Shown in pieces: positions 1 through 34,168 of a DNA stretch of 34,168 nt. Source of the stretch: Ignavibacteria bacterium (GTDB taxonomy: Bacteria; Bacteroidota; Ignavibacteria; Kapaibacteriales; UBA4661). Both the position numbers and the translations under genes were made by a program. Within the stretch, counting starts at the first letter, position 1; every line of letters starts with the position of its first letter. The notes beneath the pieces were generated by a model. The model made no database searches and was not told where the DNA came from. It saw only the letters and a list, made by a program, of their open reading frames with translations. The stretch covers positions 1 through 34,168 of the forward strand of contig CANHDJ010000040.1 in NCBI GenBank assembly GCA_947459425.1. The letters run 5' to 3'.

Positions 1-183
1 AGCGGTGGAACAACACCCTTCGGCAACGAGTGGGGCGTTATGTCCGCAAAACCCTCTCGTTTTCCAAACGAGACTTTTGGCATCAGATTGTAACCGAAAT
101 GTTTATTATTACTTACAATCTCTCATGTATTACTTGACCACTACCCAACAATCCCCCTACACGCCAAAACAACTCTGCCAAAA

Positions 184-1914
184 TCACGCCACTTCCCTAG
201 CGCCAATCACATTAAACCTGTTCGTTACAAACGCCGCATCTGCGAAAGAAGCATTGCCCGCAGGGTTTGCACCCGCGCCATGAAAATCACTAAAGGCAGA
301 CGATTGATTCACAAAAATTCCGCCTACATAGTTGAACGCCACTGGCGCTTTGCCTTCGTAAATTATCGCTGCTTCGGCTTGCTCACGTTGGGCATGGTCG
401 GTGGTATAGACAAGCGTCGTCAGTGCGCCTTTTTGTGCAAGGCTACGCAAAAGCAGGTGCAGACTGTGGTCGAAGCCGTCGGTCGGAATAAGGAAACTAA
501 TCGGTCCGAACCACTCGTTTTCGTAAATATCGCGCTGCTCCACGTTTGCCTGCAACACAAGCGGTGAAGCTGTTCTTGCGTTGGGAAAACCGCCCTGCTC
601 GACAGGTTCGGAATTGCGAATAACCTTCAAGCCCAGTGTTTTTGCTTTTTGTACGCGCTCAAATGTTATTGTGCTTTGGATACCACCGGTAATTGCCGCC
701 ATTTTTGGGTTTGTTACAAGAGCATCAATTTTCGCTGCAAAGCGCTTCGCTACTTCATCAAACGGAATAACCGTATCGCCTTCTTTCACGCCGTTTTTGT
801 TCACAAAAAAGTTCTGCGAGGTCGTACACATCTGCCCGCTATAGAGCGAGAGCGTAAAAGCGAGATTGTCCAGCACAGCATCCAGATTTTCGACACTTTC
901 CAGAATCACACCGTTCACACCCGCTTTTTCGGTAAAGACTGCTTTTCCGTGTTTTCGCCCGATTTCTTCAATCGTGTTGCCAAAAGCGCCGCCTGTGAAA
1001 TCAATCACGCTCACAGCAGGATGCTCGGAAAGCGTGAGTGTGAGCGGGTTTGCGCTGCTATCGGCTGCAAGCTGCACCAAATGTGGGTCTAAGCCCAAAT
1101 CACGGAACGTCTCTTGCAACGATGCCACCACGACGGCTATTGCCAAGACGGATTTGGGATGCGGCTTCACAATGACCGGATTTCCCGTAACAAGGCTTGC
1201 AAACAAGCCCGGAAGCGTGTTCCAGACGGGGAATGTGGAACAACCAATCACCAAACCCAGCCCTTTGGGAACAATGTGAAAATTCTTCTTTACCGTGATA
1301 TTTGCTGCTCCGGCGGGCTTCACCCACGTTACTTCACTCACGAACTGCGCTTGTTCGCTGAAACCAAGAGCAACTGCTTCCAGTGCGCGGTCGAAAGAAT
1401 GCGGTCCCGATGCTTGGAACGACATCGCAAAACTCTGTCCCGCCGTGTGCATGGTGGAATACGCAATCTCAAAAAAGGTTTTGCCCGTTCCGGCTCGCTC
1501 CAATGCTTCAATCAGCACTACGGCGCGTTCCGACGGAGAAAGGCGCTGCCACTGCATTTTTGCGTTGTGCGCGTTGGTGATGAGGCTTTCCACAGAAAAG
1601 GTCGGATACTGCACACCAAGCGCGAAGCCGAAGGGTGATTCTTCTTCGCCGTGCCAGCCTGTTTCTCCCGCTTGCAGAAGGCGTGTGAACTTGTGGTTTA
1701 ATCCGGCTTTGAAGGCTGCTTCGCCTTCATCGGCGGCTGTTTCGCCATAGACTTTTTTGCTGGGCGACTCGTTCCAGTGTGCAAAGTATTCGCGGGAAAC
1801 GTTTGCTTCGGTCGCTTTGTCAAGCGTGGCGGCGTGTTTTTCGGTAAGTTCTGCGAGGGTCATGGTTGCTGGGGTTGAGGGTAAAATAGTTATCGGAAAT
1901 TTTTCAAAGGTCAT
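184..1914 (-). CDS. paaN: PaaN-type aldehyde dehydrogenase
   Basis: An aldehyde dehydrogenase of 576 residues, resembling the stand-alone PaaN group that oxidises the ring-opened semialdehyde in phenylacetyl-CoA breakdown. The catalytic cysteine is visible as C363 in SGQMCTTSQ, and the general-base glutamate fits the FTEKAG stretch upstream. No C-terminal MaoC-like hydratase domain is present, unlike PaaZ of E. coli. The first ATG overlaps the stop codon of the PIN-toxin gene (ATGA), suggesting translational coupling. A second ATG at 1863 (residue 18, MTLAEL) fits the family's usual N-terminus better, and neither start has a strong ribosome binding site. No other paa gene lies in the window, so the substrate is inferred from family resemblance and another aldehyde is possible. 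Confidence 0.75.
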   Translation of the reverse strand: MTFEKFPITILPSTPATMTLAELTEKHAATLDKATEANVSREYFAHWNESPSKKVYGETAADEGEAAFKAGLNHKFTRLLQAGETGWHGEEESPFGFALGVQYPTFSVESLITNAHNAKMQWQRLSPSERAVVLIEALERAGTGKTFFEIAYSTMHTAGQSFAMSFQASGPHSFDRALEAVALGFSEQAQFVSEVTWVKPAGAANITVKKNFHIVPKGLGLVIGCSTFPVWNTLPGLFASLVTGNPVIVKPHPKSVLAIAVVVASLQETFRDLGLDPHLVQLAADSSANPLTLTLSEHPAVSVIDFTGGAFGNTIEEIGRKHGKAVFTEKAGVNGVILESVENLDAVLDNLAFTLSLYSGQMCTTSQNFFVNKNGVKEGDTVIPFDEVAKRFAAKIDALVTNPKMAAITGGIQSTITFERVQKAKTLGLKVIRNSEPVEQGGFPNARTASPLVLQANVEQRDIYENEWFGPISFLIPTDGFDHSLHLLLRSLAQKGALTTLVYTTDHAQREQAEAAIIYEGKAPVAFNYVGGIFVNQSSAFSDFHGAGANPAGNASFADAAFVTNRFNVIGAREVA

Positions 1915-2345
1915 TTTCGGGTTTGCGGAGTTTCTATTGTCAATGCTTCTCGCCCGTTTCGGCGGTAAACTCTGAAATCTGTATCATCAACAGTGAGAAT
2001 AGTATGATCGCGGTATTTTTCCTGCTCTGCCATGACGACGATACAAGCATCTGCATAATCCATCGGGACGTTTTCATAGCGTTGCAAGAGAGTAATGATG
2101 CGGCTCGTGTGGTTTTCGACGCGAAAATCAATTTTGACCAATTCAGATTCAAGAAAATCAACTAATCGTGTAACGCCTTGAGCGCCAACTTTTCCATAGA
2201 GCAGGTGTGCAGCTTCAGCGATAACCGCTTCGCAGGTATAGAAAGGTGCTTTGTAGCGCTTTGCTATCACATTTGCCCACTGATGGTGCTGGTCTCGTTT
2301 GTCCAATAATGCAACGAGAATGCCAGTGTCAGCTATTATCCGCAT
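1911..2345 (-). CDS. PIN-domain toxin, VapC-like ribonuclease
   Basis: A 144-residue PIN domain, the RNase fold of VapC toxins. Expected acidic metal ligands are present: D6 in IIADTG, E44 in the AVIAEAAHLL helix, D96/D99 in MDYADA and D120/D123 in TVDDTDF. The frame extends upstream to 2402, but the start at 2345 is preferred because it has a strong GGAAGGAG site and begins directly with the domain. It overlaps the upstream antitoxin-like gene by 17 nt and the downstream aldehyde dehydrogenase by 4 nt. Known relatives cleave tRNA or rRNA when freed from antitoxin; the target here is unknown. Confidence 0.85.
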   Translation of the reverse strand: MRIIADTGILVALLDKRDQHHQWANVIAKRYKAPFYTCEAVIAEAAHLLYGKVGAQGVTRLVDFLESELVKIDFRVENHTSRIITLLQRYENVPMDYADACIVVMAEQEKYRDHTILTVDDTDFRVYRRNGREALTIETPQTRK

Positions 2346-2526
2346 TCCTGCTCCTTCCAAAGCCTTCCAAGTATTTTTTATTACTTGATAAGTCCGTAAC
2401 ACCTGAATCTACCGAGCCAATGAGGTGTTTTGCTTTAGAATAGAAAGAATTTTTGACTTCACCAGCATCAAGTGATTTTGTTGATTTTGCGGTGATTTTC
2501 GCTGATTGTTTTGTTTTCGTAGCCAT
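2329..2526 (-). CDS. Putative antitoxin partner of the PIN toxin
   Basis: A small lysine- and serine-rich protein of 65 residues directly upstream of, and overlapping, the PIN toxin, in the usual antitoxin-first order. The C-terminal half (AKHLIGSVDSG... then SSNKKYLEGFGR) resembles the toxin-wrapping tail of antitoxins paired with PIN toxins. No clear DNA-binding fold (AbrB, RHH, Phd) can be recognised in the basic N-terminus. The start has a weak GAGG element. The role is inferred mainly from position and overlap. Confidence 0.65.
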   Translation of the reverse strand: MATKTKQSAKITAKSTKSLDAGEVKNSFYSKAKHLIGSVDSGVTDLSSNKKYLEGFGRSRNADNS

Positions 2527-2596
2527 GGAAGCCTCGCATTTAAGCCATTGTATCTGTGGAAAGTTCTTGCTTATTCCTTAACAATCTTCTGAAAGC

Positions 2597-2641
2597 GTGT
2601 AACAATGCGGCGTACTGAATATACGTTACACTACGCCGCAT
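2597..2641. repeat. Two interleaved perfect inverted repeats
   Basis: Two perfect dyads are interleaved. GTGTAAC at 2597-2603 pairs with GTTACAC at 2625-2631, and ATGCGGCGTA at 2605-2614 pairs with TACGCCGCAT at 2632-2641. Because the arms alternate, the two hairpins exclude each other or form a pseudoknot. The site lies between the end of gcdH and the antitoxin start (71-115 nt upstream of it). It may be a toxin-antitoxin operator or an unusual 3' structure of gcdH. There is no T-run, so a plain terminator is unlikely. Confidence 0.7.
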
Positions 2642-2672
2642 CTCATCTATACTCGCTCATTGCGCAGAAAAT

Positions 2673-3917
2673 TTACTCAAACGCCTGAATACCCGTAATA
2701 TCCGCACCCAAAATCAGCGTATGAATATCGTGTGTGCCTTCGTATGTTTTGACCGATTCAAGATTTGCCATATGGCGCATAATCGGGTACTCGCCCAAAA
2801 TGCCGTTTGCACCGTGAATATCACGTGCCATACGTGCAATTTCCAGTGCCATCCATACGTTATTCCGTTTTGCCATCGAAACGTGTTGAGGAGTGGCTTC
2901 TCCGGCATCTTTGAGTTTGCCGCAGCGTTCAGCCATAAGTTGTGCTTTCGTGATTTCATTCAGCATCCAAACAAGTTTCTCTTGCACAAGTTGGAAACCG
3001 GCAATCGGCTTGCCAAACTGGATGCGCGTTTTAGCGTATTCCAGCGAGGATTCGTAACACGCCATTGCTGCGCCGATTGCTCCCCACGAAATGCCGTAGC
3101 GGGCTTGTGTGAGGCAGCCCAGAGGTCCTTTCAGACCTTCCACATTCGGCAGTAAGTTTGCTTCGGGAATTTCGCAGTCTTGGAAGACGAGTTCGCCTGT
3201 TGCTGAGGCGCGAAGCGAGTGTTTGCCCTTCATTTCCGGTGCGGTGAAGCCCGGTGTGCCTTTTTCCACCAAAAAGCCGCGCACAACGCCGTCCAATTTC
3301 GCCCACACAACCGCTACGTCAGCCACGTTGCCGTTGGTAATCCACATTTTTGCGCCGTTCAGCAAAAAGCCGTTGCTGGTCTTTTTGGCGTTGGTAATCA
3401 TGCCGTTGGGATTCGAGCCGTGGTCGGGTTCGGTCAAGCCAAAACAGCCGATAGCATCCGCCGAAGCCAGTTTGGGAAGCCAGTGTTTGCGCTGTTCTTC
3501 GTTGCCGTAAGCATAAATCGGATACATCACCAGCGAACTTTGCACCGATGCGTAGGAACGCAAGCCCGAATCGCCACGCTCTAATTCCATCATTGCCAGT
3601 CCGTAAGCGGTGTAGCTTGCTCCGGCGCATCCGTACTCGTGCGGAAGCGTGATGCCGAAAACGCCCAGTTCCGCCATGCGCTTGGCAAGGTGCTTCGGAA
3701 ATGTGCCTGCTTGGTAATGTTCTTCGATAATCGGCAGCACTTCGTCATCCACAAAGGAGCGCACGGTGTCTTGAATCAGGCGCTCTTCGGGAGTGAATAA
3801 AGCACCGACATTGTAGTAGTCAAAAGGGTTATTCGGGCTTTGTTTTGGGGCTTTCCCGTTTTTATGCACACCATTGGTAGCGCCGTTGGTTTTGGGCATT
3901 GTGGCAGTTACAGACAT
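2673..3917 (-). CDS. gcdH: Glutaryl-CoA dehydrogenase
   Basis: An acyl-CoA dehydrogenase of 414 residues. It converts glutaryl-CoA to crotonyl-CoA in lysine/tryptophan or aromatic breakdown, using FAD and an electron-transfer flavoprotein. The C-terminal motif KTYEGTHDIHTLILG carries the catalytic glutamate (E393) in the context typical of glutaryl-CoA dehydrogenases, and the FAD-binding LTEPDHGSN segment is present. The frame continues upstream to 3980, but the ATG at 3917 is chosen because an AAGGAA site lies 8 nt before it and the extension is hydrophobic and unrelated. Residues 1-35 form a polar low-complexity leader. The toxin-antitoxin genes follow after about 150 nt. Confidence 0.88.
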   Translation of the reverse strand: MSVTATMPKTNGATNGVHKNGKAPKQSPNNPFDYYNVGALFTPEERLIQDTVRSFVDDEVLPIIEEHYQAGTFPKHLAKRMAELGVFGITLPHEYGCAGASYTAYGLAMMELERGDSGLRSYASVQSSLVMYPIYAYGNEEQRKHWLPKLASADAIGCFGLTEPDHGSNPNGMITNAKKTSNGFLLNGAKMWITNGNVADVAVVWAKLDGVVRGFLVEKGTPGFTAPEMKGKHSLRASATGELVFQDCEIPEANLLPNVEGLKGPLGCLTQARYGISWGAIGAAMACYESSLEYAKTRIQFGKPIAGFQLVQEKLVWMLNEITKAQLMAERCGKLKDAGEATPQHVSMAKRNNVWMALEIARMARDIHGANGILGEYPIMRHMANLESVKTYEGTHDIHTLILGADITGIQAFE

Positions 3918-4080
3918 GGCGTTATTCCTTGAAAAATGAAGAAGAATGAGAGATAGAATTATCACGAGTGGAGACCGCAAAATTACAAATATTTACGCAG
4001 CGAGCGAAAGAATTTCGCGGAATATATGATGCCGTAAAAGTAGAGAAAAAATGTAGCTTTGCTTCCCACAAAAACAAAGA

Positions 4081-4107
4081 AGCCCGCCAAACAAGATTTG
4101 GCAGGCT
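4081..4107 (-). terminator. Terminator after the blaR-like gene, possibly bidirectional
   Basis: An 11-bp stem (AGCCCGCCAAA / TTTGGCAGGCT) around the loop CAAGA. Read on the minus strand the single imperfect position becomes a G-U wobble and a T-rich tail follows; on the plus strand it is a C-A mismatch followed by TTTTTAT. That favours use as terminator of the blaR-like gene, which stops at 4150. It is nearly identical to the terminator after tRNA-Asn at 13411. Confidence 0.8.
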
Positions 4108-4149
4108 TTTTATGTTTTTCGCGCAAGTGCAGAAAGAAACACTTCTCGC

Positions 4150-7100
4150 TTAATCTCTATCGGTCAAAACCTCCACAATCCGTTTCGTGGATAAGCCATC
4201 GGCTTTGAGTTTTTTTATCGTTGAAATCCGAAACCCGCGTACGCCAATCTCCGCAATATCGTCTGTTGAAAAGCCCATTGCTTTCAGTTCTTTAGCAACT
4301 TCCGGTTTGATGCGGCGGACACCGAGTTCTTCAATATCGTCGTTGGAAAACCCAAGTGCTTTCATTTCTTTGATGTATTCCGGCTTGATGTCGCGTACAC
4401 CAAAATCACTGATTTCATCACGGTTTAACCCCAGACCGCGTAGCGACGATATTACGTCCAGCGTCAACCCACGAGCGCCAAATTCACGGATTTCTTCGGA
4501 AGAAAATCCTTTGTCGCGCATTTTTTTCACAAATTCCGGTTTGATGCCCATAACAGCAAATTCTTTAATGTCGTCCACACGCAAACCTGCATTTTTGTAG
4601 GCTTTCACAGTTTCCGGTTTGATGCCGAGTACGCCCACTTCTTTGATGTCCTCAACCTTGTAACCCAGCGCCTTCATTTCTTTGATATAGCCCGTTCTGA
4701 TGCCCAAAACACCGTATTCCTTGATTTCACGAATGGGAACGCCCGCGTCCTTAAATTCCTTCACCATTTCGGGGCGGATACCCAACACGCCAAGTTCTTT
4801 AATGTCCTCGACCTTGTAGCCAAGCGCTTTCATCTGTTTGATGTAGTCCATGCGAATACCCAACACACCATATTCCTTGATTTCACTGATAGGAACGCCT
4901 GCATCTTTGTACTCCTTCACGGCTGCCGGACGGATGCCCAAAGCGCCCAATTCCTTGATTTCCTCGACCTTGTAACCAAGGTCTTTCATTTGCTTAACGT
5001 AGTCAATTTTAATGCCCAAGACACCATATTCTTTGATCTCTTCCACCGGAACTCCTGCGGCTTTGTACTCTTTCACCATTTCGGGGCGAATACCCAACAC
5101 GCCAATTTCCTTGATGTCCTCGACCTTGTAACCCAGTGCCTTCATTTCTTTCACATAATCAGGACGAATGCCCAACACGCCATATTCCTTAATTTCGTCG
5201 GTCGGAACGCCTTCGTCTTTTAGTTCTTTTACTTTTTCGGGGCGAATGCCCAGTGCGCCGTATTCCTTGATTTCTTCGGTTTTGATGCCGTATTTTTTCA
5301 TTTCATTCACGTATTCCGGCTTAATACCCAAAACGCCTAATTCCTTGATTTCATCAATGGTGTAGCCATTTTTCTTCATTTCGGTAATGTAGTCGGTTTT
5401 AATACCCAAAACGCCATATTCCTTAATTTCTTCGCCATTTAAGCCAAGTTTTCGGGCTTCGCGGACAAATTCTGGTTTAATACCAACAACCGCAATTTCA
5501 ATCGCATCGTCCAGCGAGAGTTTCAAGTCCGCAAGCTCTTGTAAAAGCTCAATCTTGACATCTGTCAACGCAAGTGTCACCAAATCTCTGTCTGTGACAT
5601 TGGTAAAGCCAAACGATTTCAGCTTTTCAGCGTAGTCTTTGCTGGGTTGGAAGGTGTAGTTTCCACGCGCCTCGCCGCCTTTTGCATCGCCCGCAAAGGT
5701 GAAGGTGCCAGATTCTTTGACCAAACGAAATTCTACTTCACCCGACAACGTGCGGGCTTTGTCGGCACTCAAACCCTGCACTTCATTGTAGCGCAAGCCC
5801 GTATAAACCGTACCATTGTAGCGATTTTTGCCCCATTTGTTTTTGTACATGATCAGCGTCAATGCACGTTCTTTGAATTTTGCCTCCCAAAAGCCTTCGG
5901 TGCTGATAGCATCTTCGGATGAAAAAGAAAAACTGCGCTCAGAATCATTTTTGGTGGAATCATTCTGCGCAATGAGATTGTTTGCATTTGGCGCAATCGG
6001 CGCAACCATTCGCGCAACCAGTGTTGATGCTGCTGCTTGTGCTTGTGCGACGACTGGCGCAATAATGGGCTTGACCATCGGTTGCAGCATCGGGCTTGCT
6101 GTCAGCGAAAGGGCAAATAACGCCGTAATCACGCAATATGCCGCCAAATACTCTAGTGAAAAGGTGCGCTCGGTCGGTTTGCCTAGCAAACGCTTGACCC
6201 GCGTGAGCAAATGCCCATCGTTAGCGCCCACGCCTGCGGTGGCAAAGTGCGCTTCGTCGCTGGCAAGCGAGCGCTCCTCGAGAATAGCCAAGGCATTGGC
6301 TAAAGCACGACTATCACCACAAAGCGAAGCGGCAAGGTCGTCGGCAGCGTGTTCGCGTTCCTGACGAATTTGCGCCGACATCCACCAAACAGCAGGATGA
6401 TAAAACATGACTGTTTCGATAATTGCCTGAACAATGCTCATAATGTAGTCTTGATGCCGTGCGTGGGCAATTTCATGCGCAATAATTGCTTCTACGTGCG
6501 CGGTCTGCAAACCCGTCAAAAAGCCCATTGGCACAAGAATCACGGGTTTCAAAAAGCCCACAAGCATTGGCGCATTTGCCAAGCCGGATTCTATGAGGCG
6601 TGGTACACGTCGCAACTTCAGGCGCTCGGAAAATTCTTCAACACGATTCTGCCATGCCGAACTAGCCGGATGAGCGCGAAAATGCCGCATACGCTGTGCG
6701 TACGCCATTCCACCCAAAAAGCGCAATGCTAGGCAAATTGCACCTAAAAGCCACACAACAACCAGTATCGGCAAATATTCCTGCACACGCTCTATCCATG
6801 CGGCTTCCGGGGTAATCTGGATATGCGATAGGCGCAATGGCGCAAAGCGCGACGCACGAGCAATCTTGACGGAAGCATCGGGCGCGGCAGCCGTTGTGGG
6901 CGTACTCATCGTTTTCTCAACTTGCGCAGAAGCAGCATCAAGAGCCACTTCATTAACATGAATCGGTTCGTAGAGCGCAATAAATGTCAACGAAGCTGCC
7001 ACCATCGTGCTAACGAGGGCAACAGAAGCAACCACCGAGCGTGTGCGAGCAGAAGAGCGCCGGAGCAGTATCATCGCCACACCAAGCGTAAAGGCGATAA

Positions 7101-7185
7101 GCGTTCCCTGCCACAACGAATGAAGAAGTGTCCAGCCAAGTGCATCGGTAAGCGATTGCGGAAGAAAGGTTTGTAGCGTGTTCAT
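4150..7185 (-). CDS. BlaR1/MecR1-type M56 membrane metallopeptidase with C-terminal repeats
   Basis: A protein of 1011 residues. The N-terminal part has hydrophobic segments near residues 20-42, 50-72 and 136-156. A zinc site HEIAH lies at 237-241 with the EREHAADD segment after it, as in the M56 family, and a further membrane segment lies near 345-368. Residues about 415-540 are a beta-rich region. From about residue 543 to the end come eighteen 26-residue repeats in place of the penicillin-binding sensor of BlaR1. Known BlaR1/MecR1 proteins sense a signal outside the cell, activate the zinc protease and cause loss of the BlaI repressor. The blaI-like gene is 42 nt upstream in the same operon. 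The start has an AAGGAA site 8 nt before the ATG. The ligand is unknown, and nothing here suggests beta-lactams. Confidence 0.85.
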   Translation of the reverse strand: MNTLQTFLPQSLTDALGWTLLHSLWQGTLIAFTLGVAMILLRRSSARTRSVVASVALVSTMVAASLTFIALYEPIHVNEVALDAASAQVEKTMSTPTTAAAPDASVKIARASRFAPLRLSHIQITPEAAWIERVQEYLPILVVVWLLGAICLALRFLGGMAYAQRMRHFRAHPASSAWQNRVEEFSERLKLRRVPRLIESGLANAPMLVGFLKPVILVPMGFLTGLQTAHVEAIIAHEIAHARHQDYIMSIVQAIIETVMFYHPAVWWMSAQIRQEREHAADDLAASLCGDSRALANALAILEERSLASDEAHFATAGVGANDGHLLTRVKRLLGKPTERTFSLEYLAAYCVITALFALSLTASPMLQPMVKPIIAPVVAQAQAAASTLVARMVAPIAPNANNLIAQNDSTKNDSERSFSFSSEDAISTEGFWEAKFKERALTLIMYKNKWGKNRYNGTVYTGLRYNEVQGLSADKARTLSGEVEFRLVKESGTFTFAGDAKGGEARGNYTFQPSKDYAEKLKSFGFTNVTDRDLVTLALTDVKIELLQELADLKLSLDDAIEIAVVGIKPEFVREARKLGLNGEEIKEYGVLGIKTDYITEMKKNGYTIDEIKELGVLGIKPEYVNEMKKYGIKTEEIKEYGALGIRPEKVKELKDEGVPTDEIKEYGVLGIRPDYVKEMKALGYKVEDIKEIGVLGIRPEMVKEYKAAGVPVEEIKEYGVLGIKIDYVKQMKDLGYKVEEIKELGALGIRPAAVKEYKDAGVPISEIKEYGVLGIRMDYIKQMKALGYKVEDIKELGVLGIRPEMVKEFKDAGVPIREIKEYGVLGIRTGYIKEMKALGYKVEDIKEVGVLGIKPETVKAYKNAGLRVDDIKEFAVMGIKPEFVKKMRDKGFSSEEIREFGARGLTLDVISSLRGLGLNRDEISDFGVRDIKPEYIKEMKALGFSNDDIEELGVRRIKPEVAKELKAMGFSTDDIAEIGVRGFRISTIKKLKADGLSTKRIVEVLTDRD
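4153..5559 (-). repeat. About 18 tandem 26-residue (78-bp) repeats in the blaR-like gene
   Basis: The unit reads roughly I-[KR]-P-E-x-[VI]-K-E-[MY]-K-x-x-G-x-x-x-[ED]-[ED]-I-K-E-[YL]-G-V-L-G. In the middle (units 5-12) alternating units differ consistently: one type has EMKALGYKVEDIKEL, the other EYKDAGVPIEEIKEY. This gives a 52-residue (156-bp) higher-order period that probably arose by recent duplication. Edge units are more diverged. Two short amphipathic helices per unit suggest a solenoid; that fold is an inference. Confidence 0.95.
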
Positions 7186-7227
7186 AGCGCTGTTCCTTTG
7201 TAATAAAATTGTGTGGGGTGGTAAGGT

Positions 7228-7614
7228 TTATTGATTGTTCTTGATTTCTTCATCCAAAAGGGCGCGTATTTGCTTGAGTTCGGCGTTTGTAGGCTTGCTT
7301 GTGCCGAGAGCCTGCACGACAAGCTGCATCGCAGAGCCGCGAAAGACCGAGTTAAGCATTTTGCTCACAAAAGCACTTTGGACATCATTTTCACGCACCG
7401 ATGCCGAATAAATATGCGAACGCTGCGATTCATCCCGTGTCAGCAGCCCTTTGTCTGCCATGATTTGCATAAATTTCAGCGTCGTTGTATAGCCAATGCT
7501 GTCGTCGCCTTGTTGCTTATTAAGCGCTTCGTTGACTTCGCGGACGGTGGCGCTGCCGCTTTTCCAGAGAACTTGGAGGATTTCCAGTTCTGCGTCGGTA
7601 GGTTTGGGTATCAT
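7228..7614 (-). CDS. BlaI/MecI-family transcriptional repressor
   Basis: A protein of 128 residues. The N-terminal winged helix-turn-helix (residues 4-75) includes the family pattern PTDAELEILQVLW, VREVNEAL, GYTTTLKFMQIMADKGL. The C-terminal helical part would form the dimer and carry the cleavage or release point. A GGAG site lies 7 nt before the ATG. It is followed after 42 nt by the M56 peptidase gene, the standard two-gene arrangement. Paired dyads just upstream are likely its own operators, so the operon should be autorepressed. The target genes outside the operon are unknown. Confidence 0.92.
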   Translation of the reverse strand: MIPKPTDAELEILQVLWKSGSATVREVNEALNKQQGDDSIGYTTTLKFMQIMADKGLLTRDESQRSHIYSASVRENDVQSAFVSKMLNSVFRGSAMQLVVQALGTSKPTNAELKQIRALLDEEIKNNQ

Positions 7615-7635
7615 GGTTTTTCTCCGAGTAAATTG

Positions 7636-7677
7636 ATTGTACGAATCTCTTCGTACAATATTACGAAACTATTCGTA
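7636..7677 (-). promoter_or_regulatory. Two dyad operators for the BlaI-like repressor
   Basis: Site 1 (7636-7659) is a perfect 10-bp inverted repeat, ATTGTACGAA and TTCGTACAAT, with spacer TCTC. Site 2 (7662-7677) repeats the core TACGAA-N4-TTCGTA with spacer ACTA. The centres are 22 bp apart, about two helical turns, and lie 30-55 bp before the blaI start codon. Known BlaI/MecI repressors bind paired dyads in this position. The assignment is inferred from position and symmetry. Confidence 0.85.
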
Positions 7678-7686
7678 GAATGTTGC

Positions 7687-7724
7687 AAAAAAAAACGCGA
7701 AACCAAAAGAATTGGTCATCGCGT
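7687..7724 (-). terminator. Intrinsic terminator after the AsnB-like gene
   Basis: On the minus strand a stem ACGCGA / TCGCGT with an inner ACCAA / TTGGT stem is followed by a run of nine T. It lies about 55 nt past the stop codon at 7779 and separates that gene from the blaI promoter. Confidence 0.88.
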
Positions 7725-7778
7725 CTGTTCATTATTCGGAAAACCTGCTCAACGGCGGTGTTTATGCGCTTGAAACTA

Positions 7779-9056
7779 TCATGTTTTCTGCTTTTTCTTT
7801 TTTGCTGCCGGGAACAGGACATTGTTCAAAATCAGACGATAGCCCGCCGAATTACGGTGCAAACTCAGGTCTGTTGCCGGGTCGCCAACGGCATGGCGGT
7901 AGTCCTCGGGGTCATGCCCGCCATACCACGTGAACGTGCCGCGTCCAAAGTTTCCATGAATATATTTTACTTCATCGGAGCCTTCCTTCTCGCCCATCAT
8001 CACAACCGATTTTTTGATAAATTCTTTGTGAAACGCCGTTGTCTGTCCAAGAAAACCGCGCACGACATTGACGTGGCATTGGGTGAGCATTGTTGGAACG
8101 GGGTCATATTTTGCAGAGAAATCGAAAAGGGTGAAATAATCGCTGAGAGCATCGTTGGAACGGTAGTTTGCATCACAGTCAATGTTGGAATATTCGTACT
8201 CGTAAGGATTCATTACTAACGAGAAATTCTCAAAAGCGAATGTCCGCGAAAAGTCCAGTTTTTGATTTGCACCAGCTTCCGGCGGGTCGCCGTCGAACAT
8301 AATATCGCAAATATCCACATTCTTTGCGGCTTGAGCGATGTCAAACGTATCAGTCGCACCGCACATCGCAAACATAAAGCCGCCACCACCTATCCACGAG
8401 CGAATTTTCTCGACAACAGCTTTTTTCAATTCCGAAACTTTACGAAAGCCCAGTTTTTTTGCCGTACTTTCCAGAAGTGCTACTTGTTGGATATACCACG
8501 GTACAGTCGAAAAACTTGCAAAGAATTTACCATATTGCCCCGTGAAATCTTCGTGATGAACGTGCAGCCAGTCATAATTTTGGAGAGAATCATTCACAAC
8601 TTCTTCATCCCAGAGTTTGGTGTAGGGAATTTCAGCATACTCCATCACCAGCGTCACCGCATCATCCCAAGGCTTAAAACCCGGCGGAACATAGACTGCT
8701 ACTCGCGGTTGCTTTTCAAGTCGCACGACATCCATATTGTTGCCTTCATTCTGCACTTCCGCATAAATTTGTGCCGCGCTTGCACCATCAATCTGCTCAA
8801 AGGAAACGCCGCGAATACGGCATTCTGCGGCAATAGACTCGCTGTAATCCGTCATAAACGCGCCACCGCGATAGTTCAATAACCAATCTACTGTTTGCCC
8901 CTTTGCCAGCGTCCAATACGCCACGCCGTATGCCTTCAAATGGTCTGTTTGTGTCAAATCCATCGTTATCAGCACCTTGCTCTGCGCTTGCGCGGACAGC
9001 GGTGCAAACATGAGGCAAATGATAAGAATGAGCGTTGATAGCTGGAATGGTCTCAT
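7779..9056 (-). CDS. Secreted GATase1-like protein, homologues often labelled 'asparagine synthetase B'
   Basis: A protein of 425 residues with a signal peptide (hydrophobic residues 5-22, likely cleavage after AQAQ). The body begins KVLITMDLTQTDHLKAYG, followed by VDWLLNYRGG, and has a GGGGFMFAMCGATDTFD segment near the middle that resembles the nucleophile elbow of class I amidotransferase-like folds. Close relatives in Bacteroidota are often named asparagine synthetase B, but no AsnB domain (N-terminal Cys2 glutaminase, PP-loop SGGLDS) is present, so that name looks wrong. The likely location is the periplasm; the function is unknown. The start has no strong ribosome binding site. A terminator follows. 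Confidence 0.75.
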   Translation of the reverse strand: MRPFQLSTLILIICLMFAPLSAQAQSKVLITMDLTQTDHLKAYGVAYWTLAKGQTVDWLLNYRGGAFMTDYSESIAAECRIRGVSFEQIDGASAAQIYAEVQNEGNNMDVVRLEKQPRVAVYVPPGFKPWDDAVTLVMEYAEIPYTKLWDEEVVNDSLQNYDWLHVHHEDFTGQYGKFFASFSTVPWYIQQVALLESTAKKLGFRKVSELKKAVVEKIRSWIGGGGFMFAMCGATDTFDIAQAAKNVDICDIMFDGDPPEAGANQKLDFSRTFAFENFSLVMNPYEYEYSNIDCDANYRSNDALSDYFTLFDFSAKYDPVPTMLTQCHVNVVRGFLGQTTAFHKEFIKKSVVMMGEKEGSDEVKYIHGNFGRGTFTWYGGHDPEDYRHAVGDPATDLSLHRNSAGYRLILNNVLFPAAKKKKQKT

Positions 9057-9070
9057 AAAATCTCAAATAA

Positions 9071-9112
9071 AAAAATGTGAGAAGAGGAAACTCTACGTTT
9101 CTTGAGAGTTTC
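9071..9112 (-). terminator. Probable terminator after the dehydratase gene
   Basis: A perfect 8-bp inverted repeat (GAAACTCT at 9087-9094, AGAGTTTC at 9105-9112) lies 21 nt past the stop at 9133. On the minus strand a T-rich stretch follows about 10 nt after the stem. The T-run is a little far away, so termination may be weak. Confidence 0.55.
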
Positions 9113-9132
9113 GCTCAAAGCAGTGATGCTCG

Positions 9133-9435
9133 TTATGCTTGAGGAAATGCGATTTCATCAATTTTTGCGGCAAGGCTGAAATCCAAGACCGTCAGCCCGC
9201 CTTGGTCATGCGTTGAAAGCATAATTTTTACCTTATTCCAGCCGTGGAGCAGCATATCGGGATGATGGTCGGCGGTTTCCGCCAACACGCCCACAGCGCT
9301 CATAAAACCAAGCGCGGAAGCAAAATTTGCTGCTTTGAACTCGCGTTCAATGGTGTTGCCGGAAAGCGACCAAGTGGGAAGGCGCAATAACGCTTCCTGA
9401 ATAGCTTCAGGGCTAAGTTTTGAGGGACGAGGCAT
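9133..9435 (-). CDS. phhB: 4a-hydroxytetrahydrobiopterin dehydratase (pterin carbinolamine dehydratase)
   Basis: A 100-residue protein of the PCD/DCoH family, which recycles the pterin cofactor of aromatic amino acid hydroxylases. The signature is intact: AETADHHPDM, then W-N-K-V near residue 66, then STHDQGGLTVLDFSLA. The paired histidines and the TH dipeptide are the catalytic residues in known members. Length is normal for the family. An AAAGGA site precedes the ATG. No hydroxylase gene lies in the window, so the partner must be elsewhere, or the protein may serve molybdopterin or other pterin chemistry, as suggested for some bacterial members. Confidence 0.92.
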   Translation of the reverse strand: MPRPSKLSPEAIQEALLRLPTWSLSGNTIEREFKAANFASALGFMSAVGVLAETADHHPDMLLHGWNKVKIMLSTHDQGGLTVLDFSLAAKIDEIAFPQA

Positions 9436-9447
9436 AACAAAAATCCT

Positions 9448-9726
9448 TTAGGAAAATTCAAGAAGAGAAGCTAGTGGTTGTGCCGTGATGAACACCGCAT
9501 GGAAAATCTTTGCTGCGCCACCGGAAAACCTACCACTGCCCCATCGTGCAACACACCGCACTACGCGATCAGAGCCGGAGACGCGGAGTTTGTGTGCTTT
9601 GGGGTGGGAAATTGTCGAGCCGCGTTGATTGTGCGTATTGATAGCGTCGTTATTCACGACCGAAGCGTGATTTGACGGCGATGGCTGTCCGGTACGTCCG
9701 AACGATGGCGAGGATTGGGTATTCAT
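9448..9726 (-). CDS. Possible small hypothetical gene
   Basis: An open frame of 92 codons just upstream of phhB (12 nt gap) with a good GGAG site 8 nt before the ATG. The N-terminal half is rich in Ser, Asn, Pro and Gln and the C-terminal half is rich in Arg and Gly. I recognise no family, and the composition does not look strongly protein-like. It may be a leader of the phhB transcript or chance. Confidence 0.3.
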   Translation of the reverse strand: MNTQSSPSFGRTGQPSPSNHASVVNNDAINTHNQRGSTISHPKAHKLRVSGSDRVVRCVARWGSGRFSGGAAKIFHAVFITAQPLASLLEFS

Positions 9727-9961
9727 TGCAAAAACTCCAAAAAAGATTGTGAATCAGCCGCTTACACTTTCGGAACAAAATCTCATATTCCAATAGCAAG
9801 GTTCGTCATCGTCGTTGTCGTCGGCTGGATAATTATCGTCGTTACTGGAGTCTCGAATGTTTCATGCAATGAGGCTTGATTGGAGTAAAGTACGTGGGGA
9901 AATTTGGCGGCAATATTTTCATAACGCCAGTTTTCCACAAAAAGTTCCGTGCTGTTGTTTT
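9727..9961. other. Intergenic stretch, no gene seen
   Basis: Short frames here break quickly on both strands. A run of CGTCGTTGTCGTC-like triplets near 9805-9840 would encode an Asp-rich peptide on the minus strand, but it lacks a start. Together with the doubtful frame at 9448-9726, about 520 bp between phhB and the carbamoyltransferase holds no gene I can support. Confidence 0.5.
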
Positions 9962-11689
9962 TTATTCTTTTGTCAAAATAAAATCGCCAATTACCAACGC
10001 ATCCAATCCCGTCGAATAGAAGCATCGAAGGGCATCTTGAGGCGTACAGACGGTTGGTTCTCCTTGAACATTAAACGATGTGTTGATGAGAATGCCATAA
10101 CCGGTGCGCTTTTCAAACTCGTCCAAGAGCGTCCAAAAAAGTGCGTTTTGGTCTTTGGTAACGCGCTGCGTTCGTGCCGTGCCGTCAACGTGGACGCAGG
10201 ATGGAACGTTTCCGCGCTCTGATTCCGCAAAGGGTAGCGCCACGACCATAAACGGCGAATCTTTGCCACTTGGAATAAAGCGCTCGTAGCTTTCCGCTTT
10301 GATAGACGGGCAAAATGGTCGCCATGTTTCACGGTGCTTTACTTCGAGGTTCAATTTGTCCTTCATATCAGGAAATATCGGACTCGCCAAGATAGAACGC
10401 GCTCCAAGTGACCGTGCGCCAACTTCCATTGCGGATTGCATCCAACCGATGATTTTTCCATCAGCAAGCATTTGTGCGGTTTCGGCGGCAATATTGTCAC
10501 TTCTGCGGTAAGGCGTTTTGGCATTTTTCAACACCGTTTCGATTTGGTCATTGGTATAGCTTGGTCCCCAATAGGCGTGTTTCATGGCAAAGCGGGGGTT
10601 GTCACCTGCCTCAGACGCAGCCAACAGAGCGGCTCCCAGCGAAACGCCATTATCCGTAGCGGCTGGCTGGACGAAGAGGTTGTGTACGATGTCCATTTGG
10701 GCAATTTTGCCATTCATCGCGCAGTTCATCGCCACACCGCCCGCCAGACAAAGGTTTGTCAAGCCTGTCCGCTTGTGTAAACGTTTCACCAAGCCCATCA
10801 CAACTTGTTCCAAGCGCCACTGTACGGCAAAAGCAATATCGGGGTAGTTGCCTTCCAAAGCAGATTGGTTGCTACTGCGCGGCTTGCCAAAAAGTTCGAC
10901 AAATTCATCGGTAAAGCGCCGTCCGTACTTGTGCGCACCGATAAAACGCAGATACGGATTGATGGCATAATGTCCCGTTTCGGGGTCGAAGGAAAGCATC
11001 TTGTCGAGTTTATCTTGCAAATCTTGGTCGTATTTGCCGTATGAAGCCAGTCCCGTGACCTTGCCCTCGTCCATGTAGGGCTTAAAACCAAGAAACTCCG
11101 TGAAGGTCGCGTACAAACCGCCAAGTGTGTGGGGAAGTTTATAGGTGTCAACGACCTCAATCCCTTCTTTTGTGCCTTTTGCCAACATCGTGCATATTTC
11201 CTCGCCGGAGCCGTCAATGCTGAGGATATTTGCTTCCTCAAAACCCGATGCAAAAAACGCCGAAGCCACGTGCGACAAGTGGTGCGAATAATAGCGCACC
11301 GGAGGAACCGTGTTTGTCGGCGAGAGCGAGCGCAAGCCAAGTTGGAGCGTTTGCTCAATGCGGTCAGGATGGTACAGATTGAGGCGATATGCTTGCTGAA
11401 GTTTATTGTAAGAGTGCGTATCGGGATATTTGTTATGCTGCTCTTCGTAAAAAACGGGTGCTTGTAAACTATATCGTGTGCAATCCCAACCGTAGGCAAT
11501 TTGGTCAATTTGGTCGAGGTGAAGTCCTGCTTTTTCCAAGCAAAATCGGGCTGCTTTGAACGGAAAATCATTGGGCGAAGTTTTAATGCGATTAAAACGT
11601 TCTTCTTCTGCCCAAGCAATGAGTTTTCCATCAATAACAAGAGCCGCACTGGGATTGGGTCCGGGAGCAAACATACCGAGAATTTTCAT
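9962..11689 (-). CDS. NodU/CmcH-family O-carbamoyltransferase
   Basis: A protein of 575 residues with the layout of NodU, CmcH and TobZ, which make carbamoyl-adenylate from carbamoyl phosphate and ATP and pass the carbamoyl group to a hydroxyl. The N-terminal Kae1-like part starts MKILGMFAPGPNPSAALV and carries the metal-binding histidines H136-H137 and H140 in YYSHHLSHVASAF, followed by LSIDGSGEE. The C-terminal part has the conserved GARSLGARSILASP and GILINTSFNVQGEP blocks. Length is normal. The acceptor cannot be told from sequence; a surface sugar or a secondary metabolite is possible. It is transcribed with no close partner, the nearest gene being 135 nt upstream. Confidence 0.9.
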   Translation of the reverse strand: MKILGMFAPGPNPSAALVIDGKLIAWAEEERFNRIKTSPNDFPFKAARFCLEKAGLHLDQIDQIAYGWDCTRYSLQAPVFYEEQHNKYPDTHSYNKLQQAYRLNLYHPDRIEQTLQLGLRSLSPTNTVPPVRYYSHHLSHVASAFFASGFEEANILSIDGSGEEICTMLAKGTKEGIEVVDTYKLPHTLGGLYATFTEFLGFKPYMDEGKVTGLASYGKYDQDLQDKLDKMLSFDPETGHYAINPYLRFIGAHKYGRRFTDEFVELFGKPRSSNQSALEGNYPDIAFAVQWRLEQVVMGLVKRLHKRTGLTNLCLAGGVAMNCAMNGKIAQMDIVHNLFVQPAATDNGVSLGAALLAASEAGDNPRFAMKHAYWGPSYTNDQIETVLKNAKTPYRRSDNIAAETAQMLADGKIIGWMQSAMEVGARSLGARSILASPIFPDMKDKLNLEVKHRETWRPFCPSIKAESYERFIPSGKDSPFMVVALPFAESERGNVPSCVHVDGTARTQRVTKDQNALFWTLLDEFEKRTGYGILINTSFNVQGEPTVCTPQDALRCFYSTGLDALVIGDFILTKE

Positions 11690-11824
11690 AGACTTTTGCG
11701 GATACTATAAAGAATTGGATTCAGAAATTAGAATTGTAGCAGCCTCTCTACCGCATACTTTTCAAGGTCATTTGAGCTTTTATTGGATGGTTCGGATTAA
11801 CGGTGAGTTTTATTCGTTCAAAAT

Positions 11825-13189
11825 TTACACCGTCACGCCGTTTGTATTCACGACGCTGACCGCACCAAAGTTACGCAATTTTTGGCGCAAATGCTCAACA
11901 TTCCCTGAAGCCGCGATAACAACGCTTTCGGTACTGAAACGGCGCTGTTGCACCTCGAAAAGACGGTCTTTGGTCATAGCCGCAAGCTCCGCAAGATACC
12001 GCGAATGATAATCTTTAGGCAAGCCGTAGAGTTCCAATGTACTCAGAAGCGAAACCACCTGTGTTGGCGTTTCGGTTCGGAGTGCGAACGAGCCAATCAT
12101 ATATTTCCGTGTTGTTTCGAGTTCGTCGTCGGTGACGGGTTCGGTGCGAAGGCGCTCTATTTCCCGCAAAACCTCACTGACGGCGCTGTCAACAACATCG
12201 CTGCCCACGTGTGAGCTGACCGTCAGGACGCTTGCGTGTTTGCGAGCATCAATGCTACTATGAATGCCGTAGGTATAGCCTTTCTCTTCGCGGAGATTAT
12301 GATTGAGGCGAGAAATGAAACTTCCACCAAAAATCGTGTTCAAAAATTGCATCGGGATAAAATCTTCCTCTGCACGATTCACCGTGCGAAAGCCCATCCG
12401 AAGCGATGTTTGGGCAGCATCGGGCTTTTCAACAAGAACGACGTTGGTAGCTTGAGGCTTGTCCACTTGGCGGCTTGGTGCTTGTGTTTTTTTGCCGTTG
12501 CTTGATTGGTGCTTGCCAATGCGCTCTTGAATCTGCTCGGCGAGGTCGTGAGCGCGAAAATTTCCGGCAGCAGCGATAAAAAGATTGTCGGGCTGAAGGC
12601 TGCGCAAATAGGCGCGTTGGCAGTCTGCTTGTTGAAAATTCGTAACCGTTTCCAGTGTCCCGACAACAGGATGTCCATACTTTTCACCGCGAAACATTCC
12701 TTGGGTGAAGGCGATAGAGGAAAGATATGCCGCATCGCTATTTGCCTGCTCAATTTCAACGAGAGTTTGCTGGCGGACGCGATCAATCTCTTCGGGCGGA
12801 AAACTTGGATGTTGCACCACATCGGTCAGCAAATCCAGTCCTGTCGCCGTAAAATCCGACAAAATGCTCAGATGTGCCGAAAGCGAATCAAACACACACG
12901 AAACCGAAAGTGAACCGCCCGTAAAATCAATTTCTTCGGCAAGTGCTTGTGCGTCTAGCGTACGTTTGGGCGAGGCAGTGCCTTTATTCATTAGCGTTGC
13001 CATAAAATTGGTTTCGCCCGCAATATTGTCCTCGGCAGCACCGCTTTGAGAGACAATACTCATGGTTAAGAGCGGTTGCGACGTGTCTTCGACGGCAATC
13101 AGCGTCATGCCGTTTGGAAGGGTGATTTCGGTGTGTGTGGGCAGCGAAAAGGTCGTGGGTGTAGGAATCAGAGGCGGTTTTGTCGGCAT
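11825..13189 (-). CDS. M16B peptidase homologue lacking the zinc site
   Basis: A protein of 454 residues with the two-lobed M16 fold. At the place of the HxxEH zinc motif it reads TNFMATLMNKGT (residues 60-71): the two histidines and the glutamate are replaced by N61, T65 and A64. The second lobe keeps the substrate-holding segment LNTIFGGSFISRLN and LREEKGYTYGI. This is the pattern of the non-catalytic partner in two-subunit M16B enzymes, known from processing-peptidase pairs. Such genes usually sit next to a catalytic M16 gene, but none is in this window. No signal peptide is evident. A TACTTTTG element at 13235-13242 may be its promoter -7 box. Confidence 0.9.
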   Translation of the reverse strand: MPTKPPLIPTPTTFSLPTHTEITLPNGMTLIAVEDTSQPLLTMSIVSQSGAAEDNIAGETNFMATLMNKGTASPKRTLDAQALAEEIDFTGGSLSVSCVFDSLSAHLSILSDFTATGLDLLTDVVQHPSFPPEEIDRVRQQTLVEIEQANSDAAYLSSIAFTQGMFRGEKYGHPVVGTLETVTNFQQADCQRAYLRSLQPDNLFIAAAGNFRAHDLAEQIQERIGKHQSSNGKKTQAPSRQVDKPQATNVVLVEKPDAAQTSLRMGFRTVNRAEEDFIPMQFLNTIFGGSFISRLNHNLREEKGYTYGIHSSIDARKHASVLTVSSHVGSDVVDSAVSEVLREIERLRTEPVTDDELETTRKYMIGSFALRTETPTQVVSLLSTLELYGLPKDYHSRYLAELAAMTKDRLFEVQQRRFSTESVVIAASGNVEHLRQKLRNFGAVSVVNTNGVTV

Positions 13190-13234
13190 TGTACGTCCGA
13201 ATGATATGATAGCAAAAGTTTGGATGAATTACTA

Positions 13235-13242
13235 CAAAAGTA
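13235..13242 (-). promoter_or_regulatory. Possible -7 box of the M16-like gene
   Basis: Read on the minus strand this is TACTTTTG, matching the Bacteroidota TAnnTTTG -7 consensus, 46 nt before the start codon at 13189. No clear TTG -33 element lies at the right distance, so this is tentative. Confidence 0.35.
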
Positions 13243-13271
13243 CATTTTTTTTTGATGTAGTAAAAAAGTTC

Positions 13272-13302
13272 TTGACTTTCGGCAAGGGAAGTGATATTTT
13301 TG
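13272..13302 (+). promoter_or_regulatory. Promoter of tRNA-Asn
   Basis: TTG at 13272-13274 and TATTTTTG at 13295-13302, separated by 20 nt, match the Bacteroidota-type -33 TTG / -7 TAnnTTTG promoter. The same bases also give a fair sigma-70 reading (TTGACT, 17 nt, TATTTT). The tRNA begins 25 nt downstream. Confidence 0.7.
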
Positions 13303-13326
13303 TACTCTGTTTTCAAATACATTTAT

Positions 13327-13400
13327 TCCGAAATAGCTCAGTTGGTTAGAGCATCTGACTGTTAATCAGAGGGTCGTAGGTTCAAGTCCTACTTTCGGAG
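13327..13400 (+). tRNA. tRNA-Asn (anticodon GTT)
   Basis: A full cloverleaf of 74 nt. The acceptor stem is TCCGAAA / TTTCGGA with discriminator G, the D arm contains AGCTCAGTTGGTTAGAGC, the anticodon stem TCTGA / TCAGA encloses the loop CTGTTAA with anticodon GTT, and the T arm is GTAGG-TTCAAGT-CCTAC. CCA is not encoded. A promoter lies just upstream and an intrinsic terminator 11 nt downstream. Confidence 0.97.
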
Positions 13401-13410
13401 CAGAGCAAAA

Positions 13411-13440
13411 AGCCCGTCAAACAAGATTTGACGGGCTTTT
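13411..13440 (+). terminator. Intrinsic terminator of tRNA-Asn
   Basis: A perfect 11-bp stem (AGCCCGTCAAA / TTTGACGGGCT) with loop CAAGA, followed by TTTTCTTTG. Loop and inner stem are the same as in the terminator at 4081-4107. Confidence 0.95.
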
Positions 13441-13918
13441 CTTTGCCGCTTGTAACCGCCCCGTGAATAACGTGTACATCTGAATCGTTCTTTTCGTTTG
13501 ATATCCTTGTCGCAAGCATTTCTGTGGCGCACTACCCAACGCCCGCATCAAGATTTTCACGCTTTGCTTCCGTCATGCAGATAATTGGTACTTTAACCTC
13601 AATCGGAATGCTGCTTTGGGAAAATAAATGGTCGCAATAGCCCGTCAAACCACGTGCTTTACCTACCTTGAGTTCATAGCCCGAAAAAAGCGTGAGATTC
13701 TCAGGGTTTGAGCGGTGAATAAAGCGCAAAATTGGTGAAATGATGTACTCGGAGCGGGCTTTTTCGGTCAGCATCGGATACCACGCATTTTCGTCCAATT
13801 CTGCCCGCAAAAGCGCATCAGCACTACGTTTTGGCACATTGGAAAACAGTGTGCCGGATCAAGCCGTTATCGAAAAGGCTTTTTCAAACGATGTGAGCGT
13901 AAAAGAACGGTAGGATAT
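13441..13918 (-). pseudogene. Decayed PD-(D/E)XK-like gene, copy B
   Basis: A second, more damaged copy of the family seen just upstream. Reading from 13918 the expected start is ATA instead of ATG (ATA-SYRSFTLTSFEKAFS), with a good AAGGGAA site before it. An in-frame TGA at 13859-13861 stands where copy A has Arg. The frame then runs NVPKRSADALLRAEL to TEAKRENLDAGVG, where TAG at 13532-13534 replaces the Gln of GLGQC. Behind the stop the frame still reads CATEMLATRIS and VIHGAVTSGK, then meets the tRNA-Asn terminator, so about the last 40 codons are gone. The lesions look like single transitions, consistent with slow decay. The ExK pair in TEAKRE suggests a restriction-nuclease-like fold. 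Confidence 0.8.
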
Positions 13919-14536
13919 GGCTATTTCCCTTTCTTCTGCGTTTGATAAAATCAATCACGCTTTGTAATGCACCCAAAAGCTCGGGTAAATTCATAAGTGA
14001 ATAACGGGTGAGTGTCTATGGTGAGCGTTGTTCCTTCCAAGCGCAGGAATAGCCCTCTGGCGCGGCAGTAACGCAGCCGTAAATGGCGGAAAGAGGTATT
14101 CCGTCGCGCTCATTGAAGATGCGGGCGGCAACCATTTCCGCCGTGCATTGCCCCAAACCGCTCTCCACATCTTCCTTCTTTGCCTCTACGACGCACAAAA
14201 GTGGTGCTTGAATTTCGCTCCGAAATGGTGATTTCGTAATGATGAAATCACAATACCCATCCAAACCCTCCGCTGCATCCACCGTTAATTTCGCACCCGA
14301 AAACACGACTACGCTGCGATTGACATTGCGCCATATTTCCTTCAGCACCGAAACGATAATATATTCCGATTTTGCTTTTTCGTTGCGCGTCGGGAGGAGT
14401 TCTGATTCTGCTAAATCTCCTGAAGCCGCTTGCCGGGCGGGAGCGACTTGATAGAGGCAAACAACGGCTCATAGCGCACTTCGAGAGAAAACTTCGTTAC
14501 GGCAGATTTGAGCGAGGTAAATTTTTGATAGGACAT
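13884..14536 (-). pseudogene. Decayed PD-(D/E)XK-like gene, copy A
   Basis: The frame starts at 14536 (MSYQKFTSLKSAVTKFS) with an AGGAA site 8 nt upstream. It is broken by a one-base deletion near 14415 (LQEI / LAESELLPTRNEKAKSEY), again near 14050 (IYGCVTAAPEG / FLRLEGTTLTID) and near 14005 (before SLMNLPELLGALQS), ending at a TGA around 13884. The readable middle part (110 codons from 14348) has GLDGYCDFII, then LCVVEAKKEDVESGLGQC and AEMVAARIFN. The E-x-K motif followed by GLGQC is typical of a conserved family of PD-(D/E)XK nuclease-like proteins. It overlaps the start of copy B by about 35 nt, so the two formed a tandem pair. Function of the intact family is unknown to me. Confidence 0.8.
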
Positions 14537-14612
14537 GAAACAATTCCTTGAAAAGGATAAACAGTACGACCCGAATTACAAAAAACTCCATACAAAATTT
14601 CCAAAGAACGCA

Positions 14613-15076
14613 TCAAACCTTGTTTTTCGCCGCTTTTCGCCGTGATGCCCGCAAACGCACCTCCATCACACCGTGCACGGGCGTAACCACAACCGCAATA
14701 CACACATTCGCCGCCATGCGCCAAAGCGGGATGCCGCCCGTGAAGCGGTCGAGCCAAGGGTCGAGAAACAAAATAGCAAACTCCACCACCACCGCAAACG
14801 ACACAAACCGACCGAAACGCCGTCCCCCATGAGCTTTCCACGCTAACGCGCCTGCTTGCCAGTGCCAACGCTAGCACAAACAGCATCACGCCCGCGATGG
14901 CGGCATACTGAAGGTGCTTTTGGCGTTCTTTTTCATGGGCGGCGAGTTCGGCTTTGTGGCGGGCTTCTGCATCGCGGAGTTTCTGCTCGGCGGCTTGTTT
15001 TTGTGCGTCGTAGTCGGCTTAGAGAGCGGAGAGGCGTTTGGCATTGTCGGTGTTGAAGAGAAAATCTTTGAAAATA
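14613..15076 (-). pseudogene. 3' remnant of a TPR/coiled-coil membrane protein
   Basis: The translated stretch begins FKDFLFNTDNAKRLSAL, then a TAA at 15019-15021 stands where Glu is expected. It continues ADYDAQKQAAEQKLRDAE as a charged coiled coil and reaches a membrane segment (AAIAGVMLFVLALALA). After a frameshift near 14855 it goes on as ALAWKAHGGRRFGRF, EFAILFLDPWLDRFTGG and a last hydrophobic segment ending VHGVMEVRLRASRRKAAKNKV. This layout matches the C-terminal end of TPR proteins with coiled coil and membrane anchor common in Bacteroidota. The TPR part is absent, because the 5' side is joined to a toxin fragment. Confidence 0.7.
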
Positions 15077-15189
15077 TCCTCATCGGTTGCCTTGCCGACG
15101 CTGCTCCAGTACATGGCTTCAAGTCCCGTTCTGCGCAAGACTTCGCCCCACAATGGCGAAAGATCCATATCAACAATAATGGGCTTCAT
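15076..15189 (-). pseudogene. Truncated DUF5615 (PIN-like) toxin gene
   Basis: The first 38 or so codons (MKPIIVDMDLSP, VLRRTGLEAMYWSSVGKATDEDI) match the start of DUF5615 proteins, the PIN-like toxins paired with DUF433 antitoxins. The rest of the domain, including the THDLDF-type block, is missing. The frame passes directly into the remnant of a TPR/coiled-coil protein at about 15076. Its ATG forms an ATGA overlap with the ancestral stop codon of the DUF433 gene. Confidence 0.75.
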
Positions 15190-15224
15190 ACCGCATCGAA
15201 GTTCATTTCCTGTTTTTCTGCCCA

Positions 15225-15410
15225 CTACGCGGCATAGAGCAATGCGGCTCGCACATCTTCTGCCTCTAAATACGGATATGCTTCGCAGATTTGCCCCGTC
15301 GAATAGCCCGACGCAACAAACTCGACTACCATGCTAACGGTTACACGAAGACCGCGAATACAGGGTTTAGTGCCTATTTGAACAGGATTGTGGGTGATTC
15401 GTGGGTGCAT
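15225..15410 (-). CDS. DUF433 antitoxin-like protein, prematurely ended
   Basis: A protein of 61 residues covering almost the whole DUF433 helix-turn-helix domain (ITHNPVQIGTKPCIRG, LRVTVSMVVEFVASG, AYPYLEAEDVRAALLYAA). An AGGAA site lies 7 nt before the ATG. The TAG at 15225-15227 follows YAA. In the same frame the family-like tail WAEKQEMNFDAV continues to a TGA that overlaps the toxin ATG. The tail has therefore probably been lost by a point mutation, likely Tyr to stop. The domain could still fold and bind DNA, but its partner toxin is truncated. Confidence 0.8.
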   Translation of the reverse strand: MHPRITHNPVQIGTKPCIRGLRVTVSMVVEFVASGYSTGQICEAYPYLEAEDVRAALLYAA

Positions 15411-15445
15411 AGAATTTTTCCTTTTTGATGATTTTCGCTCAATTT

Positions 15446-15510
15446 ACACAATAAAATTCACCAATTTCCCCGGCACGGCAATCACCTTTTTCGGGATTTT
15501 GTCATCCAAG
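15446..15510 (-). repeat. Second copy of the leuS 3' end
   Basis: 65 bp matching 15887-15951 with 5 mismatches. On the minus strand it still encodes LDDKIPKKVIAVPGKLVNFIV followed by TAA, against LDGKTPKKVIAVPGKL... and TGA in the real leuS. It lies just past the stop of the DUF4345 gene and in a different frame from it. It is a detached leuS tail with no body. Confidence 0.93.
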
Positions 15511-15513
15511 GCA

Positions 15514-15867
15514 TCATGCATTTCCGATAATCAAAAGTGCACCAATACCTGCTTCAAAAGCAATTGCTTGAAAATTTCGGGACTCTTTGGCATTATCGGC
15601 AAAAACAGAAATAATGCGCCCAACCGCCGCCGCTACCCAAGCAATACCGACGACCTCATACAATATCGGCTGGCGAAATACGAATAGTGCTATACCAAGT
15701 GCGAGAAAAATACCGCCGTATGTTGCGCGAAATTCCGAAAAACCCGTTGGATTTGATGCTTGTAAGCCCGTAAACCTTGAGGCAGCATGGGGAGCAAAAA
15801 GCCCCATGCTGCCCAAAATTGTGGTTATACCTGCACCCAAAAGATTACATATATCGAACAAAGTCAT
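15514..15867 (-). CDS. DUF4345-like small membrane protein
   Basis: A 117-residue protein with about four hydrophobic segments (near residues 8-27, 52-66, 68-86 and 101-115). The RATYGGIFLALGIALF stretch is typical of DUF4345-type proteins; function unknown. The start at 15867 has a GGAAA site; the longer frame reaching 16188 is antisense noise inside leuS. It begins 18 nt after the leuS stop, so the two are probably cotranscribed. The gene is flanked by two copies of the last 65 bp of leuS, which suggests it was added at this spot. Confidence 0.75.
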   Translation of the reverse strand: MTLFDICNLLGAGITTILGSMGLFAPHAASRFTGLQASNPTGFSEFRATYGGIFLALGIALFVFRQPILYEVVGIAWVAAAVGRIISVFADNAKESRNFQAIAFEAGIGALLIIGNA

Positions 15868-15884
15868 AGTGCTTTTTCCAAAAA

Positions 15885-18449
15885 TCACACAATAAAATTC
15901 ACCAATTTCCCCGGCACCGCAATCACCTTTTTCGGTGTTTTGCCGTCCAAGTATTTTTGTACGGTTGGGTCTTGAAGCGCGATTTTCTCTAGCGTTGCAG
16001 CGTCCGCATTCGCTGGGACGATGATTTTTGCGCGAACTTTGCTGCTCACTTGCAACACGATTTCGATTTCGTCCTGCACCAATTTCGCTGCGTCGAACTG
16101 AGGAAATGCAACGGTTGCAACCGATTCGGTGTGTCCCAAGATTTGCCACAGTTCCTCGCCCAAATGCGGCGCAAAGGGCGCGAGGCACAGCACGAATGCT
16201 TCCATCGCTGCGCGTGGCTTTACATCTAGTTTGAAGAACTCATTCACAAAAATCATCATCTGCGAAACGGCAGTATTGAAGCTGAGGTTTTCAATATCTT
16301 CACCAATCTTTTTTATTGTAGAATGGAGCATGAATGCTTGTTCCTTCGACAGCTCTGCATCTTTGACGCTTGGTGAACATATACCCGTTTCTTCATCAAC
16401 AATCATGCGGTACGAGCGACTCAAAAACCGCGCAACTCCCTCCACACCTTTCGTAGACCAAGGTTTTGCAGCTTCGAGTGGTCCCATGAACATTTCAAAG
16501 ACGCGCAGCGCGTCCGCACCGTATTCCTTGATAACATCGTCAGGATTGACCACGTTTCCACGCGATTTCGACATTTTTACCGAATCCTCACCCAAAATCA
16601 AGCCTTGATGAAATAGCTTTTTGAACGGCTCCGGAGTGGAGACGTAACCGTAATCAAACAAGACTTTGTGCCAGAAGCGTGAGTACAAGAGGTGCAGCAC
16701 GGCGTGTTCCGCGCCGCCCATGTAGAGGTCAATTCCTCCGTTCTCACCTGCTCCCATCCAGTATTTTTCCAACGCGGAATCCACAAACACCGCATCATTG
16801 CTGGGTTCTATGAACCGCAAATAGTACCAGCACGAACCCGCCCATTGCGGCATGGTGTTGGTTTCATAGCGGGCTTTTTTGCCTGTTTTTTTGTCGGTAA
16901 AATTTACCCACGATTCCACCTTTGCAAGCGGCGATTCACCCGTTCCGGCGGGCTGGAAGTCGCTTACGTTGGGCAGTTGCAGGGGGAGTTCATCCAGTTC
17001 CAACGAGCGGCGTGTGCCGTCCTCGAAAAACAAGATGGGAACGGGTTCGCCCCAGTAACGCTGGCGCGAAAAGAGCCAATCGCGTAGTTTGTACTGCACT
17101 TTGAGTTTACCCAAACCCTCGCTGGCAAGCCACATCGTCATCCATTTTTTCGCTTTGTTCGATTCCATGCCGTCCAGTGAGACGCTATCGTTCTTGGAAT
17201 TGATAGCGATTGCATTTTCGTAGTCGTCGTAGCCATCCTTCGTAAAGTCCCATTCTGTACCGTCTGCGGGTTTGAGTACAATCGGAATTGGCAAGCCGAA
17301 TTTCGTTGCGAAGGCAAAATCTCGCACATCGCCACACGGAACGCCCATCACTGAGCCAGTGCCGTAGTGTGCCAAGACGTAATCGGCAATCCAGACGGGG
17401 ACTTTTTCGCCATTCGCGGGATTCAGCACGAATGCGCCCGTCCAGACACCGGACTTTTCCTTCGCAAGTTCGGTACGCTCAAGGTCGCTTTTGAGAGCAA
17501 CGGCTTTTTTGTACTCCTCAACGGCGGTACGCTGTGCGTCAGTGGTAATGCGCTCTACAAGCGAATGCTCTGGCGCGAGAACGATGTAGGAAACGCCGAA
17601 AATTGTGTCGGGGCGTGTCGTGTAAACAGTGATGCCTTCTTCATGTCCGACAAGCGGGAATGTTACTTCTGCGCCCTCTGATTTTCCAATCCAATGTTTC
17701 TGCATTTCCATCGTGGATTGGGGCCATTCCACAAGTGCCAAATCATTCAGCAAACGCTCTGCGTAAGCCGTGATGCGCAGCATCCACTGGCGCATGGGGC
17801 GACGCTCGACGGTATAGCCTTTCGATGTCCATTCATCAACTTCCTCGTTGGCAAGCACCGTTCCAAGCTGTTCGCACCAGTTGACGGGGATTTCGGCAAT
17901 ATATGCCAAACGCTTAGAATCCTGATATTCTTGAATTTCGAGTGGTGTTTTGTATTCTGCCGGAATGGGCAATTCGCTGATGGGACGCGCTTTCTTGGCG
18001 GTTTCATCGTACCACGAGTTGTAAATAAGCAGAAAAATCCACTGCGTCCATTTGTAGTAATCGGGCGTTGTAGTATTGATAACGCGCTCCCAGTCGTAGC
18101 CGAAGCCGATGGATTTAAGCTGCCGCGTGAAATTGACGATGTTGTCCGCCGTTACTTTCGCAGGATGAATGCCTGTGGTCATGGCATAACGCTCGGTTGG
18201 TAGTCCGAAGGCATCAAAACCCATCGGATGCAGGACGCTGAAGCCTTTCATGCGCTTGTAACGGCTCACGATGTCGGTGGCGGTGTAGCCTTCGGGATGC
18301 CCGACGTGCAGCCCCGCACCGCTTGGGTAGGGGAACATATCAAGGACGTAGTATTTGGGCTTGGAGGTGTCGGTGATGGTGCGAAAAGTCTGGTTTGTTT
18401 CCCAGAATTGCTGCCATTTGGCTTCGATGGATTGGTGGTTGTAGGGCAT
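15885..18449 (-). CDS. leuS: Leucyl-tRNA synthetase
   Basis: A class I synthetase of 854 residues that charges tRNA-Leu. The HIGH motif appears as HVGHPEGYTATD near residues 47-58 and the second signature as K625-M-S-K-S (VKMSKSRGNVVNPDD). The CP1 editing domain shows TTRPDTIFG and VPCGDVRDFAF, keeping the aspartate important for editing. The C-terminus ends GKLVNFIV, as in bacterial LeuRS. Length is normal. It starts 9 nt after the stop of the AlbA_2-type gene, so they probably share a transcript. Its last 65 bp are repeated beyond the DUF4345 gene. Confidence 0.98.
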   Translation of the reverse strand: MPYNHQSIEAKWQQFWETNQTFRTITDTSKPKYYVLDMFPYPSGAGLHVGHPEGYTATDIVSRYKRMKGFSVLHPMGFDAFGLPTERYAMTTGIHPAKVTADNIVNFTRQLKSIGFGYDWERVINTTTPDYYKWTQWIFLLIYNSWYDETAKKARPISELPIPAEYKTPLEIQEYQDSKRLAYIAEIPVNWCEQLGTVLANEEVDEWTSKGYTVERRPMRQWMLRITAYAERLLNDLALVEWPQSTMEMQKHWIGKSEGAEVTFPLVGHEEGITVYTTRPDTIFGVSYIVLAPEHSLVERITTDAQRTAVEEYKKAVALKSDLERTELAKEKSGVWTGAFVLNPANGEKVPVWIADYVLAHYGTGSVMGVPCGDVRDFAFATKFGLPIPIVLKPADGTEWDFTKDGYDDYENAIAINSKNDSVSLDGMESNKAKKWMTMWLASEGLGKLKVQYKLRDWLFSRQRYWGEPVPILFFEDGTRRSLELDELPLQLPNVSDFQPAGTGESPLAKVESWVNFTDKKTGKKARYETNTMPQWAGSCWYYLRFIEPSNDAVFVDSALEKYWMGAGENGGIDLYMGGAEHAVLHLLYSRFWHKVLFDYGYVSTPEPFKKLFHQGLILGEDSVKMSKSRGNVVNPDDVIKEYGADALRVFEMFMGPLEAAKPWSTKGVEGVARFLSRSYRMIVDEETGICSPSVKDAELSKEQAFMLHSTIKKIGEDIENLSFNTAVSQMMIFVNEFFKLDVKPRAAMEAFVLCLAPFAPHLGEELWQILGHTESVATVAFPQFDAAKLVQDEIEIVLQVSSKVRAKIIVPANADAATLEKIALQDPTVQKYLDGKTPKKVIAVPGKLVNFIV
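15887..15951 (-). repeat. leuS 3' end, copy in the intact gene
   Basis: Direct-repeat partner of 15446-15510, offset 441 bp, 60 of 65 positions equal by my count. It encodes the last 21 residues of LeuRS. Confidence 0.93.
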
Positions 18450-18458
18450 AGAGGGTGC

Positions 18459-20384
18459 TTATGGAAATAGAGTAAAGTTATTATTATCGTTGTTTTCGTG
18501 GATGACGGTTTTGTACTGCTGTTGGGGATGATTGGGGATGTTGGGATACATCATTTCTAACAAACCTTCGCTAATCATTGTTGTTAGATACTGTGTTTGC
18601 AGCGTATTCGGCTTACGGTCTAATAACTCTGCTAATTCCGATAATTTTAGCCATCGAATACGACACAGTGCTAAAATAGTTTGCCGCATAGTATTTTGAG
18701 ATACTTTACCTGCTGAACTCACATACGATGCAATTTCCCGCAAATTCAGGGAGTCATCACTCAAATTCAGGGGGTTCTGACTCAAATTCAGGGAGTCATC
18801 ACTCAAATTCAGGGGGTTCTGACTCAAATTCAGGGAGTCATCACTCAAATCAGGTAAGATCTTCTGAACATTTACAGAGAATTTTTGGCTATCAAAAGAC
18901 TCTGGTAAGTGGTAGTATGTCCCTCGTCGTTGTCCTTCTGCCTCTAAATATCCTTGTTGAACTAAATCTTGAAGCAGTGTTGTTAAATCTTTTGAGTGTG
19001 ATTCGGAGACTTGCTGTAATCTCGTATTAGTAACTTTACCTTCACTGAACGCTATTGCTAATGTCATTCGAGCATTTGGAGGTAGTATGAAATAGTCTCT
19101 ACCAAAATATTTTGCTAATGGCTGTGTAATCTCATCGGCAATAAGACTTAAGAGTGGTAAACGAAGTAGAGAATATTCAGGTTGTGGAAAATCAGAAAAG
19201 TATGGAAGGTAATAATGTTGCTCTTTCCAAGCCGCAATAATACGAGGGAAGCCGGAGCCTGCCTGCTCACCCAAACCAATAAACCGAAACATTTTTTGTA
19301 GTGAAGGATTTCGGCAATCACTTCGCCCACCTTGATACAAACTGTAGTTTATCGGAAAACGAGACATACCTGGATTACAAAACTCAAACCTATCCTTGAA
19401 TTTTTTTATAGAAATACCAACAGTACCATGATAATCCGCGTGAACGATGGTATTTGTCAAGGCTTCTCGTAATGCCTTATGGACAGATGTTTCATCAATG
19501 CGACGCTGGTTCTCGTCAAGCTCAAAAGGTACTTTAAGATCTTGTACCAGTTTAGGATACATTCGACGATAAAAGTTAAACAAATTACCTACACCAATAT
19601 CATTGTTTGAAACACGATCTAGCCAATCAATTTCATTTTCACCATACTCAAAAAAATCAATTTTATAGTGTGGTAATCTATCATAAATGGAACGTACCTT
19701 GCCAAACATAAGTAATCCAGCAAGGGTTAAGCCTTTTTTTTCGGTTAAACGATCTTTATTCCAAACTCCCAAACGATATAAAAATAATTCATTGTCCAAC
19801 TGAGACATTTCATCATTGGGACGTAATGAAGCAAAAATATTACGATAGGCAACAATACTAGATTCTTCGAGGTCTTGCAACCAAAAGCCCTCTAGTATTT
19901 CACTATCACGCGCATCAGTTTGAGACTCAGCAATCATCCGTTTCACAGCCTCTGCATCACACTTGTAATCACCTTCGCCATTTCTTCTGTATGTTCCTGT
20001 TACCGGATTAGTCCCCGTATGAACAGGTCGTTGATGCCGTGTTGCACGTGGTACAGTAATGACAAGCACATTTTTCCCTTCAACATTTTCCACCTGAACA
20101 TCTTTATTGGACAGGAGATTTATACTGATTTTATTTTTGTCATTGAGCGAGTCCCAAAGCGCCTTCTGCACTTTATGAATATCCTTGATTCCAAGTATAT
20201 TCACAGAATAATCTTTATTCTCTTGAATCCCTAAAATAACCGTACCACCGTTGGTATTGGCAAAAGCCGAGTACGTTTCCCAAAAATCTCTGGGAACTTC
20301 TCCTTTTCCGTGCTGACCTTGTGCAGATTTGAACTCAAGTTCATCGGTTTCAACAAGATTAGAAAAATCAAATACTGTTACCAT
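18459..20384 (-). CDS. AlbA_2 (Schlafen-type) ATP-binding protein
   Basis: A protein of 641 residues. The N-terminal AlbA_2 domain reads ETDELEFKSAQGQHG, then YSAFANTNGGTVILGI, followed by GTYRRNGEGDYKC. In the middle a GHKL-like ATPase segment (ALREALTNTIVHADYHG, RFEFCNPG, GLGEQAGSGFPRI) matches HATPase_c_4 of this group, often labelled RecG-like or transcriptional regulator. The C-terminal third has one or two winged-helix-like parts, separated by five 7-residue repeats [DQ][DN][SP]LNLS. Known relatives are DNA-binding regulators or defence-linked proteins; the role here is unknown. The ATG at 20384 has no strong ribosome binding site. The next gene, leuS, starts 9 nt later. Base use looks more A/T-rich than in the neighbouring genes, which hints at acquisition. 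Confidence 0.85.
   Translation of the reverse strand: MVTVFDFSNLVETDELEFKSAQGQHGKGEVPRDFWETYSAFANTNGGTVILGIQENKDYSVNILGIKDIHKVQKALWDSLNDKNKISINLLSNKDVQVENVEGKNVLVITVPRATRHQRPVHTGTNPVTGTYRRNGEGDYKCDAEAVKRMIAESQTDARDSEILEGFWLQDLEESSIVAYRNIFASLRPNDEMSQLDNELFLYRLGVWNKDRLTEKKGLTLAGLLMFGKVRSIYDRLPHYKIDFFEYGENEIDWLDRVSNNDIGVGNLFNFYRRMYPKLVQDLKVPFELDENQRRIDETSVHKALREALTNTIVHADYHGTVGISIKKFKDRFEFCNPGMSRFPINYSLYQGGRSDCRNPSLQKMFRFIGLGEQAGSGFPRIIAAWKEQHYYLPYFSDFPQPEYSLLRLPLLSLIADEITQPLAKYFGRDYFILPPNARMTLAIAFSEGKVTNTRLQQVSESHSKDLTTLLQDLVQQGYLEAEGQRRGTYYHLPESFDSQKFSVNVQKILPDLSDDSLNLSQNPLNLSDDSLNLSQNPLNLSDDSLNLREIASYVSSAGKVSQNTMRQTILALCRIRWLKLSELAELLDRKPNTLQTQYLTTMISEGLLEMMYPNIPNHPQQQYKTVIHENNDNNNFTLFP
18741..18850 (-). 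repeat. In-frame 21-bp minisatellite
   Basis: Five tandem 21-bp units starting CAAATTCAGGG, of two alternating types (GAGTCATCACT and GGTTCTGACT endings), giving a 42-bp period, plus a partial unit. They encode DDSLNLS and QNPLNLS alternately. Because 21 is a multiple of three, changes in copy number would keep the frame. Confidence 0.95.
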
Positions 20385-20646
20385 TATAGAAAGAATTGTT
20401 TTCGTAACGGAGGCAGATGATATACTTCATACTGCAAAAAGTGTAGGGAATAAGTATTTGCTTCTGGATAGCGCAGTGTTTCACCATGGAAACATTATAG
20501 AACCTTGTTCACAGGTTCACAGAGTTAATCGTGCTTTAGTGGAGGAACGATGAGCGTTATAGGCATAAATCAGTACTCGCCGTCCGTACATAACTGTTGT
20601 AAACGAACTTCACATTGTGGATAATCTCTCAAATACTCATTATTTG

Positions 20647-21705
20647 CTATTGCGCACGCACCATACCACCCACAACCGCATAAAACCCCGCTTTTCCTCC
20701 GCTCTGCACCCCAGACCAATTTGTCAAATCAAACGAGCCATTGCCTTGCGCGGAGCCTGGAATCAGATACGAGCGGACGGCTTGATTGCTGCGATTCCAG
20801 ACAAGTGGCTTTCCGGCAACACATTCTTCCGGCATACTTTCCACGCCATTTTGCCAAAGAAAATATGCTGTGCCGCTTCCGAATACTGTCGCTTTGCCAT
20901 CGGCAGCAATCGCAACAGCCGTGCGTTCTTCCACGCCGATACCACGCACAGGAGTGCCAAGCGCCGTGTCCTTCACTGTTCTTGCCATAAACGTCAAATG
21001 CCGTCCAATGCGTTCGGGATTGTCGTAATGTGTGTCAGTGAGCGTATTGGTGAGAAAGGGCATATTTAAAAAATCATTGCGCCCGATCGCAATACGAGCG
21101 TCGAAGGGATTCGCCAATGCTTCTTCAGAACGAATTGTTCCCTGAAGAGCGCTAAAATACAAGCGCCCCAGAATAGCGCAGCCCGCACTTGTGCCACCAA
21201 TAGGAATTTTTTTGACATTCGCTAAATAGTTGATTGCCTCATGCAACCGTGTGTTACGCCAAAAATTCACATAATCGGCTTGGTCGCCTCCGGCAATAAA
21301 GAGCATTTCGGCATTGCGGACGCGGCGTTCTATTTCGGGGTTATTCGCCAGGTCGCGTGAGTTGATGCGGTATGTTTCCACAGAATTGACTTTCGCGCCC
21401 AGGCTAAAGAGATAGTCGTTATAGCCCGTGCTACCACTTGCACGAATAATCACAACATCGCCACCACCAGCCCGTTCCAACATCCACCGCATTGCATTAT
21501 CCACATCGGTACTGCCGCCCATGAGAACTGTTCCTGCTTGCGTTGTACCTTGCACATCGGCTGTATCACCTGTCAAACCTAGCCAGATGGGTGTAGCAGG
21601 TGGCGATGGTGGGTTGATGATTGGTGGCGTTGGTTGTTGGCAAGCAAGTAACCATGCGCTTGTGATAACGATACACGTCGTGAGAAATAATATACGGCGC
21701 TTCAT
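20647..21705 (-). CDS. Cyanophycinase-like S51 peptidase, lipoprotein
   Basis: A protein of 352 residues with a lipoprotein signal (hydrophobic residues 5-21, lipobox LLAC with C22) and a Pro-rich linker. The peptidase-E/cyanophycinase fold is shown by the nucleophile elbow GGTSAGCAI with S173 and the upstream IAGGDQADYVNFW. Known members cleave cyanophycin (Asp-Arg polymer) or aspartyl dipeptides; no cyanophycin synthetase lies in the window, so the substrate is open. It follows the S9 peptidase gene after 42 nt on the same strand and the two may act together on peptides outside the cytoplasm. Confidence 0.85.
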   Translation of the reverse strand: MKRRILFLTTCIVITSAWLLACQQPTPPIINPPSPPATPIWLGLTGDTADVQGTTQAGTVLMGGSTDVDNAMRWMLERAGGGDVVIIRASGSTGYNDYLFSLGAKVNSVETYRINSRDLANNPEIERRVRNAEMLFIAGGDQADYVNFWRNTRLHEAINYLANVKKIPIGGTSAGCAILGRLYFSALQGTIRSEEALANPFDARIAIGRNDFLNMPFLTNTLTDTHYDNPERIGRHLTFMARTVKDTALGTPVRGIGVEERTAVAIAADGKATVFGSGTAYFLWQNGVESMPEECVAGKPLVWNRSNQAVRSYLIPGSAQGNGSFDLTNWSGVQSGGKAGFYAVVGGMVRAQ

Positions 21706-21747
21706 AGTACAGGTGAAATGAGGTGAAAAAATTATTGACGAAATGTG

Positions 21748-23877
21748 TTACTCAAGATGTTTTTTGAGCCACGATTGGACTTCTTGGTAGAAATAACGAC
21801 TGTCTTCGCCTTTCAATATCCAGTGGTTAGCATCGGGAAAGACCATGAGTTTGCTGGGGATTTGAAGGCGCTGCAAGACGCTCCAGTTCTCTAAAGTCTG
21901 GTTAATCGGAACACGGAAATCATTCTCGCCGACGGTCAGCAGAATGGGTGTTTTAAAGTTTTTCGCCAAACGTATCGGGTTTTGCTCGCGCCAGACTTTG
22001 CCTTGCTCCCAGACGGGACCACCGGCATTAACTTCGCGGTGATAAATCGCGTCGCTTGTTCCCCACTGGGATTCCACGTTAATCAAGCCCGCATGGGAAA
22101 TCAGGCATTTGTAGCGCGTCGTGGTGGCTTGCATCCAATTTGCCAAATGCCCGCCATAACTGGCTCCGCCACAGGCTTGGCGCGTAGCATCAATAAACCC
22201 GAAGCGCTTGATGGCTTCATCGGCAGCCTCGTTGATTTCGCTGGCGGGCGTAATGAAAGGATCGCCTTGAATGTCTTGCGCAAATTTTTCGCCAAAGCCC
22301 GTCGAACCAGTGTAGTTGGTCAGAAGTACGATGTAGCCGGGTTGCGCAAGCAAATGATAATTCCAGCGTAAGCCGTAAGAATCGCGGTACATAATCTGCG
22401 GACCACCGTGCATCAACACGAGAAGCGGATATTTTTTCTTTTCATCAAATGCAGGTGGCAAAGCAATCATGCTATGAATCGGCTTCCCGCCTTTGCTTGT
22501 GAAGGTAAAATGGCGGACAGGCTGCCAATCAATCGCTTTTACGGCTTCTGCATTGAAGTCCGTGAGAGCATTCATGCGCTTTCCGGCAATATCGACACGG
22601 ACAATTTCATTCGGCGAAATAGCAGTTTCATATTGTGCAATGAGCGTCGTTGCCTTCTCACCACCAATGCTGAAACCATTGAAACAACCCGATGTTTGCT
22701 CCATCACGGTCTGCACTTTCTCGCCCGTAGCAGTCATGCTGTACAACCGCACCAAACCTGCATCTTCAGCCGTCCAGTAGATAGTGTTGCCATCGGGCGA
22801 TAAGGCGAAATCACCCACAGAGCGGTCTGAGTTGGGCGCAAGGATTGTTCTGTCGCCATTGTCAGGATTGATGAGCGCAATACGGGTCAGATTATAGACT
22901 TTATCGTTATTGGGGTTGAAGGAGCAGTATAAGCGCCCATTAGCGGAGAACTCTGCCCCGCCGTAGCTGTCGCGCCCTTTCGTGATTTGTTTGGGTTCGC
23001 CACCGCTTGCCGGAACACTCCAAAGGTGATAGGAGGCTTCTGCGTAGGCGGCTTTGTTGCGTTCAATCGTGGCGGTAAAAATAATGGATTGTCCGTCCGG
23101 CGACCACGCGGGCTGGAGGTCATAACCACTATTGCCCGGAACCCCCGCGAAGCCTGATTGTTTCACAAGATTGGTATTGGCGAGAATATCTTTTGGCGTT
23201 GAAGGTTTAGCCAAGGAGTTTTCATCGAATGGCATCACAAAAACGTGCGCTTGCATATCGTCCAGCCAATGATCCCATTGGCGAATCGGAAACGACTCAT
23301 AGACGCGGACTTTGTATTTGCGGGCTTTGCGCTCGGAGGCAATTTTTTTATTTGCCTCGTCGTCGGCAGCGCCCGGATAGACATTGCTTTGAAACAGAAT
23401 CGCTTTGCCATCGGAGCGCCATTCGGGAGATGATACGCCCGTCGAAAGGGTTGTAAGCCGCACCGCTTCCCCTCCTTCGGCAATATTGAGCAGATAAAGT
23501 TGGCTCATTTCATCATTTTCCCGCTTGGCAGCAAACAAAATCTTTTTGCTATCGGGACTCCATGCTATGCCGCTTTCACCGCCTTTTGTCGAGGTAATGC
23601 GCCGCGCTTTTTTGCTGCCGTCGGCAGGAACAAGCCAAAGGTCGGTGCTTTGCTCTTTATCGTCGTAACTTGGCTCTGTGAGCGGGAAAACAACCAATTT
23701 CCCATCGGGACTGACCACTGGAGCGCCGACACGCTTCATCAGCCACATTGTTTCGTGCGTGATGGGCTGTTTAGCGGCTATCGGACTTGCCGGAGCGGTT
23801 GTTACTTTGGTTTGGCTGAACAGACTCGCCGAGGCAAGCAACAGCGCGAACATCAAAACGAAGGAACGATGGTTCAT
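21748..23877 (-). CDS. S9-family prolyl oligopeptidase, secreted
   Basis: A protein of 709 residues with a signal peptide (MNHRSFVLMFALLLASASLF). Residues about 50-430 form the beta-propeller with repeated SPDG-type blades (VVSPDGKLVVF, WSPDSKKILFA, WSPDGQSIIFTA). The C-terminal alpha/beta hydrolase has S573 in GGASYGG, D653 in ENDFRVP and H685 in DANHWI. It is of the acylaminoacyl-peptidase/DPP-like S9 type and should cleave short peptides in the periplasm. The open frame extends to 24354, but the ATG at 23877 is preferred because it starts the signal peptide. The cyanophycinase-like gene is 42 nt downstream. Confidence 0.93.
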   Translation of the reverse strand: MNHRSFVLMFALLLASASLFSQTKVTTAPASPIAAKQPITHETMWLMKRVGAPVVSPDGKLVVFPLTEPSYDDKEQSTDLWLVPADGSKKARRITSTKGGESGIAWSPDSKKILFAAKRENDEMSQLYLLNIAEGGEAVRLTTLSTGVSSPEWRSDGKAILFQSNVYPGAADDEANKKIASERKARKYKVRVYESFPIRQWDHWLDDMQAHVFVMPFDENSLAKPSTPKDILANTNLVKQSGFAGVPGNSGYDLQPAWSPDGQSIIFTATIERNKAAYAEASYHLWSVPASGGEPKQITKGRDSYGGAEFSANGRLYCSFNPNNDKVYNLTRIALINPDNGDRTILAPNSDRSVGDFALSPDGNTIYWTAEDAGLVRLYSMTATGEKVQTVMEQTSGCFNGFSIGGEKATTLIAQYETAISPNEIVRVDIAGKRMNALTDFNAEAVKAIDWQPVRHFTFTSKGGKPIHSMIALPPAFDEKKKYPLLVLMHGGPQIMYRDSYGLRWNYHLLAQPGYIVLLTNYTGSTGFGEKFAQDIQGDPFITPASEINEAADEAIKRFGFIDATRQACGGASYGGHLANWMQATTTRYKCLISHAGLINVESQWGTSDAIYHREVNAGGPVWEQGKVWREQNPIRLAKNFKTPILLTVGENDFRVPINQTLENWSVLQRLQIPSKLMVFPDANHWILKGEDSRYFYQEVQSWLKKHLE

Positions 23878-23960
23878 GGTCGTTGGTATTGGTTGTGGGG
23901 AGGGTAGAAACTTATTGTGCGTGGGAACGTAAACGTGTACTCTAGGGCGAGGAAGCGGTT

Positions 23961-24170
23961 CTAGTGCTTGTTCTGAGCAGCTTGCATGGTTGCTAATTTT
24001 GCCAGGCGGCGGCGAAGAATATTCACGAATATCAGCAAAATGAGCGATGCCGTGACAAAAATCCAGCCGCAGAGATTCAGCAGAGCGTTTTCCGATATAA
24101 TCCCTGAAACAAAGAATACGGCAGCAGCAGAAAGGTTGCTTGCAATGAGAATGTAAAAGGCTTTGACCAT
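23961..24170 (-). CDS. Small two-helix membrane protein
   Basis: A hypothetical protein of 69 residues with two hydrophobic helices (AFYILIASNLSAAAVFFVSG and LLNLCGWIFVTASLILLIFV) and a basic tail (RRRLAKLATMQAAQNKH). No family is recognised. The start at 24170 is chosen because it leads directly into the first helix; it lacks a clear ribosome binding site, and the frame is open upstream to 24284. It is divergent from the lipoprotein gene at 24316. Confidence 0.5.
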   Translation of the reverse strand: MVKAFYILIASNLSAAAVFFVSGIISENALLNLCGWIFVTASLILLIFVNILRRRLAKLATMQAAQNKH

Positions 24171-24315
24171 GATGGAAAAGGATAGTGTGCGTTGAAAAAA
24201 GGCAGAAGATAATTTGAGAAATGCCCAACGATGCGTATTTTGTCTGGCAGAACCGCGTAACAAAACTACCCGCAAAATACACACGAAAATTCAAATTCTT
24301 GAGAGGAATTTCACC

Positions 24316-24888
24316 ATGCCCACGAATTGGCACAAAACAGCTTTGGGTATCCATTTTTTACGGCGCTATGGGCAAATCCTGAGCGCTATTGCTCTTGTTG
24401 CCATCTTCGCAGTAAGTTGCGATGGGGGGTTGCGTCCGCCCGAAATTCCGCCTGTGACAAGCATTTCCGGCACAATCCGCTACGTCGGTGGCAAGGCAAG
24501 TTGGCCCCGCCGCGATAGCGTTTGGACGGTGCGTGTGGTGGGCTTTCGCCAATTTCCGCCCCGCGATTTAATTGGCGATATTTTTCAAGGACGTGCCTTT
24601 TTCACCCCTGCCGCTTTGCAACTGGACAGCACTTTACCGCTTTTTGCTGATTCAGCGCGGTACTCTTTGGTGTTTGGCGATTCTATTCCTACCAGTATTC
24701 AGTATTTGAGCGTTGCGATGCTGATTGATACGGCGCGGTTGCTGCAAACCAGTGGCTGGCGCGTTATCGGCGTTTATTCGGCAAACGGCAATCAACGCGA
24801 ACCTTCGACAATTCCTATCACTCGCGGCAAAGACCACCAAGCAAATATTACCGTTGATTTTAAGAACCCGCCTCCACAGCCATTTTGA
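24316..24888 (+). CDS. Putative lipoprotein of unknown function
   Basis: A protein of 190 residues with a lipoprotein signal: hydrophobic residues 21-34 and lipobox AVSC with C35. The body starts with SISGTIRYVGG and looks beta-rich, like a small sandwich domain (RDSVWTVRVVGFR, RYSLVFGDSIP, GWRVIGVYSANGN). No family is recognised. The start is fixed by a GAGAGGAA site 7 nt before the ATG at 24316; the frame itself opens at 24214. It lies 89 nt before the ABC ATPase gene on the same strand and could belong to the transporter system, but this is inference. Confidence 0.8.
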   Translation: MPTNWHKTALGIHFLRRYGQILSAIALVAIFAVSCDGGLRPPEIPPVTSISGTIRYVGGKASWPRRDSVWTVRVVGFRQFPPRDLIGDIFQGRAFFTPAALQLDSTLPLFADSARYSLVFGDSIPTSIQYLSVAMLIDTARLLQTSGWRVIGVYSANGNQREPSTIPITRGKDHQANITVDFKNPPPQPF

Positions 24889-24977
24889 GAAGTGTTTGAC
24901 TTCTGAGGAACGTAATTATTGCTTTTTCAGGAAATACAAAAGCCCAAATTATATTCTATTTCACCCCAATTTCAGCA

Positions 24978-25880
24978 ATGTCTATGGAACTCCGTATTGA
25001 CAATTTGACTAAAACGTATCCCAATGGAACGCAAGCACTCAAGGGTGTTTCCCTAACCTTGGGACAAGGAATGTTCGGTCTTTTGGGACCGAACGGTGCA
25101 GGAAAATCCTCGCTTATGCGTACACTTGCTACGCTCCAAGAAGCCGATAGTGGCTCGGCAACACTCACGACAGACGACGGCGAAATCAATGTTCTCACGG
25201 ATAAAGATGCCGTCCGCAGAACGCTTGGATATTTGCCGCAGGAGTTTGGTGTCTATCCGAAAGTGCCTGCTGAAGAGATGCTCACACACTTTGCGTCGCT
25301 CAAAGGACTCAGCAATGCCAAAGAGCGCAAAGAAACCGTTGAGTATTTGCTCAACATGACCAATCTTTGGGATGCCAGAAAGAAGAATTTGGGCGGGTTT
25401 TCGGGTGGTATGCGCCAGCGATTCGGCATAGCCGTTGCGCTTTTGGGTAATCCAAAATTGATTATCGTGGACGAACCAACAGCAGGACTTGACCCCGCAG
25501 AGCGCAACCGTTTTCACAATGTTTTGGCGGAGGTTGGCGAGAAAAGTATCGTTATTCTTTCCACGCACATTGTCGAGGATGTGAGCGAACTTTGTAGCAA
25601 CATGGCGATTATCAACAAGGGCGAAATTTTACTGCAAGGCGATCCGCAATTTGCGATGGAATCACTCCGTGGCTCCATTTGGAAAAAGACTATCGACAAA
25701 CACGCACTGGCAGAGCATCAAGCAAAATTTCATGTGATTTCTAACCGCCTCGTTCTTGGCAAAACGCTTATCCACGTGCTTTCTGATGCGCAGCCCGAAG
25801 AAGGCTTTACCAGCGTTGAGCCGGATTTGGAAGATGTCTATTTCTCCACCATCAATGCCAGCCAAGAAACGGCTGCATAA
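24978..25880 (+). CDS. ABC transporter ATP-binding protein
   Basis: A protein of 300 residues, the ATPase of an ABC-2 type transporter. Walker A is GPNGAGKS (37-44), the signature is GGFSGGMRQRFG, Walker B is LIIVDEPTAGLD, and the switch histidine is in STHIVED. An accessory C-terminal part of about 80 residues follows the ATPase core, as in CcmA/NatA-like proteins. A second ATG lies two codons in. The permease/M1 fusion gene starts 20 nt after the stop, so the two form an operon and should form one transporter complex. Confidence 0.95.
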   Translation: MSMELRIDNLTKTYPNGTQALKGVSLTLGQGMFGLLGPNGAGKSSLMRTLATLQEADSGSATLTTDDGEINVLTDKDAVRRTLGYLPQEFGVYPKVPAEEMLTHFASLKGLSNAKERKETVEYLLNMTNLWDARKKNLGGFSGGMRQRFGIAVALLGNPKLIIVDEPTAGLDPAERNRFHNVLAEVGEKSIVILSTHIVEDVSELCSNMAIINKGEILLQGDPQFAMESLRGSIWKKTIDKHALAEHQAKFHVISNRLVLGKTLIHVLSDAQPEEGFTSVEPDLEDVYFSTINASQETAA

Positions 25881-25900
25881 GAACGAAAGGAGAAATCGTT

Positions 25901-28900
25901 ATGTTCGCAGAATTTTTTCGCTACGAAATCCGCTATAACCTTGCCCGACCCGTTACGTGGGTCTATTTTGGGATGATGGTTTTTTTTGGTGCAATGATTA
26001 CCTCCTTTGCCGGAGGTGGCTTTGCTGATATTAACGTCTCAATAGGCGGCATGAATAGCGGCGGGATTGTGTATGTGAATGCCGCCACGCCGATTGCCTT
26101 TGCCACGATTTTGGTTACGTCTATTTTTGGTTTGAGCATTGTTTCTTCGCTCTTTTCCACATCAGTGCAACGCGATTTCGAGAACAATACGCACTCACTC
26201 TTTTACACTTCGCCGATTAGCAAAACAGGCTATTTGGGCGGGCGATTTGCGGCGGTCGTGCTGATAGTGCTGGTAATAATGTCGGGATGTTCGCTGGGTC
26301 TGATGCTACCTACGTTTATCCCGAATTTCCTCAAGCCGGAAAAGGTTGGTCCTTTTAACCTCGCGTTCTACCTGCATCCACTTTTTCTCTTTACTTTACC
26401 GAATATTCTATTTGCGGGCGGCTTGTTTTTTATGGTGAGTTCGCTGACGCGAAAAGCTAATGCGGCAAATTACTTAGCAACGTTTCTGCTTTTGGGATAT
26501 TTGCTGGCAAGCAATCTTGTCCGCGACCTTGAAAACGAGACGGTTGCTGCGTTGCTTGATCCATTTGGCTTGATTACATACGGCATTGCCACGCGCTATT
26601 GGACAGCGGTGGAGCGCAATACCACGCTCTTACAGCTTGCGGGAACGGTGCTGGCAAATAGAGCGATTTGGCTGGCTGCGGGCGTTGCCTTTGCAGCATT
26701 TGCCTACAATCGCTTCAAATTTCAACACGTCGTGCCAGAGAAACATAAAAAGGCGGAATCGGATGCCATGCCCGAAGGCAGCACTTTTACGTTAGCGCTT
26801 CCATCTGCTACACGCGATTTTTCCTCTGCCTCAATTTGGCGCGTCTTTGCGACGTTTGTGAAGGTGTATGTGCGCGGAATTGTGCGCGAAAAATCGTTTT
26901 TAGGCATTATTCTCGGTATGACGGTGTTTCTCATTATTCTCCTGCGCAATGTCGGTTCGATTTACGGCACCGAGACTTATCCCGTAACTTACAACGTACT
27001 TGAAATCTTGATTGGTAGCTTGTCGCTGTATCTGCTCTACATCATCACGTACTACGCGGGAGACTTGGTGTTCCATGAGCGAGAAATGAAGGTGGACGCT
27101 ATCACCGATACGCTTCCTGTGCCGACGTGGGTGCTGTTTGTGGCGAAACTAGCGGCGTTGGCGCTGGTGATAGCGATGTTCTGCGCGGCGCTGATTCCGA
27201 TTGGCATGATAACGCAAGTTTCCAACGGCTACACGAACTTTGAAGTGGGCTTGTACGTGAAGGAAATTTTCGGTTTGCGTTATCTTGAATTTGTGATGAT
27301 TGCTGCTTTGGCGCTCTTTGTGCATACGGTCGCCAACAACAAATATGTGGGCTATATCGTTATCGGTATTTACTATATGGCAATGAGTTTCGGTTCGCGC
27401 TTGGGCATCGAGCATAATTTGTGGAAATACGGCTCCGACCCCGGAATTACCTACTCCGATATGAACGAGTACGGGCATTTTCTCGCGCCATTTTTCTGGT
27501 ACAAACTCTACTGGGGCGCTTGTGCCTTGATTTTGACAGCAACCACGTATCTGCTCTGGGTGCGGGGTACGGAAAGCGATTGGACAACAAGACTCAGTTT
27601 GCTCAAAAGCCGCTTCACAAGCCGTACGGGGGCGTTTATTGGTGCAAGTGCGCTTGTTTTCGGCAGTACAGGTGGATGGATTTTTTACAACAACAACATC
27701 CTCAACACTTACCGAACCGAGAAGGAAACAACGCTCTTGCAGGTGGATTACGAGAAAAATTTCAAAAAATATGAGCGCCTCGTACAGCCCAAAATCACGG
27801 ATGTTCGCGTCGAAGCAGATATTTTTCCCGAAGAGCGCAACATGATTATTCGCGGGCGGTACATCCTCGAAAACAAGTCTCAATCAGCGATTCAGGAGAT
27901 TCACGTCAATACGCCGAATGAGTACAAATCGCGCGAAATGACGCTGGCGTTCTCTCGCCCCGCAACGGTTAAACTTGCCGATAAACGGCTTGGTTACTAC
28001 ATTTACACGCTTGCCGCGCCCTTGCAGCCCAAAGATACCTTGACGCTGAATTTCGTTTCCAGCGTGCAATCACACGGCTTTTCGGAAAGTGAGTCCGGTA
28101 GTGAAAATGTCCGCATTGCCAAGAACGGTACATTTGTTAGCAACGACAACTACTTACCGTCCTTGGGCTATGAGCCTGCGGGAGAAATGACCGACAAAGA
28201 CGAGCGCAAGAAATACGGTTTGCCGCCTCGTCCAGAAGGGCTTCCGCCTGTAAGCGATGAATTCTATCGTCGGCGTAATCTTTTCAACCGTGATGCCGAT
28301 TGGGTGAGTTTTGAAGCGACTCTCAGTACCAGCCCTGATCAAATCGCCATTGCGCCGGGATATTTACAAAAAACATGGGAGCAAAACGGTCGTAAATACT
28401 TCCGCTACACCATGGATTCTAAAATGGCAAACTTTTTTGCGCTGATTTCCGGGCGTTATGAAATCAAGCGCGATGTGTGGTTTGATTCTTTACAAAATCG
28501 CCCCGTCAATATAGAGGTGTTTTACCACAAAGCTCATGAATACAACGTTTTGACGATGATTGACGCAACAAAAAAGTCGCTCGCCTACTACACGAAAAAC
28601 TTCGGACCATACCAGCACAAACAACTCCGTATCATCGAATTTCCACGCTTTGCGTCCTTTGCGCAGTCGTTCCCGAACACGGTTCCGTACTCCGAAAGCA
28701 TCGGTTTTATCGCACGGGTGAAGGATGAGGAGGAAGATATTAACTATCCATTCTACGTTACGGCACATGAAGTGGCGCACCAGTGGTGGGGACACCAAGT
28801 AATCGGTGGTTTCGTGGAGGGTTCGCAGGTCATGTCGGAGACGATGGCGCAGTATTCGGCACTGATGGTGATGGAAAAAGAATACGGCAAAGAAAAAATG

Positions 28901-29560
28901 CGGCGCTTTTTGAAGTACGAATTGGACGATTACCTGTCGGGACGCGGCTTTGCGACGCAGGAGCGCCCGCTTGCAAAAATTGCCCTTGGCGACCAGCATA
29001 TTCACTACAACAAAGGCTCACTCGTGATGTATTCGCTGAGGGATTACATCGGCGAAGACCGCTTAAATGCTGCTCTCAAAGGCTATGTCGAAAAAGTACG
29101 TTTTCAAGAATCACCGTTTACAACGTGTGAGGAGTTTGTCGCTGCGCTGCGCCCTGCTGTGCCAGATTCGCTGCAATACCTCATCACCGACCTTTTTGAG
29201 ACGATTACGCTTTACAACAATCGCGCTCTGAAGGCAGTAGCCAAGCCGGAAGCAAACGGGATGTATGCTCTCAAACTCACGCTGGATTGCCAAAAAGTTC
29301 GTGCCGACAGCGTTGGGAATGAGAAAGATGCTTTGCTCAATGATTGGGTGGATATTGGTGTTTTTGGAAAAACCAAAGGCGCGAGCGGCAAAGAGCGCGA
29401 CACGTTATTGCTTATGGAGCGTCATCAAATCAAGCGTGGTGAGCAGACCTTAACACTGCTGGTGCGCGGCGAACCTAAGAAAGCCGACATTGACCCGCAA
29501 AGCAAACTTCTCGACCGCAAGCCATCGGATAATTTGAAGGATGTGGAAATTCAGAGGTGA
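25901..29560 (+). CDS. ABC-2 permease fused to an M1-family aminopeptidase domain
   Basis: A protein of 1219 residues. Residues 1-270 hold six or so membrane helices of an ABC-2 permease; a second set spans about 325-600, ending with SRTGAFIGASALVFGSTGG. A beta-rich extracytoplasmic region follows from about 640. The peptidase domain has the zinc motif H956-E-V-A-H960 with the third ligand in QVMSETMAQY (E980, 19 residues after H960 rather than the usual 18). The GAMEN exopeptidase motif is replaced by ASFAQSFPNTVPYSES. A strong GAAAGGAG site precedes the ATG. The fusion is a known arrangement in Bacteroidota. The role is probably export linked to peptide processing at the membrane; the substrate is unknown. 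Confidence 0.93.
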   Translation: MFAEFFRYEIRYNLARPVTWVYFGMMVFFGAMITSFAGGGFADINVSIGGMNSGGIVYVNAATPIAFATILVTSIFGLSIVSSLFSTSVQRDFENNTHSLFYTSPISKTGYLGGRFAAVVLIVLVIMSGCSLGLMLPTFIPNFLKPEKVGPFNLAFYLHPLFLFTLPNILFAGGLFFMVSSLTRKANAANYLATFLLLGYLLASNLVRDLENETVAALLDPFGLITYGIATRYWTAVERNTTLLQLAGTVLANRAIWLAAGVAFAAFAYNRFKFQHVVPEKHKKAESDAMPEGSTFTLALPSATRDFSSASIWRVFATFVKVYVRGIVREKSFLGIILGMTVFLIILLRNVGSIYGTETYPVTYNVLEILIGSLSLYLLYIITYYAGDLVFHEREMKVDAITDTLPVPTWVLFVAKLAALALVIAMFCAALIPIGMITQVSNGYTNFEVGLYVKEIFGLRYLEFVMIAALALFVHTVANNKYVGYIVIGIYYMAMSFGSRLGIEHNLWKYGSDPGITYSDMNEYGHFLAPFFWYKLYWGACALILTATTYLLWVRGTESDWTTRLSLLKSRFTSRTGAFIGASALVFGSTGGWIFYNNNILNTYRTEKETTLLQVDYEKNFKKYERLVQPKITDVRVEADIFPEERNMIIRGRYILENKSQSAIQEIHVNTPNEYKSREMTLAFSRPATVKLADKRLGYYIYTLAAPLQPKDTLTLNFVSSVQSHGFSESESGSENVRIAKNGTFVSNDNYLPSLGYEPAGEMTDKDERKKYGLPPRPEGLPPVSDEFYRRRNLFNRDADWVSFEATLSTSPDQIAIAPGYLQKTWEQNGRKYFRYTMDSKMANFFALISGRYEIKRDVWFDSLQNRPVNIEVFYHKAHEYNVLTMIDATKKSLAYYTKNFGPYQHKQLRIIEFPRFASFAQSFPNTVPYSESIGFIARVKDEEEDINYPFYVTAHEVAHQWWGHQVIGGFVEGSQVMSETMAQYSALMVMEKEYGKEKMRRFLKYELDDYLSGRGFATQERPLAKIALGDQHIHYNKGSLVMYSLRDYIGEDRLNAALKGYVEKVRFQESPFTTCEEFVAALRPAVPDSLQYLITDLFETITLYNNRALKAVAKPEANGMYALKLTLDCQKVRADSVGNEKDALLNDWVDIGVFGKTKGASGKERDTLLLMERHQIKRGEQTLTLLVRGEPKKADIDPQSKLLDRKPSDNLKDVEIQR

Positions 29561-29590
29561 TTCGTTTTTGAGGATGTTGATTTTTTCAGT

Positions 29591-29783
29591 CTATCGAAAT
29601 CTCAGCGAAATATCCAATACCGAAGCCAAGTGCGTAAGCATTCCGACGGAGATAATGCCCACTCTGGCTTCGGTAAATTGGGAAATGTTTTTCCAATAGG
29701 ATTCACAGCCTGAAGCCTCAATTTTTGCGAGCCCTGTCAGAATGTTATCGCCTCTCGAATTTTTCCGGCGTACCATTATCTAA
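29591..29783 (-). pseudogene. nadC: 3' fragment of nadC (quinolinate phosphoribosyltransferase)
   Basis: About 65 codons match the C-terminal end of NadC in two frames: LDNGTPEKF (from 29783), then after a frameshift near 29745 LTGLAKIEASG, ISQFTEARVGIISVGMLTH and the terminal LDISLRFR. Intact NadC normally reads LDNMTPE, EASGG, TGVDFISVGALT and LDLSMRFR. Nothing of the first 200 or so residues is present. The fragment lies between the stop codons of the M1 fusion gene and the sugar amidotransferase gene, so it is a relic of a deletion. Confidence 0.7.
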
Positions 29784-29814
29784 TGGGCGTTTCGGGTGGA
29801 GCATCTCGCTACAT

Positions 29815-31023
29815 TTAACGCTGAGTACTTTCGCGCCATCGCCGAATCTGGTATTCGGCTTCTTCGCGTTGCATTTTGCCATCCCGCGACCATGCCTCGA
29901 AATCAGGAAGTTTTTTTCCATCCGTAATTTTTGTAGGATCATGGTGATAGGGTGACACTTGGTGCTGCATGGCAACTTCCATAAATTCCGCTTCAGTCAG
30001 ACCAACGAAATCCAAGAACAAATCAAGGCTAGGCGGGCGTTTGCCCTCGTACTGGTCAATAATGTCAAGCGCGTGGTATCTGTCCATACGGTCATTCCGA
30101 ATATCAATCGAAGTCAGGTGTGTGGGGCGCGTGTAGCCACGTTTGATGTATTTGATGTAATCCCGAACCCCTTGCATATAACATTCAATTTTTTCGTAGT
30201 TATATTCCGGCGGTACATTCTCTACTTCATCGCCTTGCCAGCCGAGTTCGTCGCTGATAATTTTCGATTGCCGCTTCACATCCCAAGGAATGTATGAACC
30301 CAAGCATACGGAGCGGTACTGCAACTGGCGTAATTGCTTGAGCGGCGGGTAGGAAAAGGGCATTAAATCGCGCTTATCCACTTTGCCTTCCAGCCGCACG
30401 TACATATCATCGGCATTGATACCCAGATTCACAAAGCGGTTAAATCGTTTTTCATCAACCTCTTCGGGTTGGTCGTAGCTGTAATAATTGGTGTATTCAG
30501 CCGATGGCTCACCCCAGAAAATAAGCGGAACATTATAGCGCAATGCGACCCACATTGGGTAAGAAAAAATACCTGTATGGCAGTGCCAACAGAAATCGCC
30601 TTTTTCCAAGAAGGCTTGCAGCATCAGTTTTTGCACGACTTTCCAGTTTGGCGTAAATTGATGAACATCTACGCCGAGTTTGCGCTGCACACGTTTAGCG
30701 TTTTCGTTGATATTGGGGCGATAAAATCCGTGATCAAAGCGCACCACAAGTGGCTTCAAGCCATATTCTTTCACGAGATAATGCAGTGTCCACGTGCTGT
30801 CTTTGCCGAAACTGCACGGTACTATGCAGTCGTAGTCGTATTTACCGCGATATTGCTCCACAAGTGCGTCGAGATCGCGTTTTCTCTCGTCCCAGTTAAT
30901 TTGTGCTTGCTTAATATCTTGCCCTTGGCAGATATTGCAGACACCTTCTTCATTGAACGTGATAGTTTCGTGCGTTTCCGGTAACGTACATTTTGTGCAG
31001 CGTTTGAGGGTTTGGTCAATCAT
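29815..31023 (-). CDS. N-acetyl sugar amidotransferase (WbpG/PseA-like)
   Basis: A protein of 402 residues. The N-terminal cysteine motif (RCTKCTLPET, then CNICQG) is followed by a PP-loop ATPase site, PCSFGKDSTWTLHYL. The pattern matches the WbpG/PseA family that turns an acetamido group of a surface sugar into an acetamidino group, using ammonia from a HisH-like glutaminase. The CWHCHTG stretch is also typical. Neither a glutaminase nor a HisF-like partner is in the window. The genes that follow on the same strand (Nudix-like, HAD, methyltransferase) may share a surface-sugar role, but that is inference. Confidence 0.9.
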   Translation of the reverse strand: MIDQTLKRCTKCTLPETHETITFNEEGVCNICQGQDIKQAQINWDERKRDLDALVEQYRGKYDYDCIVPCSFGKDSTWTLHYLVKEYGLKPLVVRFDHGFYRPNINENAKRVQRKLGVDVHQFTPNWKVVQKLMLQAFLEKGDFCWHCHTGIFSYPMWVALRYNVPLIFWGEPSAEYTNYYSYDQPEEVDEKRFNRFVNLGINADDMYVRLEGKVDKRDLMPFSYPPLKQLRQLQYRSVCLGSYIPWDVKRQSKIISDELGWQGDEVENVPPEYNYEKIECYMQGVRDYIKYIKRGYTRPTHLTSIDIRNDRMDRYHALDIIDQYEGKRPPSLDLFLDFVGLTEAEFMEVAMQHQVSPYHHDPTKITDGKKLPDFEAWSRDGKMQREEAEYQIRRWRESTQR

Positions 31024-31095
31024 GATTCAGATTAAAAGTAGAGAAAATAAGAGCGTTGAGAGCTTGAATGTATTATTCCCGTTTCCTCTCAAGGT

Positions 31096-31893
31096 TTAGA
31101 CCACTGCCGATGCCGCAACGCGGATAAATGCTTCGGCTAATACTTTAGAAGTAGGAACAATATCCGAGAGATGATTCTGAAGAAAGCGCGGAATATCGGG
31201 CAACGAAACACACTTCAATTCCGTGTATTCGTCATTTCCTCGAAATTGTGCCGCCAAAGCAGCTTGGGGCACAGTCAAATTCAAGCGTACACAAATATCA
31301 TAAATGTTTGCCTGTTTATCAAAAATAAGCGCAAAGGGAATTGTTTGTTTGATGCTATCGTCAGCATTTAAGCCAGTCTCCTGCTCGAATTCTTCTAGAA
31401 GCTGGTGAAGATAATCAATCGCACTATTATCGTTCAATTCGGCGGTATTGCGGGAAATGCTTCCCGATGGCATGAGTTCCCAATAATTCGGATAGGTTGC
31501 AACCGTGCTGCTACGCCGAGCAAAGACTAATGCCGGGTTAGGGGAGGCGGCGCTATTTTCAGATCCCACTTCACAGACCATAATCCCGCTTACCCCTAGA
31601 GGGCGCACTATATCTCGCATTGCAGGTATAGCGCGAGAAGCCAGAAACATTTGGTATGTTCCCCACGAAGCAGAAATCCTCAAAACTCCTTCAGAATCAC
31701 TCTTCCAATCTTGCAAAAGCAAAATTTCACCGTTAAATAGTCCGGGATTACGCTCTAATGCTCGCTCCCACTCTTGTTCCATTGCGGCTTGCAGGGATGA
31801 ACTAAGAGCGATAGAAGCGACAGATCTAATACGAATATCCGTCGCAAGGAATATCTCGCAGCTATTGTCCAGCTGACTATTGCTCATTTCCAT
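31096..31893 (-). CDS. Nudix-like protein with a degenerate Nudix box
   Basis: A protein of 265 residues. The region VFARRSSTVATYPNYWELMPSG is Nudix-like and LLEEFEQETGL stands where the REUxEExGU part of the Nudix box is expected, after a longer insertion than usual. The Arg and one metal-binding Glu of the box are replaced (E and Q), so hydrolase activity is doubtful. The N-terminal ALERNPGLFNG stretch recalls the NUDT22-like branch, known to act on UDP-sugars. The first ATG (31893) and one two codons later are both possible. A HAD phosphatase gene ends 32 nt upstream. Family placement is moderate. Confidence 0.6.
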   Translation of the reverse strand: MEMSNSQLDNSCEIFLATDIRIRSVASIALSSSLQAAMEQEWERALERNPGLFNGEILLLQDWKSDSEGVLRISASWGTYQMFLASRAIPAMRDIVRPLGVSGIMVCEVGSENSAASPNPALVFARRSSTVATYPNYWELMPSGSISRNTAELNDNSAIDYLHQLLEEFEQETGLNADDSIKQTIPFALIFDKQANIYDICVRLNLTVPQAALAAQFRGNDEYTELKCVSLPDIPRFLQNHLSDIVPTSKVLAEAFIRVAASAVV

Positions 31894-31925
31894 AACGCTT
31901 GTTCAAGGTGTAGCGCGTGATTCAA

Positions 31926-32600
31926 TTATGCAAGATTGCCGAGAAGCGGGATAAGTTCTTGCAAGTTCGTGATAGTATGCTTTGCTCCGGCTTCGCGCAA
32001 CTTTTCCGGCGTATAGTGCTGGGCAAGCGCTATTGTATGCAAACCCGCCGCCGATGCAGCCTTTACGCCACTAGGAGAGTCTTCAACTGCGAAAATCTTT
32101 GTTTGCGGTGAACTGTTTGCTATGTTCACTTTTTCTATCGCCAAGCGATAAATTTCGGGATTTGGCTTGGAGTGCTGTACTTCATTCCCAAAAACAAATG
32201 CCGCAAAATAGCTCTCCCACTGCATTCGCTGGAGGAAACTTTTTGCCAATGGCTCTGGTGCTGAGGTTACGAGCGCTAACACGGCATTTTGCTTCGTGAA
32301 ATACTCCAGCACTTCCACAGCGGAGGGCATTGCCGGAATCAGTGTTTTATAGCCATCGGCGAGCTTTTCTTCATACATTCGGTAAAGCTCCTCTTCGCTG
32401 GGAGCAAGTCCATAGCGCTGCTTCAGGATACCAACGATTTCTCGCAATGACGGACCATTTAAGCTATCAAATTCCGCTTTGGTAGCCTCAAGCGAGAACT
32501 CAGCAAGGAAATTAGCGTAGATTTGGTACATTGCCGACAGGTTATCGGCAAGCGTACCATCAAGGTCGAAAAAAATATATGATGTTGTCATCGAAGCCAT
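31926..32600 (-). CDS. HAD-family phosphatase (phosphoglycolate/beta-phosphoglucomutase type)
   Basis: A protein of 224 residues with all four HAD motifs: FFDLDGTLADN near the start, LVTSAPEP, SKPNPEIY and AVEDSPSG. The helical cap between motifs I and II places it in subfamily I (phosphoglycolate phosphatase or beta-phosphoglucomutase-like). Two starts are possible: the ATG at 32600 with GGAG 4 nt before it, or the ATG at 32591 with the same GGAG 13 nt away. The long upstream extension of the frame (to 32786) is not protein-like. The exact substrate cannot be told. Confidence 0.88.
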   Translation of the reverse strand: MASMTTSYIFFDLDGTLADNLSAMYQIYANFLAEFSLEATKAEFDSLNGPSLREIVGILKQRYGLAPSEEELYRMYEEKLADGYKTLIPAMPSAVEVLEYFTKQNAVLALVTSAPEPLAKSFLQRMQWESYFAAFVFGNEVQHSKPNPEIYRLAIEKVNIANSSPQTKIFAVEDSPSGVKAASAAGLHTIALAQHYTPEKLREAGAKHTITNLQELIPLLGNLA

Positions 32601-32709
32601 TGCGCTCCAAAGTGGCTGGCGGTATTGGAAAAAAGCAACGCACAGGCGGCAAATGCTGACTCTGTGCGTTGCGGTTGAGTATCGGATCGCGCTTCTCGCT
32701 CGCCGAATC

Positions 32710-33531
32710 TTATTTCTGGAAAATCCACAAACGATTCTGACCAAAGGTACCGAATTGATTTTCATATTTTTCCGGCAGCGAAACACACAGTTCCGTTGCA
32801 GCCTTCACAACAGGATGATCATAGTCCACAACGCCATTATTCAACATCGGGGTAATGACATACAGAAGAATATCGTGCAGTGTGCCAAAATCATCAATGC
32901 GGACAAGTTTCGTTGATTTCTCAGCATGAGCGATAAATGCCGGCTCATCAATGAAAAGGTTAAATTCCATCACCGGACGTGGTGGCAAGCCTACTGCTAC
33001 ACGCAAATCATTTTGACGAGCATGAGTCTGAACACTATTTTCCAGAATCATGATGTAGCCGCCTTTGTTGGTCTTAGCAACCATTTGGTCGAACGACTTA
33101 AGCTGCATTTCGAGCGGGTTAAGATTGATAACGCAACGGTCGGTGAAAATCACATCATATCCTGCGGCAAGATTGGTGTTCGAGACCAAGTCCAATGCAT
33201 CGCCAACAAAGAACGAAACATCTTTGTATTTCGGATTATTTTTTTGAATAATTTTGGCATTGTCAATCATCGCCGGAACATAATCAATTCCAGTGAAATG
33301 GCATTCTGGAAGGAATGTACTCATGGCGAAAGAGTTGTAACCATTGCCGCAACCAATATCCAGCACGGATAAATTTTTTCGGCTTGCCCATAATTCTGTT
33401 TTTTTAATAGCACGCTGCAAAACGTCGACTTCCAACTGTTTAATGGTTGGGGTTTTGGTTGTTGCACGGAGATCTGTTCCGAATTCAGATGCCCAGTTTT
33501 CCCAGTGGTTTCTAATTTCCGGTAAAGTCAT
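32710..33531 (-). CDS. Class I SAM-dependent methyltransferase
   Basis: A protein of 273 residues. The SAM site is clear: VLDIGCGNGYNSFAM, then the acidic loop FTGIDYVPAMI and FFVGDALDL. The rest (YDVIFTDRCVINL, GGYIMILENSVQ) fits a small-molecule or sugar methyltransferase. The ATG at 33531 is chosen because it starts the domain (MTLPEIRNHWENWASEFG); the frame opens upstream to 33813, but that part is unlike protein. It is separated from the HAD gene by about 110 nt on the same strand. Confidence 0.88.
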   Translation of the reverse strand: MTLPEIRNHWENWASEFGTDLRATTKTPTIKQLEVDVLQRAIKKTELWASRKNLSVLDIGCGNGYNSFAMSTFLPECHFTGIDYVPAMIDNAKIIQKNNPKYKDVSFFVGDALDLVSNTNLAAGYDVIFTDRCVINLNPLEMQLKSFDQMVAKTNKGGYIMILENSVQTHARQNDLRVAVGLPPRPVMEFNLFIDEPAFIAHAEKSTKLVRIDDFGTLHDILLYVITPMLNNGVVDYDHPVVKAATELCVSLPEKYENQFGTFGQNRLWIFQK

Positions 33532-33918
33532 TGTAAGAAAGAATATGGTAAATGAATACTGATTTAGCCAGTATAGACGTGGTAAATCCGTTTTATTGTA
33601 ATGAATTTTATTGTCTAGTGGTGTAAAAATCTTGGATACATTGTTTCGGAAGAAAACAAAAACACATAGAGGCTCCGACGACAAGTTCAGATCTTCAGCC
33701 TGATCTTGTCGGAGGCAAATCGTCCACTTATTTTTTGAGTGTTCGTAAGCGCTTTTATCCACCCTGCACCCTCGTAGGACAGAAACCAGTTCTTGCGTAG
33801 ATTGCGCTGCCACATCCGTATCAACAACACATTGTTGCGAATGTATAGCAACGCTGAAAGCAGCCTACGTCCAGATATGGCAACATCTCTAGCGTTATCA
33901 CTACGTGAACACCGCATA
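33532..33918. other. Intergenic stretch with a stem-loop, no gene seen
   Basis: Frames here (for example 33687-33917 on the minus strand, about 76 codons) show no family resemblance. The only structure seen is the stem-loop at 33673-33714. The sequence upstream of the methyltransferase contains no convincing promoter box. Confidence 0.5.
33650..33716 (-). terminator. Stem-loop with T-rich tail, possible terminator
   Basis: CTTGTCGGAG at 33705-33714 pairs with CTCCGAC-GACAAG at 33673-33685, with a 3-nt bulge. On the minus strand the stem is followed by GTTTTTGTTTTC. No gene with a firm call ends just before it, so what it would terminate is unclear. Confidence 0.4.
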
Positions 33919-34035
33919 ATGGAACACTTTTACCTCATAAATGATATTGCCAAGGGCAATGACGTTGCGCTCCGGGAAATCTATGACGTGTATAAAAATA
34001 TCGTGTTCAATACTGCTCTTAGGAACGAGAAATAA
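33919..34035 (+). pseudogene. 5' fragment of an ECF sigma factor
   Basis: Thirty-eight codons reading MEHFYLINDIAKGNDVALRE, then IYDVYKNIVFNTALRN and a stop. This matches region 2 at the start of ECF sigma-70 factors (a GDE-x-ALxxLYDxY-like block followed by the LVYxxALR helix). Region 2.2 onward and region 4 are missing, and no continuation is seen in the other frames before the end of the window. There is no strong ribosome binding site. Could be a relic or chance similarity, though the match runs over more than 25 residues. Confidence 0.5.
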
Positions 34036-34168
34036 ATAAAAGCGTGTTTTAAGCGGCAATTCTATAATTTAATTCTGGAATACTGGCGTGTCGTTGAATT
34101 CTTTTTTCGTCGACTTCGCTTTTACCTGTTTTTATTCCTGTCTGATATTCTTGCAAGTGAATTCTGAC

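What the first reader, a model, noticed from the sequence alone, without database searches (positions are those of the whole stretch)
4150..7185. BlaR1-like sensor whose ligand domain is an 18-unit repeat array
The M56 zinc protease sits next to a BlaI repressor with clean operators, so the switch itself looks functional. The extracytoplasmic end is not a penicillin-binding domain but a beta-rich region plus eighteen 26-residue repeats with a 52-residue super-period. Seen: repeats, zinc site, operon. Known: BlaR1 signalling through M56 cleavage. Inferred: the array is a solenoid that binds a polymer or peptide ligand, and recent duplication in units 5-12 tunes its length.
Basis: partly seen in the sequence, partly recalled or inferred. 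Interest (0 to 1): 0.7.

Follow-up and report, generated by a model that had tools for sequence, protein, structure and literature searches.

The report
Protease sensor with periplasmic helical-repeat array
An uncultured bacterium carries a membrane protease switch related to the penicillin sensor BlaR1, but its outside part is a long helical-repeat array instead of a penicillin-binding domain, and in related species the same switch appears to control an uncharacterised protein that looks like an outer-membrane protein.

Summary
ORF 7185-4150(-) is a 1011-aa M56 protease with BlaR1-like catalytic motifs beside blaI. Its C-terminus is a beta region plus 18 units of 26 residues. AlphaFold2 predicts two helices per unit, an alpha-solenoid; topology evidence puts it outside the inner membrane. 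Unit number is 13-19 among eight relatives, but the window's units are saturated at synonymous sites, so 'recent duplication' fails here. The architecture is not unique: BlaI + M56 + homologous beta region + 29-residue repeats occur in other Bacteroidota families. In the window's genome (87% complete) perfect operators occur only at blaI. In relatives the operator recurs upstream of one gene, a ~440-aa putative outer-membrane protein without Pfam, NCBIfam or PDB match: perfect sites in four genomes, paired one-mismatch sites in two, i.e. all 6 of the ten family genomes in which the gene was found. Elsewhere in the phylum, 7 of 94 homologues of that gene lie in one co-directional cluster with blaI and M56, though those sensors lack the repeats. 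Most likely the locus is a derepression switch for an envelope protein. The ligand is unknown, and the target gene was not found in the window's own genome.

The parts
4150..7185 (-). M56 (BlaR1-type) membrane protease with C-terminal beta region and 26-residue repeat array, 1011 aa
6334..7101 (-). Peptidase_M56 domain, residues 29-284
   Evidence: 2.6e-26
6463..6477 (-). HEIAH zinc motif, residues 237-241; aligns with BlaR1 H201ExxH
6340..6354 (-). ExxxD, residues 278-282; aligns with BlaR1 E242xxxD
6100..6156 (-). last predicted transmembrane helix, residues 344-362, before the extracytoplasmic part
   Evidence: hydropathy peak 350-358; helix in the full model, at low pLDDT of about 50
5644..5898 (-). 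beta region, residues 430-514
   Evidence: six strands in the full model, three in the C-terminal model; homologous to the beta region of other Bacteroidota M56 proteins
4156..5559 (-). array of 18 26-residue units, residues 543-1010, two predicted helices per unit
7228..7614 (-). BlaI-type repressor (Penicillinase_R), 128 aa
7640..7655 (.). operator copy 1, TACGAATCTCTTCGTA
   Evidence: counterparts
7662..7677 (.). operator copy 2, TACGAAACTATTCGTA, 22 bp from copy 1
   Evidence: counterparts
4080..4108 (-). terminator-like hairpin after the M56 gene; suggests a two-gene operon
   Evidence: terminator-like sites overall are at shuffle level: 7 found, mean 6.7

Best explanation
The locus is a two-gene, self-repressed signalling switch. 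BlaI sits on two operators and silences blaI-M56. The M56 protein spans the inner membrane; its zinc site faces the cytoplasm, and its C-terminal beta region plus alpha-solenoid stands in the periplasm. An envelope signal read by that periplasmic part activates the protease, which cuts BlaI and frees the promoters. In relatives the second promoter freed belongs to a putative outer-membrane protein, so the switch adjusts an outer-membrane component. Shown by sequence: domains, catalytic residues, operators, repeats, operators before the target gene, and clusters of the same three gene families elsewhere. Predicted: solenoid and topology. Inferred: repression, cleavage of BlaI, the signal, and that the target is an outer-membrane protein.
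For: M56 and BlaI domains; H237/H241/E278/D282/D246 align with BlaR1 H201/H205/E242/D246/D210. Loop charges: loop 1 +3, loop 2 -2. Two helices per unit with pLDDT mostly 80-93 over the array. At least two perfect operators, 21-24 bp apart, upstream of blaI in 8 of 8 fetched orthologous operons; the same-genus genome without a match to the protein, G003, has 0 perfect sites. Operators upstream of the putative outer-membrane protein gene in all 6 of the ten family genomes (G000-G009) in which it was found: perfect in 4, paired one-mismatch in 2. In other Bacteroidota, 7 of 94 places with a homologue of that gene have both BlaI and M56 beside it, co-directional; none has only one of the two; all 7 M56 pass the Pfam cut-off.
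Against: The target gene was not found in the window's genome (87% complete) nor in its closest kin G002 (91%), nor in G008 (70%), so in this species the only visible target is the operon itself. The number of extra perfect operators in the nine relatives (6) is about that of the reversed control (5), and one-mismatch counts are below the control; only position speaks for the target sites. BlaI residues N101/F102, cut in S. aureus, are Q101/A102 here, so the cut site must differ. No ligand evidence. The 7 M56 proteins clustered with target homologues show no 26- or 29-residue repeat, so that link does not bear on the array. pTM of the models is low (0.44 and 0.36), so overall shape is not fixed, and the two models disagree on the first half of the beta region.
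Confidence: 0.66

Rival explanations
1. The switch is self-contained in the window's species: it controls only its own operon, and the repeat protein is itself the effector (for example an envelope scaffold), the protease merely setting its own level.
For: Only two perfect operators in the genome, both at blaI; the 8 one-mismatch sites are fewer than the reversed-pattern control and 6 of them lie inside ORFs; target gene not found in G000 and G002; beta region plus repeats exist as proteins without M56 (L098 and the second ORF of L085, read in full).
Against: Operators precede the putative outer-membrane protein gene in all six family genomes in which it was found, and the three gene families cluster elsewhere.
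Confidence: 0.2
2. The array senses a soluble polymer or peptide ligand, for example a peptidoglycan or polysaccharide fragment bound along the solenoid groove.
For: Array is probably extracytoplasmic and helical; a peptidoglycan fragment as trigger in B. licheniformis is the title subject of PMC3305447 (search listing only).
Against: No carbohydrate-binding family over its Pfam cut-off; no fold match in PDB at E<=0.001; nothing here tests binding.
Confidence: 0.3
3. The array is a passive spacer or periplasm-spanning rod, and the beta region (or the beta region plus first units) is the real sensor.
For: Units 1-5 keep one-to-one best matches in the five genus orthologues compared while the middle of the array gains and loses units (13-19 in all); a homologous beta region precedes repeats of a different period, 29, in other M56 proteins.
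Against: Repeat residues are under protein-level constraint: first/second-position identity 0.76 against third-position 0.41 at distance 2.
Confidence: 0.3

Closest known systems
BlaR1/MecR1 with BlaI/MecI (MEROPS M56; S. aureus structures 8EXP-8EXT, PMC9834060)
   Same: M56 domain, zinc ligands and neighbouring residues, probable N-out/C-out topology, adjacent repressor, paired palindromic operators
   Different: No penicillin-binding domain; beta region plus 26-residue helical repeats instead; no beta-lactamase gene in the two-gene operon; scissile N101/F102 of BlaI not kept
BlaI + M56 + beta region + 29-residue repeats in other Bacteroidota families (L084-L087, L093, L096, L099)
   Same: M56 over the Pfam cut-off in 7 of 7; a BlaI-type ORF directly upstream (Pfam-tested in L084 and L087, by eye in the rest); beta regions homologous (hhalign probability 98.6, E 1.3e-15, profiles built from five rows each)
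   Different: Repeat period 29, not 26; other palindromes near blaI, TACTAAT-N2-ATTAGTA in L086, L087, L093, L096
BlaI/M56/putative outer-membrane protein clusters (G111, G130, G220, G268)
   Same: Repressor, M56 protease and homologue of the target gene in one co-directional cluster
   Different: Sensors have other C-terminal parts with no 26- or 29-residue repeat (7 of 7)
Decapeptide repeats of DotG/IcmE (PF25296) and designed helical repeat 5cwb
   Same: Pfam PF25296 at 82.8 bits (cut-off 45); profile hit to IcmE at 6.8e-23 and to 5cwb at 2.1e-16, on 'LK..GFS..DI'-like helix pairs
   Different: Period 26 here; different protein context; the best PF25296 stretch is one residue long (773-773), and the 29-residue relatives do not match it

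Membership tests
BlaR1/MecR1 (peptidase family M56 receptor) | Peptidase_M56 domain over the curated cut-off | tested here: met
   93 bits against 31
BlaR1/MecR1 (peptidase family M56 receptor) | HExxH ... ExxxD gluzincin motifs | tested here: met
   H237EIAH and E278xxxD282 align with H201ExxH and E242xxxD246
BlaR1/MecR1 (peptidase family M56 receptor) | C-terminus on the outside | tested here: inconclusive
   Hydropathy, loop charges and predicted helices agree; no dedicated topology program or experiment
BlaR1/MecR1 (peptidase family M56 receptor) | Penicillin-binding (class D beta-lactamase-like) sensor domain | tested here: not met
   No such Pfam domain at E<=1; NCBIfam blaR1_generic 71.4 bits against cut-off 400
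BlaR1/MecR1 (peptidase family M56 receptor) | Autocleavage site (Ser283/Phe284 in S. aureus) | tested here: inconclusive
   F314 is invariant in 9 of 9 rows, but the alignment to BlaR1 ends before this loop
BlaI/MecI repressors | Penicillinase_R domain | tested here: met
   85.4 bits against 22.6
BlaI/MecI repressors | Palindromic operators at own promoter | tested here: met
   Pair at 7640/7662 and at least two in 8 of 8 orthologous promoters; binding not tested
BlaI/MecI repressors | Asn101/Phe102 cleavage site | tested here: not met
   Q101/A102 in the window protein; 'QALG' in 8 of 8 kin
Pfam PF25296 (Decapeptide repeat, DotG/IcmE) | Score over the cut-off with meaningful repeat stretches | tested here: inconclusive
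   82.8 bits against 45 with 4 stretches at E<=1, but the best stretch is one residue; period 26, not 10; no match in the 29-residue relatives at the thresholds used
Other named helical families of Pfam | A domain hit that explains the array | tested here: not met
   MerR-DNA-bind, MerR_1 and UBA_3 exceed cut-offs with no stretch passing on its own; CPSase_L_D3 exceeds its cut-off with one stretch, 599-666; nothing over a cut-off for three relatives with the longer-period repeat

The most novel reading that the evidence does not exclude
The 18-unit solenoid is a periplasmic rod through which the inner-membrane M56 protease reads the state of the outer membrane or of an outer-membrane protein, and the switch controls that same kind of outer-membrane protein. 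BlaI/M56/outer-membrane-protein circuits would then be a Bacteroidota envelope-sensing system with interchangeable sensor domains.
Probability: 0.15. Interest if true: 0.75.

Novelty: new variant of a known kind. Interest (0 to 1): 0.52.

Why it matters
M56 genes over the Pfam cut-off occur in 101 of 198 sampled phylum genomes, and the papers listed by my searches showed no described signal or target for M56 sensors of this non-penicillin kind. Here two lines of evidence, operators in one family and gene clusters in two others, point to one uncharacterised protein family with features of an outer-membrane protein. That turns an open question (what do BlaR1-like proteins without a penicillin domain sense and control) into one that a promoter assay can test.

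Tried and rejected
MerR, CPSase_L_D3 and UBA hits to the array and NCBIfam DotG and MerR hits (all below their cut-offs) were rejected as family assignments; the PF25296/IcmE similarity is kept as local similarity of uncertain meaning. Foldseek against PDB and BFVD gave nothing at E<=0.001; a long repeat is a poor query, so this says little. Recent duplication in the window's array: not supported, because synonymous sites are near saturation. A scan of viral contigs with the protein found no relative. Rfam found only one tRNA in the window.

The 8 one-mismatch operators elsewhere in G000 were inspected: 6 lie inside ORFs; 2 are intergenic, 86 bp before a leucine-rich secreted-looking protein (L054) and about 60 bp before another secreted-looking protein (L057). 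The control is higher than the count, so I treat them as background; the L054 site has a counterpart of the same sequence in G002. The G004 perfect site upstream of an S41 peptidase is also treated as background. Row L016 (G089, 29% to the repeats, 184-aa frame) was not followed. M56 proteins L042-L047 were listed but not analysed further.

The chance expectation of about 0.4 of 94 for M56 neighbours, which I used to judge, is my own estimate (about two M56 genes per 4 Mb, 9-kb stretches), not a tool result. The neighbour test (phmmer E<=1e-4) can miss divergent M56 or BlaI, and some stretches were cut by contig ends. The 7 positive places come from 4 genomes, three of one genus, in two gene orders, so they are not seven independent events. 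G001 and G006 target promoters are similar by descent (target 95% identical). In L169 about 0.5 kb separates M56 and target, so not all seven clusters are tightly packed. I lowered the best-explanation confidence from 0.68 to 0.66 on re-reading, because the two structure models disagree on part of the beta region.
Full report
What is there. The ORF at 7185-4150(-) encodes 1011 aa and follows blaI (7614-7228) in the same direction. Residues 29-284 match Pfam Peptidase_M56 at 2.6e-26; blaI matches Penicillinase_R at 4.7e-24; no penicillin-binding domain is listed at E<=1. This is the only M56 over the cut-off and the only BlaI found in the held genome, G000, 86.6% complete. A terminator-like hairpin lies after the M56 gene, and the next gene is an acyl-CoA dehydrogenase, so the operon seems to hold two genes.

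Catalytic parts. In BlaR1 the zinc site is H201ExxH and E242xxxD with D210, and the protein is N-out/C-out (passages of PMC9834060 seen). The phmmer alignment to 8EXS/8EXP places window H237EIAH, D246 and E278xxxD282 on those residues. Hydropathy peaks lie near residues 32, 57-66, 142-154 and 350-358, with a weaker one near 211-217. The loop between the first two is +3 and the long second loop is -2, as expected if the M56 domain is cytoplasmic and everything after about residue 365 is outside. This is consistent with, not proof of, a periplasmic array. In S. aureus BlaI the cut is at N101/F102; the window repressor has Q101/A102, so the cleavage site must lie elsewhere or have changed.

The array. 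Seventeen in-register 26-residue units fill 569-1010, and a degenerate unit at 543-568 makes eighteen. Identity at shift 26 is 0.482, against 0.083 for shuffles; shift 52 gives 0.562. AlphaFold2 on residues 430-1011 with eight rows gave mean pLDDT 81.5 and pTM 0.44: two helices of about nine residues per unit over the array, but its first 52 residues (430-481) were below pLDDT 50. The full-length model gave mean pLDDT 67.9 and pTM 0.36, six strands between 430 and 514, and the same helices; its membrane part is of low confidence. I read this as an alpha-solenoid with well-predicted local structure and an uncertain overall curve. Foldseek found no PDB or BFVD match at E<=0.001.

Age and copy number. 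The genome-contig scan matched 139 stretches, of which 8 encode relatives, all in MAGs labelled Ignavibacteria or Candidatus Kapaibacterium; PMC7714850 describes one such MAG, Clear-D13, from a cyanobacterial enrichment (search listing only). That the window belongs to this group is inferred from those relatives, one of them 97% identical over the protein. Unit counts from the first degenerate unit are 18 (window) and 18, 15, 19, 17, 19, 18 in L118-L123; the two other genera have 13 units scored by the profile. Differences fall in the middle of the array and near its end. Within the window, paralogous units two apart share 0.76 of first and second codon positions but 0.41 of third positions, and codon identity at conserved residues is 0.526 against 0.489 expected from usage. 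The units are therefore old and held alike by selection. More alike neighbours occur in relatives (best pair 0.96 in L121, 0.92 in L123, 0.90 in L122, 0.86 in L120).

Not a unique architecture. A profile of the beta region plus first repeats matches 51 of 395 phylum genomes at 1e-6, many of them only to the repeat part. Seven of the loci are M56 genes that I read in full (L084-L087, L093, L096, L099), and 7 of 7 pass the M56 cut-off; two of their upstream repressors were scanned and both are Penicillinase_R. Their repeats have a period of 29 in 7 of 7, against 26 in the window. Profiles of the two beta regions match with hhalign probability 98.6, E 1.3e-15. The module also occurs without M56 in L098 and in a second ORF of L085 (both read in full). 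Repeats alone occur in membrane proteins of 227-286 residues; three of the four looked at (L102, L103, L116, not L104) lie beside a response regulator-like gene. Three proteins with the longer-period kind of repeat match no Pfam model over its cut-off.

Regulon. In the window's genome perfect TACGAA-N4-TTCGTA occurs twice, both at blaI; 8 more places have one mismatch, fewer than the reversed-pattern control. In 8 of 8 fetched orthologous operons at least two perfect sites 21-24 bp apart precede blaI. The same-genus genome G003, in which the protein was not found, has no perfect site. Six further perfect sites exist in five of the nine relatives; the reversed control gives five, so the number itself means nothing. 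But five of the six, in four genomes (G001, G006, G007 and a pair in G009), lie 26-83 bp before the first ATG of one and the same gene. A search for that gene finds it in 6 of 10 genomes, and the remaining two, G004 and G005, carry two one-mismatch sites before it. A MAFFT alignment of the six promoters has 9 invariant columns, mean identity 38%, and did not bring the operators into register, so the surroundings are not conserved; G001 and G006 are close relatives.

The target. The gene encodes about 430-445 aa with a signal-peptide-like start, a conserved cysteine-containing N-terminal segment and a long beta-like remainder (by eye). It has no Pfam, NCBIfam or PDB sequence match. Calling it an outer-membrane protein is my inference from sequence; I could not model it. 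Homologues occur in 73 of 296 phylum genomes. I fetched up to 4 kb on each side of all 94 listed places outside the window's genus (some cut by contig ends) and searched for BlaI and M56: 7 of 94 have both, co-directional; none has only one; 87 have neither. They come from G111, G130 and G220 (one genus, two loci each) and G268. Gene orders are BlaI-target-M56 (3) and BlaI-M56-target (4); the genes are closely packed in six and about 0.5 kb separates M56 and target in L169. All 7 M56 pass the Pfam cut-off, and none shows the repeats. So the link between BlaI/M56 and this target is seen twice, by operators in the window's family and by gene neighbourhood elsewhere, and does not depend on the repeat array.

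Mechanism. By analogy with BlaR1 (PMC9834060, PMC7593790; passages seen), an outside event is passed through the membrane to the M56 site, which cuts BlaI. Here the outside part is the beta region plus solenoid. Which of these reads the signal, and what the signal is, are open. The target suggests the outer membrane is involved. In the window's own genome the target gene was not found (nor in G002), so there the visible regulon is the operon itself; either the gene lies in the missing part of both assemblies or it has been lost.

Novelty. Paper searches listed nothing that I recognised as M56 sensors with helical repeats or this target; I saw listings only, apart from passages of two papers, and the library holds only open-licence papers and no preprints, so this is weak evidence. 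I rate it a new variant of a known kind.

Noticed in passing
window 18741-18854: In-frame 21/42-bp tandem repeat (98% at period 42) inside ORF 18459-20384, giving repeated 'SDDSLNLSQNPLN'; by eye the ORF resembles AlbA-type DNA-binding regulators.
   Followed up: no
L102, L103, L104, L116: Membrane proteins of 227-286 residues with the longer-period repeat, in L102, L103 and L116 next to a response regulator-like gene, in one Bacteroidota family.
   Followed up: partly
L085:3566-5179: A beta-region-plus-repeat protein without M56 directly after the M56 gene, like a separate copy of the sensor part.
   Followed up: no
L100: Another M56-like protein (HELAH) whose C-terminal half is a 29-residue repeat array with near-identical copies; part of it reads as masked N.
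   Followed up: partly
L154, L157: Homologues of the target gene lie near a sigma-factor-like ORF (L154) and beside related small secreted-looking proteins, hinting at other regulators of the same target in other lineages.
   Followed up: no
L086, L087, L093, L096: A different palindrome, TACTAAT-N2-ATTAGTA, close to blaI in M56-repeat operons of other families.
   Followed up: no
window 25901-29560: A 1219-aa ORF that reads like an ABC-type membrane permease followed by an M1-like metallopeptidase (HEVAH), downstream of an ABC ATPase (assignment by eye).
   Followed up: no
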